Assembly: GCF_029278565.1 (NCBI RefSeq)
Contig: NZ_CP119559.1
Coordinates: 2,914,001-2,978,000 of the forward strand
From: Haloarcula halophila
GTDB lineage: Archaea > Halobacteriota > Halobacteria > Halobacteriales > Haloarculaceae
Length of the DNA: 64,000 nucleotides
Direction: 5' to 3'
Of the stretch, positions 1 through 64,000 are shown piece after piece. A program made the position numbers and the translations under genes. The notes below the pieces were generated by a model, which did not search any database, was not told the DNA's origin, and saw only the letters and a list, made by a program, of their open reading frames with translations. Numbering within the stretch: position 1 is the first letter of the stretch; the number at the start of each line of letters is the position of its first letter.

Positions 1-122
1 CGCCCGACTACAAGACCGCCGAGGGCGCGCTCGAAGACAGCGCCGCTCGTGCCAGCGAACTCGTCGAGGACCACGGCGGGACTGCGCTGTTCCACCGCGA
101 GCGCCACGAAGACGACGAGTAG
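1..122 (+). CDS. Translation initiation factor 2 subunit alpha (aIF2-alpha), C-terminal end
   Basis: Only the last 39 codons are in the window, reading in frame from base 3 to TAG at 120-122. The C-terminal segment (APDYKTAEGAL-type block here starting PDYKTAEGAL, then a HGG motif and an acidic HEDDE end) matches my recollection of the C-terminal domain of haloarchaeal aIF2-alpha. That protein is part of the heterotrimer that brings initiator tRNA to the ribosome. The position directly upstream of nop10 and a PAC2-family gene is the conserved archaeal order and supports the call. The start codon and S1 domain lie outside the window. Confidence 0.82.
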   Translation, partial: PDYKTAEGALEDSAARASELVEDHGGTALFHRERHEDDE

Positions 123-124
123 GC

Positions 125-307
125 GTGAAATCCGACATCCACGTCTGTGCGGACTGGGAGGACGAGCACGACCGCCCAGTGTACACGCTCGGCGACACGT
201 GTCCCGACTGCGGGGGGAACGCTGTCAACAGCGCCCCCGCACCGTTCGACCCGGCGGACCCGCATGGCTCGTATCGACGTTCTCTTAAGCGCCGCAACCG
301 AGAATAG
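125..307 (+). CDS. nop10: Nop10, H/ACA ribonucleoprotein protein
   Basis: A 60-residue basic-tailed protein starting with GTG two bases after the upstream stop. Nop10 binds Cbf5 and stabilises the H/ACA guide-RNA pseudouridylation complex. The sequence shows a small zinc-ribbon remnant (C8, C26, C29 around TCPDCGG), the YTL block before it and the diagnostic NSAPAPFDPADPHGSYRR-type linker that contacts Cbf5. Length equals the family norm. The near-zero spacing to aIF2-alpha implies co-transcription and translational coupling. It is short enough to be missed by gene callers, but the motif match is clear. Confidence 0.93.
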   Translation: MKSDIHVCADWEDEHDRPVYTLGDTCPDCGGNAVNSAPAPFDPADPHGSYRRSLKRRNRE

Positions 308-312
308 GCGGT

Positions 313-1071
313 ATGGACGAATACGACGTCGAGACCGTCGCCGACCCCGACCTGTCGGAGCCGGTACTGGTCGAGGGGCTCCCCGGTGTCGGCCACGTGG
401 GCAAACTCGCTGCAGAACACCTGCTGGAAGAACTCGAAAGCGAACTCGTGCGGAAAGTCTACTCGACACACTTCCCGCCACAGGTCAGCATCGACGAGGG
501 CCGTGCCGAACTGGCCGCTGCGGAGTTCTACGCGGTCACGCCAGAGGACGGCCGGGACATGCTCGTCCTCTCGGGGAACCACCAGGCACAGGATACCGAG
601 GGTCACTACGGACTGACCGACACGTTCCTCGACGTCGCCGACGAGTTCGGTGTCGACGAGGTGTTCGCGCTCGGGGGCGTTCCGACGGGCGAACTCATCG
701 AGGAGTACGACGTGTTGGGTGCGACCACGACCGACGAGTTCGCCGAGACGCTCTCCGAGGCCGGCGTCGAGTTCAGAGACGACGAACCGGCCGGCGGGAT
801 CGTCGGCGTCTCGGGGCTCCTGTTGGGTCTCGGCAAGCGCCGCGGGTTCCCGGCCGCCTGTCTGATGGGCGAAACCTCCGGCTATCTGGTCGATCCAAAG
901 AGCGCACAGGCAGTCCTCGAAGTCCTCCAGACAGTGGTCGGCTTCGAGGTCGACTTCGCGACGCTTGAAGAGCGAGCCGACGAGATGGAGGAAGTCGTCC
1001 GGAAGATCCAGGAGATGGAGCAACAGAACGCACCCGCCCCCTCCGACGAAGACCTGCGCTACATCGGGTAG
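313..1071 (+). CDS. PAC2-family (proteasome assembly chaperone-like) protein
   Basis: A 252-residue protein five bases after nop10 and probably in the same transcript. The N-terminal half has the PAC2 pattern (EGLPGVGHVGKLAAEHL around residues 18-34) and the middle carries the SGLLLGLG and FPAACLMGETSG blocks (about 170-195) typical of the archaeal COG2047 family. The last 35 residues are charged and heptad-like (EERADEMEEVV), probably a coiled coil. Relatives in eukaryotes help assemble the 20S proteasome; a matching role in archaea is inferred, not shown. Its place after nop10 is a conserved archaeal neighbourhood. Confidence 0.85.
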   Translation: MDEYDVETVADPDLSEPVLVEGLPGVGHVGKLAAEHLLEELESELVRKVYSTHFPPQVSIDEGRAELAAAEFYAVTPEDGRDMLVLSGNHQAQDTEGHYGLTDTFLDVADEFGVDEVFALGGVPTGELIEEYDVLGATTTDEFAETLSEAGVEFRDDEPAGGIVGVSGLLLGLGKRRGFPAACLMGETSGYLVDPKSAQAVLEVLQTVVGFEVDFATLEERADEMEEVVRKIQEMEQQNAPAPSDEDLRYIG

Positions 1072-1120
1072 ACGATACGGGAGCGAGAATTTCTTTACCG
1101 TTCACACCCAATACGGAGCC

Positions 1121-1723
1121 GTGCAGTCACAACTGAGTACGCTCCCGGACTGGCTCGTCTTCGGCCTGGCCCTCGGCGTTGCCGGGAGCGTCCTCGTCGC
1201 CGGGTTGTTCCTGGCTGCGAACCGGTTCTTTCCAGCCAAACAGCAGGCGCGCCGGATGAGCGACGGCGGTGAACGACGACGGCGGACCGAACTCCGGGAG
1301 TATCTGACGGCTATCGACGAGCAGTACGCCGAGAACCACTTCGTCGAGGGCCAACACGTCGCCTTCTATCTCCCGAAACGGGACGTGGCGATCACGTTCG
1401 ACGCGCGGGCCTACTACCGGATCGAACGGTCGCCGACGTACCCCGTCCTGGTCGAACACGAGATGCCCGGCATCCACCTGGGGACGCGGCTCCCGTTCGA
1501 GGTCCCCGAGGTGACACTCGGTCCCGACCCGGAGGAGTCCGAGGACCCGGCGATGCACGCCTTCGAGGAACTGGGGTTGGACTACGGTGCGACCGCTGCC
1601 GAGGTCAGGTCGGCCTACCGCGAGCGGGTCAAGGAGGTCCATCCCGACCACGGCGGCGACGAGGACGAGTTCAAGCGCGTCCGGGAGGCCTACACCATGG
1701 CCAAACAGCACGTGGCCTCCTGA
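1121..1723 (+). CDS. Membrane-anchored J-domain protein
   Basis: A 200-residue protein with one predicted N-terminal transmembrane helix (about residues 11-33), a central globular part, and a C-terminal J domain (about 148-200) with the HPD tripeptide at about 174-176 followed by GGDEDEFKRVREAY. J domains stimulate Hsp70/DnaK ATPase, so this is likely a membrane-localised DnaK co-chaperone; the partner is inferred. I chose GTG at 1121 because an AT-rich box (around 1091-1098, TTCTTTAC) sits about 27 bases upstream, fitting a leaderless mRNA, and because upstream codons overlap the PAC2 gene. The C-terminal J domain is an unusual order relative to DnaJ itself. Confidence 0.8.
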   Translation: MQSQLSTLPDWLVFGLALGVAGSVLVAGLFLAANRFFPAKQQARRMSDGGERRRRTELREYLTAIDEQYAENHFVEGQHVAFYLPKRDVAITFDARAYYRIERSPTYPVLVEHEMPGIHLGTRLPFEVPEVTLGPDPEESEDPAMHAFEELGLDYGATAAEVRSAYRERVKEVHPDHGGDEDEFKRVREAYTMAKQHVAS

Positions 1724-1734
1724 CCCCTCGTCGA

Positions 1735-2889
1735 TCAGATCCCCTGACTCATCAGGTGACTCCGCAGGAGGTCGGCCTCCTTGCTCCCCGCGACCGGGTT
1801 GACGAGGACGACTACGTCGTCGCTGGCGAAGGCGCCGCTGTCCGCGAGTTCGCGAGCGCCGGCGACGGCAGTCCCGCCGGTCGCACCGATCTCCGGGCCG
1901 AGTTCGCAGCCGTCGACGGCTCCCTGGAGCACCGCCTTGTCGTCGACGGCGGCAGCGCCCCCACCGGAGGATTCGACGGCGGCGAGCGCGGCGGTTCCCG
2001 CCGCAGGGTCGGGCACCTCAAGCGGACCGACGATGGTGTCGGGGTGTTCGACGGAAGCGGGCGTCCCACTGTCCTCGATCCAGGCGTCGGCCACGGGCGC
2101 ACACCCGTCGGGCTGGACGGCGTACAGCTCCGGCTCGCGGTCGACGAGGCCGGACGCCGCGGCGGCCGCGAACCCGCGTTCGAGGCCGACCAGGCTCTCG
2201 CCGTGGCCGGTGGGGTGGATCACGGCATCCGGGGCGGTCCAGTCGAGGTCGGCGACCGTCTCGACGGCGACCGGCTTGACTCCCTCGACGCGGAACGGGT
2301 GGCCGGGTTCGACGCTGTAGCGGTCGCCCGCACCCTCCTCGAAGGCCTCGACGGCGTCGTCGTAGCGGCCCTCGACGACGCGCATGTCGCCGCCGTGGAC
2401 GTTGACCATCGCCTTGTTGAGGAACGGACACCGCGAGGGGACGTACCCCTTCGAGTCGATGTCGGCGCGGGCGGCGTAGGCCGCAGCGGCCTGTGCGCCG
2501 TTGCCCGTCGAGGGCGCTGCCACGGCGTCGGCACCCGATTGGACGGCCTCGGTGACGGCGACCGAGAGCTTGCGGTCGGCGAGCGAGCCGGTCGTGTTCC
2601 GGCCCTCGTCTTTGACGTAGACGGCCTCGACCCCGAGTTCGGCCGCCAACGGGGGAACCGCGACCAGCGGGGTCCCACCCTCGTCGAGACTGACCAGCGT
2701 GTCCGTCTCGAAGGGCAACACGGCGGCTGCCTGCGCCGCTCGACCCGCGAGGTCTTCGGGAGCTAGCGCGCGGGCGTCGTAGTCGCCGGCGAGCGTCCCA
2801 CCACAGTCCGGGCACCGGGCCGCGTCGGCGGCCGTCGTCGTGCCACACACGGTACAGGCGAGGCCACGGAACGTCGCTGTCGTCTCCAT
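1735..2889 (-). CDS. Threonine-synthase-like PLP-fold protein lacking the usual PLP lysine
   Basis: A 384-residue member of the threonine synthase/tryptophan synthase beta fold (type II PLP enzymes). An N-terminal zinc ribbon is visible (C12/C15/C26/C29), then an EGGTPLV block (about 70-76), a STGNGAQAAAA phosphate-binding-type loop, and a C-terminal AVQPDGCAPV segment. In active family members the motif is TGSFKDR, where Lys forms the Schiff base; here it reads TGSLADRK, so the expected Lys position (104) is Ala, with a Lys three places later. Haloarchaea carry several threonine synthase paralogues, and this one may be catalytically altered or non-PLP. The ATG at 2887-2889 is supported by the zinc ribbon beginning right after it and by a TATA-like box upstream. 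Confidence 0.75.
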   Translation of the reverse strand: METTATFRGLACTVCGTTTAADAARCPDCGGTLAGDYDARALAPEDLAGRAAQAAAVLPFETDTLVSLDEGGTPLVAVPPLAAELGVEAVYVKDEGRNTTGSLADRKLSVAVTEAVQSGADAVAAPSTGNGAQAAAAYAARADIDSKGYVPSRCPFLNKAMVNVHGGDMRVVEGRYDDAVEAFEEGAGDRYSVEPGHPFRVEGVKPVAVETVADLDWTAPDAVIHPTGHGESLVGLERGFAAAAASGLVDREPELYAVQPDGCAPVADAWIEDSGTPASVEHPDTIVGPLEVPDPAAGTAALAAVESSGGGAAAVDDKAVLQGAVDGCELGPEIGATGGTAVAGARELADSGAFASDDVVVLVNPVAGSKEADLLRSHLMSQGI

Positions 2890-2912
2890 ACTCCCCACTG
2901 TGGCTGGGAGCC

Positions 2913-2920
2913 ACAAATAC
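2913..2920 (-). promoter_or_regulatory. TATA-like box for the threonine-synthase-like gene
   Basis: On the minus strand this reads GTATTTGT and lies about 24-31 bases before the ATG at 2889, the spacing expected for a leaderless haloarchaeal transcript. It sits in the 82-base gap between two divergent genes. No comparable box was evident for the rightward gene. Confidence 0.45.
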
Positions 2921-2971
2921 TGTCGGTCACACTCCAGCACGCTCTTGGTCGGGGCAGCACAACGACCGACA

Positions 2972-4228
2972 ATGACAGACGTCGTCGTCGCCGGTGGCGG
3001 ACTGGCGGGGCTGGTCGCCGCGCGCCACCTCGCCGAAGCCGGACAGGACGTGACGGTGTTCGAGGACAGCGAACAGGTCGGCGGGCGGGTCACGACCGTT
3101 CACGAGGGCGGCTACACCTTCGACCAGGGATTCCAGGTGCTGTTCTCGGCGTATCCGGCGGTCCAGCGGGAACTCGACGTGGAGGCGCTGTCGCCGCGGC
3201 CGTTCACGCCGGGCGCGACCATCGCGCGGCCGAACCACCGATCGGTGCTGTCGGACCCGTTGCGGAACCCGACGGCGGCGGTCGAGACGGCGTTCAACCG
3301 GGAGATCGGTTTCGCGGACAAACTCCGCCTGTTCACGCTCCAGCGGGAACTGGCCGGCCGTGATCCCGACTCGCTCCTCAGCGGCGGCGGCAAGACGATC
3401 TCGGAGTACCTCCGGGAGCGGGGGTTCTCACAGCGGTTCGTCGACCGGTTCGCGGCGCCGTTCTACGGCGGTATCACGCTCGACCGTTCGCTGGGAACCG
3501 ACAGCCTCGTCTTCGAGTACACCTACAAGATGCTGAGCGAGGGCGAGATCTTCGTCCCGGCCGAGGGGATGCAGGCGATGCCCGAACAACTGGCCGACAG
3601 CGCCCGGGCCGCCGGTGCCACCATCGAGACCGAGCGCACTGTCACCGACGTCTCCGGCGAGGGTGACGCGGCTACCGTTGAGGTCGGTGCGGAGACGCTG
3701 ACCCCCGACGGCGTCGTGGTCGCGACCGATCCCGGAACGGCCGCCGATCTGACGGGCGTGGCCGGCATCACGACGGAGATCGTCGGCTGTGTCACCCAGT
3801 ACTTCACGCTGCCGACCAACCGGGCGCCGGATATGGGGAAACGGATCGTCCTCAACGCCGCCGACGACCGGCCCAACACCGTCGCACCGATGTCGGCGGT
3901 CGCCCCCGAGTACGCACCCGAAGGGATGGAACTGTACAGCGCGACGTTCCTGGGATCACCCCAGGACGACGACGAGGCGCTTTCGGCTGTGGTCCGCGAG
4001 GCGCTGGGCTCGTGGTATCCGGCGGCGAACTTCGAGGACCTGGAACTGCTCCGGACCGACCGGGTCCCGCTGGCACAGTTCGCCCAGCCGCCCGGGTTCC
4101 GCGCCGGCGTGCCCGACCCCGAAGATCCGCCGGGACCGGTCGTTCTGGCCGGGGATTACACCCGCTGGTCGTCGATCCAGGGGGCCTTAGAGAGCGGCCG
4201 CGTGGCTGCCGGGCTCCTCACTGAGTAA
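2972..4228 (+). CDS. NAD(P)/FAD-dependent oxidoreductase, amine oxidase/phytoene desaturase-like
   Basis: A 418-residue flavoprotein. The N terminus has the dinucleotide-binding motif GGGLAG (residues 8-13) in a beta-alpha-beta fold, followed by the GGRV motif (about 40) characteristic of the amine oxidase/protoporphyrinogen oxidase/phytoene desaturase superfamily. The C terminus holds the second FAD-contact block (LAGDYTRWSSIQGALESGR, about 390-408). The substrate cannot be read from sequence; carotenoid-type desaturation is one possibility. It starts at the ATG that opens the FAD motif and is divergent from the threonine-synthase-like gene. Confidence 0.8.
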   Translation: MTDVVVAGGGLAGLVAARHLAEAGQDVTVFEDSEQVGGRVTTVHEGGYTFDQGFQVLFSAYPAVQRELDVEALSPRPFTPGATIARPNHRSVLSDPLRNPTAAVETAFNREIGFADKLRLFTLQRELAGRDPDSLLSGGGKTISEYLRERGFSQRFVDRFAAPFYGGITLDRSLGTDSLVFEYTYKMLSEGEIFVPAEGMQAMPEQLADSARAAGATIETERTVTDVSGEGDAATVEVGAETLTPDGVVVATDPGTAADLTGVAGITTEIVGCVTQYFTLPTNRAPDMGKRIVLNAADDRPNTVAPMSAVAPEYAPEGMELYSATFLGSPQDDDEALSAVVREALGSWYPAANFEDLELLRTDRVPLAQFAQPPGFRAGVPDPEDPPGPVVLAGDYTRWSSIQGALESGRVAAGLLTE

Positions 4229-4320
4229 GCTGCGGGTCCTGGGCGCCAGGTTCGCCCACGGTGGTCGTTGACGACGCCGCCACGGGGTGTTCTCGTCCCG
4301 AACTCGTCGATAGCGGCAGC

Positions 4321-4476
4321 CTACGCGGCCGGGCCGCCGCTATTCGTGTTTCCCTCGTGTTCGTTCTCCTCCGGGGTCAACACGTCCGAGACGTACTTGA
4401 TCGTCGCGAAGTACAGCGCCAGCAGCGAGAGCAGCGTAAGCGCGATGAGCGCGAGTGCAGCACCTGTCTGAACCAT
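4321..4476 (-). CDS. Small single-span membrane protein, uncharacterised
   Basis: A 51-residue protein with one long hydrophobic segment (about residues 3-28, rich in Ala and Leu) and an acidic, Asn/Gly-rich tail. I do not recognise a family. The ATG at 4474-4476 (MVQTGAALAL) is preferred over an in-frame codon 27 bases upstream because a minus-strand GGTATTTG box at 4501-4508 lies about 25 bases before it, fitting leaderless transcription. It follows the phosphoesterase gene on the same strand after 37 bases, so it may also be read through from it. Confidence 0.55.
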   Translation of the reverse strand: MVQTGAALALIALTLLSLLALYFATIKYVSDVLTPEENEHEGNTNSGGPAA

Positions 4477-4500
4477 GTTCGGCTGTCCACCGCCGTTCCT

Positions 4501-4508
4501 CAAATACC
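4501..4508 (-). promoter_or_regulatory. TATA-like box before the 51-residue membrane protein
   Basis: Reads GGTATTTG on the minus strand, about 25 bases before the ATG at 4476 and only a few bases beyond the upstream gene's stop codon. It is the reason for choosing that start. Confidence 0.35.
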
Positions 4509-4513
4509 TACCG

Positions 4514-5206
4514 TTACAGCATCCGACGGAACTCCCCGAGCCGCGGGAACGAGAGGGTCTCGCGGCCCTGCCCGTCCCAGACGATCGGCTCCAGGTTGTC
4601 GGCGTCGGTCACCAACGGGGACTGGAAGTCGGCGGCGCGCATCTCGTTGACGACGACCCCGGCGTTGAGCGCGTTGAACGAAGGGAGCATCACCACCTCG
4701 CTGCCGTGGTACTGGTCGGTCCCTACCAGATAACAGGGCCGGCGCTGGCCCTCGATCTCGATGGTCGGGTGGTCGTGGCCGATCACGTACCGCTCGCCCC
4801 GTGTGGCGGGCTCCTCGTGGCCGTGACAGACGACGGTCTCACCGATTCGGGTGGTCGACTCGGCCGGCCCGTCCCAGACTGCATCGAGCATCGTGTCGTG
4901 GTTTCCGGGGACGACGACCAGGCTGGCACCGGCGTCCCGACACGCTTGCTCGAACCCGGCCACCGTGTCGTCGACGGTCCGTGGAACCGTCTGAAACGAG
5001 TGTAACAGATCGCCGGCGACGACGACTTCCTCGGGGTCGTGGCGGTCGATCAGCGATCCGAACCGCTCGACCATCTCCGCGTTCGACCCGACCGGGAGTT
5101 CCAGGGACCCGCCCGTTCCCCGGCCGACGTGGAGGTCGGCGACCACGAGTGTCCCGTCGAGGATCACGGCCCGGTCGTCGAACGTGATCGAGCCTGCTGT
5201 GGGCAT
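4514..5206 (-). CDS. Metallophosphoesterase of the ICC/COG1407 type
   Basis: A 230-residue protein with the full calcineurin-like metal-binding set in order: DLH (in VVADLHVGRG), GD (VVAGDLLHS), GNHD (VVPGNHD), and later histidines in CHGHE and GHDHP. This architecture matches archaeal COG1407 predicted ICC-like phosphoesterases, two-metal hydrolases of unknown natural substrate. I start at the ATG at 5204-5206 (MPTAGSITF), since upstream in-frame residues are low-complexity and lack similarity to the fold. In other genomes related genes lie beside DNA helicase genes; none is adjacent here. Confidence 0.82.
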   Translation of the reverse strand: MPTAGSITFDDRAVILDGTLVVADLHVGRGTGGSLELPVGSNAEMVERFGSLIDRHDPEEVVVAGDLLHSFQTVPRTVDDTVAGFEQACRDAGASLVVVPGNHDTMLDAVWDGPAESTTRIGETVVCHGHEEPATRGERYVIGHDHPTIEIEGQRRPCYLVGTDQYHGSEVVMLPSFNALNAGVVVNEMRAADFQSPLVTDADNLEPIVWDGQGRETLSFPRLGEFRRML

Positions 5207-5328
5207 ACAGTCGCCATCGGAGACGGGCGTACAAAGCCGTGACGCACCCGGCGGCTCGGAAGCGATCGCCCGCGCCGCCGGCGTCACACAGTGAACGCTT
5301 TTTCAGTCGTCCGGACGTTGCTCGGGAT

Positions 5329-5490
5329 ATGAACGAAAAGGAGACCGACGCCGAAACGGCAGTGACCGAGTTTCTGACGGCCGCGGACACGGCATACGAG
5401 GACTACGAAAAGGGCTACGCCGACGCCGACGCGACCCTGCGACAACTGGAGAGTGCGATCGACGACCTCCGCACGGCCGTCGAGGAGTAG
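5329..5490 (+). CDS. Small acidic helical protein, uncharacterised
   Basis: A 53-residue protein beginning ATGAACGAAAAG. It is rich in Asp, Glu and Ala and has heptad-like spacing over most of its length (DADATLRQLESAIDDLRTA), so it is probably one or two long helices or a coiled coil. I do not recognise the family. It resembles exodeoxyribonuclease VII small subunits in size and helical content, but it lacks their usual sequence blocks and no xseA is adjacent, so I do not assign that. It is transcribed away from the phosphoesterase. Confidence 0.6.
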   Translation: MNEKETDAETAVTEFLTAADTAYEDYEKGYADADATLRQLESAIDDLRTAVEE

Positions 5491-5617
5491 TCGCTCTCGG
5501 ACCGCTGGCTCGGACCTCCGGCCAGACGATCGCGTGCTCGATGCCCGACGCTCACGCCGAACTGCCCGCCTGTGCGGTGGATTTACGAGCCACGGCCCCC
5601 TCTTACCGCCCGATCCG

Positions 5618-6730
5618 ATGACAGTCGACGACACCGGTGGTTCCCCGTGCCTCTCGGACGCTCTCGCGGAGTTCGTCGACGGCAAGAGCCCCAACTACGC
5701 TGCAAATCTCGAACGCGTCGTCGGGACCTGGATCGACTGGTGTGCCGACCGCGACGTCCACACGCTCGAAGACGTCGAGGTCAAGACGATGGCCCGCTAC
5801 GCCGATCACCTCACCCGTCGCGTTCGAGCCGGGCAGGCCGACGCCGACGACGGGATCGCCGCGTCCTCGGCCTGGACCTACTACAGCCAGATCTCGGCGT
5901 TTCTCTCGTGGGCGACCAAGTGGGAGTACATCCCCGAGAACCCGGCCGACAAGGGCCGCGCGAAAGACCAACTGCCGCCGAAACCCTCCGGAAACGACGC
6001 CGACCGGCAGTTCTGGCAACCCGAGCAGCGACAGGCGCTGCTGACGTACCTCGACGAGCGCGCCCGCGAGGCCGTCGACGAAGCGGGACTCGACGCCGTC
6101 GAACCGGTCCGTGACCGGGCGATCGCGGCCGTCCTCGCGTACACCGGCGTCCGTGGTGCCGAAGTCCTCGCGGACCGTCACGACCCCCGCCGGACGGGGA
6201 TCACCTGGAGCGATGTCGACCTCGAAGCGGGGACGATCACCGTCCTCGGCAAGAACCAGGAGGTCGAGCCGACACCGCTGCCCGAGCAGGCGTCCAGACC
6301 GCTCGCCCGCCTCCGAACACTCCTCTCGCCACCGGACGACGACTGGCCCGTCTTCCCGTCGCGACACACGCCGACGCTGTACGAAGTCATCGACGCCGCC
6401 GGCTACGACCGGCCGGACGCCGATCCCTGGACGTTCGTCCTCGACAACGGGATCGAACCGCCGTCGCTGACGACCTCCGGCGTCAGATCGCTCCTGAAAC
6501 GCTGGAGTCGGGACGCCGATATCCCCGGGCTCGACGTCGAGGACGGGGAGTACCTGACCCTCCACGGTGCCCGCCGTGGCGTCGGCGAGAAGCTCTACCG
6601 CGAACGCGGGGCTGCGGCCGCCCAGCGGACGCTCCGACACGCAGATCCGTCGACGACGAGTCAGATGTACTCACACATCGAGGCGAGCGAGCTGGCCGAG
6701 GACAACACCGACATCTTCGACGAAGAGTGA
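5618..6730 (+). CDS. Tyrosine recombinase/integrase (XerC/D-like)
   Basis: A 370-residue protein with an N-terminal SAM-like core-binding domain (about 10-110) and a C-terminal catalytic domain. The residues expected for tyrosine recombinases are visible: R179 (YTGVRGAE), K212 (LGKNQ), H316 and R319 (LHGARR), H341 (LRHAD) and nucleophile Y351 (TSQMYSHIE). It should therefore cut and rejoin DNA. Base and codon use match the neighbours, and no tRNA, attachment site, phage or plasmid gene is nearby, so it looks like a resident chromosomal recombinase, not part of a mobile island. A role in chromosome dimer resolution is possible but inferred. Confidence 0.87.
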   Translation: MTVDDTGGSPCLSDALAEFVDGKSPNYAANLERVVGTWIDWCADRDVHTLEDVEVKTMARYADHLTRRVRAGQADADDGIAASSAWTYYSQISAFLSWATKWEYIPENPADKGRAKDQLPPKPSGNDADRQFWQPEQRQALLTYLDERAREAVDEAGLDAVEPVRDRAIAAVLAYTGVRGAEVLADRHDPRRTGITWSDVDLEAGTITVLGKNQEVEPTPLPEQASRPLARLRTLLSPPDDDWPVFPSRHTPTLYEVIDAAGYDRPDADPWTFVLDNGIEPPSLTTSGVRSLLKRWSRDADIPGLDVEDGEYLTLHGARRGVGEKLYRERGAAAAQRTLRHADPSTTSQMYSHIEASELAEDNTDIFDEE

Positions 6731-6790
6731 TCGTCTGAGCCCGTTCGACACGGTCTGTGATCGCGGTCGATCCGGTGATCGGTCGGGGTG

Positions 6791-7366
6791 TCACGCCGAG
6801 GTGATCCGGACAGCCAGGGGCGGATCGCCCTGGTCGTTGTCCTCGTAGAAGTTGTCGATCGCCGCGACGAACAGGTGTGTCGCGCCGTCGGGGACCGTCA
6901 CCGTGACACTCGTCCGGTCGCCCTCGTTGTCGGCGACGAGGAAATCTTCGGGGATATCTGTCGGCGCCTCCCCGTTGTAGGTCGGACTGGTCTCGTAGTC
7001 CTCGCCCGCGTCGATCGCGTCGGGCACTCGCTCGGTGACGTCCGCGGACTCCAGTCGATCGCTGCCGCTGAAGACGGCGGTCAGCCCGGTCCCACCCGAA
7101 CTTCCGGCGAACGACCCCAGTCGCTCCAGGCGGACCGACTGACCGGCGTTCACCCCCAGCGCCGACAGGTCGATCGGTCGGGCGTCACCCGCGTCGTCGG
7201 ACTGGGTCCGGAGATAGGTCCGAGACGGGTCGATCTGGCGCTCGAAGGGGAGATCAGGCGTCGGTGTCGCATCGTTGCCCCCTCCGAGGCATCCGGTGAC
7301 GGCGATCGAAAGCCCGGTACCGACTGTTGTGACCAGCTCCCGACGGGTGTGTCTTGGTGGGTCCAT
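6791..7366 (-). CDS. Tat-exported lipoprotein, uncharacterised
   Basis: A 191-residue secreted protein. The N terminus has a twin-arginine signal (R8-R9 in HTRREL), a short hydrophobic core and a lipobox ending at C26 (VTGC), followed by GGG and a Thr/Pro linker, the standard layout of haloarchaeal Tat lipoproteins. The mature domain is beta-rich, with a DIPEDFLV block and a THLFVAAIDNFYEDN block that hints at a carbohydrate-binding jelly-roll, but I cannot assign a family. It faces the integrase gene convergently and is divergent from the aminotransferase. Confidence 0.75.
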   Translation of the reverse strand: MDPPRHTRRELVTTVGTGLSIAVTGCLGGGNDATPTPDLPFERQIDPSRTYLRTQSDDAGDARPIDLSALGVNAGQSVRLERLGSFAGSSGGTGLTAVFSGSDRLESADVTERVPDAIDAGEDYETSPTYNGEAPTDIPEDFLVADNEGDRTSVTVTVPDGATHLFVAAIDNFYEDNDQGDPPLAVRITSA

Positions 7367-7477
7367 GCCGGATACTGTCTTCCGAACGACATTATGGTTC
7401 GGTCCTGACAGGAATACTACTGTTCCGAGCGGACCAGTCGCCGGCCGTCGAAGGGAGACCGACGGCGCAATCGGGAA

Positions 7478-7485
7478 GAATTATC
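7478..7485 (+). promoter_or_regulatory. TATA-like box for the aminotransferase gene
   Basis: GAATTATC centred about 28 bases before the ATG at 7510, inside an otherwise GC-rich stretch. This spacing fits a leaderless start at the chosen ATG. Confidence 0.5.
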
Positions 7486-7509
7486 GGGACGGGCGCCCCC
7501 GGAACGAGT

Positions 7510-8631
7510 ATGACAGAATTCTCACGCCGTGTCGAAGCGGTCTCGATCTCGGGCATCCGCGAAGTGTTCGAGGCCGCCGGCGAGGACGCGATCAACCTCG
7601 GGCTCGGTCAGCCGGACTTCCCGACGCCGGACCACGCCCGCGAAGCAGCGGTCGACGCCATCCGCGCCGGCAAGGCGGACGCCTACACCTCGAACAAGGG
7701 CACTCAGGAACTACGCGAGGCCATCGCCGAGAAACACGCCCGGGACAACGACCTCGACGTCGATCCTGCGGACGTGATCGCCACCTCCGGCGGGAGCGAG
7801 GCGCTGCACATCGCTCTGGAGGCTCACGTCGACGCGGGTCAGGAAGTGATCTTCCCGGACCCGGGATTCGTCTCCTACGACGCCCTGACGAACCTGGCCG
7901 GCGGGACGCCCAAGCCTGTTGGACTCCGCGAGGACCTCACGCTCCCCCCGGAGGCCGTCGAGGAGGCGATCACCGACGACACCGCGGCGTTTATCGTCAA
8001 CTCGCCGGCGAACCCGACCGGCGCGGTCCAGTCGCCCGCGGACATGCGCGAATTCGCCCGTATCGCCGAGGAGCACGACGTGCTCTGTCTCTCCGACGAG
8101 GTGTACGAACACCAGGTCTTCGAGGGCGAGCACCGCTCGCCCGCGGAGTTCACCGACTCGGGCAACGTCGTCGTCGTCAACGCCTGCTCGAAGGCCTACT
8201 CGATGACCGGGTGGCGACTCGGCTGGGTCACCGGAGCCAGCGACCGGATCGAGCGGATGCTTCGCGTCCACCAGTACGCACAGGCCTGTGCGTCGGCCCC
8301 GGCCCAGTACGCCGCCGAGGCCGCCCTGTCCGGGCCACAGGACCCCGTCGTCGAGATGCGCGAGGCCTTCGAACGCCGCCGTGACGTGCTGTTGGAGGGG
8401 CTGACCGAGATGGGGCTGGAGTGTCCGACGCCGAAGGGGGCCTTCTACGCGATGCCGAAGGTCCCCGACGGCTGGGTCGACGCCGTCATCGACCGCGGTG
8501 TCGTCGTCGTCCCGGGCGAGGCCTTCGGTGCCGGCGGCGAGGGCTACGCACGGATCTCCTACGCCACGGACATGGATACGCTCGAAGAAGCGATCGACAT
8601 CATGGCGGCCGCCACCGAGGCCGTCCGGTAA
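7510..8631 (+). CDS. Class I/II pyridoxal-phosphate aminotransferase
   Basis: A 373-residue fold-type I aminotransferase of the aspartate/tyrosine group. Visible motifs are LGLGQPDFPTP (substrate entry, 31-40), N168 (SPANPTG), D196 (LSDEVY), the Schiff-base K228 (ACSKAYSMTGWR) and a C-terminal arginine in YARISYA. It should transfer an amino group from an amino acid donor to a 2-oxoacid; the exact substrate cannot be read from sequence. The start is the ATG preceded by a TATA-like box at 7478. A second, more distant family member lies at 60584. Confidence 0.88.
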   Translation: MTEFSRRVEAVSISGIREVFEAAGEDAINLGLGQPDFPTPDHAREAAVDAIRAGKADAYTSNKGTQELREAIAEKHARDNDLDVDPADVIATSGGSEALHIALEAHVDAGQEVIFPDPGFVSYDALTNLAGGTPKPVGLREDLTLPPEAVEEAITDDTAAFIVNSPANPTGAVQSPADMREFARIAEEHDVLCLSDEVYEHQVFEGEHRSPAEFTDSGNVVVVNACSKAYSMTGWRLGWVTGASDRIERMLRVHQYAQACASAPAQYAAEAALSGPQDPVVEMREAFERRRDVLLEGLTEMGLECPTPKGAFYAMPKVPDGWVDAVIDRGVVVVPGEAFGAGGEGYARISYATDMDTLEEAIDIMAAATEAVR

Positions 8632-8814
8632 CTCCCGTCGCCGAAATTGGAAGAGTCTCGGAACGGAGTTCGAACAACCGTTATGTCGGCAGCGGTCGCC
8701 CTTTCGGACGAATCCGGTGTGTCATACCGACAGGACGGACGGCCCGAGGGAGAGCCGATCGAAGAGAGACAACGTTTTACACGGGGCAGGAACACAACTC
8801 CCCAAGACAGTGCG

Positions 8815-9093
8815 ATGGAGAAAGCGCTCTGGTACCTGCTGACGGCGACACGCGGGGGAGCCAACCGAGCGCGCATCATCGACACCCTCTCGGACCGACC
8901 GATGAACGCGAACGAACTCGCCGACGAACTCGACGTGGGGTACAAGACGATCCGCCACCACATGGAGCAACTCGAAGACCACGGCGTCGTCGAGTCCGGC
9001 GACGAGGACTACGCGAAACTCTACTTCCTCACTGATCGGTTCGACAAGTACCGGGACACGTTCGACGAGATCGTCGAGCAGATGGACACATGA
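8815..9093 (+). CDS. ArsR-type winged-helix transcription regulator
   Basis: A 92-residue winged helix-turn-helix protein. The HTH is clear (ANELADELDVGYKTIRHHMEQL, positions about 36-57), followed by a wing (VVESGDEDYAKLYFLT) and a C-terminal helix. I chose the ATG at 8815 because the upstream in-frame sequence is low-complexity and an AT-rich box (AACGTTTTACA, about 8771-8781) lies upstream. Its stop codon overlaps the next ATG by four bases, so it is translationally coupled to the 25-codon ORF and then to a membrane protein. A role controlling that operon or sensing a membrane state is inferred. Confidence 0.85.
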   Translation: MEKALWYLLTATRGGANRARIIDTLSDRPMNANELADELDVGYKTIRHHMEQLEDHGVVESGDEDYAKLYFLTDRFDKYRDTFDEIVEQMDT

Positions 9094-9167
9094 CCGAGGA
9101 CACGACACACCGACGCCCGACCGGCACACCACTGGCAGCGACCGACGACCGAGAGGTGTCCCGCTGA
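9090..9167 (+). CDS. 25-residue ORF coupled between regulator and membrane protein
   Basis: A 25-codon ORF with ATG at 9090 overlapping the regulator's TGA (ATGA) and a TGA at 9165-9167 that overlaps the next gene's ATG by one base. It encodes a polar peptide rich in Thr, Arg and Asp with no membrane segment. I do not recognise it. The exact overlaps at both ends are what operon genes show, but so short a frame could arise by chance or act only as a coupling device. Confidence 0.4.
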   Translation: MTEDTTHRRPTGTPLAATDDREVSR

Positions 9168-9463
9168 TGGCGATGGGACCGCTCATCACCGCCGCGGCAG
9201 TGCTCGCGGGCATCAACGTCGCATTGTTGCTCCCACTGGTCGGGGTGTGGGCGCGCAACTACGCGACGTTCCGGACCGGACTGGTCGCCGGCCTGCTCGC
9301 GTTCGCCGTCGCGATGCTCGCGGAGAACGCCATCGCGGTCTACTTCTTCTTCTCGATGCAGAGCTTCTACGCCGGCGACCCACACGTCCAGGAGGCCGTC
9401 CTGGTGTTGCGGTCGTTGCAGTTCGTCGCGATCGCGGGGCTGAGCTACACGACGCTCCGCTGA
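9167..9463 (+). CDS. Small multi-span membrane protein, uncharacterised
   Basis: A 98-residue protein with three predicted membrane segments (about 4-26, 34-57 and 76-96), with an amphipathic stretch near SFYAGDPHVQEA. Similar small proteins sit after winged-helix regulators in other haloarchaea in my recollection, but the family has no assigned function. Its ATG directly overlaps the preceding stop, which supports an operon of regulator, microprotein and membrane protein. Confidence 0.75.
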   Translation: MAMGPLITAAAVLAGINVALLLPLVGVWARNYATFRTGLVAGLLAFAVAMLAENAIAVYFFFSMQSFYAGDPHVQEAVLVLRSLQFVAIAGLSYTTLR

Positions 9464-9513
9464 CCGGACAGGAGTCGAAGAGCGGATACCGATTCAGTCC
9501 GTATCCAGGGCCG

Positions 9514-9885
9514 ATGGAACACCTCGCCCCGTCGAACGTGCCGATCTACGATACCGCCGACGAACAACGGGATATCTGGCAGCGGTGTGCCGACAGGGGA
9601 CAACCGGTGGTGGCGGTCCGGATCGGCGAACGCGGCTACATCGTCCGGTACGACCTTCAGCATCTCGACGCCGAACTCACGACGGAGACGGTCCAGAAAC
9701 TCCGAAACCGTGTCCGATCCCGTCGCCCGTACCCGACCGGAACCGACCCGGTCTCGGAGACGGAGGGGATCGGCGGTGAGGCGGGTCCGGTCGCCGGTGA
9801 ACTCCACGCGTCCACGGAGAACAGCGGTCGCCGGCTCGCGTCGCACATCTCGCCGTTCGTGTTGACCCGGGACAACTGGCGGTAA
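9514..9885 (+). CDS. Uncharacterised 123-residue protein
   Basis: A soluble-looking protein starting at an ATG 50 bases after the membrane protein gene. The first 65 residues look structured (IYDTADEQRDIWQRC, VVAVRIGERGYIVRYD), and the remainder is Arg/Pro/Gly rich and probably flexible. I do not recognise a family or catalytic motif. Codon use is like the neighbours. Its frame is preferred to the antisense one because only this frame has the normal third-position GC bias and acidic/hydrophobic pattern. Confidence 0.5.
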   Translation: MEHLAPSNVPIYDTADEQRDIWQRCADRGQPVVAVRIGERGYIVRYDLQHLDAELTTETVQKLRNRVRSRRPYPTGTDPVSETEGIGGEAGPVAGELHASTENSGRRLASHISPFVLTRDNWR

Positions 9886-9930
9886 CCGGGGCGGACGAGA
9901 CTTTTTCCCGTCTCGCTCCATTGGGACCGT

Positions 9931-10785
9931 ATGGCAATTTCCCGACACGACAGGGGGGTCTCGGCAGCGGGTCGAGCGCTGCTGTCACAGGTCCATCCTG
10001 TGTTCATGCTCCCACCGCTTGCCACGTCGCTGTTCGGCGCACTCTTGGCCGGCAGCGTCGACCTCCTGGTGGCTGGGATTCACGCTGGTGCGATGTTCTT
10101 CGCCGTCTACACCGCCCACGTCAAGGACGGCTACGTCGACTTCTATATCCGGGGCGAGGACGACGACCACCCGTTGACAAGCAGCGCCTGCCGGGGCGCG
10201 CTGGTGGGTGCTGCCGTCGGGTTCGCGGCCTGCACCGTCGGACTCTGGCTCCTCGTCGGGCCGCTCGCGGCCGCCGTCACCGTGCCGACGTGGGTCGTCG
10301 GGTACGCACACGCCCCGCAACTGGACATGCATCCTGCCGGGGCGACGATGGGCTACCCGACGGGCATCGCGCTGGCGCTGCTGGGCGGGTACTACGCGCA
10401 GGCGACGGCGTTCTCGCCACGGGTTCTCGGGCTGGCGACGGTGTTTCTGACGTTGCTGACCGGGATCAAGATCATCGACGACGAGCAGGATTACGACTAC
10501 GACAGGGGTATCGACAAGCGGACGGTCGCCGTCCTGCTGGGGCCGGTCCGGGCGCGGCGCACGGCGGTCGGCCTCCTGGTGGCCGCGATGGCCGGGGTCG
10601 TCGTGCTGACGGTGGCGCTCCCGACGGTCCCGCCGACCGCCGCCGGCGCTGCGATCGCGTTCGGTGCCGTCACGGCCGTGGCCCACCGTGCCGACTCGGA
10701 GTTGGCGACGATGCTGCTCATCCGCGGATCGTATCTCTTCCTGGCCGTCCTGGTCGCCGCGGTGTGGTTCCGCCCGCTCTCGTGA
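9931..10785 (+). CDS. UbiA-superfamily prenyltransferase
   Basis: A 284-residue membrane protein with about eight or nine hydrophobic helices and two Asp-rich motifs where UbiA enzymes bind magnesium-diphosphate: D66GYVDFYIRGEDDD79 and D183DEQDYDYDRG193. UbiA enzymes transfer prenyl chains to aromatic or other acceptors (quinones, haem, archaeal lipids); the acceptor here is unknown. The first motif is not the classic NDxxDxxxD, so it may be a divergent subgroup. An ACTTTTT box at 9900-9906 lies about 27 bases before the ATG, consistent with a leaderless start. Confidence 0.8.
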   Translation: MAISRHDRGVSAAGRALLSQVHPVFMLPPLATSLFGALLAGSVDLLVAGIHAGAMFFAVYTAHVKDGYVDFYIRGEDDDHPLTSSACRGALVGAAVGFAACTVGLWLLVGPLAAAVTVPTWVVGYAHAPQLDMHPAGATMGYPTGIALALLGGYYAQATAFSPRVLGLATVFLTLLTGIKIIDDEQDYDYDRGIDKRTVAVLLGPVRARRTAVGLLVAAMAGVVVLTVALPTVPPTAAGAAIAFGAVTAVAHRADSELATMLLIRGSYLFLAVLVAAVWFRPLS

Positions 10786-10865
10786 CGCTCATACCGGCGG
10801 CTGTACCGAACTGACGGAGTTCGCCATTCCGGGGTGGTATCGTTCCGAACGCATAACCACCAGCA

Positions 10866-12047
10866 TCAGTTCGCGTCGCTGACGATCTTGATAACCGAAC
10901 CCTCTTCGAGTTCCTCGCTGTCGGAGATGCGCATCTCCTTGCGGGCGTCGACCGCGTGGATGTAGCCGTCGCCGATGTCCGAGTGGACGGCGTAGGCCAG
11001 GTCCGTTGGCGTCGATCCCTGCGGGAGCAGGAACGCGTCGGGGAGGACGTTCCCCTGGCCGTCGGTCCAGTTCGTGTCGTTCTGGACGGGATAGGCCGTG
11101 AAGTGATCGAGGAGATCGTAGACCGCCGTGTCCAGCGCCCGCTGGACGCCGGTATCACCCCACTGGTGCATCACCTGGCGGATGCGGTCGAGGCCCTCAC
11201 GCTGCTGGTCGCTGATGTCGCCGACGACCTCGAAATCCGGGTCGCCCGGATCGTAGTCGATCACACCGGCGTCGGCGGCTTTTCGGAGCGCGAGTTCGCC
11301 GTCGGCCGTCGCGGGGACGACGACCTCGGCCGCGTCCCGGAGACGGTCGACGTTGTCATCGGGGGCGATGTCGGCCTTGTTGGCGACGACGGCGATCGGC
11401 TTGGTCCGGCGACGGACGTCACTCGCCAGCGTCTCCCGGTGGTCGTCGGTCCAGGCGATGGGGTCCTCGGGGTAGTCCATCCCCCGCAGCGTCCGGGCCA
11501 CGTCGAGTTCGGTCGCGCCGACGCCGGCGAGCATCTCGGTCAGCGCTTCGTCGATGTCGAAATCGGGCGAACGGGACGCGCGCTCGACGGACTCCCAGTT
11601 GCGGTCGACGATGCTGGCCAGCCAGAGATCCATCTCCCGTTCGACGAAGTCGACGTCCTCGACGGGGTCGTGTTCGCCGACCTCGACGGGTTCACCCTCC
11701 TCGTTGGTCCCCCCGGAGGCGTCGACGACGTTGAGGATGACGTCGGCGTTGGTGAGTTCGTCGAGGAACTGGTTGCCAAGCCCTCGCCCTTCGTGGGCAC
11801 CCGGGACGAGGCCGGCCACGTCGATGAGTTCGACCGGAACGTAGCGTTTGCCGTCGTGGCAGTGCTCGTCGCCACAGCGTTCGTCGAGAGCGAGACAGGG
11901 ACAGTCCGTCCGGACGTGGCTGACCCCGCGGTTGGCGTCGATAGTCGTGAACGGGTAGTTCCCGACGTCTACGTCGGCCATCGTCGCCGCCTTGTAGAAC
12001 GTCGACTTCCCGGCGTTGGGTTTGCCGGCAAGCGCGATCGAGAGCAT
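10866..12047 (-). CDS. ychF: YchF/OLA1-family translation-associated NTPase
   Basis: A 393-residue P-loop NTPase of the Obg/YchF group. It begins with the Walker A motif (GKPNAGKST, residues 8-16), has DVAG in the G3 motif ([17 protein letters not shown]), NKAD in the G4 position ([10 protein letters not shown]), and ends in a TGS domain ([20 protein letters not shown], about 350-370). The family associates with ribosomes; bacterial and eukaryotic members prefer ATP, and nucleotide preference here is untested. It is full length with a start at the ATG opening the G domain. Confidence 0.92.
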
Positions 12048-12107
12048 GCGACGGGCTACCGCAGTCGCGGAAAAGGGGGTTTCGGTTCCGTGAGCCGTCC
12101 GTGTGAC

Positions 12108-12509
12108 TCACTCGCCACCGCCGCCACCGCCACCGCCACCGTCGCCACCACCGCCCCAGCCGCCGCCACCGCCGCCGTCGCCGTCACTGTCGCCAGCGCC
12201 GTCGATCGCGTCCGCGACGAACCCCAGCAGCCCGCCGTCGGAGTCGTCCTGACGATCCTCGACTTCGCCGTCCTCGACGTCGAACCGGTAGTCGTCGTCC
12301 TCGTGCTCGTGCTCGTGATCGTGCTCGTCGATGTCGTCGTGTGTGCTGTGCGTGGCGTGGCGTTTGTAGCCGGTCAACTCCTGGAGTTCGCCGGGGTCGA
12401 GCCAGACCCCGCCACACGTGAGACAGAAGTCGACGACGACACCCTGGACCTTGCGTTGCTCGAACGGTGTATCACACTGTGGACACGCTAGCTCTCCATT
12501 CGAGTCCAT
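12108..12509 (-). CDS. TFIIB-type zinc-ribbon protein with His/Asp-rich and poly-Gly segments
   Basis: A 133-residue protein. The N-terminal zf-TFIIB module has the two cysteine pairs (CPQC and CLTCGGVWLDPGEL). It is followed by a His/Asp/Glu-rich stretch (HATHSTHDDIDEHDHEHEHED), an acidic linker, and a C-terminal tail of about 23 residues that is almost all glycine. zf-TFIIB proteins are small metal-binding proteins of unclear role. The ATG at 12507-12509 begins just before the ribbon; an upstream in-frame codon adds eight unlikely residues. The region looks like a metal-binding, flexible protein and may be involved in metal handling. Confidence 0.75.
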   Translation of the reverse strand: MDSNGELACPQCDTPFEQRKVQGVVVDFCLTCGGVWLDPGELQELTGYKRHATHSTHDDIDEHDHEHEHEDDDYRFDVEDGEVEDRQDDSDGGLLGFVADAIDGAGDSDGDGGGGGGWGGGGDGGGGGGGGGE

Positions 12510-12548
12510 ACGGGTGAAAAGAAGTCGGGCCACTAAAACGTGGGGGCG

Positions 12549-13613
12549 TCACTCGGCCGGTTCTGCCCGCTCGTCGTCGGCGTCGCGGTCGTCGGCCTTG
12601 TCGTCGGCTTCGACACTGTCGGCGTCGGAGGGATCGACATCCCCGGACGTGTCGTCCGCTGCCGTCGGGACCGTCTCTCCCTGAGTATCGTCGTCTGTAT
12701 CGGTGCTCGACTCGTCGTCTTCCAGTTCCTCGGCCATCTCGGCCATCGCCGCGGCCGATTCGTCGGGCCGTTCGATCACCTCGTCGGTGTGCATCCGCAT
12801 CTCGCCGCGGGCACGGATCGTCCCGTCGACGGTCGCGTTCTCGTGGAGGTCGACGTTGTCCGCCGAGATATCGCCCCACACCTTCACGCCGGGGCCGACG
12901 CGGACGTCCCCGCTGCGGGTGGTCACGTCGCCCTTGATCTCGGTTCCGCGGCCGACGGCGATATCTTCCCGAGCGCGAAGGCTCCCGAAGACCGTGGTGT
13001 CACGGCCCATCTCTAAGGATTCTGCGCGGATGTTGCCGTGGAGCCGACAGTCGTCGCCGACCGTTGCGGGCGTCGAGACCTGCCAGGTGTCGTCGGAGAC
13101 GGTCGCGCCTCGTGGTATCAACACCGGTTCGTGGTCGTGGTCGTCGCCGAGCAGCTCGTCGACCAGGTCCTGTGCGGCCTCGTCCTCTCCGATCCGTAGC
13201 AGTTGCGAGAGGTAGACGAACAGGAAGACGATCGTCGGCATGGGGTTGCGGATGACGATCCAGCCGTTGGCCTCGAACCCCTCCTCGATATCGACGTCGT
13301 CGCCGATGTCGAGGTCGCCGGCGACGCGCAACTGGCCGCCGATGTGGACGCGTTCGCCGATGTAGGCGTCCTCGCCGACCAGGACGTTCTCGGCGACGTC
13401 ACACCACATGTCCAGCCGACAGTCGCCTTCGGCCTCGATGTGGCCGCCGAATCGGACGCGCTCGTCGGCGATGACCGACTGACCGCGGACGCCGAACTCG
13501 ATCGTGCTCTGCCCGCCGACGATGACGTCGCCCTCTGTCACCAGGTCGTGTTCCTCGACGGTCGTTCCGTCGGGGATCGAGAGTTCCGAGAGCGGGTCAG
13601 AACCGAATGGCAC
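12549..13613 (-). CDS. Bactofilin-like polymer-forming protein with two beta-helix halves
   Basis: A 354-residue protein with hexapeptide-like beta-solenoid repeats typical of the bactofilin family in two blocks: about residues 25-118 and 165-275. They are separated by a hydrophobic stretch (PTIVFLFVYLSQLLRI, about 126-141) that may contact the membrane, and followed by an 80-residue acidic disordered tail. Bactofilins self-assemble into filaments and position cell-surface machinery; a scaffold role is inferred. The start is supported by a minus-strand TATA-like box at 13637-13644, about 26 bases upstream. Confidence 0.75.
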   Translation of the reverse strand: MPFGSDPLSELSIPDGTTVEEHDLVTEGDVIVGGQSTIEFGVRGQSVIADERVRFGGHIEAEGDCRLDMWCDVAENVLVGEDAYIGERVHIGGQLRVAGDLDIGDDVDIEEGFEANGWIVIRNPMPTIVFLFVYLSQLLRIGEDEAAQDLVDELLGDDHDHEPVLIPRGATVSDDTWQVSTPATVGDDCRLHGNIRAESLEMGRDTTVFGSLRAREDIAVGRGTEIKGDVTTRSGDVRVGPGVKVWGDISADNVDLHENATVDGTIRARGEMRMHTDEVIERPDESAAAMAEMAEELEDDESSTDTDDDTQGETVPTAADDTSGDVDPSDADSVEADDKADDRDADDERAEPAE

Positions 13614-13636
13614 GTGTCAACAAGCGGTTCCACTCG

Positions 13637-13644
13637 TATTAAAG
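13637..13644 (-). promoter_or_regulatory. TATA-like box for the bactofilin-like gene
   Basis: Reads CTTTAATA on the minus strand and lies about 26 bases before the start codon at 13613, as expected for a leaderless haloarchaeal mRNA. Confidence 0.6.
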
Positions 13645-13658
13645 CCTCAGGGTGCGCA

Positions 13659-13681
13659 CGACGTGCGTCTGACGCACGTCG
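13659..13681. repeat. 23-base perfect palindrome upstream of the bactofilin-like gene
   Basis: Eleven bases (CGACGTGCGTC) are followed by one T and their exact reverse complement. It lies in the gap between two minus-strand genes, about 15-40 bases upstream of the TATA-like box at 13637-13644. It could be a regulator-binding site for the bactofilin-like gene or a terminator stem for the upstream 13692 gene; no T-tract follows on the minus strand, which weakens the terminator reading. Confidence 0.5.
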
Positions 13682-13691
13682 GACGCTTCCG

Positions 13692-14009
13692 TCACTCCTC
13701 GTCTGCTTCCCGGAGCGCGTCCTCCTGCTCGCTACGGACGAGTCCGCCCGCGCCAGCAAAGCGGCCGTCGTACTGCCACTCCGGGATCGCGTCCCAGGTT
13801 GATCCCTCGGCCGGCCCACCCAGATACCGGACCGACACGACGACGGCTCCGAGCCAGACCCCGAACACTGTAGGGACGACGACCAGTGACGGAACTCCTA
13901 CCCGAAGTAACGCGGCCGCTATCGCCAGAAAGAGCCAGCCAGTGAACACGCCGAGGACGAGATACTGCCGGCTCCGTGTCGACACCGAGAGGTCGACAGT
14001 CTTCGCCAT
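13692..14009 (-). CDS. Two-span membrane protein, uncharacterised
   Basis: A 105-residue protein with two hydrophobic helices (about residues 16-36 and 41-60), then a soluble C-terminal tail rich in Gly, Ser and acidic residues (YDGRFAGAGGL). No catalytic motif or known family is recognised. It is the upstream neighbour of the bactofilin-like gene on the same strand, 78 bases away, but the separate TATA-like box and palindrome between them suggest the two are not a simple operon. Confidence 0.6.
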   Translation of the reverse strand: MAKTVDLSVSTRSRQYLVLGVFTGWLFLAIAAALLRVGVPSLVVVPTVFGVWLGAVVVSVRYLGGPAEGSTWDAIPEWQYDGRFAGAGGLVRSEQEDALREADEE

Positions 14010-14062
14010 ACTGACGGTTCCGGTGTCGGGAGTAACTGTCTTGTGGGGCCGAGAAGCTACAC

Positions 14063-14069
14063 TTTTATC
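14063..14069 (+). promoter_or_regulatory. TATA-like box for the 65-residue protein gene
   Basis: TTTTATC lies about 29 bases before the ATG at 14092 and is the only AT-rich segment of that intergenic gap. Confidence 0.5.
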
Positions 14070-14091
14070 CGCACCACCCCTATCGAATCAC

Positions 14092-14289
14092 ATGACGGCT
14101 CTCTCGTTTGACGAACAGGGCGTCGATGTCGTGTACCAGGGGACCGAGTTCCGCCTGGAGAAAGCGCTCATCGAGGACGCGATCCAGAAGTCCTACCCGG
14201 ACGTGACCGATCACGAAGTGTTGCAGATCGTCGAGTCCGACCCGTCACTCTCCGGTGAGCCCCAGCGGGTCGCCGAGATCGTCGACTGA
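14092..14289 (+). CDS. Small conserved haloarchaeal protein (DUF5800-like)
   Basis: A 65-residue soluble, acidic protein. It starts with a beta-hairpin-like segment (DVVYQGTEFRLEKAL) followed by helices with a YPDVTDHEVLQIVE block. From memory it resembles the haloarchaeal DUF5800 family, which has no assigned function; the number should be verified. It is a single-gene unit with its own TATA-like box at 14063, divergent from the 105-residue membrane protein. The small size and simple fold suggest a regulator or adaptor, but nothing in the sequence proves it. Confidence 0.65.
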   Translation: MTALSFDEQGVDVVYQGTEFRLEKALIEDAIQKSYPDVTDHEVLQIVESDPSLSGEPQRVAEIVD

Positions 14290-14486
14290 CCGGGTCTCCG
14301 CGCGTTCTCACAGTCCTGCGTTTTTACACCCTCGAACCACTCGGTCGGCGAAGAGTCCCGCCCTCATTCGATACCTACGTGGGATATAGATCCCTCGTGA
14401 GAATATATTGGAAAACAGGACAATCGATCGCCCTATTGCGGTCTCGACGGTCAAATTCGATGATATGTTCCCGCATATTCGGCAGG

Positions 14487-14495
14487 TATTTAAAC
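14487..14495 (+). promoter_or_regulatory. TATA box of the thiolase/OB-fold operon
   Basis: TATTTAAAC lies 23-31 bases before the ATG at 14518 and is one of the clearest archaeal TATA boxes in the window. The whole gap 14290-14517 is notably AT-rich compared with its surroundings and contains no convincing gene; in-frame readings there have the wrong composition. Confidence 0.75.
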
Positions 14496-14517
14496 AATTG
14501 GAACACACTGATAGATA

Positions 14518-15684
14518 ATGTCAGACCCACGTGTAGCCGGGGCCGGTGTCACGAAGTTCGGGAAACACCCCGAACGGACCGGTCGCGATCTGTTCGCCGA
14601 GGCAGGCCTGGAAGCACTCGACGACGCCGGCGTCGATCCCGACGATGTCGATAGTCTCTACTACGGTAACTTCATGGGCGAACTGGCCGAGCATCAGGGC
14701 CACCAGGGGCCGCTGATGGCGGAAGCGATCGGACTGGACGCGCCGGCCACACGGTTCGAGGCCGCCTGTGCCTCCGCCGGCGTCGCTGTTCGGGGTGCAG
14801 TCCAGGCGCTCCGGAACGGTGAGGCAGATGTCATCGTCGTCGGCGGCGCCGAACGGATGACGAACATCGGGACGGCCGGGGCGACCGACGCGCTCGCGAT
14901 CGCCGCCGACGACCTCTACGAGGTCCGGGCCGGGATGACCTTCCCCGGAGCGTACGCACTGATGACACGCGCATACTTCGATCAGTACGGCGGTTCACAC
15001 GAGGACCTGGCCCACGTCGCGGTCAAGAACCACGAACACGCGATGGTCAACGACCACGCGCAGATCCAAAAGGAGATCACCGTCGAGGATGCCCTGGAGG
15101 CACCGACGATCGCCAGTCCGCTCGGGCTGTACGACTCCTGTCCGATCACCGACGGGGCCGCCGCGGCGGTGCTGACCACCGAGTCCTACGCCGAGGACCA
15201 CGGGCTCGACGCACCGGTCGCGATCAGCGGCACCGGACAGGGCGGGGACAACCTCGCGCTACAGGACCGGTCCCACCTCGCGCAGACACCAGCGGCCGAC
15301 AAGGCCGCCGAGGAGGCCTACGCCGACGCCGACGTCGGTCCCGAGGACATCGATGTCGCGGAAGTCCACGACTGTTTCACTATCGCCGAAGTGTTCGCTA
15401 TCGAGTCGCTTGGGCTCTACGAACGCGGCGAGGGGATCTCGGCCGCGACGGACGGCGAGACCGACCGGCACGGCGACCAGCCGGTGAACCTCTCGGGAGG
15501 GCTGAAAGCGAAGGGTCACCCCGTCGGCGCGACCGGCGTCGCACAACTGGCGACGATCACCTGGCTCCTCGACGGTTCCCACCCGCGGGCCGACGCCGTC
15601 CCCGACGGAACGGTCGGCGTCGCACACAACGCGGGCGGGACGGTCGCCTCGACGACGGTCCACGTCCTGGAGGTGGCAGAATGA
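14518..15684 (+). CDS. Thiolase-family acetyl-CoA C-acyltransferase
   Basis: A 388-residue thiolase-fold protein. The nucleophilic cysteine is C84 (FEAACASAG), and the C-terminal HDCF and KGHPVGATG blocks provide the expected His and oxyanion-hole residues. Archaeal thiolases of this type act with a DUF35 OB-fold partner, and in some archaea also with HMG-CoA synthase, to channel acetoacetyl-CoA into the mevalonate pathway for isoprenoid lipids (established for methanogens). Here the partner gene follows with a four-base overlap. HMG-CoA synthase is not in the window. Confidence 0.87.
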   Translation: MSDPRVAGAGVTKFGKHPERTGRDLFAEAGLEALDDAGVDPDDVDSLYYGNFMGELAEHQGHQGPLMAEAIGLDAPATRFEAACASAGVAVRGAVQALRNGEADVIVVGGAERMTNIGTAGATDALAIAADDLYEVRAGMTFPGAYALMTRAYFDQYGGSHEDLAHVAVKNHEHAMVNDHAQIQKEITVEDALEAPTIASPLGLYDSCPITDGAAAAVLTTESYAEDHGLDAPVAISGTGQGGDNLALQDRSHLAQTPAADKAAEEAYADADVGPEDIDVAEVHDCFTIAEVFAIESLGLYERGEGISAATDGETDRHGDQPVNLSGGLKAKGHPVGATGVAQLATITWLLDGSHPRADAVPDGTVGVAHNAGGTVASTTVHVLEVAE

Positions 15685-16067
15685 GCGAGCAGGCTCCCGA
15701 CGGTGAGTACGACGAGTGGCTCGACGCCATCGCGGACGGCGAGGCCTACTACGTCGAGTGTGCCAACGGCCACGGTTGGCTGCCGCCCCGGCGTGTCTGT
15801 CCGACCTGTGGCTCCCGGGACCTCTCCGACCAGCGACTTCCGGAGGCCGGCGAGATCGCCACGCATACGACGATCACCGTCCCGACGCCCCAGTTCGAGG
15901 ACGACGCGCCCTACGTCACCGCGGTGGCGGAGTTCGGTCCGGTCTCGGTCACGGGGATCGTCCGTGGTGTCGACCCAGACGCCGTCGAGATCGGGACGAT
16001 GGTCGGGATCGACGTCGGGGACCGGGTGACGACAGGGGATCGACTGGTCGTCTTCCGTCCGCGCTGA
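15681..16067 (+). CDS. Zn-ribbon OB-fold (DUF35) acyl-CoA-associated protein
   Basis: A 128-residue partner of the thiolase. The N-terminal rubredoxin-like zinc ribbon shows a cysteine then CPTC (ECANGHG and RRVCPTCGS), followed by an OB fold (TTITVPTPQFEDDAPYVTAVAEF). Its ATG overlaps the thiolase stop by four bases (ATGA), so the pair is co-translated. In known complexes this protein bridges thiolase and HMG-CoA synthase and holds a shared CoA site; here that is inferred from fold and context. Confidence 0.88.
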   Translation: MSEQAPDGEYDEWLDAIADGEAYYVECANGHGWLPPRRVCPTCGSRDLSDQRLPEAGEIATHTTITVPTPQFEDDAPYVTAVAEFGPVSVTGIVRGVDPDAVEIGTMVGIDVGDRVTTGDRLVVFRPR

Positions 16068-16073
16068 CACCGC

Positions 16074-17012
16074 CTATTCTTCGACCGGAACGGTCGCCTC
16101 ACCGCGGACGATATCGACGAACGCCGCGGGGTGTTCGACGTGTGGGAGCAACAGCGACTGGTCGAGCGAGACGAGTTTCACGTCCGCTCGGTCGGCCAGT
16201 TCACGCCCCTCCGAGAGCGGCGTGATCTCCGCCTCAGTCCCCCAGACCAGCGTCACAGGCACGTCGAGGTCCGCGAGAACGTCGCCCAAGTTCTCCTCGG
16301 GATCGAGGAAGCCGGAGACGAACGACGCCGGGGCGAACCGGGCGCCGGGCTGGTGGCCCGACAGCCACTCGTAGTCGACGACCTCCTCGGTGAGGTTGGC
16401 CATATCGTAGTAGCCGTGGTCCTCGTGGAAGTGTCTGATCGAGGGTTTCGAGACGATGAGGTTGTAGACCGCCTGCCCCACGAGCGGCGAGCGCAGCAGC
16501 GAGCGCCGCCAGACGTTGCGGTCCCCCATCGAGGTGTCGGTCGGACAGATCAACACCAGTTTCTCGACCGCGACTTCACGGGCCGCGGCCGCGGCGTACG
16601 CTCCCGTCAGCGAGGAGGCGACGACGGTCGCGTCCTCGGCGTTGTCGTCGAGGAAGTCCCGAACAAACGTCGTCAGTAGCGATCCCGAGTACAGGAGCGG
16701 CGGGCGGTCAGAGTGGCCGAACCCGGGGAGGTCCGGCGCCAGGACGTGGTAGTCCTCTGCCAGGCGGTCGAAGACCGTGTGGAACTCGTGGCTGCTGCCC
16801 GCGGCGTTGATCCCGTGAAAGAGGACCAGATCGGGATCGTCCGGGTCACCGGCTTCCGTGTAGGCGATGTCGAAGCCGCGCCAGCGGTAGCTCCGCTGGC
16901 TCCCGTCGAGGAACGGTTCGAACTCACCAGCGCGGGACCGGAGGAGACGGTTCGCGAGCGCCGTCGCGCCGACGGTCCCGGCGGCGACGCCCAGGGCCTT
17001 TCGGAGTTTCAT
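16074..17012 (-). CDS. Alpha/beta-fold hydrolase
   Basis: A 312-residue protein with an N-terminal hydrophobic segment (about 5-25, possibly a membrane anchor or signal) and an alpha/beta hydrolase core. HG is seen in LFHGINAAGSSH, a nucleophile elbow in VVASSLTGAYA (Ser in SLTG; the usual GxSxG is altered to AxSxT), and a C-terminal LLPHVEHPAAF providing His. The acid is probably in VWGTEAEITP. The substrate is unknown. It is convergent with the thiolase operon, six bases apart. Confidence 0.8.
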   Translation of the reverse strand: MKLRKALGVAAGTVGATALANRLLRSRAGEFEPFLDGSQRSYRWRGFDIAYTEAGDPDDPDLVLFHGINAAGSSHEFHTVFDRLAEDYHVLAPDLPGFGHSDRPPLLYSGSLLTTFVRDFLDDNAEDATVVASSLTGAYAAAAAREVAVEKLVLICPTDTSMGDRNVWRRSLLRSPLVGQAVYNLIVSKPSIRHFHEDHGYYDMANLTEEVVDYEWLSGHQPGARFAPASFVSGFLDPEENLGDVLADLDVPVTLVWGTEAEITPLSEGRELADRADVKLVSLDQSLLLPHVEHPAAFVDIVRGEATVPVEE

Positions 17013-17038
17013 ACGTCGAGACGAGGGCCGGAACCGGC

Positions 17039-18085
17039 TTAACCGTGGTGGGAATCCCTCTCTTCGGCCAGACAGTCCCGTAACGGCGCCAGCAACTCGT
17101 CGACGATGCTGTAGGGATCTGTCTCGCGCGCGACGACCTCGTCGAGGAACGACTCCAGGCCACCGCGACGCTCTAGCTCGGCCGACAGCAAGCCGTTGGC
17201 GTCCTCGCGCAGGAGCGTCCGGATCTCGGCAGCGTACCGCTCGCGGGCCTGTTTCTCCCGGCGGCCGGTCCGGTCGAGATACTCGGCGTGTGAGCCTAGC
17301 GCTTCGAGGAAGTCCTCGACGCCCTCGCCGCGGTTCGCGACGGTCTCGACGATTCGCGGCTTCCAGTCGACCGCTTCGGTCGTCGAGACGGCCCCGCCTT
17401 CGTTGTCCGCCCCCGTGATGGTTCCGTGGTGGCCGGTGTCGGGTCGGCCGCTTCGGCCCTGGAGCATCTCCTTAAGCTGCTGGACGGTCCTGTCGGCGCC
17501 CTCCAGATCGGCCTTGTTGACGACGAAAACGTCGGCGATTTCGAGGATGCCGGCCTTGAGCATCTGGACGTCGTCGCCGCTGCCCGGCGGGACGAGGACC
17601 GCGACGGTGTCGGCAGTCCGGACGATGTCGACTTCGTTCTGCCCGGCACCGACCGTCTCGACGATGATCTTGTCCTTCCCGAACGCGTCCAGGGCGGTGA
17701 CGGCGTCGGTCGTCGCCGTCGAGAGCCCGCCCAGCGATCCGCGGGCGGACATCGACCGGAAGAACATGTCCATGTCGCCGGCGTTCGAGGCCATCCGGAT
17801 GCGGTCGCCCAGGACGGCGCCACCAGTAAACGGCGACGAGGGGTCGATCGCGATGACCCCGACCGTGAGTCCCTGCTCGCGGTAGGCGGCCGCCACCTTG
17901 TCCACGAGCGTCGACTTGCCGGCACCGGGGCTGCCGGTGACGCCGATCACGTCCGCGTCGCCGGCGTGGCGGTGGAGCGCGGAGACCTGCTCGCGGTAGC
18001 CCGGCGCACGGTTCTCGATGTTGGTGATCACGCGGGCCAGGGCGCTGTGTTTCCCCGCGAGTACGTCCGAGACGAGGTCGCTCAT
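17039..18085 (-). CDS. meaB: Methylmalonyl-CoA mutase-associated GTPase MeaB
   Basis: A 348-residue G3E-family GTPase. The Walker A motif is GSPGAGKSTL (about residues 51-60), with DPSSPFTGGA and VVNKADLEGAD further on; the C-terminal third is helical and used for dimerisation in known MeaB. MeaB protects and reloads the B12 cofactor of methylmalonyl-CoA mutase using GTP. Its start overlaps by four bases the stop of the B12-binding subunit gene upstream, which strongly links the two. The large mutase subunit is not in the window. Confidence 0.93.
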   Translation of the reverse strand: MSDLVSDVLAGKHSALARVITNIENRAPGYREQVSALHRHAGDADVIGVTGSPGAGKSTLVDKVAAAYREQGLTVGVIAIDPSSPFTGGAVLGDRIRMASNAGDMDMFFRSMSARGSLGGLSTATTDAVTALDAFGKDKIIVETVGAGQNEVDIVRTADTVAVLVPPGSGDDVQMLKAGILEIADVFVVNKADLEGADRTVQQLKEMLQGRSGRPDTGHHGTITGADNEGGAVSTTEAVDWKPRIVETVANRGEGVEDFLEALGSHAEYLDRTGRREKQARERYAAEIRTLLREDANGLLSAELERRGGLESFLDEVVARETDPYSIVDELLAPLRDCLAEERDSHHG

Positions 18086-18504
18086 CGCTCGGGGGCGTGC
18101 TCCCGAATGTACGCGATCATCTCGTCCATCGACGCGCCGGGACCGAAGATCTCGTCGACGCCCCGCTCGTGTAGCTCCGCCTGGTCGTCCTCGGGGACGA
18201 TACCCCCGACCAGAATCAACCGATCGTCGAAGGCGTCGTACTGCTTGAGGCCGTCGAGGATCTTCGGGACCAGTGTATTGTGTGCCCCCGAGAGAATGGA
18301 GATGCCGACTACGTCGACGTCCTCTTGGACGGCAGCCTGGACGACTTCATCCGGCGATCGGTGCAGCCCGGAATAGATCACTTCGAAGCCGGCGTCACGG
18401 AGTGCTCGTGAGATGACGTGGGCGCCCCGGTCGTGGCCGTCGAGTCCCACTTTCGCCACCAGACACCGGATGGTTCGCTCCTCCTGTTCCTGCTCGACGC
18501 TCAT
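18082..18504 (-). CDS. Methylmalonyl-CoA mutase small subunit (B12-binding domain)
   Basis: A 140-residue stand-alone cobalamin-binding domain. The DxHxxG base-off motif is clear (GLDGHDRGAH, about residues 17-26), followed by SGL and GGIVPEDD segments of the Rossmann-like B12 domain. This domain is the C-terminal part of bacterial mutases but a separate subunit in archaea, where it pairs with a catalytic subunit encoded elsewhere to interconvert methylmalonyl- and succinyl-CoA. The ATG at 18502-18504 directly precedes the domain. It is translationally coupled to meaB. Confidence 0.9.
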   Translation of the reverse strand: MSVEQEQEERTIRCLVAKVGLDGHDRGAHVISRALRDAGFEVIYSGLHRSPDEVVQAAVQEDVDVVGISILSGAHNTLVPKILDGLKQYDAFDDRLILVGGIVPEDDQAELHERGVDEIFGPGASMDEMIAYIREHAPER

Positions 18505-18554
18505 ACCAGTCCGTACCACGTCATCCGGTTTCATTCTTTGCCCGCTGACCGTGC

Positions 18555-18830
18555 CTACATCCCCATGTCACTAGCGGCGTCGGGAACCGGCAGCGAGTGA
18601 GCCTCCGTCCCGAGTAGTTCGGCTGCGTGGTCCAGGGCCATGTCGAACCCGTAGTACCGCTCCAGTTCGTCGCCGTCGGCCGAGGGCCGGACCTTCAGCA
18701 TCGCGTACCCCTCGACGTTCTGGGCGATGGCGGCGGTCCGTCCGTCGCGTTCGAAGGTGAGCAAGCGCTCGGTGTCGGTTTCGCGGTACGTCGCCGTGAT
18801 GCCGTCCGCGACCGCTTCGGTGTCGGTCAT
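18555..18830 (-). CDS. Small conserved haloarchaeal protein, uncharacterised
   Basis: A 91-residue soluble protein beginning MTDTEAVADG. It has beta-rich blocks TERLLTFERDGRTAAIAQN and YAMLKVRPSADGDEL, then a helical region (YGFDMALDHAAELLG). I recall haloarchaeal homologues of similar length but no function. The ATG at 18828-18830 is chosen because upstream residues are Arg/Pro-rich low-complexity sequence. It lies upstream of the mutase small subunit on the same strand but 50 bases away, so a shared transcript is possible. Confidence 0.6.
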   Translation of the reverse strand: MTDTEAVADGITATYRETDTERLLTFERDGRTAAIAQNVEGYAMLKVRPSADGDELERYYGFDMALDHAAELLGTEAHSLPVPDAASDMGM

Positions 18831-18952
18831 CACGCTGGGGTTGGACTCCAGACAGTCGAAACTACCGGTTCCACGTACCGTCGGCCGGTCGCTGGCCCCG
18901 GTCGGCAGTCGAAGTCGAAAGAGCCGAACCCCCCGATGGCTTCCATCCACAC

Positions 18953-19240
18953 ATGCCCAAGTGGCTCCAGAGTGGCCGACGGCGAGACATGTGCGTCCTG
19001 CTGGCCGGCGCCGAGGACGGCGAACTCGGCGGCCAACGGCTCAAGACCCGCCTCGAATCCCGGTACGATACGCGCATCGAACCACAGAGTTTCTACGGCG
19101 CGTTAGAGGCGCTCGAAGACGCCGGCTTTGTCACCCACCGGGCTGACGGCATCACCGACAAGTACTCGCTGACCGAGGCGGGCCGACGCCGACTCCGGGA
19201 GCAGTACGAGTGGATGGGCGCGCAACTCCGTGATGAATAA
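18953..19240 (+). CDS. PadR-family transcription regulator
   Basis: A 95-residue winged-helix protein. The PadR pattern is visible: a first helix with MCVLLAG, then ELGGQRLKTRLESRY, the recognition segment SFYGALEALEDAGFV and the wing HRADGITDKYSLTEAGRRRL. PadR proteins are small ligand-responsive repressors. It lacks the long C-terminal dimerisation helix of larger members (subfamily 2-like). It is followed by an AT-rich gap and then fbp; control of fbp is possible from context but unproven. Confidence 0.85.
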   Translation: MPKWLQSGRRRDMCVLLAGAEDGELGGQRLKTRLESRYDTRIEPQSFYGALEALEDAGFVTHRADGITDKYSLTEAGRRRLREQYEWMGAQLRDE

Positions 19241-19393
19241 TAATTCGGTATCTGGTATGTACAGTTTTCACTCGCTCTGGTAGAAGTTCACAGGCGCTCA
19301 CCGAGATTATACGGCGGAAACCGAACGATTTACTCGAAGCGTAGTAATTGTCAGAGATAAGATACTTAACCCTCCCGAGAGAGGTATCATTCG
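19241..19393. other. AT-rich intergenic region before the fbp leader
   Basis: This gap contains several AT-rich patches (TAATAATTCGG at 19237-19247, GATTATACGG near 19304, GATTTACTCG near 19327) and ends in the TATA-like box of the fbp transcript. No gene is supported. The AT-rich patches may be regulator or additional promoter sites. Confidence 0.45.
19362..19370 (+). promoter_or_regulatory. TATA-like box of the fbp transcript
   Basis: ATACTTAAC lies about 24-32 bases before the ATG of the 27-codon leader ORF at 19394, not before the fbp ATG at 19474. If used, the mRNA would begin at or very near the leader ATG. Confidence 0.55.
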
Positions 19394-19477
19394 ATGCGTT
19401 CCACCGACGCCACCCCGTCCGGCCGACCCAGCCGATCACCCTGCGACTGCTGTTCACCCCTGTCTCCGAACCAATGA
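19394..19477 (+). CDS. Putative 27-residue leader peptide coupled to fbp
   Basis: ATG at 19394 opens a 27-codon frame whose TGA (19475-19477) overlaps the fbp ATG (19474) as ATGA. The peptide is rich in Ser, Pro, Arg and contains a CDCC cluster near its end. It is out of frame with fbp. The TATA-like box at 19362-19370 would place the transcription start at this ATG, giving a leaderless leader peptide. Coupling and position suggest regulatory translation, but there is no homology evidence. Confidence 0.4.
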   Translation: MRSTDATPSGRPSRSPCDCCSPLSPNQ

Positions 19478-20346
19478 GTAAGTCACTCGACAGCGCCACC
19501 GCGACGACCGACAGCACCGTCGACAAGACCATCTCGACGATCGCCGACACCGCGCCGGCGGTCCGGACCGCGATCTCGACATATCGGGAGCAGTCCGGCA
19601 GCGTCAACCCCAGCGGCGACGAGCAACTGGCCGCCGACGTTCGGGCCGACGAACTGTTCGAGCGACGGTTGCTCGCCATTGACGGTATCGCGACCTACGC
19701 CAGCGAGGAGCGCGACGAACTCGCGACGGCCGACGGCCGCCTCCACGTCGCGATGGATCCGTTGGACGGTTCGTCGAACCTCGAACCCAACAGCGGGATG
19801 GGAACGATCTTCGGTATCTACAGCGAGCAGCCACCGACACACGGCCGGAATCTGCTGGCCGCCGGGTTCGTCATCTACGGTCCGGTGACTTCGATGGTGG
19901 TCGCCCGGAACGGCCGCGTCCGGGAGTACATCGTCAAGGACGACGACTACCGACTCATCGACGACGACGTGACCATCCCCGCCGACCCGACCGTCTTCGG
20001 GTTCGGCGGCGGCGTCGACTCCTGGACGGACTCCTTCGAGGGATTCGCCGAAGAGATCCGCCGCGAGTTGAAGCTTCGGTACGGCGGCGCGATGATCGCC
20101 GACATCAACCAGGTTCTCTCCTACGGCGGGGTGTTCTCCTATCCGGCGCTCCAGTCCCGACCGGAGGGGAAGCTCCGCCTCCAGTTCGAGGGGCAGCCGA
20201 TGGCCTACGTCGTCGAGACTGCCGGCGGGCGCTCGTTGGACGGGACACGGTCGATCTTGGAGACGAACCCCGACGACCTCCACCAGCGGACGCCGCTGTA
20301 CCTGGGCAACCCCGAGTTGATCGATCGACTGGAAACGCGCCTCTAG
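19474..20346 (+). CDS. fbp: Fructose-1,6-bisphosphatase (class I type)
   Basis: A 290-residue sugar phosphatase. The family metal-binding motif DPLDGSSN is present (about residue 93-100), with the GFGGG and IADINQVLSYGG blocks and a C-terminal segment AYVVETAGGRSLDGTRSIL that matches the FBPase substrate-binding end. It converts fructose-1,6-bisphosphate to fructose-6-phosphate in gluconeogenesis, in the cytoplasm. Length is slightly under the 330-residue norm, as in other haloarchaea. The ATG is chosen from the helix that opens the fold and from coupling to the upstream leader ORF. Confidence 0.9.
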   Translation: MSKSLDSATATTDSTVDKTISTIADTAPAVRTAISTYREQSGSVNPSGDEQLAADVRADELFERRLLAIDGIATYASEERDELATADGRLHVAMDPLDGSSNLEPNSGMGTIFGIYSEQPPTHGRNLLAAGFVIYGPVTSMVVARNGRVREYIVKDDDYRLIDDDVTIPADPTVFGFGGGVDSWTDSFEGFAEEIRRELKLRYGGAMIADINQVLSYGGVFSYPALQSRPEGKLRLQFEGQPMAYVVETAGGRSLDGTRSILETNPDDLHQRTPLYLGNPELIDRLETRL

Positions 20347-20520
20347 GGGCGGCGCGTCGGTGGCCGGAACCGAACCCGACGAATCAACCGTCTCGTTCTG
20401 ACGATCGCTATCGCTCGTCCAACTCCGGAACTGGTCCGGTGAAAGAGAGGTACGCCGGCTGAGCGGCCGTTTCAGTTTCTCCGTGGGGAGAATCGACCCG
20501 CTAGGGACTCTGGCACGCCC

Positions 20521-23169
20521 TTACAGGAAGTAGTCGACGAGGTAGGCCCCGCCGACGATCGCCGTCGCGCTCAGCGCGTCCCGGGTCCGCTGTGGGCCGA
20601 GCGGCGGGACCGGGAGCGCGTTCTGGTCGGACTCGTTTGACGGTGGTTCGCCACTGGTCGTCGGTGTTCCCGTCGTCGGGACGGGGGTCGGCGTCACCGT
20701 CTGGTCCTGTGTCGTCGACGGTGTGGATGTCGCTGTCGCGTCGGCGGTGGGCGTCGGAGTCGGGTCGGGTACGGGCGTTGAGGTCGGTGTCTGCGCGCTC
20801 TCGACGAGCAGTGCGCCCTCCGCGCTGTCGGTCCCGGTCCTGAGGGTCACGTTGTAGCTCCCCGGCTCGCGGTCCGGATACACCGTCCCGTAGGTGTATG
20901 TCACCGACTCGTCGGTCCGCAGCAGTTCGACCTGGCTGGCGACCGTCTCGTTCTCGATCGAGAGCGTCACGTTCTGTTGCCCCTCGACGCTGCCGTTGTT
21001 CCGGATCGTCGCGGTGAAATTCGACAGTGACTCGCCCTCCGTCACTGTCGCCTCGGTGGTCATGCTCGTGATCTCGAAGTCAGCGGGCGCCGAGCTGTCC
21101 GCGACGGTCACGCCCCGGCGTTCGTCGAGAAGGCGCTGGTCCGCATCGGAAGCGGTGGGTTTGGTCGTGTAGAACTCTACGTCGATCGTCTCGCCCGCGT
21201 CGAGCGTCGCGAGGTCGACCGTCGTCCCGAAGGCCCCGTCGGACCCGACGGTTCCCTGCGTGACCGAGATTGTCCTGGCCGGTCGTTGCTCGCCCGCGAC
21301 GACACGTATCCAGTAGGGCGTTCCCGGCGCGAGGTTCGTCGTCCCCGTGAGCTGTGTGCCCCCCTGTGGCTCCAGGACGAGCCGGCCCTGTCTGCTCACT
21401 TGGTCGTACCGAACACGGGGTTTCTGGAAGGTGAACGTCGTCGTGGCGGTCGCTTCCTCAGTGACGTACGGGAAGTGCTCGGTCCCGTCATCGGCGGGTT
21501 CGTTCGCCGGGTCGAACGCCGGCGGTCGGGTGCCCGGGCCGGTCTCGGCGAAGCGGTAGCGCTCGCCGGGCGGGAGTTCGTACGTGAACTCCACGCGGAA
21601 CCGGTCGCCGGGTTCGGGCTGCTCACGGAACGGGCGGCGATAGCGTGTATCGATGACCAGGTAGAACCGGTCGATCCGTTTGTTCTCGGGGCCGGCCTCG
21701 GTCAGCAGGACCACGTCCTGTGGTGCAGCAGTCTGGAAGTCCACCCGGTTCGGCTCCTCGTTCACGCCGGGGTCGACCTCGGTGATGGTGAGATTGACAC
21801 CCTCCTGTAGCCGACGGACCCCGAGGAGGTGTTCCAGTTCGGCGGCGGTCGCCGTCTCCTGGTCGCCCGCGACGTGCGTCAACGCGCCCATCGTCCCGTT
21901 CCCGCCGAACTCCACGACGAGACGGTCGCCCATGGTGACGTTCGACGCTTCGACGGCGCTGCTCGGGAGCGTCCCCGTCCCGGCGACTTCGTCGGCGTTC
22001 TGGCTCGGGGCGACGTAGGTCGTCGCCGTCCCCATCTCCGGCTGGGTCAGACGGAGGTTCGACCGTGCCAACGAGTACCGGAAGTCGGGCACGCCGTCGT
22101 CCCTGACGACGATGTCACCGCCGGCACCGGCGACCAGTCGATATCGAGCGGGCTGGAGCGGCCGTGGAATCTCGCCGATACCGACGTGTTCCCGGAACTC
22201 CGCGAGCGTTCCGGCGACCTCCGAGCCGTTCTGGCTCTCGAACGAGAGGTCCTGAAACTCCGTGGTAGCGTCGGGATCGGTCGTCGCACCGTACGTCTGT
22301 GCGTAGCTGACGACCGTCCCGCTCTCCGGCCGGTAGACGGCTTCCGACGGCATGTCGGTCCCGACGAGACGGGTGTTGATGGTAAACGTTGCGCCGTTCT
22401 CGACGTACAACACGTCTATGTAGTTCCGAAGCCCGGTCCCGCTGGTCCGCTCGTCGCCACCGATCATGACGTAGCCGGCGTCCGTGTTCTCGAAGGACAC
22501 TGTCACCGTCACGAGATCGCCCGCAGTCGTCTCGTAGAGCTGGTCCCCGAAGGTCGCCGAGCTGGGATCTTCGACCACGGAGATACGTTCGGTCGCGGCG
22601 ACACCGTCGGTTGCCCCGAGCGTGGCAAACTCGAACGTGTAGTCGGCCGCGCTGGTTTCCTCGAAGGTGACCGTCGACCCATCGTAGGCCGCGGGGTCGA
22701 CGATGACGATCTTCGCCTCGGCGCCGTCGACAGAGCTGTCGAACATCGCCACTCCGTTGACGGTCGTCGCGTCCTCGATGTTCCCCGGAACCGCATCACG
22801 GGGGACACCCGAGGGGGACCGGCCGGCGAAGATCCGGAACAACTGGGGCGCGGTGAGTTGGTCCGACCTGACCGTCACCGGCGTATGTGGGTGTCTGGTC
22901 GTGATCGAGAGTCGCGCGTCGGTGTTGCTCCCGTTCGTGTTGACTGTGGTCTTGTTGTCGCCGTCCTCGTCGACGAAATTCACCTCGGGTCGGGGGCGGT
23001 CCTGGGTGTCGCTCTTCGTCCCCTCACTGGGCGTCGGCTGGTCCGCTTGCCCGGCGGCGATACCGGGAAGACACAGGCCGACGACGACCAGCGCGACGAC
23101 CAAGGCGACGCCGAGACGCCGGCGGGCGCGTCGATCAGTCGAAGCGAGAGAGTGAGGTGTCGGAGTCAT
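20521..23169 (-). CDS. Large secreted/surface protein with Thr/Pro stalk
   Basis: An 882-residue exported protein. It starts with Arg-rich residues and a hydrophobic signal segment (about 19-40). The mature part is beta-rich with many Asn-x-Ser/Thr sequons (for example NKT, NGS, NVT, NLT, NFT), a C-terminal CARDB-like domain (FEITSMTTEATVTEG, NNGSVEGQQNVTLSIEN), then a Thr/Pro/Ser-rich stalk (about 795-855) and a short terminal hydrophobic segment (ATAIVGGAYLVDYFL). This layout is that of haloarchaeal S-layer-associated glycoproteins (BGTF-surface-domain type). I see no PGF motif at the C terminus, so anchoring may be by the terminal helix. Function is unknown. Confidence 0.75.
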   Translation of the reverse strand: MTPTPHSLASTDRRARRRLGVALVVALVVVGLCLPGIAAGQADQPTPSEGTKSDTQDRPRPEVNFVDEDGDNKTTVNTNGSNTDARLSITTRHPHTPVTVRSDQLTAPQLFRIFAGRSPSGVPRDAVPGNIEDATTVNGVAMFDSSVDGAEAKIVIVDPAAYDGSTVTFEETSAADYTFEFATLGATDGVAATERISVVEDPSSATFGDQLYETTAGDLVTVTVSFENTDAGYVMIGGDERTSGTGLRNYIDVLYVENGATFTINTRLVGTDMPSEAVYRPESGTVVSYAQTYGATTDPDATTEFQDLSFESQNGSEVAGTLAEFREHVGIGEIPRPLQPARYRLVAGAGGDIVVRDDGVPDFRYSLARSNLRLTQPEMGTATTYVAPSQNADEVAGTGTLPSSAVEASNVTMGDRLVVEFGGNGTMGALTHVAGDQETATAAELEHLLGVRRLQEGVNLTITEVDPGVNEEPNRVDFQTAAPQDVVLLTEAGPENKRIDRFYLVIDTRYRRPFREQPEPGDRFRVEFTYELPPGERYRFAETGPGTRPPAFDPANEPADDGTEHFPYVTEEATATTTFTFQKPRVRYDQVSRQGRLVLEPQGGTQLTGTTNLAPGTPYWIRVVAGEQRPARTISVTQGTVGSDGAFGTTVDLATLDAGETIDVEFYTTKPTASDADQRLLDERRGVTVADSSAPADFEITSMTTEATVTEGESLSNFTATIRNNGSVEGQQNVTLSIENETVASQVELLRTDESVTYTYGTVYPDREPGSYNVTLRTGTDSAEGALLVESAQTPTSTPVPDPTPTPTADATATSTPSTTQDQTVTPTPVPTTGTPTTSGEPPSNESDQNALPVPPLGPQRTRDALSATAIVGGAYLVDYFL

Positions 23170-23327
23170 CGATCGGGAACTTGGGACCGCTATCGAAGGC
23201 GGTGCTGGCCGGTATATCGACGCTCGGCGCTCTTATGCTTGTGGGACGGATTCTCACCAGCAATAATCGACGAACCGACTCAGTTCATCACAATGTTCAT
23301 AATCGCGTGCCGAGACGGTACTGGCGT

Positions 23328-23723
23328 ATGCCGGACTGTGATGCGTGTGGGCTCTCGCTGAACGGTTCGGTCAACTTCTGCCCGCGGTGTGGCCAACCAC
23401 AGAACGAGGCGGCCGCCAAACGCCTCGACGACTACGTCGAGCGACAGGCGGCCCGCGACGCCGGGACTGACACTCGAACGGACGACCGGACCGCTCTCGC
23501 CGACCGGGCCAGCTACATCGTCGGCTACGTCACTATCGTCGCCGGTTTCGCGATCACCGCCGACCTCCCGACGGTGCTGTTCGTCCTCGCCGGGGTCTCG
23601 ATCCTCCCGCCGGTCGGGCGCATCCTCGGTCGCATCGTCGGACTCTCTACCGGTATCCGCGTTAGAGCGCCCCTCTTCGCCGTCTTCGTGGCGGCCGGCG
23701 TCGCTGCCTGGCAGTTCCTCTGA
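23328..23723 (+). CDS. Zinc-ribbon membrane protein
   Basis: A 131-residue protein. It begins with a zinc ribbon (CDACGLSLNGSVNFCPRCG, residues 4-22), followed by a charged linker and three hydrophobic segments (about 58-75, 80-96, 108-130). Small zinc-ribbon membrane proteins are common in haloarchaea and have no fixed function. An AT-rich box (TTCATAATC, 23296-23304) lies about 28 bases before the ATG. It is divergent from the surface-protein gene, so the two may share a control region. Confidence 0.75.
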   Translation: MPDCDACGLSLNGSVNFCPRCGQPQNEAAAKRLDDYVERQAARDAGTDTRTDDRTALADRASYIVGYVTIVAGFAITADLPTVLFVLAGVSILPPVGRILGRIVGLSTGIRVRAPLFAVFVAAGVAAWQFL

Positions 23724-23899
23724 CGGGACGGGGCAGGGTACCGACGCTCCGAGAGGCAGGGAGAACGGTCCCGCCTGAATGGCAACCCAGGGCGGTTCCC
23801 GTCGACGGCGGACTCGTCGTCGGGTGAACCGGCCGGCGGAACCGATGGACTGGCGCGCAACGGCGGTACGCTTTTGCGGTCACTCCCTCAACCTCCGAC

Positions 23900-25156
23900 A
23901 TGGCCAGCGATGTCAATCCGTTCGAAAGTCTGCAAGAGCAGATCGACGACGCGGCCGAGTATCTCCCCTACTCGACCGACGTACTCGAACGGTTGAAACA
24001 TCCGGAACGGGTGGTCGAGACCAACCTCTCCGTCGAGATGGACGACGGATCCGTCGAGGTGTTCCGAGCCTACCGGTCACAGTTCAACGGCGACCGGGGT
24101 CCCTACAAGGGCGGAATTCGCTATCACCCGCAGGTCTCCCGTGACGAGGTCAAGGCCCTCTCTGGGTGGATGGTGTACAAGTGTGCCGCCGTCAACGTCC
24201 CCTACGGCGGCGGCAAAGGGGGGGTCGAGATCGATCCCGACGACTACTCCGACGCCGAACTCGAACGGATCACCCGGTCGTTCGCGAAGGAACTGCGCCC
24301 GTTCATCGGGGCCGACCGGGACATCCCTGCGCCGGATGTCAACACCGGCCAGCGGGAGATGAACTGGATCAAGGACACCTACGAGACCCTGGAAAACACG
24401 ACTGAACCGGGCGTCATCACCGGGAAGGCACCCGACTCCGGCGGGAGCGCGGGCCGGGTCGAGGCCACCGGCCGCTCGGTGATGCTTACGACCCGGGAGG
24501 CCTTCGACTATCTCGGGAAGGACATCACGGACGCGACCGTCGCCGTCCAGGGGTACGGCAACGCCGGCTCCGTCGCGGCGAAACTCATCGAGGACCTCGG
24601 TGCCAGCGTCGTCGCGGTTTCGGACTCCTCCGGTGCCGTCTACGACCCGGACGGCCTGGACACGCGAGCGGCCAAGGATCACAAGGACGAGACCGGCTCG
24701 CTGTCGGGCTTCGAGGGTGCGACGGGGACGCTGACCAACGAGGAGCTGCTGACGATGGACGTCGACGTGCTCGTCCCCGCGGCACTCGAAAACGCCATCG
24801 ATCGGGAGATCGCACCGGACGTCCAGGCAGACATCGTCGTCGAGGCCGCGAACGGACCGCTGACGCCGGACGCCGACGACATCCTGACGAAGCGTGACGT
24901 CTCCGTCTTCCCGGACATCCTGGCGAACGCTGGCGGGGTGACGGTGTCATACTTCGAGTGGGTCCAGAACCGACAGCGCTTCTCCTGGACCGAACAGCGG
25001 GTCAACGAGGAACTCGAACGGGTCATCACCGAGGCCTTCGGGGATCTGATCGAGACCTACGAGAATACCGACGCGCCGAGCCTCCGGACCGCGATGTACG
25101 TCGTCGCCATCAAACGCGTCGTCGACGCCGCCGAACAGGGCGGCATCTGGCCGTAA
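23900..25156 (+). CDS. gdhB: Glutamate dehydrogenase (Glu/Leu/Phe/Val dehydrogenase family)
   Basis: A 418-residue enzyme. Substrate-binding and catalytic lysines are visible at K70 ([11 protein letters not shown]), K94 ([14 protein letters not shown]) and K106 ([11 protein letters not shown]). A Rossmann domain follows with [12 protein letters not shown] and NADP/NAD-binding acidic loop [10 protein letters not shown]. It interconverts glutamate and 2-oxoglutarate plus ammonia in the cytoplasm. Haloarchaea have several paralogues; the symbol gdhB is used for one of these and is the least certain part. A GCTTTTGCG box lies about 30 bases before the ATG. Confidence 0.9.
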
Positions 25157-25193
25157 CCGCCGACGTTTTGCGCGTCCCGACCCAACTGTGGAT

Positions 25194-25679
25194 ATGGATA
25201 CCTACGACCGACAGGTCCGTGTGAACGCGCCGCTGGAACGGGTCTGGGAGTTCCACTCCGCAGGTGACGGTCTCGTGGCGCTGACCCCCGACTGGATGCA
25301 CCTCCGTATCGAGGAAGCACGCGGACCCGACGGGGAACTCGACCCCGACGTACTGGAGGTCGGATCGACGGTCGTCTCGACGGTACAGCCCTTCGGCGTC
25401 GGCCCGCGCCAGCGCTGGGTCTCGGACATCGTCGCCCGAGAGGAGGGCGACGGCGAGGCGATGTTCCGCGACGTGATGCGTGAGGGGCCGTTCCCCCACT
25501 GGGAACACACCCACCGGTTCGTCGCCGACGGTCCGGACGCGACCATCGTCGAGGATAGCGTCGAGTACGAACTGCCGGGCGGCCCGCTCGGGCGTGCGGT
25601 CGGCCCGCTGGGTGTCGTCGGCTTCGAACCGATGTTCCGATACCGGCATCGGACGACCAAGGAGTTGCTGGAGGCGTAG
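25194..25679 (+). CDS. SRPBCC (START/Bet v1-like) family protein
   Basis: A 161-residue protein with the helix-grip fold signature: first strand TYDRQVRVNAPLERVWEFHS, a middle SDIVAREEGD region and the final strand/helix (PMFRYRHRTTKELLEA). Family members bind hydrophobic ligands; the ligand here is not known. I choose ATG 25194 over a GTG two codons earlier (25188); both fit a leaderless start from a GTTTTGC patch about 30 bases upstream. It follows gdhB after 37 bases and could be co-transcribed, but there is no functional link in sequence. Confidence 0.82.
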   Translation: MDTYDRQVRVNAPLERVWEFHSAGDGLVALTPDWMHLRIEEARGPDGELDPDVLEVGSTVVSTVQPFGVGPRQRWVSDIVAREEGDGEAMFRDVMREGPFPHWEHTHRFVADGPDATIVEDSVEYELPGGPLGRAVGPLGVVGFEPMFRYRHRTTKELLEA

Positions 25680-25765
25680 GTTCAGATCGGACGAACGGCG
25701 GTTGTAGCGACGGCGGTCATGTAACGGTCGCACACACCCACAGGGTTTTCTGCCGTCCCGCTCCC

Positions 25766-26329
25766 ATGAGTACCTGCATGACTGACGTACTCGTCGTCGG
25801 CGGCGGTCCCGCCGGCCTCAGCGCAGCGTTGTTCACCGCGAAAAACGGCCTCGACACGGTCGTCTACGACACGGACGAGACGTGGATGCACAAGGCCCAC
25901 CTGTTCAACTACCTCGGGATCGACTCGAAGGACGGTTCGGCGTTCCAGGAAGACGCCCGCGAACAGGTCGCCGGCTTCGGCGCCGACATCCGGGACGGCG
26001 AGGTCGAATCGGTCGAAGAGACCGACGACGGGTTCGCCGCGACGGTCGGCGACGAGACCGTCGAGGCGACGTACCTCGTGCTGGCGACCGGTGCCGATCG
26101 CTCGCTGGCGGAGTCGCTGGGCTGTGCCTTCGACGGCGACCTCGTCGACGTGGACGTCTCGATGGCCACGAGCGTCGAAGGCGCGTACGCGACCGGCGCG
26201 ATGGTCCGCGACCAGGAGTGGCAGGCGATCATCTCCGCCGGTGACGGCGGGGCCGCGGCGCTTGACATCCTCTCGAAAGAAGAGGGCGAGCACTTCCACG
26301 ACTTCGACGTGCCTGAAGACGCCGAGTAA
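25766..26329 (+). CDS. Short FAD-dependent oxidoreductase (thioredoxin-reductase-like, one domain)
   Basis: A 187-residue flavoprotein. The N-terminal FAD motif is GGGPAGLSAAL (about 12-22), with ATGADRS in the middle and a C-terminal EGAYATGAMVRDQEWQAIISAGDGGAAAL block that resembles the second FAD-contact motif of thioredoxin reductases. It is about 120 residues shorter than the enzyme and lacks the NAD(P)H-binding domain and redox CxxC. It therefore is not a complete thioredoxin reductase and needs another electron source. ATG 25766 and ATG 25778 are both possible starts. Confidence 0.75.
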   Translation: MSTCMTDVLVVGGGPAGLSAALFTAKNGLDTVVYDTDETWMHKAHLFNYLGIDSKDGSAFQEDAREQVAGFGADIRDGEVESVEETDDGFAATVGDETVEATYLVLATGADRSLAESLGCAFDGDLVDVDVSMATSVEGAYATGAMVRDQEWQAIISAGDGGAAALDILSKEEGEHFHDFDVPEDAE

Positions 26330-26413
26330 CCGAGATTCGCTCCGGACTCGACGACTTCCGGACCCGAACCGCACCCGATCACTTTCTTGTCCCGCTGGGC
26401 CGTCCCGGACGGT

Positions 26414-27301
26414 GTGTCGACGCGCCGACTCGATCCCCGGGCCGGGCTCGTCGTCGCCGTCCTCGCGGTCAGTACCAGCGCGATCCTGATCCGGTGGAGC
26501 GACGCCCCGCCCGTCGTCGCGGCGTTCTACCGGGTCCTGTTCACGACGGCGCTTGTCGCCCCGGTCGCGCTCGGACGGCACGCCGAGGACCTGTCGGCTC
26601 TGTCCCGGCGGGACCTCCTGGCAGCGGCGGCGACCGGCGTCGCGCTGGCGGTCCACTTCGCCGCGTGGTTCGAGAGCCTCTCCTGGACCAGCGTCGCGGC
26701 GTCGGTGACGCTGGTCCAGTCCCACCCGCTGTTCGTCGCGGTCGGGGCGTGGCTGGTCCTCGACGAGCGGGTCGGCCGGAAAACGGCCGTCGGCGTCCTC
26801 GTCTCCGTCGCCGGGATGGCCGTGATGTCGATCGGGGACCTGCTGGGCGGTGGCGTCGGACCGGCCCCGCTGTACGGGAACGCCCTCGCCGCGTTGGGGG
26901 GCCTGATGACCGCCGGCTACCTGCTCGCGGGTCGGTCGCTACGCCAGCGGCTCCCTCTGTTGCCGTACGTGACGGTCGTCTACGGCGTCGCCGCTGGGTG
27001 TCTCCTCACGATTACGGTCGCCAGCGGGACACCGATCCGTGGCTACCCGACCCACGAGTGGCTGTTGTTCCTGGCGATGGCCGTCGGGCCGGGCGTCTTC
27101 GGGCATACGGTCCTCAACTGGGCGCTCGAACACGTCGAGTCCAGTCTGGTCAGCGTCTCGCTACTGGGTGAACCCCTCGGGAGCGCGCTGCTCGCGTTCG
27201 TCGTGCTTACAGAAGCGCCGGGCACGGCGACGCTCGTCGGCGGCGCAGTCGTCCTGGGCGGTGTTGCGACCACCGCACGAGCACGGTCGGCCCCGGAGTG
27301 A
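26414..27301 (+). CDS. EamA-family drug/metabolite transporter
   Basis: A 295-residue integral membrane protein with about ten hydrophobic helices and two EamA repeats (first ending GGGVGPAPL around residue 155, second starting YGNALAALGG). EamA/DMT proteins move amino acids, nucleotide sugars or metabolites across the membrane; the substrate cannot be told. I choose GTG 26414 (VSTRRLDPRAG) because an AT-rich patch (ACTTTCTTG, 26381-26389) lies about 29 bases upstream; a TTG at 26387 is a less likely start. Not in an operon with neighbours. Confidence 0.82.
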   Translation: MSTRRLDPRAGLVVAVLAVSTSAILIRWSDAPPVVAAFYRVLFTTALVAPVALGRHAEDLSALSRRDLLAAAATGVALAVHFAAWFESLSWTSVAASVTLVQSHPLFVAVGAWLVLDERVGRKTAVGVLVSVAGMAVMSIGDLLGGGVGPAPLYGNALAALGGLMTAGYLLAGRSLRQRLPLLPYVTVVYGVAAGCLLTITVASGTPIRGYPTHEWLLFLAMAVGPGVFGHTVLNWALEHVESSLVSVSLLGEPLGSALLAFVVLTEAPGTATLVGGAVVLGGVATTARARSAPE

Positions 27302-27305
27302 CCGC

Positions 27306-28118
27306 TCACTCGGGGGGACCGCCGCTCGCGAGCTTCTCGACCGCGCCCCGGAGGTTCCCGGCGTCGAAATCGTGATCCGGGCGGATGTTGACGAAGTCGA
27401 GGAACTCCTCGGCGGCGAGCAACGCCTCCGTATCGTAGTACTGTGCCGCGGCGTCGACGGCCGTGTCGGCGCCGACGATCGGTTCGAGCGCGCCCAGGGC
27501 ACACGCCAGATCGTAGGCCCGCGCGTCGGCGATAGCGTCCTCGCGGACGCTCGTCGCGTCGATGAAGTACACCTCTCCGTCGGCCAGCAGGACGTTCTCA
27601 CACCGAAAGTCCCCGTGTGCGAGCCCGTCCTCGTGCATCCGGTGGAGGAATTCGAACACCGTCGGGGCGTGGTCCGCAACTGTCTCGGAACTGAGGTCGT
27701 CGAACGTCTCGAACTCCGCGAGATACTCCAGGACGACGACACCCATCTCCTCGTACTCGAAGGCCTCGACCGGTTCCGGCGCGTTGATGCCCAGTTCGCG
27801 CATCCGCTCGGTCGCCGCAAGTTCGTGCTCGGCCATCTCGTAGGGGGTCCCGAAGTGCTCGAAGAACCCCTCGGTCCCCGAGGAGAACGCCCCCAGGTTC
27901 CGCCCCGTCGTCAACAGCGCGTGGACCAGCGAGTTCTGCTGGGTGATCACCTTCACGAACCAGTGGTCGTTGACGACCAGCGGCGTCGAGAGCCAGTTGT
28001 CCGCCTCCAGAAACTCGACGCGGGCCGACGACTCCTCGTACCGGTCCATCACCGCCCGAACCACGCCTTCGAGTTGGTCCCAGGGGACTGTCCCCCGGAG
28101 GAACCGCCGGAACGCCAT
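27306..28118 (-). CDS. RIO-like protein kinase/phosphotransferase
   Basis: A 270-residue kinase-fold protein. The nucleotide-site lysine is likely in WFVKVITQQ, the catalytic loop is HGDFRCENVLL (about residues 168-178) and the metal-binding Asp is in YFIDATSV (replacing DFG). This set matches RIO/aminoglycoside-phosphotransferase-type kinases. Its target is unknown. It begins at ATG 28118 (MAFRRFLRG), is transcribed in the same direction as the RNA ligase rtcB 46 bases upstream and is convergent with the EamA gene four bases away. Confidence 0.78.
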   Translation of the reverse strand: MAFRRFLRGTVPWDQLEGVVRAVMDRYEESSARVEFLEADNWLSTPLVVNDHWFVKVITQQNSLVHALLTTGRNLGAFSSGTEGFFEHFGTPYEMAEHELAATERMRELGINAPEPVEAFEYEEMGVVVLEYLAEFETFDDLSSETVADHAPTVFEFLHRMHEDGLAHGDFRCENVLLADGEVYFIDATSVREDAIADARAYDLACALGALEPIVGADTAVDAAAQYYDTEALLAAEEFLDFVNIRPDHDFDAGNLRGAVEKLASGGPPE

Positions 28119-28164
28119 TGACCGCACAGAGGTCTGGGCCGGGGATAGGGCTTGTGCCCCCGGC

Positions 28165-29625
28165 CTACGACGTCGCCTTGAGATTGTGGACGACGTCCAG
28201 CCACTCGACGATCTCGGCGGTCGGTTCGATCGCCGACAGGAGGGTGTCGACGTCCTTGTAGGCCATCGGGGCCTCGTCCCGGACCGCCTCGACGACCGAC
28301 TCCGAGTAGATGCCGTCCATCGCCTCGGCGAACTCGTCCATGTCGACGACGTCGTGGGCCTGCGTGCGGCTCATCACGCGGCCAGCGCCGTGGGGCGCGG
28401 TCCGGTGGTAGTCGTCGTTGCCCTTCCCGCGGGCGATGACCGACCCCTCGGCCATGTTGAACGGGATGACCAGCCGCTGGCCCTCGCGGGCCGGCGTCGC
28501 CCCCTTCCGGATCGTCAGGTCCCTGAAATCGATGTAGTTGTGCACGCTCTGGAAGCGGTCGACGGGGTCGACGCCGATGGCCGCACAGATGGCGTCGCTC
28601 ATCAGTTCGCGGTTCCAGCGGGCGTACTGCTGGGCGAACAGCATGTCGACGTAGTAGCCGTGGGCCTCCCGGCCTTCGAGCCAGTCGAGATCGGTGTTCC
28701 GGTCGCCGTCGTCGCTGTGGATCGCGTCCTGGAGCCGTCCGAGCCTGTCGAAAGCCTCCTCGATCTCAGCGCCGTCGAGTTCGCGCCGGAGGCGCTCCTT
28801 CTCCAGGTATGACTCGCCCTTGCCGCCGGTGACCCACTCGTAGAGGTCGCGGGACTCGACGGTGTCGGGGTCGAACTTCAGGAACTGGGTGTACTCCTCG
28901 GGGATCTCCTCCCGGAGTGCGCCGATGGTCCGGCGGTCGGTCGCCGTCGACTGCCAGTACTCCGCGACGGACTTCCCGAGGTACCGTGACCCGCTGTGGA
29001 TGACGAGCCAGTAGTCGCCCGACTGGCGGGCACGGGCGAACTCGACGAAGTGGTTCCCGCCACCGAGCGTCCCGGCGCTCTTGATGATGTGGTCCATCCC
29101 CTGGCGCTGGGCCGCGAGCACGCGGTCACACAGCCCCTCGAAGTAGTCGCCGTCGTAGCCGTCGAACTCGAACTCGATGGGGGCGACGTGTTCGCCGAAC
29201 CGCTCGGCGAAGGCTTCGTCGAACTGCTCGAAGACGTCGTTGGCCCGGTCGAAGGGAAACTCCTCGACGAAGTGGACGGCGTCGTCGTAGCCGTGGACGT
29301 TCCGGCCCATAGGAACTGCCTCACGTACGCGGCGCTCGCGCTCGGCGTCGTCCAGGGGGAGTTCCGGCCCCAGGTTCGTCGCACACATCCCACAGCCCAC
29401 GTCGACACCGACGATATTCGGGACGACGCGGTCGGCCAGCGGCATCGTGAATCCGATCGGTGCACCGGCACCCCAGTGCGTGTCGGGCATCACCCGGACC
29501 GGTTCGGTGAAGGCCGGGTGATCGATGAGTGTCTTGATCTGGTCGAGACACCCTTCCTCGACGAGGGAGTCGTCGTCGACCATCACGCGTGCCGTGGTGT
29601 GGGCACCTTCGAGTTCGAGGGTCAT
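28165..29625 (-). CDS. rtcB: RNA-splicing ligase RtcB
   Basis: A 486-residue RNA ligase. Metal-binding C78 lies in VDVGCGM, further ligands in GGGNHFVE and HSGSR, and the GMP-accepting His is H412 in PHGAGRVMS. RtcB joins tRNA exon halves with 2',3'-cyclic phosphate and 5'-OH ends after intron removal, using GTP and manganese. Full length, without the intein found in some archaeal copies. The archease cofactor is not seen in the window. The RIO-like kinase gene lies directly downstream. Confidence 0.94.
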   Translation of the reverse strand: MTLELEGAHTTARVMVDDDSLVEEGCLDQIKTLIDHPAFTEPVRVMPDTHWGAGAPIGFTMPLADRVVPNIVGVDVGCGMCATNLGPELPLDDAERERRVREAVPMGRNVHGYDDAVHFVEEFPFDRANDVFEQFDEAFAERFGEHVAPIEFEFDGYDGDYFEGLCDRVLAAQRQGMDHIIKSAGTLGGGNHFVEFARARQSGDYWLVIHSGSRYLGKSVAEYWQSTATDRRTIGALREEIPEEYTQFLKFDPDTVESRDLYEWVTGGKGESYLEKERLRRELDGAEIEEAFDRLGRLQDAIHSDDGDRNTDLDWLEGREAHGYYVDMLFAQQYARWNRELMSDAICAAIGVDPVDRFQSVHNYIDFRDLTIRKGATPAREGQRLVIPFNMAEGSVIARGKGNDDYHRTAPHGAGRVMSRTQAHDVVDMDEFAEAMDGIYSESVVEAVRDEAPMAYKDVDTLLSAIEPTAEIVEWLDVVHNLKATS

Positions 29626-29798
29626 TATCGACTGCTAGCCTACTGGCGGTGTTGAAGGTCACGGTCGTCCGTGACCGAGTCCCACGCCTCCGCTGGACGG
29701 AAAAAGCCCCTCCCGAACACGGTGCAACGACCGAAAGTACAGAAATCTTCATTTCCAGCCGCTCAGAAGGGTTTTCAGTCGATGGGAACGCCCGTCTG

Positions 29799-29805
29799 TT
29801 TATAT
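29799..29805 (+). promoter_or_regulatory. TATA box of the doxX pair
   Basis: TTTATAT lies about 40-46 bases before the ATG at 29845. Transcription would start near 29827, giving a short leader with a GAGGG (29833-29837) that can pair with the 16S 3' end. A small inverted repeat (ACATG-CA-CATGT, 29821-29832) lies over the predicted start. Confidence 0.6.
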
Positions 29806-29844
29806 GTCCCTCCACAGCGGACATGCACATGTGAGGGAACACTG

Positions 29845-30369
29845 ATGTCCTACCAAGCAAGCAACCCCCTGGACGAGGCGTTCGAGTTGAAGCTCGACGG
29901 CCCGTGGACGGCCTACTGGCTGGCGACGCTGCGCGTGTTGACGGGCTGGTGGTTCTTCCACGCAGGTGTGACCAAGCTCATCGAGGACGGGCTGGCTTAC
30001 AGCTACGGCCCGGCGTACATGCAGCAGATGACCGGCACTGCACTGGGGCCGATCCCGGTCTGGATGGGGAACAACCTGGCGTGGTTGATCGCGCCGGGCG
30101 TGCCCCTCTTCGAGACGCTGATCGGGCTGGCGCTGATGGCCGGCGTGTTGACGCGGTTCGCCTCCTTCGGCGGGGTCATCTTCATGACCCTGTTCTGGAT
30201 CGGCAACGCCAGCTTCGGCCACGGTCTGGTCAACAGCGACTTCATGGGACTGCTGCTGTTCATCACCATGATCGTCCTGGGCACCGGCCGCTACTACGGC
30301 CTCGACGCCATCATCGAGAAACTCCAGTTCGTCCAACGACGCCCCCGGCTCAAATACCTGCTGGGCTGA
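29845..30369 (+). CDS. DoxX-family membrane protein
   Basis: A 174-residue integral membrane protein with four helices and the DoxX-type motif WWFFHAGVTKLIEDG (about 33-47), a loop with GNNLAWLIAPGVPLFETLIG and GNASFGHGLVNSD. DoxX/DoxD proteins are linked to quinone-coupled oxidoreductases (for example thiosulfate:quinone oxidoreductase in Acidianus) but the substrate here is not known. It is the first gene of a pair with a smaller membrane protein 59 bases downstream. The start is set by a short leader with GAGGG. Confidence 0.8.
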   Translation: MSYQASNPLDEAFELKLDGPWTAYWLATLRVLTGWWFFHAGVTKLIEDGLAYSYGPAYMQQMTGTALGPIPVWMGNNLAWLIAPGVPLFETLIGLALMAGVLTRFASFGGVIFMTLFWIGNASFGHGLVNSDFMGLLLFITMIVLGTGRYYGLDAIIEKLQFVQRRPRLKYLLG

Positions 30370-30428
30370 CCCACAGGACACACGACACGAACCCACATCA
30401 CGAGACATTCCAACAACGGTGACCCAAC

Positions 30429-30713
30429 ATGACTGACATCATCGACAAAGCGGCAATGGCACTGAGCGGCGGACTGATGCTGCTGGGCGTGGTCGGATTG
30501 GGGATCGTCGAGATCCTCGCCGGTCAACCCTACGGAGCGGCACCCATGACCAACGACGCCGGCGAAGTCGTGGCGACCCCGATGGTCGACCCGACGATCC
30601 GAACCGGGCTCGTCCTGGCCGCCATCGCGGTCCTGGGCGTCTACGCCGCCTACAAACTCGTCACGCCTGTCCCCGAAGAAACCACGGCCGGCCGCGAAGT
30701 CACCGCCGACTGA
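30429..30713 (+). CDS. Small membrane protein partner of DoxX
   Basis: A 94-residue protein with two hydrophobic helices (about 9-32 and 60-80) joined by a soluble loop (GQPYGAAPMTNDAGEVVATPM). I do not recognise a family. It is in the same orientation as doxX with a 59-base gap and no obvious promoter of its own, so a shared transcript and a joint membrane complex are likely inferences. Two-subunit DoxDA-type complexes are a parallel, but DoxA similarity is not evident. Confidence 0.65.
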   Translation: MTDIIDKAAMALSGGLMLLGVVGLGIVEILAGQPYGAAPMTNDAGEVVATPMVDPTIRTGLVLAAIAVLGVYAAYKLVTPVPEETTAGREVTAD

Positions 30714-30823
30714 ACCGTGTCGGAGACTGACCCAACCTGATTTTCCCCGTTCCGCCGACACCGACGAGCGGGAGGGCCGTCACGACGGCCAGGTTCTTCT
30801 CCCAGGGGTGTCTCCTCCCGTCC

Positions 30824-31279
30824 ATGCTCGACGCTGGTGACGCGGCGCCCGACTTCGACCTCCGGGGGACCGCTGGTGGACAGACGGGTGCCTACCGACT
30901 CTCCGCTGCTGCCGGACAGGCGCCCGTCGTCGTCGCGTTCTACGCAGAGGATTTCACACCCAGATGCCGGCGATACCTGGCTGCGCTCCGGGACGCGGAC
31001 TGGGACACGCTCACCGACGGGATCGCGGTCTTCGGTGTGGCCTCGGGCGGGATGGAGACACACCGCGAGTTCGCGGCGGACCTCGATCTCCCCTTTCCGC
31101 TGTTGGTCGATCACGCCGGCGTCGACGCACAGTTCGGCGTCCAGCGCCCCGATGGGACGACGCGACGAGCGGCGTTTCTCGTCGACGGGCGCTGTCGCGT
31201 CCAGTTCGCGTGGGCCGACGACGGGACGGGGACGGTCCCCGATCTCGATCCGCTCTTCGATGCCGTCTCGACGCTGTAA
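30824..31279 (+). CDS. Peroxiredoxin-like (AhpC/BCP) protein
   Basis: A 151-residue thioredoxin-fold protein. The strand before the active site (VVVAFYAEDFTPRC) holds the peroxidatic Cys at about residue 48, but the family PxxxTxxC motif has Ala where Pro is usual. No obvious resolving Cys follows in a typical place. It ends with the beta-strand and helix of the fold (RCRVQFAWADDG). Peroxide reduction is plausible, but the altered motif makes activity uncertain. Confidence 0.75.
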   Translation: MLDAGDAAPDFDLRGTAGGQTGAYRLSAAAGQAPVVVAFYAEDFTPRCRRYLAALRDADWDTLTDGIAVFGVASGGMETHREFAADLDLPFPLLVDHAGVDAQFGVQRPDGTTRRAAFLVDGRCRVQFAWADDGTGTVPDLDPLFDAVSTL

Positions 31280-31288
31280 CCCCCGTTC

Positions 31289-31509
31289 TCAGTCGGTCGA
31301 CACCGGGCCGTCGACGTGGAACCCGTCCCCGAAGACCACGAGTGACACGTCGCTGCCGTCGAGGAAGATGGGACCGGGCACGATCGGCCGGACGGGCGAC
31401 AGTTGGATGACCGTTGTCCTGTTGTGGTACGTGATACCGACCGGCTCGACGCTCGCTCGTGGGGAGCCGAACGACAGGCCAAAGTCGGACCGGTCCCGGA
31501 ACGCGTGTA
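31289..31509 (-). other. Coding-like stretch without a start, possible gene remnant
   Basis: On the minus strand a frame ending at TGA (31289-31291) reads HNRTTVIQLSP, GPIFLDGSDVSLVVFGDG and HVDGPVSTD with the G/C-ending codon use of real haloarchaeal genes. No ATG, GTG or TTG opens the frame in this interval except an internal GTG late in it; the only upstream ATG (31591) is inside nth on the opposite strand. It may be the C-terminal relic of a lost gene, or a gene with an unusual start. Confidence 0.3.
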
Positions 31510-32192
31510 TGGGAACACCGCTGGAGAGCCGCCAGGAACAGGCCGAAGCAGTCGTCGACCGGCTCCACGAGGAGTACCCCGACTCGACCATCTCGCTGAA
31601 CTACTCGAACCGGCTGGAACTGCTGGTCGCGGTCGTCCTCTCGGCACAATGTACCGACGAACGGGTCAACGAGGTGACCGCGGACCTCTTCGAGAGTTAC
31701 CGGACGCCACAGGACTACGCCGAGGCCAGCGAGGAGCAACTGGCCGAGGACATCTACGGGATCACGTTCCACAACAACAAGGGCGGCTATCTCAAGGGGA
31801 TCGGCGAGAGGATCGTCGACGAACACGACGGCGAGGTCCCCGACACGATGTCGGCGTTGACCGACCTCCCCGGTGTGGGCCGCAAGACGGCCAACGTCGT
31901 CCTCCAGCACGGCCACGACATCGTCGAGGGGATCGTCGTCGACACCCACGTTCAGCGGCTCTCACGCCGTCTCGGACTGACCGAGAACGAACGGCCAGAG
32001 GCTATCGAACAGGACCTGCTGGAGATCGTCCCCGAATCCGAGTGGCAGCAGTTCACCCACCTGCTGATCGATCACGGCCGGGCGGTCTGTGGCGCTCGCA
32101 GCGCGGCGTGTGTGGGCTGCGTGCTCGCGGACATCTGTCCCTCCGAGCAAGGCGACAGCGAGATCGATCTGGCAAGCGGCGAGGCCTGGTGA
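31509..32192 (+). CDS. nth: Endonuclease III (base-excision DNA glycosylase/AP lyase)
   Basis: A 227-residue DNA repair enzyme. The helix-hairpin-helix is LPGVGRKTANVVL with the catalytic Lys, the catalytic Asp is in VVDTHVQRLSRRLGL, and the C terminus has the 4Fe-4S pattern C-x6-C-x2-C-x5-C (CGARSAACVGCVLADIC). It removes oxidised pyrimidines and cuts at the abasic site. Full family length. The ATG at 31509 is chosen because the next residues match the family start (LESRQEQAEAVV). Confidence 0.94.
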   Translation: MGTPLESRQEQAEAVVDRLHEEYPDSTISLNYSNRLELLVAVVLSAQCTDERVNEVTADLFESYRTPQDYAEASEEQLAEDIYGITFHNNKGGYLKGIGERIVDEHDGEVPDTMSALTDLPGVGRKTANVVLQHGHDIVEGIVVDTHVQRLSRRLGLTENERPEAIEQDLLEIVPESEWQQFTHLLIDHGRAVCGARSAACVGCVLADICPSEQGDSEIDLASGEAW

Positions 32193-32240
32193 TCGGGGGT
32201 CGGCGAGAGACGGTGCGAAGGAACGGTCGTTCGGATCGGC

Positions 32241-32723
32241 TCAAACCGCGTACCGGAGCACGTACCGAGCGAAGCCGACGACGTAGGCCAGCATCCAGAA
32301 GATGACGTAGCCGAAGACGCCGATCCGGAGCCGAGAGCGCCAGTGGCTCATCGTATCGCCGCCGATTTCGTCCAACAGGAGGTCCTCGTCGTAGTCGTTG
32401 TAGAGGTCGTGTCGCTGTTTTGCCCGGAAGATGCGGACGATCCCGGTCCCGCCGAAGGCCAACAGCGCGTAGGCCTGGAGCCCGAGGTAGGCGTGGACCG
32501 CCGACAACCCGCCGAGTTGGTCGGGAAGCCGGGGGAGCATCCAGCCGAGCATCGGGACCGTCGTCAACACCAGTCCGGTGACGACGAACTTCAGGTGATG
32601 CATCAGCACGTCCCAGGTGACCGGCTCGGTCTCGATGATGTAGTAGGCGCCGTAGACGAAACAGGGGAAGCTCAGTGTCACCGACACTAGGGCGACCGTG
32701 GCGATGACCCCGTCAGAGACCAT
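32241..32723 (-). CDS. Four-span membrane protein of the cytochrome b locus (DUF7321-like)
   Basis: A 160-residue membrane protein with four hydrophobic segments (about 5-28, 42-63, 78-97 and 133-155) and conserved His residues in the second and third (MHHLKF, VHAYLG) that could bind haem or metal. From memory, NCBI names a family in this position DUF7321; the number is unverified. It is divergent from the cytochrome b operon, but its neighbourhood suggests a role in assembly or function of that complex. Confidence 0.65.
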   Translation of the reverse strand: MVSDGVIATVALVSVTLSFPCFVYGAYYIIETEPVTWDVLMHHLKFVVTGLVLTTVPMLGWMLPRLPDQLGGLSAVHAYLGLQAYALLAFGGTGIVRIFRAKQRHDLYNDYDEDLLLDEIGGDTMSHWRSRLRIGVFGYVIFWMLAYVVGFARYVLRYAV

Positions 32724-32810
32724 GATCGGGCGTTAGAACAGCGTGTGCTAAAACGTGCCGGATGGCGAAGGTCAGAAAGTGTAAGACCGTGCGGACCCTA
32801 CCTGTGTGTA

Positions 32811-33686
32811 ATGGCCGATCCGGATTCGACCGCTTCCAACGACACTGGCGTGGGTGAGCCGGTTTCCGTTCCGGACGAGTCCGCAGACGAGTCCGATCCG
32901 GACCCCGACGCCGACACCACGGACGCGGAGATGGACGAACTCCGCGAACAGGTCGAACAGAAGTACGACTTCGACGACTTCGGCCCGGCCGACATGGCCG
33001 AGATGTCCGCCGAGGAGTGGGAGGCCGTCTTCGACGCCGAGACCTGGATCACCGACGAGGAACTGTTGGACCGGGTCGAACGCGACCTGCTCACGCGGGT
33101 CGCAAACAGGGACGTCTTCGCCCGTATCGAGCGCCACCACGAACCGCCACACGTCCTCGCCTACTCCGACGAGGGGTACGCTGTCGTCTACCCCGACGGC
33201 AGTATCGAGGGCGAGGGGACGGTACTCCGGGACGTCAAACCGACCGTCGCGCTGTGCTCGATGGACTCCTACGAGGTCCCCGAGGAGGTTCCGCGGAACC
33301 CGTTGCCCGAACCCGAAACCGTTCCGGAGGGCGGCGGCGAACTGGGCAACTGGATGCTCCAGGCCATCGCCGGTGCGCAACTGCTTGCCGGCCTCGCACT
33401 CATCGTGGGCGGTGGCTTGGCGACGGCCGGTATCATCGGCGACGCCGGGACCAGCATCGCGTTGCTGTTCGTCGCGGGGTTTGCCTTCGTCGGCGTCTCG
33501 CTCGTCCTGTTTTTCACCGTCGCCAACGCCAGACTTTCCGATAAGTTCCGTGCAGAGGAGTACCGCGACCGGTTGCGAGCGATCGGCCTGGAGGACGGGG
33601 AGCGCCCGGAGTTCGTTCCCGAGATCGAACCCGAATATGACGGGGATCGAGCCGACACGGATTCGAGCGACGAAGCGGGGACGTGA
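32811..33686 (+). CDS. Acidic membrane protein of the cytochrome b operon (DUF7319-like)
   Basis: A 291-residue protein. The first 60 residues are very acidic and disordered-like; the middle (about 65-170) looks globular with YSDEGYAVVYPDGSIEGEG and VPEEVPRNPLPEPE; two membrane segments follow (about 182-208 and 214-238) and an acidic tail closes. No catalytic motif is visible. Family membership (DUF7319) is from memory. It is the first gene of a rightward run toward halocyanin and Rieske, 60 bases before halocyanin, so it is likely part of that respiratory unit. Confidence 0.65.
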   Translation: MADPDSTASNDTGVGEPVSVPDESADESDPDPDADTTDAEMDELREQVEQKYDFDDFGPADMAEMSAEEWEAVFDAETWITDEELLDRVERDLLTRVANRDVFARIERHHEPPHVLAYSDEGYAVVYPDGSIEGEGTVLRDVKPTVALCSMDSYEVPEEVPRNPLPEPETVPEGGGELGNWMLQAIAGAQLLAGLALIVGGGLATAGIIGDAGTSIALLFVAGFAFVGVSLVLFFTVANARLSDKFRAEEYRDRLRAIGLEDGERPEFVPEIEPEYDGDRADTDSSDEAGT

Positions 33687-33712
33687 CACCGCAAGCGGGT
33701 GTATTCGGTGGG

Positions 33713-33720
33713 TTTATACA
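33713..33720 (+). promoter_or_regulatory. TATA box of the halocyanin-Rieske-cytochrome b operon
   Basis: TTTATACA lies 27-34 bases before the ATG at 33747. A GTG at 33741, two codons upstream in frame, sits at the position expected for a leaderless transcript start, so the real start could be that GTG. Confidence 0.65.
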
Positions 33721-33746
33721 AACTCAGTCCCGAGCCACACGTGTAC

Positions 33747-34406
33747 ATGAACAGACGGGAGTTCGTCCGGACCGCAGGGGGTGCCGCCGGGACAGCGGCT
33801 GCCCTCAGTGCCACCGGTTCGGCAGCCGCCCAAGAGGACGGCGGCGGTGGCCAGACGGTCCCGGACTACGGCGGCTACCTCGGCCAAGTCGGGAACTTCG
33901 ACGGACCGACGAGTACCGTCGACGCAACCGGGCAAGATACGGTAACAGTCGAGGTTGGTGTCCAAGCCAACGGCGGCGCGTACGGGTTCGGTCCGCCGGC
34001 GGTCCACGTCGACAACGGCGCGACCGTTCAGTGGGAGTGGACCGGTGAAGGCGGCGGTCACAACGTCGTCCAGGACAACGGTGAGACGCTCGATTCCGGG
34101 AGCGCCGTCTCTTCGAGCGGCGTCAACTACGAACACACGTTCGAGGAAGACGGCATCTACACGTACTACTGTGTCCCACACGAGGGGCTCCAGATGAAAG
34201 GTGCCATCGCCGTCGGGTCCGACTACCCGACACAGACGATCGGTGGGGGCGGTCCGGTCGAAGTCGACCCCCACTACGCTGGCGTCCCGATCCAGCCACA
34301 CTTCGTCGGGATCGGTGCCGGTCTCGCCATCTTCCTCCCGCTCGTGTTCACCTTCTTCACGCTGAAATACGGTGAATCGCCACACACCAGCGGAGGGAAC
34401 AACTGA
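33747..34406 (+). CDS. Membrane-anchored halocyanin
   Basis: A 219-residue blue-copper protein. The twin-arginine-type N terminus (MNRREFVRTA) is followed by a Gly/Ala signal core. The cupredoxin domain carries type-1 copper ligands H105 (GGGHNVV), C142 and H145 (YYCVPHEG) and M150 (LQMKG). A C-terminal helix (about 186-208) anchors it in the membrane. It should carry electrons at the outer face, next to Rieske and cytochrome b genes, in place of a soluble cytochrome c. The stop overlaps the next ATG (TGATG). Confidence 0.9.
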   Translation: MNRREFVRTAGGAAGTAAALSATGSAAAQEDGGGGQTVPDYGGYLGQVGNFDGPTSTVDATGQDTVTVEVGVQANGGAYGFGPPAVHVDNGATVQWEWTGEGGGHNVVQDNGETLDSGSAVSSSGVNYEHTFEEDGIYTYYCVPHEGLQMKGAIAVGSDYPTQTIGGGGPVEVDPHYAGVPIQPHFVGIGAGLAIFLPLVFTFFTLKYGESPHTSGGNN

Positions 34407-34825
34407 TGGCCTCGGAAGGCTCCACCTACGGTGACATCCACCGTTACGAACCGCCTCGGGAGAGCACCGCAGCGGCCGTCGGGATCGTCCTCCTGACAGT
34501 CATCCAGGTGTTTTTCGTCGGGCTGTTCACCTACGGAATGCTGGCCGGATGGGCCTCCGGTATCGGGACGACGCTGACGGTCAGGCTCATCGAGGCCAAC
34601 ATGTTCCTCGGTGGCGTCCTGACGGTCATCTTCCTGGATCTGGCGTTTATCATGCTGTTGTACCGGAAGGAGTTCCTCCCCGACGTGATGATCGTCAAGA
34701 AACGCCGCCGCAAGTGGGAAGACCTCTACATCCGCCAGGAAGACGTCGACGGGACGACGGCCCTCGACGAGGAACAGCTCGTCGACACGATCAAACGCGC
34801 AGTCTATCCATACTACAAGAAGTAA
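34406..34825 (+). CDS. Two-span membrane protein of the cytochrome b operon (DUF7318-like)
   Basis: A 139-residue protein with two hydrophobic helices (about 21-44 and 58-80), a strongly basic loop (KKRRRKWEDL) and a conserved tail rich in Tyr/Lys (AVYPYYKK). I do not recognise a catalytic motif. The recalled family number DUF7318 is unverified. It lies between halocyanin and Rieske with one-base overlap and no gap, so it is almost certainly an accessory subunit or assembly factor of this complex. Confidence 0.72.
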   Translation: MASEGSTYGDIHRYEPPRESTAAAVGIVLLTVIQVFFVGLFTYGMLAGWASGIGTTLTVRLIEANMFLGGVLTVIFLDLAFIMLLYRKEFLPDVMIVKKRRRKWEDLYIRQEDVDGTTALDEEQLVDTIKRAVYPYYKK

Positions 34826-34826
34826 C

Positions 34827-35690
34827 ATGCCACTAGACGAAGACAAATACCCCGCCGAAACCGGTCGTCGTCGGTTCGTGAAAGGCGTCGTCGGCAGCGC
34901 GGCCCTCTCCAGCGTCGGTGCTGGTGGGCTCGCCGCCGTCGACGCGACCACGGACGCGGCCGGTGAAGGCGGTGGGACGACACAGTTCGTCGGAGTCGAG
35001 AACACGGACGGCCCCGCACCACGTGGGATGCCGATCATTCCGATCGAGATCGACGGTGGCCAGATCAACGGCGTCTGGCCCGAATACGATGAGGACGCTG
35101 GTGCCGCCATCAATCGTGATTTCGGCGGCAGCGGGATCGACTACTCCTCGGCGTGGTTCCAGTACTGCGGGATGCAGACCGCGGAAGGGATCTACCCACA
35201 GGCAGACCAGGACAACGCCTTCCGGCACAGCCCCGGGACGTTCTCCTGGCAGGGCGAGTACGAAGCCGGTACCGCGCTGACCGTCGACATGTTCTCGGAC
35301 TACCAGGAGTGGGGCAACGGGATCGGTCGCGCGGGCGTCGGGAAACCGGCCAGTGTGACCTGGCGCTCTGACGGTGACGTGACGTCGATCCCGGTCCAGA
35401 TACTCCGGTCGGTCGAGGTCGAACGGATGGCCAACGGCGAGGGGGAGTACGCTGAGCTCCCGAGCAGCGTCCAGTCGTTCATCTCGGCGGCTACCGATCA
35501 GGGATTCATCGCGTGGCTGAACAAGTGTACGCACTTCTGTTGCGTGCCCGGGTTCAAGAAGAACGCGGGGAGTGCGAACTTCGGTGCCGCAGACCAGATC
35601 TACTGTGGCTGCCACCAGTCCGTCTACGACCCGTTCAGCCCGGTTCAGACGACGTTCGTGGCGCTACCACGGCCCCCACAGACTGAGTAA
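34827..35690 (+). CDS. Rieske iron-sulfur protein of the cytochrome b complex
   Basis: A 287-residue protein. The N terminus carries a twin-arginine motif (GRRRFVKG, residues 13-20) and a hydrophobic anchor. Near the C terminus the 2Fe-2S ligands are C234 and H236 (KCTHFC) and C260 and H263 (YCGCHQS), with C238/C239 and C262 available for the stabilising disulfide. The middle region (about 60-200) is larger than in bacterial Rieske proteins. It oxidises quinol on the outer face together with cytochrome b. Confidence 0.93.
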   Translation: MPLDEDKYPAETGRRRFVKGVVGSAALSSVGAGGLAAVDATTDAAGEGGGTTQFVGVENTDGPAPRGMPIIPIEIDGGQINGVWPEYDEDAGAAINRDFGGSGIDYSSAWFQYCGMQTAEGIYPQADQDNAFRHSPGTFSWQGEYEAGTALTVDMFSDYQEWGNGIGRAGVGKPASVTWRSDGDVTSIPVQILRSVEVERMANGEGEYAELPSSVQSFISAATDQGFIAWLNKCTHFCCVPGFKKNAGSANFGAADQIYCGCHQSVYDPFSPVQTTFVALPRPPQTE

Positions 35691-35692
35691 CC

Positions 35693-36496
35693 ATGAGTCT
35701 AGAACGCAAAGACGAACACGACCACAAAGGCTGGATGAAAAAGCGGGACCTCTCGCCCATCGAGACGGTGTATCTGACCGCACTCATCTGGCTCGACAAA
35801 CGGCTCCGGGTCGTTGACTACCTGGAGATCCTGGAGGATCTCTACTACAAGGTCAACATGCAGATGCCCAAGAGCCACACCGAGCAGTACAACCTCGACA
35901 ACAAGTTCTGGTACTGGTACCCGTTGTACGCGTTGGGGTCGTTCTCGACGGTCGCGTACATCGTCGCGGCGATCTCGGGCGCGTTGCTCGGGTTCTACTA
36001 CGCGCCGGCGGCCGCCGCCGCGGACGGCTCGCCGACGGTGGCGTACGACTCGGTGATGCTCATCATGGGCCAGCTCAACCTCGGCTACTTCCTGCGGTCG
36101 GTCCACCGCTGGGCCGCACAGGTGATGGTCGCCGCCGTGTTCCTGCACATGCTCCGTGTCTACTTCACGGGCGCGTACAAGGAACCGCGTGAGCTGAACT
36201 GGCTCATCGGGATCGTGCTGATCTCGCTGACGCTGGTGTTCGGGTACACCGGGTACCTGCTCCCGTGGAGCCAGCTGTCCTACTGGGCCGGCCAGATCGG
36301 CGTCGAGATGTCGCTGTCGATCCCGCTGATCGGCGAGTGGGTCGCACAGCTGATGTTCGGCGGGTTCACGCTCTCGCAGGCGACACTGCAACGGATGTAC
36401 ATCCTGCACGTGTTCTTCCTGCCGTTCATCACGACTGCGGTGATCGCCGTCCACATCGGCATCGTCTGGATGCAAGGCATCGCGGAACCACACTGA
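35693..36496 (+). CDS. Cytochrome b, N-terminal (b6-like) subunit
   Basis: A 267-residue membrane protein with four haem-binding helices after an N-terminal extension. The haem ligands are two His pairs: H138 and H152 (13 residues between) and H239 and H254 (14 residues between). Spacing of 14 in the second pair is the cytochrome b6 pattern, versus 13 in mitochondrial cytochrome b. It begins three bases after the Rieske stop. With the next gene it makes a split cytochrome b as in b6f complexes. It moves electrons and protons across the membrane from quinol. Confidence 0.9.
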   Translation: MSLERKDEHDHKGWMKKRDLSPIETVYLTALIWLDKRLRVVDYLEILEDLYYKVNMQMPKSHTEQYNLDNKFWYWYPLYALGSFSTVAYIVAAISGALLGFYYAPAAAAADGSPTVAYDSVMLIMGQLNLGYFLRSVHRWAAQVMVAAVFLHMLRVYFTGAYKEPRELNWLIGIVLISLTLVFGYTGYLLPWSQLSYWAGQIGVEMSLSIPLIGEWVAQLMFGGFTLSQATLQRMYILHVFFLPFITTAVIAVHIGIVWMQGIAEPH

Positions 36497-36500
36497 TACT

Positions 36501-37277
36501 ATGAGCGACAACGACACAGACACGGAATCCGAGGACGTCCGCACGGACGGCTCGGGCGGTGGCATCGTCGCGCCGGACGACGAGACCCCGACGTGGTCCG
36601 AACGGAAGACCCGGACCCAGGGGCTCTCTCGGCTGACTTACGAGTACTTCGAGCGGGCACGACGCGAGGACCAGGACCTGCGCCAGGAGTCGGACTACGT
36701 CGAGCGTGACGTGCTCGCGTTCCCGGCCTGGCCCCACGAGATGATGCGCAACCTCGCGCTGACGAGTTTCTTCGTCGGGATGATCCTGTTCGTCTCGGCG
36801 GCGCTCCCGCCGGAGATGCCCAACCCGGCGAACTCCGGGGTGACGCCCCAGCCGATCCTGCCGGACTGGTATCTCTACTGGTCGTTCGGGCTGTTGAAAC
36901 TCGGGCCGCTGAACCCCGACCTCTCGATCCTCGGCGGGTCGAAGCTCATGGCCGACCGGACCTACGGTGTGCTGGCGAACGTCGCCGTGGTCGGGTTCGT
37001 CGCGATCGTCCCCTTCCTCAACAAGGGGTCCGCACGTCGGCCGGTCGAGCAGCCGTTCTGGGCCGCCGTCGGTATGTCCGGCGTCGTGTTCAGCCTGACC
37101 ATCGCGGCGCTGTCGATCAAGAACCTGCTCCCGATCGACTCGCACCTGCTGTTCGACCTGACGTTCCTGCTCCCGTTCGTCAGTGCGACGATCACCTACG
37201 CGGTGTTGAAGACGATGCGGGAGGGGTACATGTTCGACCTCAACCGCCGGTACTACCGGTTGCGGCCGCCGAAGTAA
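36501..37277 (+). CDS. Cytochrome b C-terminal (subunit IV-like) protein
   Basis: A 258-residue membrane protein with an acidic N-terminal region (about 1-75) and four helices. The quinol-site motif block is DWYLYWSFGLLK (about 114-126), related to the PEWY loop of cytochrome b/subunit IV. It follows the b6-like gene by four bases. The large soluble N terminus is unlike subunit IV of chloroplasts. It likely completes the quinone pocket with the preceding subunit. Confidence 0.85.
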   Translation: MSDNDTDTESEDVRTDGSGGGIVAPDDETPTWSERKTRTQGLSRLTYEYFERARREDQDLRQESDYVERDVLAFPAWPHEMMRNLALTSFFVGMILFVSAALPPEMPNPANSGVTPQPILPDWYLYWSFGLLKLGPLNPDLSILGGSKLMADRTYGVLANVAVVGFVAIVPFLNKGSARRPVEQPFWAAVGMSGVVFSLTIAALSIKNLLPIDSHLLFDLTFLLPFVSATITYAVLKTMREGYMFDLNRRYYRLRPPK

Positions 37278-37362
37278 CTCCGGATTCGCTCGGTTCCGTC
37301 GGGTCGCCGACGGCCGCTCCCGTCTCGCCGCAGTAAAGTAACTCCCGTCCCTAGACAGATCG

Positions 37363-37668
37363 ATGACGAACGACCAGTCCGGCGATAGCGGCCGACGGGA
37401 CGTCGTCGTCCCGGTACGTGTCTACAAGACGGTCACGGTGTTCTCGACGCTGTTTGCGATCCTCTCGGTCGTCGGTGGGTTCATCCTCGTCGACGTCGCG
37501 ACCAACAGGGCGTCGGCACCGGTCTCCGAGATCGACGCCCCGGTCGCCATCGCCGGGATCGGCCTCATCCTCGCCGGGACTGTCGTCTACGCGTTCTCGA
37601 CGCGTTTTCGGACCGAGGAGATGGGAAAGTCTAAAGACGACGCTGCCGAACCATCTGATAATGGCTGA
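37363..37668 (+). CDS. Two-span membrane protein of the cytochrome b locus (DUF7315-like)
   Basis: A 101-residue protein with two hydrophobic helices (about 20-45 and 62-80) joined by a short acidic loop; both tails are soluble and charged. The N terminus holds VVPVRVYKTVTVF. No function is known; the recalled family number DUF7315 is unverified. It overlaps the next gene by eight bases and follows the cytochrome b genes by 85 bases, so it may be transcribed with them or from an own promoter (AGTAAAGTAAC near 37333). Confidence 0.65.
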   Translation: MTNDQSGDSGRRDVVVPVRVYKTVTVFSTLFAILSVVGGFILVDVATNRASAPVSEIDAPVAIAGIGLILAGTVVYAFSTRFRTEEMGKSKDDAAEPSDNG

Positions 37669-37930
37669 CGAATTCATCAAGGGCTTCGCTATCCTCATGA
37701 CCGGCGGCCTCGGCTGGATGACCGTCGCGGGCTGGTACCGGACGCCGAGTTTCGAAGGGGCACAGCTCACCGGCGAGGTCACTCTGGAGAACCCGACCGT
37801 CTTCGACCAGGCGGCGCTCATGTTGGGCGACGTGTTCTTCTGGTTCGCGATCCTCGGGGCGCTCACTTTCTGGGTTCTCATCCCTGCCTTCGACGAACTC
37901 CGCGAGTATCTCGACGAACGATCGGCCTGA
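37661..37930 (+). CDS. Two-span membrane protein of the cytochrome b locus (DUF7314-like)
   Basis: An 89-residue protein overlapping the previous gene by eight bases. It has a hydrophobic N terminus (FIKGFAILMTGGLGWMTVAGWY) and a second helix (about 52-72, FFWFAILGALTFWVLIP). The central loop resembles a small exposed domain. No known motif. The overlap indicates translational coupling. It is probably a small subunit of the cytochrome b complex. The family number is from memory. Confidence 0.65.
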   Translation: MADEFIKGFAILMTGGLGWMTVAGWYRTPSFEGAQLTGEVTLENPTVFDQAALMLGDVFFWFAILGALTFWVLIPAFDELREYLDERSA

Positions 37931-38113
37931 TCGCCGTCACAACTTTTTCCGAATCGATCCGTCTCCGGCCACAGGCCAGTTTCGCTCTTCGATACCGAAA
38001 AGCGGCGGGACGACGCGAGCCTCATTTGGGGAACCGTCGTGAGCACACCACGTACCGTTCTCTGCCACCGGCGGCGGCGTCTGTACGTCGACGTGTTACA
38101 GTTTCGGGTACAA

Positions 38114-38138
38114 GCCGCCGAGCCTATCGCTCGGCGGC
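38114..38138. terminator. Hairpin between convergent genes, probable terminator
   Basis: A perfect 9-base stem (GCCGCCGAG with CTCGGCGGC) and a 7-base loop lies in the 236-base gap between the rightward cytochrome b operon and the leftward 38167 gene. A T5 stretch on the minus strand lies between that gene's stop and the hairpin. It may end either transcript. No gene is seen elsewhere in 37931-38166. Confidence 0.4.
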
Positions 38139-38166
38139 GAAAGTGCGAGAAAAACCGCGTTCGTGC

Positions 38167-38628
38167 TCAGACGACGGAGTCCCAGGGGCCGGCGATAACC
38201 CAGAACAGGCTCTGGTAGCTGGCGTACAGCAGGACGAGCATCGCCGCGAAGATCGATCCTTTCGGCCGTTCGAGCGGCATATCCCGGCGTGCTTCGACTC
38301 TCCGTGCCTCGAACTCGAAGAAGTCGGTGATGATCGCACCGAGGACGAGCATCGACATGACCATCCCACCGTGGTGTGCCAGGGTCATGTAGTAAAACGA
38401 GGTGAGGATGAGGATGACGTTGCTCGCGGTGTGGGCGGGATGGCGGCCGAGCGCGTCCGCGCCGCCGTCCTCGTACTGCTTGGTGTGTCGTCTGTGGGCC
38501 AGTTGCCGCGTCACGAGGTTTGCGATCACCAGTCCCATGATAACGTACTCGATCACGAGCACGCCACCGGGGGCTGTACTCCCCATGATGGTGTCGAGTG
38601 GCCCGAAGAGCGTGACGGATGGCTGCAT
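38167..38628 (-). CDS. Multi-span membrane protein (DUF7313-like)
   Basis: A 153-residue protein with four hydrophobic segments (about 20-41, 66-84, 89-105 and 125-145), His residues in the middle (YYMTLAHHGGM), and a basic loop between the third and fourth. Location beside the cytochrome b operon, and my recollection that such a family sits there in other haloarchaea, suggest a role in the same complex or its assembly. It is on the opposite strand. An internal ATG (IMGSTAPGG) is a possible alternative start. Confidence 0.62.
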   Translation of the reverse strand: MQPSVTLFGPLDTIMGSTAPGGVLVIEYVIMGLVIANLVTRQLAHRRHTKQYEDGGADALGRHPAHTASNVILILTSFYYMTLAHHGGMVMSMLVLGAIITDFFEFEARRVEARRDMPLERPKGSIFAAMLVLLYASYQSLFWVIAGPWDSVV

Positions 38629-38688
38629 ACGTGATTCTCAGTCCGAATCCCATTAGTGTCTTTCCACTCGGCGCCGGCGAGACCGGAC

Positions 38689-39405
38689 TCAGGTGAACCG
38701 CGGGCGGCTCTCGTCGACGACGGCGACCCGAACGGTCCCGGCTGGTGACAGTGTCACGGGTTCCCCTCTGTCGACAGTTCCGGTCGGCGTGTCGTCGATC
38801 AACAGCGTGACGGTGGCTTCGTCCCGTTCGACCGTCAGCGTCAGTTCCTCGATCGGGACGACCCAGTGGTCGGGGTTCGTCGCAAACGGTGCGATCGGAG
38901 CGACGGCGACGATGGGCGACGGGGAGAGGACCGGGGCGCCGGCCCGTCGCGCGTATCCCGACGAGCCGGCGGTGGTCGCGACGACGGTTCCGTCCGCACG
39001 GAACGCGTCGATCGTATCCGTCGGGGTCTCGACGCCGAACTCGGAGATACGCGCCGCGTCTTCGGTGACGAGTGTCACGTCCCAGACGGCCTCGCCGACG
39101 CGCTCGTCGCCGCGAACGACAGACAGCGTGTGGTGTCGCTCGGTCCTGGCGTCCGCCAGGGAACCCACCGCTTTCCGGACCGAGTCCCGCGGGACACTCC
39201 GTACACCACGTCCGGCGTCGATCGGGAGAACCACGGAGTCGGTGACCGCCCGGGCGACCGACGCGAACGCCCGTTGGCCGACAGCGAGGACGAAATCGGT
39301 CCCGGGGACCGACCCGTCGGTCCGACACTCGACTGTCCAATCGTCGTCTCTGAGCAGTTCGGCGACGGACTCGTCACCGACAACGCCGACGGAACGGGTG
39401 CTCAT
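38689..39405 (-). CDS. NAD-kinase-like protein lacking catalytic motifs
   Basis: A 238-residue protein whose C-terminal half matches the NAD kinase beta-sandwich (TTAGSSGYARRAGAPVL, from residue 144; VAVAPIAPF). In NAD kinases GGDG phosphate-binding and NE motifs are essential; here the GGDG place is AVGQR (42-45) and the NE place is VWDV. So the fold is retained, the activity probably not. It is possibly a regulator or a different nucleotide-binding protein. ATG 39405 is used; an adjacent GTG at 39408 is possible. Confidence 0.7.
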   Translation of the reverse strand: MSTRSVGVVGDESVAELLRDDDWTVECRTDGSVPGTDFVLAVGQRAFASVARAVTDSVVLPIDAGRGVRSVPRDSVRKAVGSLADARTERHHTLSVVRGDERVGEAVWDVTLVTEDAARISEFGVETPTDTIDAFRADGTVVATTAGSSGYARRAGAPVLSPSPIVAVAPIAPFATNPDHWVVPIEELTLTVERDEATVTLLIDDTPTGTVDRGEPVTLSPAGTVRVAVVDESRPRFT

Positions 39406-39453
39406 CACCGGCTGTTCGGTCAGCCGGAAAAAAAGCCTGCCGCCCTCGTGTGC

Positions 39454-40689
39454 TCAGACCGGGAGCTTCTGCTGAGCGTACTCCCACAGCAGCGGCACGT
39501 CCGAGAGGTGAAACAGCTTCGTCATCGCCCGGAAGTTCCCGTTGTTGACCTCCGTCAGCGTGTCCGAGTCGTTCCTGTGGAGGTCACGCATCAACTGGTC
39601 GTATCGATCGTTGGGCGCCAGATACAGCAACTCCGTCATCAGCAGGCGTTTCCGCTGATTCGGGGCCACGTCGCTGTGCCAGAGGCGGTCGTAGACGGCC
39701 AGTGAATCCGCCGACGTATCGGGCGTGTTCGGTGTCAACGCCGCGTCGGCGGTCGCCGCCGCCGCCCGGGCGGATTTCATCCCCTTGTGGATGCCTTCGC
39801 CCCACAGCGGATCGATCGTCGGGACGGTGTCGCCGATGGCCATGAAGTTGTCCGTACTCACCGACGACGGCGGCTGGATGTGGGCCGATCCGCGGTGGGC
39901 CTGGGTCCCCTCGATGCGCGTTGCGTCCTCGAAACGGGGATCGGTATCGAGCCAGTACTCCAGGTAGTCGTCGATGGCCCACCCGTCGCGGGCGTTCTCG
40001 CGGTGGGCCTCGTTCTGGATGTAACAGAGGCCGACCTTGGCGGTGTCCGCGCCGGTGTGGAAGATCCAGGAGTAGCCACCCGGTGCCAGGTCGTGATCGA
40101 GGCGCAACATCATCGAGTCGGTCAGATCGGCGTGTTGGGGGTGATCGACCTGGATGTTCTCGAACTCGTACTCGATGCCGATGGCCTGGTGGTCCCGCTC
40201 GAGATCACAGACGCCGAGTTTCTTGGCAAGCGGCGCTGCCGGTCCCGTCGCGTCGACGACGATATCCGCGTACACCTCCTCGTCGCCGGCGTATCGTACA
40301 CCGGCGATTTCCCCGCCTTCCATGATCGGCGCCGAGACGCGTGAATCGAACCGGTAGGTCGCCCCGTGTTCGCGGCCTTCCGCGACCAGCCACCGCTTGA
40401 AGTCGGCGAACTCCAGTACGGCGCCGGTCTGTGTGCGGACGTAGTGGTCGTTCGGTGACTCCAGGACGACGTCGTCCGTGTAGTTCATCACGACGTCGTC
40501 CGGAATGTTGAACGCCGTCATCGCCGAAGGGAACGTTCCGGCTGTGGACTTGTTGCTCTGACGTGGGAACTCGTCTTCGGATTCCGTCTCCAGAACCAGC
40601 ACGTCGTACTCTCGCTGCGCCAGGTCCCGGGCACACTGTGCCCCCGCAGGCCCTGCCCCCGCGATCACCACGTCAAAGCGCTCGCTCAT
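39454..40689 (-). CDS. Geranylgeranyl-reductase-family flavoprotein
   Basis: A 411-residue FAD enzyme. FAD-binding GAGPAGAQCA (11-20), DATGPAAPLA in the middle, the family-type motif YSWIFH (YxWxF) and DTVPTIDPLWGEGIHKG near residue 300-315 identify it as a geranylgeranyl reductase relative. Such enzymes saturate isoprenoid chains of archaeal lipids or quinones. A stronger family member is at 61762, so this one may have a different substrate. It is divergent from the Asp-rich gene at 40815. Confidence 0.83.
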   Translation of the reverse strand: MSERFDVVIAGAGPAGAQCARDLAQREYDVLVLETESEDEFPRQSNKSTAGTFPSAMTAFNIPDDVVMNYTDDVVLESPNDHYVRTQTGAVLEFADFKRWLVAEGREHGATYRFDSRVSAPIMEGGEIAGVRYAGDEEVYADIVVDATGPAAPLAKKLGVCDLERDHQAIGIEYEFENIQVDHPQHADLTDSMMLRLDHDLAPGGYSWIFHTGADTAKVGLCYIQNEAHRENARDGWAIDDYLEYWLDTDPRFEDATRIEGTQAHRGSAHIQPPSSVSTDNFMAIGDTVPTIDPLWGEGIHKGMKSARAAAATADAALTPNTPDTSADSLAVYDRLWHSDVAPNQRKRLLMTELLYLAPNDRYDQLMRDLHRNDSDTLTEVNNGNFRAMTKLFHLSDVPLLWEYAQQKLPV

Positions 40690-40814
40690 AACCGGTGGTT
40701 ACACCTCGCGGTAATCAACCTTGCTGAATCCACCGAGATACTGTGGGTCCGGGCGTTCTCGAAAGGGTAAAGACGCCACCAGCCACACGACTGGCCAACG
40801 CGGGGAGACGAATC

Positions 40815-41981
40815 ATGATACGTACTTCTGTGGCCGGCGCGCTCGCGGATCGCCGCCGCCTCCCGACTGCCCTCCGTGCGGTACTGGGGTACTACGCCGA
40901 TACCGGGATCTTCGACTACGGCAGCCTCTCGCTGAAGTCCGAGGTCGACGACCGGACCGAAGCCATGGTCGCCGACGTGAACGCCCGTCTCGAGGAGGCA
41001 CTGGCCGAGGAGTTCGGGCATCCCGTCTCGTTCGACTACGACACGAAGCTCATCCTGCCCGCACAGTTGACGCTGGGGTACGTCTACCGGAGCGCCCGTC
41101 GGCAGGCACCGGGCGACCCCGTGACCGACAGTATCGCCGACGGCGTCCCCGACGTAGACGAGGCAGCGCTAGAGCACGGCCCGGCACAGCCCCTCTCGCC
41201 CAGGGAGATGGTCGTCCGCGCCGAGCAGATGACCCGCCTCTCCATCGAGGCGCTGATCGACGGGGACATGCGGGACGCGATCAACGACGACGAGTTCGAG
41301 GACTTCGAGGTCGACTTCGACGCCGACGAGGACGACCTGCGCCGCGTCGCCGAGACGGCCCAGGGTGCCCTGCAGTCCCATCTCGACGGCTTGCTGGAGT
41401 CGATGCCGCCGGTGGTCGAAGAGGCTTACCAGTGGGCCGTCGACTACAGCGAGGCTCACCAGGACCGCGACGACTACTTCCGGGACCTGATGACCGACGC
41501 CGAAGCCGGCGACGAGGACGCAATCTCGGCGATCCGCTCGGAGTACAAGTTCGCCGACTACGAGGAAGACCCGCCGACGTTCGCCGATCGGGAGAAAGCG
41601 CTCCCCTACAGCAAGACCCAGTACGCCCGCGTGGGTGTCCTCTACGACGGGATGCTCGACCTCTATCGGCTCGCGGGGCTGGACATCGAGCCGGCGTTCG
41701 CGAAGTCGATCGTGTTGGCGATCATCGGCGCACAGATCTGGCTCGACGACGTCGACGACTACGACGACGACCGCCGGGAGGGACAGTTGACGCCGGTGAC
41801 CGCGGAGTACCTGCTCGCGCCCGACGCGGAGGCGGGCTACCGGCACGTCCTCGATATCACCGAGCAGTACCTCGACCTGGCCGGGGAGCACGCCACGGAC
41901 GCGGACTCGCCGCTGACGGGGATCGCCGCCGAGTACATCTATCGCTCGGGCGACCCCGACGTGTTGCCCGGTTCGCTCTGA
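40815..41981 (+). CDS. Unrecognised 388-residue protein with Asp-rich motif
   Basis: A large acidic protein without transmembrane spans. The first 100 residues look globular (YYADTGIFDYGSLSL, LPAQLTLGYVYRSARR). The C-terminal third has an Ala/Ile helix followed by DDVDDYDDDRREG (311-323), which resembles the magnesium-diphosphate motif of prenyl-binding enzymes in spacing only. No family recognised. It starts at ATG 40815 and is divergent from the geranylgeranyl-reductase paralogue. The neighbour makes an isoprenoid-related role conceivable, but that is speculation. Confidence 0.7.
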   Translation: MIRTSVAGALADRRRLPTALRAVLGYYADTGIFDYGSLSLKSEVDDRTEAMVADVNARLEEALAEEFGHPVSFDYDTKLILPAQLTLGYVYRSARRQAPGDPVTDSIADGVPDVDEAALEHGPAQPLSPREMVVRAEQMTRLSIEALIDGDMRDAINDDEFEDFEVDFDADEDDLRRVAETAQGALQSHLDGLLESMPPVVEEAYQWAVDYSEAHQDRDDYFRDLMTDAEAGDEDAISAIRSEYKFADYEEDPPTFADREKALPYSKTQYARVGVLYDGMLDLYRLAGLDIEPAFAKSIVLAIIGAQIWLDDVDDYDDDRREGQLTPVTAEYLLAPDAEAGYRHVLDITEQYLDLAGEHATDADSPLTGIAAEYIYRSGDPDVLPGSL

Positions 41982-42009
41982 GCGGGACGGCAGCCCGCGG
42001 GTCTCGCAG

Positions 42010-43380
42010 CTATCCCTTCCCGAGCGCTTCCTCGAACACCCGCTGTGCGCGGTCGTAGGCTGCGTTTCGGTCGACGATCGGGTGCGGGTACTCCGGTGCC
42101 AGCCGCTCGCGCTCACCCTCGGAGAGGGTCGGCCAGTCGACGATCTTCGCCGCCGGCACGTCCCGCAACTCGGGGACGTACTCGGTGACGTAGGTCGCCG
42201 CGTCGTCGTACTTGCTCATCTGTGCGACCGGATCGAAGATGCGGACGTCGACGGAGTCGGTGCCCGTCGAGGCGATCCACTGCCAGTTGCCGGCGTTGGT
42301 CGCCGGATCGTGGTCGATCAGTTGCTTCGTGAAGTACCGAAGCCCCTCTCGCCAGTCGGTCAGGAGGTGTTTCGTCAGGAACGAGGCGACGTTCTGCCGG
42401 GGCCGGTTATGGACGTACCCCTCCTCGTTTAGCTGTCGCATCCCGGCGTCGACCAGCGGATAGCCCGTCTCGCCGCGCTTCCAGGCGTCGAGGTGGTCGG
42501 GGTCGTCCTCCCAGGCGATCTCGTTGGGGAAGGACTTGTAGTTCGCCGACAGCAGGTCGGGGTTGTAGTACAGCAGGTGGTAGTTCTGCTCGCGCCAGGA
42601 GAGTTCGTACCGGTACTTCTGGACGTTGCGCTGTGCGCTGCCGGTGACCGCGGCCTTTCGGTCGCTGGCGTCACGCCAGACCTCCCGAATCCCGATCATC
42701 CCCGCCGCGAGGTACGGCGACAGTCGCGAGACGGCACCGACCGGGCGCTCGACGGCGGCCGTCATGTCGTCGCGGGTGTCGTTGTACGTCTCGATGCCGT
42801 CGTCGAGGAACTGGTCGTACCGTTCGCGTGCGGCCTCGTACCCCGCGGTCGGCAACTCGATGTCCGCTGTGAGGTCGGGGACAGTCGTCCCGTCGGAGCA
42901 GTCGGCGAGTTCGGCCTCCGTCGGGGCCTCGGCCGGAGGCAGTTTGTGCTCGGCCTGCCAGTCGTCGTAGAACCGGCTGTGGTTCCCGTAGCGGGGGGCC
43001 AGCCGTTCGGGGTCGACCAACAGGAGGTCGGTCACGGACTTAGCGGGCACCGCCCCGTCGACGCGGCGCTGTCGGTTCCGTCGGGCCGGGCGGTAGTGTT
43101 CGTTGTAGACCACCCGGTCGGCGTCGTACTCCGTAACAACCTCAGAGAGAACGTCGGGGGGATCGCCTGATCGCACGAGCAGGTCGCTTCCCCGCTCCCG
43201 GTAGGCCCGCTTCAACGCCTGTACGCCCTGCAAGAAGAACGCTCGCTGGCGCTTCCCGACCTTCTTCAGGACATCCGTGTCGACGACGTAGACGGGGACG
43301 ACAGGCCCGTCGTTCGCGGCCAGTGCGAGCCCGCGGTTGTCCGGGACTCTGAGGTCCCGCTGGTGCCAGAAGACGTTCAT
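42010..43380 (-). CDS. phr: Deoxyribodipyrimidine photolyase
   Basis: A 456-residue DNA repair enzyme. It opens with the antenna domain (VFWHQRDLRVPDNRGLAL, residues 3-20) and closes with the FAD-binding helices (GYPLVDAGMRQLNEEGYVHNRPRQ and WQWIASTGTD). Photolyases use blue light to split cyclobutane pyrimidine dimers, needed by sun-exposed haloarchaea. Both substrate-site residues (ELSWREQNYHLL block) are present, favouring photolyase over cryptochrome. Full length. Confidence 0.93.
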   Translation of the reverse strand: MNVFWHQRDLRVPDNRGLALAANDGPVVPVYVVDTDVLKKVGKRQRAFFLQGVQALKRAYRERGSDLLVRSGDPPDVLSEVVTEYDADRVVYNEHYRPARRNRQRRVDGAVPAKSVTDLLLVDPERLAPRYGNHSRFYDDWQAEHKLPPAEAPTEAELADCSDGTTVPDLTADIELPTAGYEAARERYDQFLDDGIETYNDTRDDMTAAVERPVGAVSRLSPYLAAGMIGIREVWRDASDRKAAVTGSAQRNVQKYRYELSWREQNYHLLYYNPDLLSANYKSFPNEIAWEDDPDHLDAWKRGETGYPLVDAGMRQLNEEGYVHNRPRQNVASFLTKHLLTDWREGLRYFTKQLIDHDPATNAGNWQWIASTGTDSVDVRIFDPVAQMSKYDDAATYVTEYVPELRDVPAAKIVDWPTLSEGERERLAPEYPHPIVDRNAAYDRAQRVFEEALGKG

Positions 43381-43482
43381 GCAGGGTCGAGGGTTCCCCG
43401 ACGTAAGTCACCGCCACCAACGCTGTTGGGTGTGGGTCGTCGACACAGCCAACTCGTGGTCTCACAGGCGTCCCGATAGCGG

Positions 43483-43690
43483 CTAGCCGAGCGTCCGACG
43501 AGCGAAGCGGGCCGGTCCACAGAACCCGCGCCGCTCGTCCTTCGCGTCCTGCTTGCGGTACTCCCGCAGGACCCCGGAATCGAGGCCACAGGCCGAGATT
43601 CCGGCCTTTTTGTCGGTGAGTGGGTCGCGGCCGGCGGCCGCGACCGAATAGCGTGGCGGCGAAGCCGCCACGCGGTGCGCGAAGCGCACC
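43483..43690 (-). other. Structured segment with six stem-loops, possible RNA or small ORF
   Basis: In the 329-base gap 43381-43709, six perfect stems lie in succession: 43497-43504/43532-43539 (8 bp), 43546-43552/43566-43572 (7), 43574-43581/43597-43604 (8), 43623-43632/43636-43645 (10, loop GGC), 43651-43660/43664-43673 (10, loop GAA), 43674-43680/43684-43690 (7, loop GAA). The minus strand also has a 68-codon frame starting GTG 43689 with a Lys/Arg-rich end (unusual here) and G/C-ending codons. It follows korB, so it could be its 3' UTR, an RNA gene, or an intergenic repeat. No homology was checked. Confidence 0.4.
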
Positions 43691-43709
43691 CGAACCGGAA
43701 AACGGTAGT

Positions 43710-44573
43710 CTAGTAGAACTCCCGCACTAGGTCCATCGCGCCCTCGGGAGCACCGTCGGGGATCTCGGCCATCGAGGAGTCGATACCCTCACGCTGTTCG
43801 AAGGGGACGGAGTCCTCGTTCTGGTAGAGCACGCCCATGTACTCCTTGTCGGATTCGAGGATCTTGTCCTTGGCCTGGTCGCGGTTGTTCGGGTCGTGGT
43901 CCGTCTCGTCGAGGTCCACGATGGCGTCCCGGAAGTAGTCGTAGGTGTCGACGTCGTTGAACGTCACGCACGGCGAGTAGACGTTGACGAAACCGAAGCC
44001 GTCGTGTTCGATGGCCTGCTGGATGATCTCGGCGTGGCGCTGGGCGTCCGAGGAGAACGACTGTGCGATGAACGTCGCGCCGGCCGACAGCGCCAGGGCC
44101 TTCGGGTTGACCGGGGGCTGTTTCGGTCCGTCGGGAGTCGTCCCCGTCTCGAAGTCCTCACGCGAGGTCGGGGAGGCCTGACCCTTCGTCAGCCCGTAGA
44201 TGCGGTTGTCCATGACGACGTAGGACATGTCGACGTTCCGGCGGACGGCATGGATGAAGTGGCCGGCACCGATGGAGTAGCCGTCGCCGTCGCCGCCGGC
44301 GACCATCACTTCCAGGTTGGGGTTGGCCATCTTCACGCCGATGCCCACCGGCAGGGCGCGGCCGTGGACGCCGTGGAGGGCGTAGCTGTGCATGTAGGTC
44401 CCGATCTTCCCGGAACAGCCGATCCCGGCGACGACGAACGTGTTGTCGGGATCGTTGCCCGTCTCGGCCAGGGCCTTCATCATGCCGTTCATCGTCCCGA
44501 AGTCGCCACAGCCGGGACACCACGTCGGTTGCTTGTCGGACTTGAAATCTGTGAATCGAACGTCTGAGCTCAT
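43710..44573 (-). CDS. korB: 2-oxoacid:ferredoxin oxidoreductase, beta subunit
   Basis: A 287-residue thiamine-diphosphate-binding subunit. Cysteines WCPGCGDFG (residues 18-26) and the TPP motif GDGDGYSIGAGHF (about 94-106) with DNRIYGLTKGQ are clear. With the alpha subunit it decarboxylates 2-oxoacids to acyl-CoA and reduces ferredoxin, replacing the NAD-linked dehydrogenase complex. Preference for pyruvate versus 2-oxoglutarate cannot be fixed from these blocks; the korB symbol is by family convention. Its ATG overlaps the korA stop by four bases. Confidence 0.93.
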   Translation of the reverse strand: MSSDVRFTDFKSDKQPTWCPGCGDFGTMNGMMKALAETGNDPDNTFVVAGIGCSGKIGTYMHSYALHGVHGRALPVGIGVKMANPNLEVMVAGGDGDGYSIGAGHFIHAVRRNVDMSYVVMDNRIYGLTKGQASPTSREDFETGTTPDGPKQPPVNPKALALSAGATFIAQSFSSDAQRHAEIIQQAIEHDGFGFVNVYSPCVTFNDVDTYDYFRDAIVDLDETDHDPNNRDQAKDKILESDKEYMGVLYQNEDSVPFEQREGIDSSMAEIPDGAPEGAMDLVREFY

Positions 44574-46345
44574 TCTGCTTCAACCTCCTGTGTACCGCTG
44601 TCTGAATCGATCGTCTGCTTGACCTCTGTTGCGAGTTCGTCCGCTTTGAACCGGACGCCGTTGTACTTGTTGATTCGCTCGACGCGTTCTAACACGTCGT
44701 GTTCGACGATGTCGGCGAACTGCCCGGTCGCGTTACACTCGACGACGATGACCTTCTCGGCGGCCGCGACCTCGTCGGTCAGGTCCGGCCGCGGGAAGAT
44801 GTACGGCACCGAGACGAACCGGACGTCGTACCCTTCCTCGTCGAGCAGTTCCAGCCCTTCACGCATCGCCCCCTCGTTCGACCCCCACGAGAGCACCAGC
44901 GTGTCGGCGTCGGGGTCGCCGAACTCGCGGTAGTCGAAGTTCTCCTGTTCGCGAGCGGTCTCGACTTTCCGCTGGCGCTTGTCGACCTGTTCGATGCGCA
45001 CGTCGGTGTCCTCGGTCCGGCGCCCGAGTTCGTCGTGTTCGAGGCCGGTGGTCATGTGTGCGCCGTCGGCCGTCCCCGGGAACGCGCGCGGCGAGACGCC
45101 GTCGGCGGCCGGGAAGTGGGCCTGGAAGCGGCCCTGCTCGTCGAGCCAAGCGTCGATCTCGTCCTCGTCGACGACTTTCCCGCGGTCGATCTCGACCTCG
45201 TCCATGTCGAACGTCTCGGGGGAGAACGTCTGTTCGGTGACGGCCATCGCCAGGTCCGAGACCAGGAAGACCGGCGTCTGGTACTTCTCGGCGAGGTTGA
45301 ACGCCTCGACGGTCTTCCAGAAACACTCAGAGACGGTCGTCGGTGCGACGACGAACCGGGGGATCTCGCCGTGGCCGCCGTACAGCGTCATGTTCAGATC
45401 GCCCTGTTCCTGCTTGGTTGGCATCCCCGTCGAGGGGCCGGACCGCATCACGTCACAGATGACCAGCGGCGTCTCGCTGGTCGCGACCAGCCCGAACGTC
45501 TCCGTCATCAGGTCGATACCGGGTCCGGACGTCGCGGTCATCGCGCGAGCGCCGGCACGGGCCGCGCCCAGTGCCATGTTGATCGCGGAGAGTTCGTCCT
45601 CCGCCTGGACCACCTTGCCGCCGTACTGATCGACCCGGCCGGTCATGTACTCCATGACGTCGGTGGCGGGCGTGATCGGATAGCCGGAGTAGAACCGACA
45701 GCCGGCAGCGATCGCGCCCATCCCGATAGCCTCGTCGCCGTTGAGCAGGACGTAGTCCGCGTCGGTGGTCTCCATCGAGTAGTCGAAGCTCTGGTCGTAC
45801 TCCTCCTGGACGTACTCCTGGCCCATCCGGGCGGCCTGTTTGTTGTTCTCGACGATCGCTTCGCCCTTGTCGCCGAAGCGTTTCTGGAGACTCTCGTCTA
45901 AGTTCTCGATCGGGAAACTCGTCACCTCACACGCCGCGCCCAGCGCGACGACGTTGAGCATGATCGCACCGCCGGCGTCCTCGGCGAGCCGCTTGAGCGG
46001 GACCTCAAGGGCAGTGGCGCCGTGGGGAACCTCGACGTCTTGCATCGTCGAGCGTTCGCCGTCGTAGATGATGACCGAGTCCTCGTGGAGCTCGTCCTCG
46101 TTCTCGTGGATCGTCCGCTCGGTCAGCGCGATGAGGATGTCGAGACGGTCGACGACGCTCTCTACGCGGTCGACCGAGGTCCGCACTTTGTACGCGGTGT
46201 AGCCTCCGCGGATCCGGGAGGCGAAGTCCTTTGAGGTGAAGACGTGTCGACCGGCCCGGGAGAGCGCCTGCGCGAAGATCTTCCCGGTAGAGTCGATCCC
46301 ATCGCCGGCTTCCCCGCCGATGGCCCAGTTGAGGTCCTCTGGCAT
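44570..46345 (-). CDS. korA: 2-oxoacid:ferredoxin oxidoreductase, alpha subunit (gamma-alpha fusion)
   Basis: A 591-residue subunit. The N-terminal gamma-type domain is present (AIGGEAGDGIDSTGKIF), followed by the alpha domain with GCRFYSGYPITPATD (about 225-239), the GPGIDLMTE block and DVMRSGPSTGMPT that binds CoA/TPP. The C terminus holds the domain III part (WGSNEGAMREGL). It pairs with korB by ATGA overlap. ATG 46345 (MPEDLNWAI) opens the domain. An AT-rich TTTTCTT patch about 30 bases upstream could be its promoter. Confidence 0.93.
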   Translation of the reverse strand: MPEDLNWAIGGEAGDGIDSTGKIFAQALSRAGRHVFTSKDFASRIRGGYTAYKVRTSVDRVESVVDRLDILIALTERTIHENEDELHEDSVIIYDGERSTMQDVEVPHGATALEVPLKRLAEDAGGAIMLNVVALGAACEVTSFPIENLDESLQKRFGDKGEAIVENNKQAARMGQEYVQEEYDQSFDYSMETTDADYVLLNGDEAIGMGAIAAGCRFYSGYPITPATDVMEYMTGRVDQYGGKVVQAEDELSAINMALGAARAGARAMTATSGPGIDLMTETFGLVATSETPLVICDVMRSGPSTGMPTKQEQGDLNMTLYGGHGEIPRFVVAPTTVSECFWKTVEAFNLAEKYQTPVFLVSDLAMAVTEQTFSPETFDMDEVEIDRGKVVDEDEIDAWLDEQGRFQAHFPAADGVSPRAFPGTADGAHMTTGLEHDELGRRTEDTDVRIEQVDKRQRKVETAREQENFDYREFGDPDADTLVLSWGSNEGAMREGLELLDEEGYDVRFVSVPYIFPRPDLTDEVAAAEKVIVVECNATGQFADIVEHDVLERVERINKYNGVRFKADELATEVKQTIDSDSGTQEVEAE

Positions 46346-46489
46346 ACTACCGCACGGGTAGCCTGCGGGGGAAGAAAAGGCTTCTGTGTGCGCCCGCACG
46401 CGCGAGGGTACTCGGATGTGAAACAATCGATGGGATTGCCGGTAGAATCGACCGAAACCACCTTGTCGGGGCCGACCTTCCTCGCCGAT

Positions 46490-47119
46490 ATGGACGAACG
46501 TTCACTGCCCGTCACAGCGGTTCGGTCGGTCGGGCCCGACGCCATCGCTATCGACATCGAGACGCCCGCCGAGTTCGACGCACAACCGGGCCAGTTCGTC
46601 AAGGTCACGCTCCCCGGTGAGGACGAGTCGCGCTTCTATACGATCTCCTCGCCGGACGTCGAGGGAACCTTCGAGATGACCGTCGGCATCGATCCCGACG
46701 GCGAGGTCGCCCCACGGCTCGCCGAGCTGGCTGCCGGTGACGACCTGTTGGTGGCCGGACCGTTCGGCTCGGACTACTACGAGGGTGAGTCCCGGGCGGT
46801 CGTCATCGCCGGTGGCCCCGGCGTCGGCCCGGCCGTCGGGATCGCCGAACGAGCACTGGCGGACGGCAACGAGGCCGCTGTCGTCTACCAGGACGACGAC
46901 CCGATCCACGTCGATCGTCTCGACGCCCTGCGGGAGGCCGGTGCGGTGGTCCACCTGCTGGGAGACGACGAGGAACTGACCGAGGCCGTCGCCGACGCCG
47001 TCGCCGACGGCGGACAGGTGTTCATCTACGGCTTCGCCGACTTCCTCGACGCGGCGACGGCGGCACTCGGTGCGGCCGGTGTCGACGCCGACGACGCGAA
47101 AGTCGAGAACTTCGGCTGA
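46490..47119 (+). CDS. Ferredoxin-NADP reductase-like FAD/NAD-binding protein
   Basis: A 209-residue two-domain flavoprotein. The FAD domain shows RFYTISSP (RxYS-type, about residue 44-51) after GQFVKVTLPG, and the nucleotide domain shows IAGGPGVGPAVGIAE. The C terminus ends DDAKVENFG. It probably moves electrons between NAD(P)H and a small carrier such as ferredoxin; korAB divergently upstream produces reduced ferredoxin, so a link is plausible but inferred. ATG 46490 is the start nearest the fold; upstream in-frame ATGs exist. Confidence 0.82.
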   Translation: MDERSLPVTAVRSVGPDAIAIDIETPAEFDAQPGQFVKVTLPGEDESRFYTISSPDVEGTFEMTVGIDPDGEVAPRLAELAAGDDLLVAGPFGSDYYEGESRAVVIAGGPGVGPAVGIAERALADGNEAAVVYQDDDPIHVDRLDALREAGAVVHLLGDDEELTEAVADAVADGGQVFIYGFADFLDAATAALGAAGVDADDAKVENFG

Positions 47120-47180
47120 CCGGTGTGTCCGACGACACCCGTGCCGATCGAAGCGGGATACACGGGAGCGCAACAAAACC

Positions 47181-47187
47181 TATAACC
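47181..47187 (+). promoter_or_regulatory. TATA-like box for the HTH/Zn-ribbon gene
   Basis: TATAACC starts 27 bases before the ATG at 47208 and follows AAAACC, giving a strong box in a leaderless position. Confidence 0.65.
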
Positions 47188-47207
47188 CGATCGTCCCAAC
47201 TCCGTCC

Positions 47208-47498
47208 ATGCGCGAGGCAAGTCGAACGACGCGCCAGCGCATCGCTGATCGGTTACGCGAGGAAGCGATGGCCGCGGGCGCTATCGCGACTACCTTCGAG
47301 ATACAGACCAGCGACGCGCTCACACACGTCGAACACATCGCGAAATCGCTGGAGCCGACCGACGAGCAGTTGCTCGTCGCTCCGCCCGAATGCGAGGAGT
47401 GTGGGTTCAGCGACTTCGACGACCTGACGAACCGCCCCAGTCGGTGTCCCGAGTGCAAGTGCGAGAGTATCACCGAACCGGCCTACCGGATCGGATAG
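47208..47498 (+). CDS. HTH/zinc-ribbon transcription regulator (COG3357-like)
   Basis: A 96-residue protein with an N-terminal helix-turn-helix (RQRIADRLREEAMAAGAIATTFEIQ, DALTHVEHIAKSL) and a C-terminal zinc ribbon with two cysteine pairs (PECEECGFSDF and SRCPECKCESI). This combination is the archaeal COG3357 type of predicted transcription regulators. It has its own TATA-like box. Target genes are unknown. Confidence 0.82.
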   Translation: MREASRTTRQRIADRLREEAMAAGAIATTFEIQTSDALTHVEHIAKSLEPTDEQLLVAPPECEECGFSDFDDLTNRPSRCPECKCESITEPAYRIG

Positions 47499-47519
47499 CG
47501 TGTTCCCGACCGGACCACC

Positions 47520-47936
47520 TCACTGCCCGGAGAACCCGATCCGGCCGCGGGAGGACAGATCGTGGTCGCCGGACGACCCCCGCTTCTCGAACTCGTAGCG
47601 GTCGTCCGCCAGGTAGACCGACCCGTCGGCCGTCGTCACGTCGATCTCCTCCAAGACGGCCCCCTCACACGGACCGTACGTACAGTGGCCGGTGTCACAC
47701 TCGAAGGTGGCACCGTGTTTCTCACACACCAGTTCGCCGTCACGGCGGGGCGCGCCGCTGCCCTTGTCGAGGCGGATGTCCCGCCAGTGTGGGCAGTAGT
47801 TCTCGAAGGCCACGACACCGTCGCTGAGACGGACCAGGATCGCCTCCTCGGTGTCGAAGCCGTCCCGGACGGTAAACAGGAAACTCCCGTCTTCGGGGAT
47901 CTCGTCGACTGCCGCGATACGACTGTCCTCGTCCAT
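47520..47936 (-). CDS. Small Rieske-type [2Fe-2S] protein
   Basis: A 138-residue soluble ferredoxin-like protein. The Rieske motifs are CPH (NYCPHW) and CEKH (VCEKHGATF), giving two Cys and two His ligands. There is no transmembrane or Tat signal, so it is cytoplasmic, unlike the membrane Rieske at 34827. Such proteins act as electron donors for dioxygenases or as nitrite-reductase small subunits; the partner is unknown. ATG 47936 is used because upstream residues do not match. Confidence 0.85.
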   Translation of the reverse strand: MDEDSRIAAVDEIPEDGSFLFTVRDGFDTEEAILVRLSDGVVAFENYCPHWRDIRLDKGSGAPRRDGELVCEKHGATFECDTGHCTYGPCEGAVLEEIDVTTADGSVYLADDRYEFEKRGSSGDHDLSSRGRIGFSGQ

Positions 47937-48008
47937 CGTTGGCCGACGTAGGGGCGACACTGTTTTCAACGCCCCGGTCCGCCGAGCCACGCTCGCCAGT
48001 CCCCCGGC

Positions 48009-48881
48009 TCAGTAGTGTTCGCGCTCGATTCGCTCGTCGTAGAGGCGTTGGAGGAGCTTCGTCATCGGCCCGGTCCCCACGTCGATCCCGTCGACGGTCC
48101 CGACCGGACGGAGTTCCCACGTCGAGTTGGTCAGGAACGCCTCGTCGGCCTCGCGAACGTCGTCGAGCGTGTACGCGCCCTCCTCGACCGGGAACCCCTC
48201 CTCGCGGGCCAACTCGACGACGACGTCCCGCGTGATCCCGGGGAGCAAGTCCAGGTCTGTGCTGGGCGTGCGTAACGCGTCGTCGGCTACGAAAAAGAGG
48301 TTACTCGTCGCGCCCTCGACGACGGTCCCGTCGATGTCCCGGACGAGCGCTTCGTCGGCGGCGTCGCCGTCGGGCGCTGCACGCTGGAGTTCCAGGCGAG
48401 CGAGGATTCCGTTGAGGTAGTTGTGGGTCTTCGCGTCGGCGGGCAGCGATTCGCTGGGAATCCGGCGGGTCCGGACCGTCTGGAGGTCGGCCGGCCCGTC
48501 CCAGACCGGGTCGCCGTCGCGGCCACCCGTCGGGAGCTCCGAGCAGATGACGACGACCGTCGGCTCGACCTCGGGGTCGGGGGTGAGCTTCCCGGGCTGG
48601 ACCCCGCGGGTGACCGAGAGCTTCACGTACGCCTCCTGGAGGTCGTTGGCCGCCAGGGTTTCGTCGACCCGCTCACGGAGGTCGTCGGGAACGGCCGCCC
48701 CGAACCCCAGCGTCTCGGCGGTCCGCTGGAGGCGGTCGCGGTGGGCGTCCCACCGGAAGGGATCGCCGCCGTAGACCCGCAGCGTCTCGAAGGCGGCGTC
48801 GCCGTACATGAACCCGCGGTCGCGGACCGATACCGTCGCCTCCTCGGCTGGGACGAGCCGGCCGTCTACGTGATACTGCAT
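48009..48881 (-). CDS. pabC: Aminodeoxychorismate lyase (class IV aminotransferase)
   Basis: A 290-residue PLP enzyme of fold type IV. It shows VSVRDRGFMYGDAAFETLRV near the N terminus, DAKTHNYLN with the Schiff-base Lys at about residue 152, and a GATSNLFFV block. Its position after pabB-pabA, overlapping pabA by 16 bases, points to aminodeoxychorismate lyase, the last p-aminobenzoate step. Without context it could also be read as a branched-chain or D-amino acid aminotransferase. Confidence 0.85.
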   Translation of the reverse strand: MQYHVDGRLVPAEEATVSVRDRGFMYGDAAFETLRVYGGDPFRWDAHRDRLQRTAETLGFGAAVPDDLRERVDETLAANDLQEAYVKLSVTRGVQPGKLTPDPEVEPTVVVICSELPTGGRDGDPVWDGPADLQTVRTRRIPSESLPADAKTHNYLNGILARLELQRAAPDGDAADEALVRDIDGTVVEGATSNLFFVADDALRTPSTDLDLLPGITRDVVVELAREEGFPVEEGAYTLDDVREADEAFLTNSTWELRPVGTVDGIDVGTGPMTKLLQRLYDERIEREHY

Positions 48882-49483
48882 GTGAGACAGAAGTTCTCGA
48901 TCATGGTCTTGCCGTGGTCTGTCAGGATACTCTCCGGGTGGAACTGGACGCCGACGTGTGGCCGCTCGCGGTGGCGCACACCCATCACGATGCCGGCCTC
49001 GTCGTCGGTGTACGCGGTCTCTTCGAGGACGGCCGGCAACTCGTCGCGGTCGACCGCCAGCGAGTGGTAGCGGCCGACCTCGACACCGTCGGGGACCCCC
49101 TCGAAGACGCCCTCGCCGTCGTGGGTGACCGCCGAGGACTTGCCGTGGACGACCGACTCGGCGTGGCCGACGGGTGCTCCCGCCGCGGCACACAGCGCCT
49201 GATGGCCCAGACAGACCCCCAGCGTCGGATACGAGAGGTCGGCGAAGATCGGCATCGAGACGCCCGCTTCCTGGGGAGTTCCCGGGCCGGGCGAGACGAC
49301 GATACCGTCCGGGTCCAACTCACGAATGTCGTCGACGTCGACGGCGTCGTTGCGCCGCACGATGACGTCGTCTTCGGTGCCGCCCAGGCGGAGGACGACC
49401 TCGCCGACGTACTGAACGAGGTTGTACGCGAAGGAGTCGTAGTTGTCGACGACTAGGACCGTCGGCGCCGTCCCGCCCGTCAT
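48866..49483 (-). CDS. pabA: Aminodeoxychorismate/anthranilate synthase glutaminase subunit
   Basis: A 205-residue class I glutamine amidotransferase. The nucleophile Cys is in GVCLGHQAL and His/Glu in VQFHPESI. It supplies ammonia to PabB. It overlaps pabB at the front by four bases and pabC at the end by 16 bases, typical of a tightly coupled operon. TrpG is the close relative; the class IV aminotransferase next door favours the folate/p-aminobenzoate role over tryptophan. Confidence 0.88.
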
Positions 49484-50955
49484 CGTCGTCCCTCCACGGA
49501 GAGGTCGGCCCGTGCTCCGAGCGCCTCGTCGACCGCGGTCACGAGGGCACGACCCTTGTCCAGGGTCTCCTCGTACTCGCTGTCGGGGTCCGAATCGGCG
49601 ACGATTCCCGCGCCAACGCGGAGATGGTACTGCTCGCCGTAGCGAACCAGCGTGCGGATGACGATGTTCAGTGTCGCCCGCCCGTCGAAGCCAAAGAGGC
49701 CGATCGAGCCGGTGTAGGGGCCACGCCGGGTCCCCTCGACCTCGTCGATGATCGCCATCGTCCGGGGTTTGGGCGCGCCGGTGATCGTCCCGCCGGGGAA
49801 CACCGCGGCGACGGCGTCCCGCAGCGAGGACCGCTCGCGTAGTCGGCCCTCGACGAGCGAGACGAGGTGCATCACCTCCGAGTAGCGGTCGACCCGGCGG
49901 TAGTCGGTCACCTCGACCGAGCCGAACTGGCTCACTTTCCCCAGGTCGTTTCGCTCTAAGTCGACGAGCATCGCGTGTTCGGCGCGCTCTTTCTCGTCGG
50001 CCAACAGGTCCCGCTCCAGCTCGTCGTCGGCGTCGGAGGTCTCCCCGCGGGGCCGGGTCCCGGCGATGGGTTCGGTGACCAGTCGCTCGCCGTCGCGGTG
50101 CAACAGCAGTTCGGGGCTGGCACTCACCAGATCGATCCCGGGGAACTCCACGAGTGCGGAGTACGGTGCCGGGTTCACGGTCCGGAGCGCGTCGAACGCT
50201 TCGACCGGGTGGACGGCCGCCGGCGCGGTCAGGCGCTGGGAGACGTTCGCCTGGAAGGTGTCGCCGTCCCGAACGTACTGTTTGACCGTCCGCACGCGGT
50301 CGGCGAAGGTCTCGCGGGTGCAGTCGCTCTCGAAGCGCGCCTCGTCGGTCGATACCGGCGGGTCGCCGACCGACGGATCGCCCTCGACGGCCCGGCGGGC
50401 CAGTTCCAGCGCGTGTTGTTTGCCGAACTCGTAGGCTACCCCGACGTCCGGATGGTCGTCCAGCCGCGGACAGGCGGTCACCCGGAGTTCGACCGGCCCG
50501 TCGCCGCGGGGCTCCTCCCAGGCGGCGACCCGGTCGTAGGTCGCGAGTTGGAGTCGTGGCAACGCGCGGTCGGGGACTGCGGAGTCGGGAATGGCCTCCA
50601 GTTCACGAGCGACGTCGTAGGAGAGCCAGCCGACGGCTCCACAGGGATAGGGGATTTCACACGGCCCACGGGCCAGCGTCTCGCCGTCGAGGACGGCCGC
50701 CAGCGCGTCCAGGCTCCCGCCGGTGTCGGGGCCGACCTCGTGGAAGTCGGCGGGTGCCGTCGCGAAGTACCCCCAGCCGGACTGGCCGCCGGTCGTCGCC
50801 AGGTAGACGCCGCCGGTCCCCTCACGGGCACGCCGGTAGGCAGTGAACGGGTCATCGACGGTAGTCCGGAGTTCGACCGGCACGCGAGCGTCGGCGGGCG
50901 CGTCGCTCGCGACCCGCTCGAACGTCTCGCGGTCAGTTTCGACCGTTCGCATCAT
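49480..50955 (-). CDS. pabB: Aminodeoxychorismate synthase component I
   Basis: A 491-residue chorismate-binding enzyme. The active-site blocks are present: [29 protein letters not shown] and [15 protein letters not shown], with the GIGLF-type segment here IGLFGFDG. It converts chorismate with ammonia from PabA to 4-amino-4-deoxychorismate. ATGs at 50955 and 50952 are adjacent; either may start the protein. The operon order is pabB-pabA-pabC. Confidence 0.88.
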
Positions 50956-51000
50956 CGATGCAAAACAGCGGCGCGACTAATTCGCTTGCGGTTCGTCCGA

Positions 51001-51438
51001 TCAGTACTCCCGTGCGCGCTCGATCCACCCCGAGACGCGGCTCTCGGAGAGGTCCGTCTCCGCCGCGATGTCGGCCGCGTCGGCGACTGCCAACTCGCCG
51101 ACCGTCTCGATGCCGACCCCGGAGAGCCGCTCCGCGTAGGCGGGGCCGATCCCTTTGATCGCTGTCACACCGTCGTCGGAGCCTTCTGGCTCCGCTGTGG
51201 GTTCGGAGTCGGCTGACCCGGTGGCCGTCTCCGATTCGGCCGACTCGGCGGCCGTCTCGGCCTCGTCGTCTCCGTCGGTGTTCGACACCATCGTCTCGGT
51301 CCCTTTGACGGCGTCTTCGGACTCGGTTGCGGGTTCGCGCTCGACGGTCACGTCCACGTCGCCGGACCCACTGGCGCTCGTGGCCGACTCGGTCCCGTCG
51401 AGTCCGAGGGCGGATTTCAGTTTCTGGAGCAGACCCAT
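51001..51438 (-). CDS. Acidic protein with C-terminal helix-hairpin-helix domain
   Basis: A 145-residue protein in three parts: an N-terminal helix (MGLLQKLKSALGL), a long Ser/Asp/Glu-rich low-complexity region (about 18-92) and a C-terminal helix-hairpin-helix domain (IKGIGPAYAERLSGVGIETVGEL, about 97-119). HhH domains bind DNA non-specifically or other proteins. Related two-HhH-like modules occur in ribosomal and repair proteins. Function is unknown. It lies between pabB and aroE, 46 and 25 bases away on the same strand. Confidence 0.72.
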   Translation of the reverse strand: MGLLQKLKSALGLDGTESATSASGSGDVDVTVEREPATESEDAVKGTETMVSNTDGDDEAETAAESAESETATGSADSEPTAEPEGSDDGVTAIKGIGPAYAERLSGVGIETVGELAVADAADIAAETDLSESRVSGWIERAREY

Positions 51439-51462
51439 ACCGTCCTCTATCACAGCCCGACA

Positions 51463-52284
51463 CTAATCTCTTGCTGGAGCGTCCGACCCCAGGCCCGCCC
51501 GCAACGCCTCGTTCATGGCGCTGACGGGTGCGTCCCGATCCGTCCAGATCTCGAACGCCTCGACACCTTGATACAGTAGCATCCAGGCGCCGTCGACGGT
51601 CCTGGCGCCGGCCGCGGCCGCGTCTTGGAGGAGCCGCGTCTCGATCGGCGAGTAGACGGCGTCCAGCACCGCGAGGTCGCCGTGGAGTGCCCCGGCCGGC
51701 ACCGGCGTCTCGTCCTCGTCCATCCCGACGCTGGTGGCGTTGACGAGCACGTCGGCGTCGGCGAGTAACTCGGCCAGCCCGTCGAGTCCGTGGCCGCTCG
51801 CGCCCGGGACCGCATCGGCGAGGTCGTGCGCGCGGGTTTCGGTTCGGTTGGCGATCCTGACGGTCATCCCTTCGTCGGCCAGCCCGAACGCGGCCGCGCG
51901 ACCGGCCCCGCCGGCGCCGACGACGACCGCGCTCCCGTCGAGAGTTACGTCGTGGTGTCGCAGCGCGCGGACGGCCCCGACGGCGTCCGTGTTGTGGCCG
52001 GTCGGCGTCTCGCCGGTGAAGTCGATGGTGTTGACCGCACCGATCCGCTCGGCGAGCGGTGCCGGTTCGACGGCCCCGAGCACGTCCTGTTTGAACGGGG
52101 CGGTGACGTTGATCCCGTCGACGCCGAGCGTGTCGGCGGCGTCCACGGCGGCCGCGCCGGCGTCCGTCGCTGGTTCGAAAGTGACGTACTTCGCGTCGAG
52201 CCCGACCGCGTCGTAGCCCGCCTCGTGCATCGGCGGGGAGAGCGAGTGGCCGACGGGGTTCCCGATGAGCGCGTACACGTCCAT
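51463..52284 (-). CDS. aroE: Shikimate 5-dehydrogenase
   Basis: A 273-residue NADP enzyme. Substrate-side motifs are [15 protein letters not shown] (9-23) and [12 protein letters not shown] with the catalytic Lys, and [11 protein letters not shown] with Asp; the NADP domain has [13 protein letters not shown] and ANRTETRA. It reduces 3-dehydroshikimate to shikimate on the route to chorismate, which feeds the pab genes next door. Full length, start at the ATG that opens the fold. A shared transcript with the HhH gene and pab operon is possible. Confidence 0.94.
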
Positions 52285-52373
52285 ACGCTGTCCGCGTCCG
52301 CGCCGGACATGAACGTCACGCTCTCTGCCCGGATTCGCAACCTTTTCACGACGACCTCTGTTGAATACTGGTA

Positions 52374-53759
52374 GTGAGTCGTCTCCGTCATCCCCTGGTC
52401 TTAGTCGCGTTCGCGGTCGCGCTGACAGCCGGTTGGGTCGCCGTCTCGCTGCTCGGTATCCACCCGAGTACGCTCGCGGAGGTCGCCGTCTCGGGGCTGG
52501 CGATCCTCGGTGCCTCGTTCCTCCTGGCCTGGGGCGCCGAGACCGCGGAGAAAGACGTGCCCAGGGGTTTTGCCATCGCAGTTCTCGCCGTGTTGGCTGT
52601 CGCGCCCGAATACGCCGTCGACGCACTGTTCGCCTGGAACGCCGGGGCGGGCGGGGCGACGGCCGCCGCCTGTGGAGAGCTCTCGTCGGCGGCGATCGAG
52701 GCCGGCGAGACGGAACTCGCCCGGGCCTGTCACGACGCCAACCTGGCCATCGCGAACATGACCGGCGCCAACCGCATCCTGATCGGCCTGGGCTGGTCCG
52801 GGATCGCGCTGTTTACGGTCTGGCGCGCCACGACGACCCGCGACTCGGCGGTGATGCGCCGCGACGGGTTCCTGAACGACGCGGTGGAACTGGACACCGA
52901 CATCTCGACCGAGATCAGCTTCCTGCTGCTGGCGACCGCGTGGGCCTTTCTGGTCCCGCTCGGCGGCGGTATCGGCGGACTCGATACGCTGTTTCTGGTC
53001 GGCCTCTACGTCGCCTACATCGGACTGGTGTTGAAATCCGACATCGAACAGTCCGACCACACCGTCGGCGTCCCGAAGTACTTCCAGCAGTGGTCGCTCC
53101 CGTGGCGGCCGCTGGCCGTGCTGGCGCTGTTTGGCTACTCGGGCCTGATGATCTTCACCGCGGTCGAACCGTTCGCTCACGGGCTCGAAGAGATCGGACT
53201 CGATCTGGGAATCCCCTCCTTTTTCATGATCCAGTGGATCGCGCCGCTGGCCAGTGAGTCGCCCGAACTCATCGTCGTCGCCGTCCTCGTCAACAAGGCC
53301 CGGTCGACGGCGGGGTTCAACGCGCTCATCTCCTCGAAGCTCAACCAGTGGACGCTACTGATCGGCACGATCGCGGTCATCTACTCCATCGCGCTGGGTG
53401 CCTACGGAACCCTCCCGTTCGACGCCCGACAGTCCGCCGAGATCTGGATCACGGCCGGCCAGTCCTTCTTCGCGCTGGCGCTGTTGGTCAACTTCACGAT
53501 CAGTCTCCGCGAGGCGCTGGCGCTGTTCGTGCTGTTCATCTCGCAGGTCCTGCTCGAATTCGCGCTGATCCGGGACTACGTGGTCCTGCCCGTCGACAGC
53601 TACGAACTGCTGTTGGTCTACACCGGCGTCTACATCGTCGCCGGCGTCGTACTGTTCGCCCTGCGCTGGCAGGCGCTCGTCTATCTCCTCGGGTTAGCCG
53701 GCGACGCCGTACGGACGGCCGTCGGTCGCGACCCGGTCCACCTCGACAACGCAGACTGA
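52374..53759 (+). CDS. Sodium/calcium antiporter (CaCA family)
   Basis: A 461-residue integral membrane protein with about eleven to twelve helices. It has the two alpha-repeat signatures: [14 protein letters not shown] with an acidic residue near residue 80, and [27 protein letters not shown] near residue 290. CaCA exchangers export Ca2+ in exchange for Na+ or H+; the ions here are inferred from family. GTG start at 52374, which lies behind a CCTTTTCAC box. Its stop overlaps the start of dtdA by one base. Confidence 0.85.
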
Positions 53760-55111
53760 TGCTCGCTATCGTCGTCTCTCGGGCCGACGAAGCCTCCGAA
53801 CACGTCGGCGAGCAGCTACTGGAGCAAGCCGACTGGACCGAAGCGATCGACGACGACCGACCGGACGCCGACGGCGGCGGCACCGTCTACCGGACCGACG
53901 GGGTCGAACTCCGGGAGTTCGACGCCCTCCACCTGGACTTAGACGGGGTCGCCGCCGCGTTCGACGACCCGGACCTGCTCGTGTTCGCCTCCCGGCACGC
54001 CGGCGAGACCGACGAACTCCTGACGGCCCACCACACCGGCAACTTCGGGGCCGCGGAGTTCGGCGGCGCCGACGGCGAATTCGCCCGGGCCTGTCCGAAC
54101 GCACACCGCCGAGTCGTCGAGGCGCTGTCCGAACACGCGCCCGAGGAGTACGCCGTCGGGATGGAGTGTACCCACCACGGCCCGACCGACGTCGGTGTCC
54201 CGTCGATGTTCGTCGAGGTCGGGAGCGCCGAGCAGCAGTGGCGCGATCCCGAGGCAGCGCGCGCCGTCGCGCGGGCGATCCTCGACCTCGCCGGCGTCGC
54301 CCCCGACGCGCCACGCGAGGACGGGACCCGTCGACAGCTCCTGGGGATCGGCGGCGGCCACTACGCGCCCCGGTTCGAACGCGTCCTCCGGGAGACCGAC
54401 TGGACGGTCGGGCACATCGCCGCCAACTGGTCGCTGGACGACCTCGCGGCGTGGGCGGACGACGACGAGCAGCGGCGGGCGGTCCTCCGGGACGCGGCCG
54501 AGGCAAGCGGGGCGGACTTCGCACTGTTCGAGGGCGAGCGGCCGGAGATCGCGGCCGACCTCGAATCGGTCGGCGTCCGCGTCGTCGAGGAGACGTTCGT
54601 CCGTGAGACGACAGGGGTCCCTCTCCAGCGGGTCCACGCGCTCGAAACCGAACTGGTGAGGGTCGAGGATGGACTCCGGTTCGGTGACAGGGCGGGCGAG
54701 ACCGACGAGTGGTCGGTCGTCGACCTGCCGACGGACCTCCTGACGGCGGCCAGCGGGATCGACCGCGAGGCGACCAGACAGTGCGTCGAACGGTCGACAC
54801 TCGCCTTCGTGACCGAACAGAACGGCACCGTCGTCACCGGCCCGTTCGCCGTCCCCGTCGAGGCCGGTCGGCGGCCGATCGTCGACGAACTGACAGCTAT
54901 CTTGGAACGGAAATACGACAGCGTCACGCGCGAAGACGGCGAACTCCGTGCCCGCGAGACAGCGTTCGATCCGTCGCTTGCAGAGACCGCGGGTATCCCC
55001 GAAGGGCCGAAGTTCGGACGGCTCGCGGCAGGGGAGCCAGTGGAGGTCGACGGAGAGCAGATATCCCCGGAGCGGTTCCAACGCGAGCGTATACGCCGGT
55101 TCGAACTGTAA
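53759..55111 (+). CDS. dtdA: D-aminoacyl-tRNA deacylase (archaeal type)
   Basis: A 450-residue archaeal/plant-type deacylase. Characteristic blocks are FASRHAGETDELLTAHHTGNFG (about 77-98), GMECTHHGPTDVG and GIGGGHYAPRF. It removes D-amino acids from tRNA and so protects translation. Haloarchaeal proteins carry a long, acidic C-terminal extension, seen here (about 280-450). The ATG overlaps the upstream antiporter TGA (TGATG), so it is translationally coupled. Confidence 0.92.
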   Translation: MLAIVVSRADEASEHVGEQLLEQADWTEAIDDDRPDADGGGTVYRTDGVELREFDALHLDLDGVAAAFDDPDLLVFASRHAGETDELLTAHHTGNFGAAEFGGADGEFARACPNAHRRVVEALSEHAPEEYAVGMECTHHGPTDVGVPSMFVEVGSAEQQWRDPEAARAVARAILDLAGVAPDAPREDGTRRQLLGIGGGHYAPRFERVLRETDWTVGHIAANWSLDDLAAWADDDEQRRAVLRDAAEASGADFALFEGERPEIAADLESVGVRVVEETFVRETTGVPLQRVHALETELVRVEDGLRFGDRAGETDEWSVVDLPTDLLTAASGIDREATRQCVERSTLAFVTEQNGTVVTGPFAVPVEAGRRPIVDELTAILERKYDSVTREDGELRARETAFDPSLAETAGIPEGPKFGRLAAGEPVEVDGEQISPERFQRERIRRFEL

Positions 55112-55203
55112 TGTCCAGCTGAAACGGCCCGTCGCCTGCGTCTGCCGAGCGTCCGACACAGGGGGAAAACATAAGACAGTTCGCTTGTAACGGGGATTTA
55201 AAT

Positions 55204-56361
55204 ATGGATTCGATTATCGACGACGCAATCGACGAGGCCGAGGACGAGGGGTCATCGTCGGCGTCGGAAACGACGGACGGACAAGCAGGGTCAACCGAAG
55301 AGATGTCGACTGCCGGACAGATGACCGACGAGGAGTTGGCGTCGGTCGTCAAAGATCTGGAGACGAAGATCACGGTCGTCGGCTGTGGGGGGGCCGGCGG
55401 GAACACGGTCACACGGATGACCGAGGAGGGGATCCACGGGGCGAAACTCGTCGCCGCAAACACGGACGCCCAGCACCTCGCGGACGAGGTCGAGGCCGAC
55501 ACGAAGATCCTCATCGGGAAGAAACGCACCGGTGGTCGCGGTGCGGGGTCGGTCCCGAAGATCGGCGAGGAGGCCGCCCAGGAGAACATCGAGGACATCC
55601 AGTTGGCCATCGACGGCTCCGATATGGTGTTCGTCACCGCGGGTCTCGGCGGCGGCACCGGGACGGGCGCGGCCCCCGTGGTCGCACAGGCCGCACAGGA
55701 AGCCGGCGCGCTCACCATCTCTATCGTGACGATCCCCTTCACCGCCGAAGGGGAGCGCCGGCGGGCCAACGCCGACGCCGGCCTCGAACGGCTCCGCTCT
55801 GTCTCGGACACGGTCATCGTCGTCCCGAACGACCGCCTGCTGGACTACGCGCCCAGCATGCCGCTGCAAGACGCGTTCAAGATCTGTGACCGAGTGCTCA
55901 TGCGTTCGGTCAAGGGGATGACCGAACTCATCACCAAGCCCGGCCTCGTCAACGTCGACTTCGCCGACGTCCGGACCATCATGGAGAACGGCGGCGTCGC
56001 GATGATCGGACTGGGCGAGTCCGACTCGGAGAACAAGGCCCAGGACTCCATCAGATCGGCGCTGCGCTCGCCGCTCTTGGACGTCGAGTTCGACGGGGCT
56101 AACTCCGCCCTGGTCAACGTCGTCGGCGGTCCAGACATGTCCATCGAGGAGGCCGAGGGCGTCGTCGAGGAGATCTACGACCGGATCGATCCCGACGCCC
56201 GGATCATCTGGGGTGCCTCGGTCAACAACGAGTTCGACGGCAAGATGGAGACGATGATCGTCGTCACCGGCGTCGAGAGCCCCCAGATCTACGGTCAGGG
56301 CGAGGCCCAGGAGGAACGGGCCTCCCAGGAACTCGGCGAGGACATCGACTACGTCGACTGA
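55204..56361 (+). CDS. ftsZ1: Cell-division GTPase FtsZ (FtsZ1 type)
   Basis: A 385-residue tubulin-fold GTPase with a 50-residue acidic N-terminal extension. The GTP tubulin signature GGGTGTG is at 149-155 and the catalytic T7 segment ([11 protein letters not shown]) near residue 257. The C-terminal tail is short and acidic, as in archaeal FtsZ1. FtsZ1 forms the mid-cell ring scaffold in Haloferax (established). Synteny with secE and spt5 is typical of FtsZ1, not FtsZ2. ATG 55204 is chosen for the acidic start. Confidence 0.95.
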
Positions 56362-56362
56362 T

Positions 56363-56440
56363 AGTGATTATCGTAGCGATGTACCGGGACGACCGCACGC
56401 TCTCGTGCAGTCGATCCGGAACAGATCTACGATAATCACT
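56363..56440. repeat. 78-base near-perfect hairpin between ftsZ1 and secE
   Basis: Starting two bases after the ftsZ1 stop, a 37-base arm (56363-56399) and its reverse complement (56404-56440) flank a CTCT loop. The outer 14 base pairs (AGTGATTATCGTAG) are perfect and the inner 23 positions match at 16 plus one wobble. The outer arm is AT-rich, unlike the surrounding coding DNA. It could be a terminator/processing signal or a miniature mobile element. It lies immediately upstream of the secE promoter. Confidence 0.75.
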
Positions 56441-56458
56441 GTGAGCGGCCGACACCAC

Positions 56459-56466
56459 AATATAGA
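56459..56466 (+). promoter_or_regulatory. TATA box for secE-spt5
   Basis: AATATAGA lies 27-34 bases before the secE ATG at 56493 and follows the 78-base hairpin. It suggests that secE and spt5 have their own leaderless transcript. Confidence 0.6.
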
Positions 56467-56492
56467 AAAGCCGTCAGTGGGTACGGCTCGCT

Positions 56493-56672
56493 ATGGACGT
56501 TCCGTACGACCTCAACTCCTATATCCGTGTACTCAAACTGGCGAGTACACCGGAGTGGGACGAGTTCTCACAGATCGCGAAGATCGCCGGCGCGGGCATC
56601 GTGCTGGTGGGACTGATCGGGTTCATCATCTTCGCGGTGATGACCTTCGTCCCCGGTAGCAAGCCGGTGTAA
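56493..56672 (+). CDS. secE: Protein translocase subunit SecE (Sec61-gamma)
   Basis: A 59-residue single-span membrane protein. It has the N-terminal amphipathic helix (YIRVLKLASTPEWDEFSQIAK) with the TP-EW-D-EF pattern of archaeal SecE, then a transmembrane segment (about 32-53). SecE clamps SecY and is part of the essential protein-export channel. Length is normal for archaea but it is easily missed for its size. It is followed by spt5 with four bases between. Confidence 0.9.
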   Translation: MDVPYDLNSYIRVLKLASTPEWDEFSQIAKIAGAGIVLVGLIGFIIFAVMTFVPGSKPV

Positions 56673-56675
56673 CAG

Positions 56676-57113
56676 ATGGGGATCTACGCAGTCAAGACCA
56701 CGGCCAGCCAGGAACGGACCGTGGCCGACATGATCATCAACCGCGAGGAAGAGAGCATCCACGCCGCGCTGGCGCCGGACTCGCTGACCAGCTACGTCAT
56801 GGTCGAGGCCGACGACGCGTCGGTGTTCGACCGCATCCTCGACGAGATTCCCCACGCCAACGGCGTGGTCCAGGGCGAGTCCTCGATGGCGGAAGTCGAA
56901 CACTTCCTCTCGCCGAAACCCGACGTCGAGGGGATCGCCGAGGGCGACATCGTCGAACTCATCGCCGGCCCGTTCAAAGGCGAGAAGGCCCAGGTCCAGC
57001 GCATCGACGAGGGCAAAGACCAGGTGACCGTCGAACTGTACGAGGCGACGGTGCCGATTCCGGTGACGGTTCGGGGCGACCAGATCCGAGTGCTGGATAG
57101 CGAGGAACGGTAG
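56676..57113 (+). CDS. spt5: Transcription elongation factor Spt5 (NusG family)
   Basis: A 145-residue protein with an N-terminal NGN domain (YAVKTTASQERTVADMI, residues 4-20) and a C-terminal KOW domain (EGIAEGDIVELIAGPFKGEKAQVQRID, about 83-110). Spt5 binds RNA polymerase through NGN and raises processivity. Gene order secE-spt5 is nearly universal. ATG 56676 is preceded by a short gap after secE. Confidence 0.95.
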   Translation: MGIYAVKTTASQERTVADMIINREEESIHAALAPDSLTSYVMVEADDASVFDRILDEIPHANGVVQGESSMAEVEHFLSPKPDVEGIAEGDIVELIAGPFKGEKAQVQRIDEGKDQVTVELYEATVPIPVTVRGDQIRVLDSEER

Positions 57114-57237
57114 CCCTCGGACCACGTGAACGGGCGCGGAGCGTCCGTAAACGGACAGTGAGGAGCGCTTCAGCTTCGAGCGACGGAGTCGCGAGAACAC
57201 AGCGGAGAACGCTAACTGACGCCCTGCAGATCTTGTT
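57114..57237. other. Intergenic region with small hairpins after spt5
   Basis: No gene is supported. It holds GTCCGT-AA-ACGGAC (57143-57156) and CGAC-GGA-GTCG (57181-57191), then runs into the terminator-like hairpin. The composition resembles non-coding haloarchaeal 3' regions. Confidence 0.4.
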
Positions 57238-57278
57238 CCGGACGCGAGCGAAGCAGTGAGCGAGCCGTCCGGGTTTTT
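57238..57278 (+). terminator. Terminator-like hairpin with T-tract after spt5
   Basis: A 7-base stem (CCGGACG at 57238-57244, CGTCCGG at 57266-57272) encloses an Ala/Gly-rich loop and is followed by TTTTT at 57274-57278. This is a good candidate for the end of the secE-spt5 transcript. The rest up to 57409 holds no gene that I can see. Confidence 0.5.
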
Positions 57279-57409
57279 CCTACACTGTTTCAGAACGGCG
57301 GGGACCTGACCAGTGCCATCCCCACGATTAATCCGGACTCGTCCCGAACTCGGGATATGACACCCGTGGCGACGAGTCGCTGGCGAGCGCGTCACAGAGG
57401 GGCATCCGG

Positions 57410-58078
57410 ATGACGGGCGTCTACGAGCGTGCCCTGGGTGACGCGGCGGCGGATCTGCACCCGAAGGTCCGCGAGCGGTACAGTGTCGGGACCGAGGATG
57501 ACGCCTGTATCGGGCGCGGCGAGATGGCGATCAGCCGCGCGCTCCACATGGTTCCGGTGTTGTACGGGATGACCGTCGACGACCTACTGTTCCCCGAACA
57601 GGGAAGCGACGTTCCGTTTACCGTGACGACCGTCGGGTTCCGGACCGACGGCGGTCACGAGGCGATGACGACGCGGCGGACCTTCGAGTTCGACGGGACG
57701 ACCCGTCACTTCGATTCCCTGACGGTGTGGGACGACGAGCACGGACGCCTGCTCGATTTCTTGGGCGGCCACGGCCTCGTCGCCTCCGAGTTACGGCCAC
57801 GGGTCGAGGACGGTACGCTCGTCGTCGAAGGCGGGCGCCAGTGGGCCAGGCTCGGTTCGACGTACGTCCCGCTCCCGGGACCGCTGGCGGCCAGCGTCGA
57901 GGTCCGGGACCGTTACGACGAGAGCGACGAGCGGTTCCACGTCGACGCCGTCGTCGAGAACGCGCTGGCCGGGCGCATCCTCAGCTATCGGGGATCGTTC
58001 ACACAGACCGTCGAGGCACGCGAAACAGTGCCGGAGACGTTACGCCGGCACGGTCTGACCACGCTTCCGCCGCGGTAA
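57410..58078 (+). CDS. DUF4166-domain protein
   Basis: A 222-residue protein with a beta-rich domain that resembles DUF4166 in blocks DLHPKVRERY near the N terminus, MAISRALHMVPVLYGM and the later VPLPGPLAASVEVRDRYDE. DUF4166 proteins often accompany saccharopine-reductase-like proteins in bacteria, with no known function; no such neighbour is seen here. It is probably cytoplasmic or membrane-associated without obvious spans. Confidence 0.7.
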   Translation: MTGVYERALGDAAADLHPKVRERYSVGTEDDACIGRGEMAISRALHMVPVLYGMTVDDLLFPEQGSDVPFTVTTVGFRTDGGHEAMTTRRTFEFDGTTRHFDSLTVWDDEHGRLLDFLGGHGLVASELRPRVEDGTLVVEGGRQWARLGSTYVPLPGPLAASVEVRDRYDESDERFHVDAVVENALAGRILSYRGSFTQTVEARETVPETLRRHGLTTLPPR

Positions 58079-58081
58079 TTC

Positions 58082-58387
58082 TCAGTACGACCCGTCGCCG
58101 CCTTCGAGGCGGTCGATGACCTCGCCCATGTTGGCCGCGGCCTCGATCGCCTCTTTGACGCTCTCACGGCGGCGAACGTCGCCGGCCGACGCGTCGTAGG
58201 CACGGACGTACTCGGCCCGGGAGTGTTCGTCGAACGCGTGTTTGATCGCGAAGTAGCCGTCCGGAATCACGGTGCCACACACCTGGCAGGTGATGCGTTC
58301 GTGGTCCGTCGACTGGTGGACGATGAGATCTTCGACGTTGTCGAACTGTCGGTCGTCGCCCTCGATCGCACACTCCCACCGCGTCAT
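58082..58387 (-). CDS. C2H2-like zinc-finger protein (DUF7565-like)
   Basis: A 101-residue protein. An N-terminal finger-like segment (MTRWECAIEG then HQSTDH) is followed by CQVCGTVIPDGYFAIKHAFDEH, giving a CxxC and His pair, and a helical tail. From memory such proteins form a haloarchaeal family (DUF7565; unverified). DNA or RNA binding is likely from the zinc-finger layout. The ATG 58387 begins the finger; the upstream region includes the divergent PHP gene promoter. Confidence 0.68.
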   Translation of the reverse strand: MTRWECAIEGDDRQFDNVEDLIVHQSTDHERITCQVCGTVIPDGYFAIKHAFDEHSRAEYVRAYDASAGDVRRRESVKEAIEAAANMGEVIDRLEGGDGSY

Positions 58388-58480
58388 TTGGCGGAGACGA
58401 CGCGAGCCGCTCGTATAAGGGTACTGCCCGTTCCTGATAGCAGGTTGACCGAAAACGACTGACGAATAGAAACCCATAAT

Positions 58481-59266
58481 GTGCCGACGACAGGAGTATT
58501 CGACGTGACGAGTGAGGGGTTCAACGTCGACGTGCACGTCAAGGTCCTCGATGAGGGGGTCGTCGAGCGGGCGAAGGCCCGTGGCATGGACGCGATCGTG
58601 TACGCACCACACTTCACGCGCTTGTCGGACATCCGTGAGCAAGCGGCTCGCTACTCCGACGACGAACTGGCAGTGATTCCGGGCAGGGAGCTGTTCACCG
58701 GAACCTGGCAGCACCGCCGCCACGTCCTGGCGATCGGGCTGGACGAACCCGTGCCGGACTTCATCACGCTGGAAGCGACGATGGAGGAACTACAGCGCCA
58801 GAACGCGGCCGTGTTGATCCCTCATCCGACCTTCCTGAACGTCAGCCTCGGGCGCGAGGAGGTGCGGACCTACGCCGACACGATCGACTCGATCGAGGTG
58901 TACAACCCCAAACACCTCCCGCACGACAACCGGCGGGCGCGTGAGATCGCCCGCGAGACCGGTATCCAGACGTTCGCCTCGTCGTACGCGCACCTCCGTG
59001 GGACCGTCGGCGAGGCCTGGCTGTCGTTCGATCGGGCGGTCGACGACGCCGACGCGCTCGCGAGGGCGTTCCGGGCCGACGCGCCCCGGCGGCTGTTTCA
59101 CCGGCACGGGCTGAGCCACGTCGCCCAGCGTGCCCTGGAGTTCGCACATCTCGGCTTCGAGAACTCCTGGGGGAAGTTCGACCGGCTGATGCTCCAGGGA
59201 ACCGAGCCGACCCATCCCGACCACGTCGCCTACGACGGGCGCTTCGACCACTGCAAGGTCTATTAA
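58481..59266 (+). CDS. PHP-domain phosphoesterase-like protein
   Basis: A 261-residue protein with PHP features: NVDVHVKVLDEG (metal DxH pattern) near the N terminus, YAPHFTRL, GRELFTG, IPHPTFLNVSL and a C-terminal ASSYAHLRG. PHP proteins are metal-dependent phosphoesterases or nucleases; the substrate is unknown. It starts with GTG 58481. It is divergent from the zinc-finger gene. Confidence 0.78.
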   Translation: MPTTGVFDVTSEGFNVDVHVKVLDEGVVERAKARGMDAIVYAPHFTRLSDIREQAARYSDDELAVIPGRELFTGTWQHRRHVLAIGLDEPVPDFITLEATMEELQRQNAAVLIPHPTFLNVSLGREEVRTYADTIDSIEVYNPKHLPHDNRRAREIARETGIQTFASSYAHLRGTVGEAWLSFDRAVDDADALARAFRADAPRRLFHRHGLSHVAQRALEFAHLGFENSWGKFDRLMLQGTEPTHPDHVAYDGRFDHCKVY

Positions 59267-59272
59267 ACGGTA

Positions 59273-59779
59273 TTACGCGATGAGCGCGGTGTTCTCGGCA
59301 AGCACCTGTGTGACCTCCGGCGGGAGATACTGCGGGAGCACGTGGACCAGCGCCGCGATTATCAGGAGTTCGATCACGGTGATAGCGACGGTGACCCGCT
59401 CGGCCCAGTCACTCGTCGTCGCCACGCCCCAGGGGAAAGCGTACTCCTGATCGGAGAGCGGATAGAAGAGCGCGAGACCGCGTTTCGATCCCAGGTAGTC
59501 CAGCACGTAGTGGGTCAGGACGCCGAGCCAGACCCACTGGAGGTTGCCGGCGTGGTAGATCGGGTGTGCCAGGAAGATCGCGAGGACGGGCAAGTTATGC
59601 AGAGTCTTCCGGTGGCGACCGAAGGCGGTGTCCACGTCGGGAAACAGCGCTCCCAGCACGACCGGGAGGAACACCTCCGCCATAGTCGCAAAGGTCGAGA
59701 TGTCGCCCGACGGATCGAGTACGTACCCCAGCCCGATACTCAACAGGACGGCGTTCAGGACGTGGCCGCGTTTGTTCAC
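59273..59779 (-). CDS. YdjM-family membrane-bound metal-dependent hydrolase-like protein
   Basis: A 168-residue membrane protein with about four helices and metal-type motifs: an N-terminal MNKRGHVLNAVL, LFPDVDTAFGRHRKTLHNL (about 45-63) and THYVLDYLGSKRG. These match the YdjM/LexA-regulated membrane hydrolase family (DUF457) of unknown substrate. It is convergent with the PHP gene, six bases apart, and is followed on the minus strand by nothing close. Confidence 0.78.
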   Translation of the reverse strand: MNKRGHVLNAVLLSIGLGYVLDPSGDISTFATMAEVFLPVVLGALFPDVDTAFGRHRKTLHNLPVLAIFLAHPIYHAGNLQWVWLGVLTHYVLDYLGSKRGLALFYPLSDQEYAFPWGVATTSDWAERVTVAITVIELLIIAALVHVLPQYLPPEVTQVLAENTALIA

Positions 59780-59814
59780 GGGGAAACCGTTGGAGGGGAC
59801 GCCGAAAGGTCTTC

Positions 59815-60324
59815 CTACTGCTCCTCGGTAGCCGCGAGGAGATCCGACAGCGCCTGTCTGGCGATCCGTTCTTTGACCGTCGTCCGGTCGCCGTCGAACT
59901 CGTAGCGTGCGGCGCGCACGCCCGACTCGCCAGTCTCCCAGGCAGCGGCGTGTGCGACCGCGATGTAGACCGTCCCGACCGGCGTCTCCGGCGTCCCCCC
60001 GCCCGGGCCGGCCACGCCAGTCGTCGCGACGCCCCAGTCGGTCCCGGCGGTGTCTCTGACCGCACGCGCCATCTCCGTGGCGACGGGCTCCGAGACCGCG
60101 CCGTGTTCGTCCAGCGTCTCGCGGGCGACCGCCAGGAGGTCCTGTTTCGCGCCGTAGGAGTAGGTGACGACCGATCGGTCGAAGTAATCGCTGGAGCCGG
60201 GAACGTCGGTCACCAGCGATCCGACGAGCCCGCCGGTACAGGACTCCGCGACGGCGACTGTCTCGTCACGCTCGCGCAGTCGGTCCCCGACGCGCTCTTC
60301 GACCGCTGTCGACGAGTCGGACAT
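59815..60324 (-). CDS. CinA-family nicotinamide-nucleotide amidohydrolase
   Basis: A 169-residue single-domain CinA C-terminal protein. Motifs ESCTGGLVGSLVTDVPGSSDYF (about 27-48), YGAKQDLL and GVAGPGGGTPETPVGTVYI are all present. The family deamidates nicotinamide mononucleotide (PncC). It is the single-domain version without the pyrophosphatase part. Full length. It lies 35 bases upstream of the YdjM-like gene on the same strand. Confidence 0.88.
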   Translation of the reverse strand: MSDSSTAVEERVGDRLRERDETVAVAESCTGGLVGSLVTDVPGSSDYFDRSVVTYSYGAKQDLLAVARETLDEHGAVSEPVATEMARAVRDTAGTDWGVATTGVAGPGGGTPETPVGTVYIAVAHAAAWETGESGVRAARYEFDGDRTTVKERIARQALSDLLAATEEQ

Positions 60325-60400
60325 GGTCGTCGGTAGGCCCCCGCCCGGAATAAGCGTTGAGCAGGACAGGGTCTTTCAGGTTACAGCACCAAGTGACGGT

Positions 60401-60544
60401 ATGGCATACCGAACGACGCTCGGGTGGTCGCTCGTCTCCTCCGGAGTCGTGACCCTGTTCCTGGCTGTCCTGCCCGGCCCGGACCTCCTCTGGGGCGTGT
60501 TGTTGCTGCTGGCCGGCGTCGTGACGCTCGTCGTTCGCTCCTGA
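60401..60544 (+). CDS. Small two-span membrane protein, uncharacterised
   Basis: A 47-residue hydrophobic protein (MAYRTTLGWSLVSSGVV and LLWGVLLLLAGVVTLV). It has two probable membrane helices and no soluble part. A run GGTCTTTCAGGTTA lies about 30 bases upstream. It is too short to place in a family. Similar tiny hydrophobic proteins are common in haloarchaea. Confidence rests on the amino-acid pattern and codon bias only. Confidence 0.5.
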   Translation: MAYRTTLGWSLVSSGVVTLFLAVLPGPDLLWGVLLLLAGVVTLVVRS

Positions 60545-60583
60545 GAAGGAAAGACAGACGGCACCGCCCCGACGAGGAGGGGT

Positions 60584-61702
60584 ATGGACTACGAGGAACC
60601 GCAGTTCTTTCGGGTCATGCAGTACGCCCGACGGGCCGACCGCGACGTGGTCGACATGGTCTCGGGGAACCCGGACTGGGACCCGCCGGAAGGGATCCGG
60701 GACGGCCTCCGCGATTACGCCGAAGCCGACGCGTCGCAGTTCCAGTACGCGCCCAGCGAGGGGCTGGGCCGCCTGCGCGAGCGGATCGCCGCCCGCCGGG
60801 ACGTCGCTGTCGACCGGGTCGTCGTCACCAACGGGACCGGCGAGGCGAACCACCTCGCGATGCTGGGCGGGCTCGACCACTTCCCCGGCGACGAGGTCGT
60901 CCTGACCGACCCGGTCTACCCCTACTATGCCGGCCGCGCGAACTTCCTCGGGGCGACGCCGACGCTGGTGGCAGTCGACGACAGCGGCCACCTCCGTCCG
61001 GCCGCAGTCCGCGAGGCCGCCAGCGAGGAGACGGCGGTCATCGTCGTCAACACGCCCAACAACCCCACCGGCGCTGTCTACGGCGCCGACGCGATGGCCG
61101 AGTTCGCCGCCATCGCCGAGGAGTACGACGCGCTCCTGGTCAGCGACGAGGTGTACGACCACTTCGACTACGCCGGGCGGTTCAGTTCCGGGCTAGCGAC
61201 CGGTTCGCCCAACGTCGTCGCCACCAACGGCTTCTCGAAGTCGATGGCGATCACCGGGTTCCGTGTCGGGTACGCCGTCTTCCCGCCGGCGGACGGTCCG
61301 ACGGGCGAGTTGCTGGAGCGGGCCAGAACGCGACACATGCTCACGAACATCACGACGAGTCGGCCCGCCCAGTACGCCGTCGAGCGGGCGCTGGCGACGA
61401 CGCCGCCGGACTACTACGCCCGGTGTCGGGACCGACTGGCTACCCGTGTGGAGACGCTCTGTAGCGCACTCGACGACGTGGGAGCCGACTACAACCGCCC
61501 CGAGGGCGGCTTCTACGTGATGGCGCGGTTCCCGTCGTTCCCCGGGAGCTTCGAGAACGTCTACGAACTGATCGACGAGGGTGGCGTCGCGGGGATGCCC
61601 GGCGAGGCGTTCGGGAGTGCCAGTGCGGGCGCGATCCGCTTTGCCCTGGTGACACCACGGGTCGAGACGGCGGCCGAACGGTTGCGGCGCTTTTTCGCCT
61701 GA
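60584..61702 (+). CDS. Class I/II pyridoxal-phosphate aminotransferase
   Basis: A 372-residue aminotransferase. Motifs: MVSGNPDWDPPEG, VNTPNNPTGAVYG, VSDEVYDHF and the Schiff-base Lys in NGFSKSMAITGFRVGY (about residue 218), with a C-terminal region ending ERLRRFFA. It is distinct from the 7510 gene. Substrate unknown; amino acid metabolism is inferred. ATG 60584 follows a short gap after the 47-residue membrane protein. Confidence 0.88.
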   Translation: MDYEEPQFFRVMQYARRADRDVVDMVSGNPDWDPPEGIRDGLRDYAEADASQFQYAPSEGLGRLRERIAARRDVAVDRVVVTNGTGEANHLAMLGGLDHFPGDEVVLTDPVYPYYAGRANFLGATPTLVAVDDSGHLRPAAVREAASEETAVIVVNTPNNPTGAVYGADAMAEFAAIAEEYDALLVSDEVYDHFDYAGRFSSGLATGSPNVVATNGFSKSMAITGFRVGYAVFPPADGPTGELLERARTRHMLTNITTSRPAQYAVERALATTPPDYYARCRDRLATRVETLCSALDDVGADYNRPEGGFYVMARFPSFPGSFENVYELIDEGGVAGMPGEAFGSASAGAIRFALVTPRVETAAERLRRFFA

Positions 61703-61761
61703 CTCGGCGGTCGCTGTACCCAGTCGGAACGATTTTGCCCTTCCGGGCAGGATCAGCGGTT

Positions 61762-63177
61762 ATGAGTAGTTACGATGGCAGCACCACCGGGGGCGCGACT
61801 ACCACACGGTCGGTGTCTGCCGACGTCGTCGTCGTCGGCGCCGGAACCTCGGGTTGTTACGCCGCGGCGACAGTCGCCCGGGCTGGATACGACGTGGTGA
61901 TCGTCGAGCGCAAGGACGAGCAGGAGGCGGGCCACATCGCCTGTGGCGACGCGCTGAAAGGCGCCAGCGACTTCCCCGAAGCGATCCCGAAGTCCCAACT
62001 CGAACCGGCGTTTACGAACACCGGCGTCGACCACGGCCGCTTCGAGATCCCCCAGGAGGACACCGTCCTGGAGATCCCCGTGCCCGGCGAACTGGCCGTC
62101 ATCGACCGCTGGGAGTACGGCCGCTGTCTCATCGAGGGCGCCGAGCAGGCCGGCGTCGAGTTCCACTACGACACCGTCGTCCAGAACGTCCGCCAGGACG
62201 AGGACGGGCGTGTGACCGGCGTCACCGGCATCCGGAAGGGCGATCCGGTCACCTACGACGCCGAGATGGTCGTCGACGCCGCCGGCGCGCTCTCGATCCT
62301 CCAGGACAAGACCGACCTCGAAGACGCCACCTTCGATACGAACGTCCAGTACTCGCAGTTCTGTTCCGCCTACCGGGAGATCATCGAGGTCGACGAGCCC
62401 GTCGAGTGGGACGACGCCCTGGTGTTCAAACCCACCGAGCGCTCGGCGGGCTATCTCTGGTACTTCCCGCGGACGGACACGGAGATCAACGCCGGCCTGG
62501 GCTTCCAGATGAACGAGGAACCGATGGAACTCGTCGACAGCCTCAAACGTGACCTGGACCGCCGCGAGGAGTTCGACGGCGCGAAAGTCACCGACAAACT
62601 CGGCGCCGCACTCCCGACCCGACGGCCGTACGACTCGGCGGTCGCGCCCGGGTTCATGGCCGTCGGCGACGCCGCGGGCCACGTCAACCCCACGACCGGC
62701 GGGGGGATCGCCGGTGCGGCCTACGCCGGCACCTACGCCGCCGAGCAGGCCATCGAGGCGATCGAGGACGGCCGGACCGGCGAGGAGGCCGCTCTCTGGG
62801 AGTACAACGTCAACGTGATGGACCACTTCGGTTCGCGGTACGCGGCCCTGGACGTCTACAACATCTTCACGACCGCCTACGACATCGACGACCTGATGGC
62901 GCTGTTGGCCGCGATGCCCGGCGAGAAACTCGCCGAGGCGCTGTACGGCGGGTCGACGAGTGTCGGCCTCGGGCTGAAGCTGAAGATGGCGGTCAACAGC
63001 GTCGGCCACTGGGGGACGATCTACGACCTCTACCAGACCAAGCAACTGGCCGACCGCCTGCTGGACCACTACGAGGACTACCCCGAGGACCGCGCCGGCT
63101 TCGAGCAGTGGCAGCGCGAACGCGACGCGATCATGGACGACATCTACGAGGTCACCGGCGCCGAACCGAAGTACTGA
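61762..63177 (+). CDS. Digeranylgeranylglycerophospholipid reductase
   Basis: A 471-residue FAD enzyme. FAD motif GAGTSGCYAA (about 27-36), IACGDALKGAS, the archaeal geranylgeranyl-reductase motif YLWYFP (YxWxFP) and GDAAGHVNPTTGGGIAG are visible. It saturates the double bonds of archaeal ether-lipid chains (established for the family), a membrane step typical for haloarchaea. A GATTTTGCC patch about 30 bases upstream is a likely promoter. It is longer than the paralogue at 39454. Confidence 0.88.
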   Translation: MSSYDGSTTGGATTTRSVSADVVVVGAGTSGCYAAATVARAGYDVVIVERKDEQEAGHIACGDALKGASDFPEAIPKSQLEPAFTNTGVDHGRFEIPQEDTVLEIPVPGELAVIDRWEYGRCLIEGAEQAGVEFHYDTVVQNVRQDEDGRVTGVTGIRKGDPVTYDAEMVVDAAGALSILQDKTDLEDATFDTNVQYSQFCSAYREIIEVDEPVEWDDALVFKPTERSAGYLWYFPRTDTEINAGLGFQMNEEPMELVDSLKRDLDRREEFDGAKVTDKLGAALPTRRPYDSAVAPGFMAVGDAAGHVNPTTGGGIAGAAYAGTYAAEQAIEAIEDGRTGEEAALWEYNVNVMDHFGSRYAALDVYNIFTTAYDIDDLMALLAAMPGEKLAEALYGGSTSVGLGLKLKMAVNSVGHWGTIYDLYQTKQLADRLLDHYEDYPEDRAGFEQWQRERDAIMDDIYEVTGAEPKY

Positions 63178-63186
63178 GTGCGGCGA

Positions 63187-64000
63187 CTACACCGGATTCT
63201 CGCCGAGCCGTTCGATCGTGCCCGCGAGCACGTCGACACCGATCGCCAGCGACCGTTCGTCCACGTCGAACGTCGGCGTGTGGTGGCCGCCCGGATGGTC
63301 GGTGCCGATGCCCACGAACGACGCCAGGCCCCCCTGTGACTGGACCCGGTTCATCAGGTAGGTCGCGTCCTCGCTCCCGCCCAGGTCGTCGCTGTCCAGT
63401 CGGCTATCGACGCCCGCGACGTCGCCGGCCACCTCCGAGACGACCGCCGCGAGATCGGCGTCGCTCTCGGCGCTCGGGGCCTCGGCGGTGGTCTCGACGG
63501 CTCCCTCGCAGTCGTGCATCGTCGCGGCGGACTCGATGACCGTATCCGCCCGCTCGCTCATGTACTCTTTCAGTTCGGTCGTCTCGCCCCGGACCTCCCC
63601 CTCCATGTGAGCCCGTTCGGCCACGATGTTCGTCGCCGTCCCACCCTCGACGACGCCGGCGTTGACCCGCGTAGCGCCGTCGCCGTGGCGCCGGATCGCG
63701 TGGAGGTTCTGGACGGCCGTCGCCAGCGCCTGGATAGCGTCCCGTCCCTGTGCCGGGTGCCCGCCCGCGTGCGCCGACTCGCCTTCGAAGGTCGCCTCGA
63801 ACTGCCGGACCGCGAGAAAGCCATCGACGCCGGCGACGATTTCGCCCGTCGGGTGGTCCAGCCCGATGTGGATCGCCAGCAGGTGGTCCAGGTCGTCGAG
63901 GTGCCCGCCCTCGGCGACTGCCCGGCCGCCGCCGATGACTTCCTCGGCGGGCTGGAAGAAGACTTTCAACGTCCCCTGGAAGTCGCTTTCGGCGACGGCT
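63187..64000 (-). CDS. M20-family amidohydrolase, C-terminal part (cut by window end)
   Basis: The gene runs off the right end of the window; about 271 codons are visible. The catalytic and metal-site regions present are FFQPAEEVIGGG (Glu pair), LLAIHIGLDH (His), the dimerisation domain (AHAGGHPAQGRDAIQAL) and a C-terminal HHTPTFDVDE. This is the IAA-amino acid/N-acyl-amino acid hydrolase branch of M20 peptidases. The substrate cannot be told. The N terminus with the first metal ligands is outside the window. Confidence 0.88.
   Translation of the reverse strand, partial: AVAESDFQGTLKVFFQPAEEVIGGGRAVAEGGHLDDLDHLLAIHIGLDHPTGEIVAGVDGFLAVRQFEATFEGESAHAGGHPAQGRDAIQALATAVQNLHAIRRHGDGATRVNAGVVEGGTATNIVAERAHMEGEVRGETTELKEYMSERADTVIESAATMHDCEGAVETTAEAPSAESDADLAAVVSEVAGDVAGVDSRLDSDDLGGSEDATYLMNRVQSQGGLASFVGIGTDHPGGHHTPTFDVDERSLAIGVDVLAGTIERLGENPV

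Follow-up and report, generated by a model that had tools for sequence, protein, structure and literature searches.

The long hairpin between ftsZ1 and secE of Haloarcula halophila is best understood as a copy of a non-autonomous, MITE-like mobile palindrome which duplicates the trinucleotide TSA (TGA or TCA) of its target; we put the probability of this reading at about 90%. The sequence-only reading had named a miniature inverted-repeat element as one of its two explanations of the hairpin, and this is borne out by the scatter of copies, by terminal inverted repeats with a duplicated 3-bp target, and by empty sites.

Structure, boundaries and target duplication

Within the window, i.e., the whole 64-kb stretch of DNA that was analysed, the hairpin at positions 56363–56440 is the longest close inverted repeat. 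It is real, as originally described, and folds at a minimum free energy of –44.6 kcal/mol into 31 pairs, including one G-U, around a 4-nt loop; 14 perfect outer pairs are followed by blocks of 3, 5, 4, and 5 pairs with internal mismatches between them. None of 200 dinucleotide shuffles folded equally well (mean –19.6; z = –7.66). The true ends of the element lie one base beyond the hairpin on either side, as indicated by the sharp end of the family alignment and a modal copy length of 80 bp. The 80-bp element (TAGTGATT...AATCACTG; 56362..56441, plus strand) thus comprises a left arm of 38 nt (56362..56399), the loop CTCT (56400..56403, placed by the fold), and a right arm of 38 nt (56404..56441), all on the plus strand, the arms being supported by the fold, the family alignment and covariation. 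Sequence and family flank statistics identify a TGA on either side (56359..56361 and 56442..56444, plus strand) as the 3-bp target duplication, the left TGA being the stop codon of ftsZ1. The latter gene (55204..56361, plus strand), named from its sequence, is an ORF of 385 aa coding for an FtsZ-like protein with the FtsZ motif GLGGGTGTG. Downstream of the element and upstream of secE (56493..56672, plus strand; homologues in 41 of 41 genomes), a TATA-like stretch, AATATAGAAA, is located at 56459..56468 on the plus strand. The same stretch lies ahead of secE in almost every Haloarcula genome inspected, and we regard AATATAGAAA as a putative promoter element of secE. The next ORF after secE (56676–57113) is NusG/Spt5-like.

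The family alignment stops sharply at TAGTG...CACTA, and 107 of 124 non-redundant copies have the modal length of 80 bp. Identical 3-bp flanks were found in 109 of the 124 copies (TGA in 86, TCA in 23), compared to a mean of 73 and a maximum of 85 after shuffling; in an earlier, smaller set, 86 of 92 copies had identical TGA or TCA flanks. The middle base of the flank is the same on both sides in 109 of the 113 copies which have the outer T and A. The target around the duplication is weakly palindromic, with the consensus GAC-TSA-GTC. Filled and empty versions of a site could be compared at two loci of genome G023. One of them reads GACGACTGA-element-TGAGA, while eight relatives have the uninterrupted sequence GACGAGTGAGA or a similar one; the other reads TCGACTGA-element-TGAG, as compared to an uninterrupted TCGACTGAG in one relative and close variants in others. 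Duplication of TA in the style of Tc1/IS630 elements was dismissed, since the two flanks share the S of TSA as well and the empty sites (GACTGAG) lack TA.

Insertion at stop codons

The position on a stop codon, as behind ftsZ1, recurs in the family. In 51 of 102 well-flanked copies, an upstream coding ORF terminates in frame at exactly the flanking TGA, and in three the TGA lies in one of the two other frames; the coding calls behind these counts are rough, as they come from a simple score of codon usage for which the window served as training set. In a rough control, made up of TGA sites that match the motif but lie outside coding sequence, the share of stops was 0.23 (p = 4e-9 for the copies against this share). 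Directly after the rebuilt stop, the element contributes TAG TGA in the same frame. GAC TGA is a common gene ending in these genomes, and a sizeable fraction of insertions is therefore expected to fall exactly on a TGA stop; the target motif explains part of the coincidence. Beyond that, stop-codon siting may reflect either a preference of the transposase for stops or selection against other insertions. Since the duplication spans 3 bp, the stop codon is rebuilt, which should leave the upstream protein unchanged and allow the insertion to be tolerated; insertion at a stop is thus probably harmless to the host. A more far-reaching proposal, which we consider tentative and rather improbable as a whole, is that the transposase is tuned to gene ends and homes to TGA stops in GACTSAGTC-like contexts, the duplicated stop sparing the protein, and that it would be an unrecognised archaeal enzyme acting on fully palindromic, hairpin-forming DNA.

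Spread of the family and origin of the ftsZ1 copy

Searching the genome itself with the hairpin stretch yielded five places with 74–100% identity, among which the ftsZ1 copy is the best preserved. Members of the family were found in 65 of 146 Haloarculaceae genomes, representing 17 of 22 genera (E 1e-4), and plasmid copies occur in Haloarcula, Halapricum, Halocatena, and Halococcus. The phage records searched contained no match, and matches to viral contigs were at chance level only. An exact 20-mer of the arm hit 70 stretches in named genomes, mostly in the metagenome-assembled genome (MAG) Halobacteriales archaeon QH_10_67_22 (G060), but also in Haloarcula mannanilytica and H. rara. This MAG has 289 arm matches (two in the reversed control), corresponding to approximately 145 copies, which are highly similar and in some cases identical. 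Subtypes of the element tend to be genome-specific, and its copies stand behind many unrelated genes.

The family also comprises variant and broken forms. In one variant (G002, G006, G007, G010, and others), the outer ends TACGGATTGTTGTAG replace TAGTGATTATTGTAG, both arms being changed alike while the interior is the same. Half copies which retain one arm and break at or near the hairpin tip (L104, L338, L341, L348, L084, L126, and L303) fit the expectation for a palindrome that is cut, or suffers a deletion, in its middle. Some 40 other stretches surrounding unpaired arms (G034, G062, and others) contained half or diverged copies only. A 40-bp miniature of the element has TCA on both sides (L304:201-240, G062), and some copies hold nested palindromic elements of other families (L361:5403 and L301:2613-2774).

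At the ftsZ1–secE locus, arms upstream of secE were absent from all 23 other Haloarcula genomes that were readable at the site, among them the closest relative (G020); ftsZ1 is not adjacent to secE in many of the 23. In the closest relative, ftsZ1 ends in the same GACTGA, and GTCGACTGA is then followed directly by the spacer, with no hairpin. An indel of about 13 bp in this spacer means that the exact empty site at ftsZ1 could not be reconstructed. We infer that the ftsZ1 copy postdates the divergence from the closest sequenced relative and reflects an insertion here rather than a loss in the relative. A copy of mobile origin could still have been co-opted, its hairpin now protecting the ftsZ1 transcript at its 3’ terminus or setting that terminus, and the fact that the best-preserved copy of the genome lies directly behind an essential gene would fit such a role. 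However, good preservation is also compatible with a recent insertion, given that the closest relative lacks the element, and neither comparative nor expression evidence speaks for a function; we consider co-option improbable.

Palindrome upkeep, mobilisation and known relatives

The palindrome is maintained across the family. Among 44 aligned copies, 85% of the pair cells hold standard pairs, compared to 74% in shuffles, and both sides have changed in 168 pair cells as compared to 67. A covariation score of 0.324 (0.147 in shuffles) was reached by none of 500 shuffles, although kinship among the 44 copies inflates such counts. Sliding the pairing partners reduced pairing to 29–50%. Moreover, two versions of the inner stem exist that differ widely in sequence, GACCGCACG/CGTGCGGTC and GCGCCGACC/GGTCGGCGC, and both are palindromic. 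The compensatory changes and the two palindromic inner stems indicate that what the family preserves is either the hairpin itself or symmetrical ends.

Two 38-nt terminal inverted repeats and a 4-nt loop make up the mobile unit, and its TAGTGATT-type ends would be recognised by a DDE cut-and-paste transposase supplied in trans, an enzyme type suggested by the short target duplication. The element enters the weakly palindromic GAC-TSA-GTC target and duplicates TSA; when the insertion falls on a TGA stop, the duplicated TGA rebuilds the stop and the protein should be kept. The ftsZ1 copy is best explained as one such stop-codon event. Transfer as single-stranded DNA by a Y1 transposase of the IS200/RAYT type which reads the hairpin, as for a REP-like element, would account for the conserved internal mismatches and the asymmetric arms, and Y1 transposase genes are present in G060, G002, and G034. 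Nevertheless, Y1 transposases (IS200/IS605) are not expected to generate a 3-bp duplication on both sides, as is observed here, the empty sites suggest duplication of TSA, and the copy-rich genome G007 (58% complete) has no Y1 transposase gene, which makes this route very unlikely. Least probable of all, and hardly tenable, is a conserved cis-acting RNA hairpin (for processing, stability, or termination) serving the ftsZ1–secE region, which takes in the other explanation of the sequence-only reading, a processing or stability element linking the division and export genes: the very stable fold directly after the stop codon and the conserved pairing would suit it, but the locus is empty in the relatives inspected, which refutes a conserved ftsZ1–secE role, the copies follow many unrelated genes, Rfam models gave zero matches to the element, and the hairpin is not an intrinsic (T-run) terminator, as the stem is followed by GTGAGCGGCC with no T-run and a terminator-like match at the hairpin is likewise absent.

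Neither about 1.6 Mb of loci nor the arm searches yielded a parent transposon sharing the element's ends. Several candidates were discarded. An IS4/ISH8-type element of G034 (L226), which has a 10-bp duplication, CTTTACGAAC, interrupts another palindromic element, to which its apparent TSA ends belong. For an IS630-type element of the same genome (L302), near-identical copies place the start of the IS at GAGTGGTC, nested in the loop of a copy of the present element. The partial matches 1–30 (G024, G007, and others), considered as possible IS ends, proved to be diverged or alternative copies wherever they could be resolved. The large duplications on G000:C2 and G020:C4 are not IS; here, nearly identical sequences of some 5 kb that are present twice per contig (G000:C2:18800-23800 and 485800-490800; G020:C4:17500-22400 and 164500-169400), represent either real duplication or assembly overlap. 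The ends GAGTGATCACTGTAAC of a related IS630 resemble those of the element while the insertion habit differs, and we take this IS as a lead to the driver.

Two further observations were made in the course of these searches. IS630-type IS with the ends GAGTGGTC or GAGTAATC occupy loops of only a few bases in different hairpins (L308, L315, L318, and L321 in G034; L310 in G023), apparently with no target duplication, and may target hairpin loops. A second family of palindromic elements of about 80 bp, with the ends TACTGCCGGCTGTAAC, has the same architecture but another sequence (L221, L226, L112, L125, L159, and L182), and shows 3-bp TNA duplications (TGA, TCA, TTA, and TAA).

The closest known elements are the small mobile repeats (SMRs) of Haloquadratum walsbyi. 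SMR-A and SMR-B measure 80–110 bp, have terminal repeats unrelated to transposons, and reportedly make no target duplication; SMR-A is reported to insert into PATEs and IS605-type elements, and SMR mobilisation was called “enigmatic” in 2011 (PMC3119063). Like these SMRs, the present family is haloarchaeal, non-coding, and dispersed, with terminal inverted repeats that match no known transposon; unlike them, as judged by description only, it duplicates TSA and is located at the ends of genes. In its shortness (80 bp), its non-coding nature, its two 38-nt terminal inverted repeats, the TSA duplication in 109 of 124 copies, the empty and filled sites, and the roughly 145 copies in G060, the element conforms to a MITE, whereas the inverted repeat covers nearly the whole element and the loci and arms searched gave no parent transposon with matching ends. 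PATEs have no terminal inverted repeats, carry near-terminal IS605-type palindromes, and make no duplication, and the element, itself consisting of two terminal inverted repeats and having a duplication, does not correspond to them. It resembles REP/REPIN sequences with RAYT (PMC3733652, PMC3116915) in being palindromic, extragenic, and enriched at gene ends, but these consist of a 20–40-bp palindrome with a 5’ tag, a linked RAYT gene, and no duplication, which does not describe an 80-bp, TSA-duplicating element. GTAG REPs of bacteria often provide the stop codon of flanking ORFs (PMC3733652), whereas the element reuses an existing one.

A 3-bp target duplication of the TNA type is made by the IS1031 group of IS5. 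This likeness is a lead only, since no such IS with the ends of the element was found here. A literature search, conducted mostly without subscription journals, retrieved no paper on the element family. The MITE-like kind of element is already known; the TSA duplication, the siting at stop codons, and the wide spread among Haloarculaceae set this family apart.

An apparent regulatory hairpin has turned out to be a mobile-element insertion, which calls for caution in reading haloarchaeal 3’ hairpins as functional. Insertion at a stop codon together with a 3-bp duplication that rebuilds it is a neat route to harmlessness for a genome parasite. The defined ends, duplication, and target should aid in finding the enzyme that moves haloarchaeal small mobile repeats.
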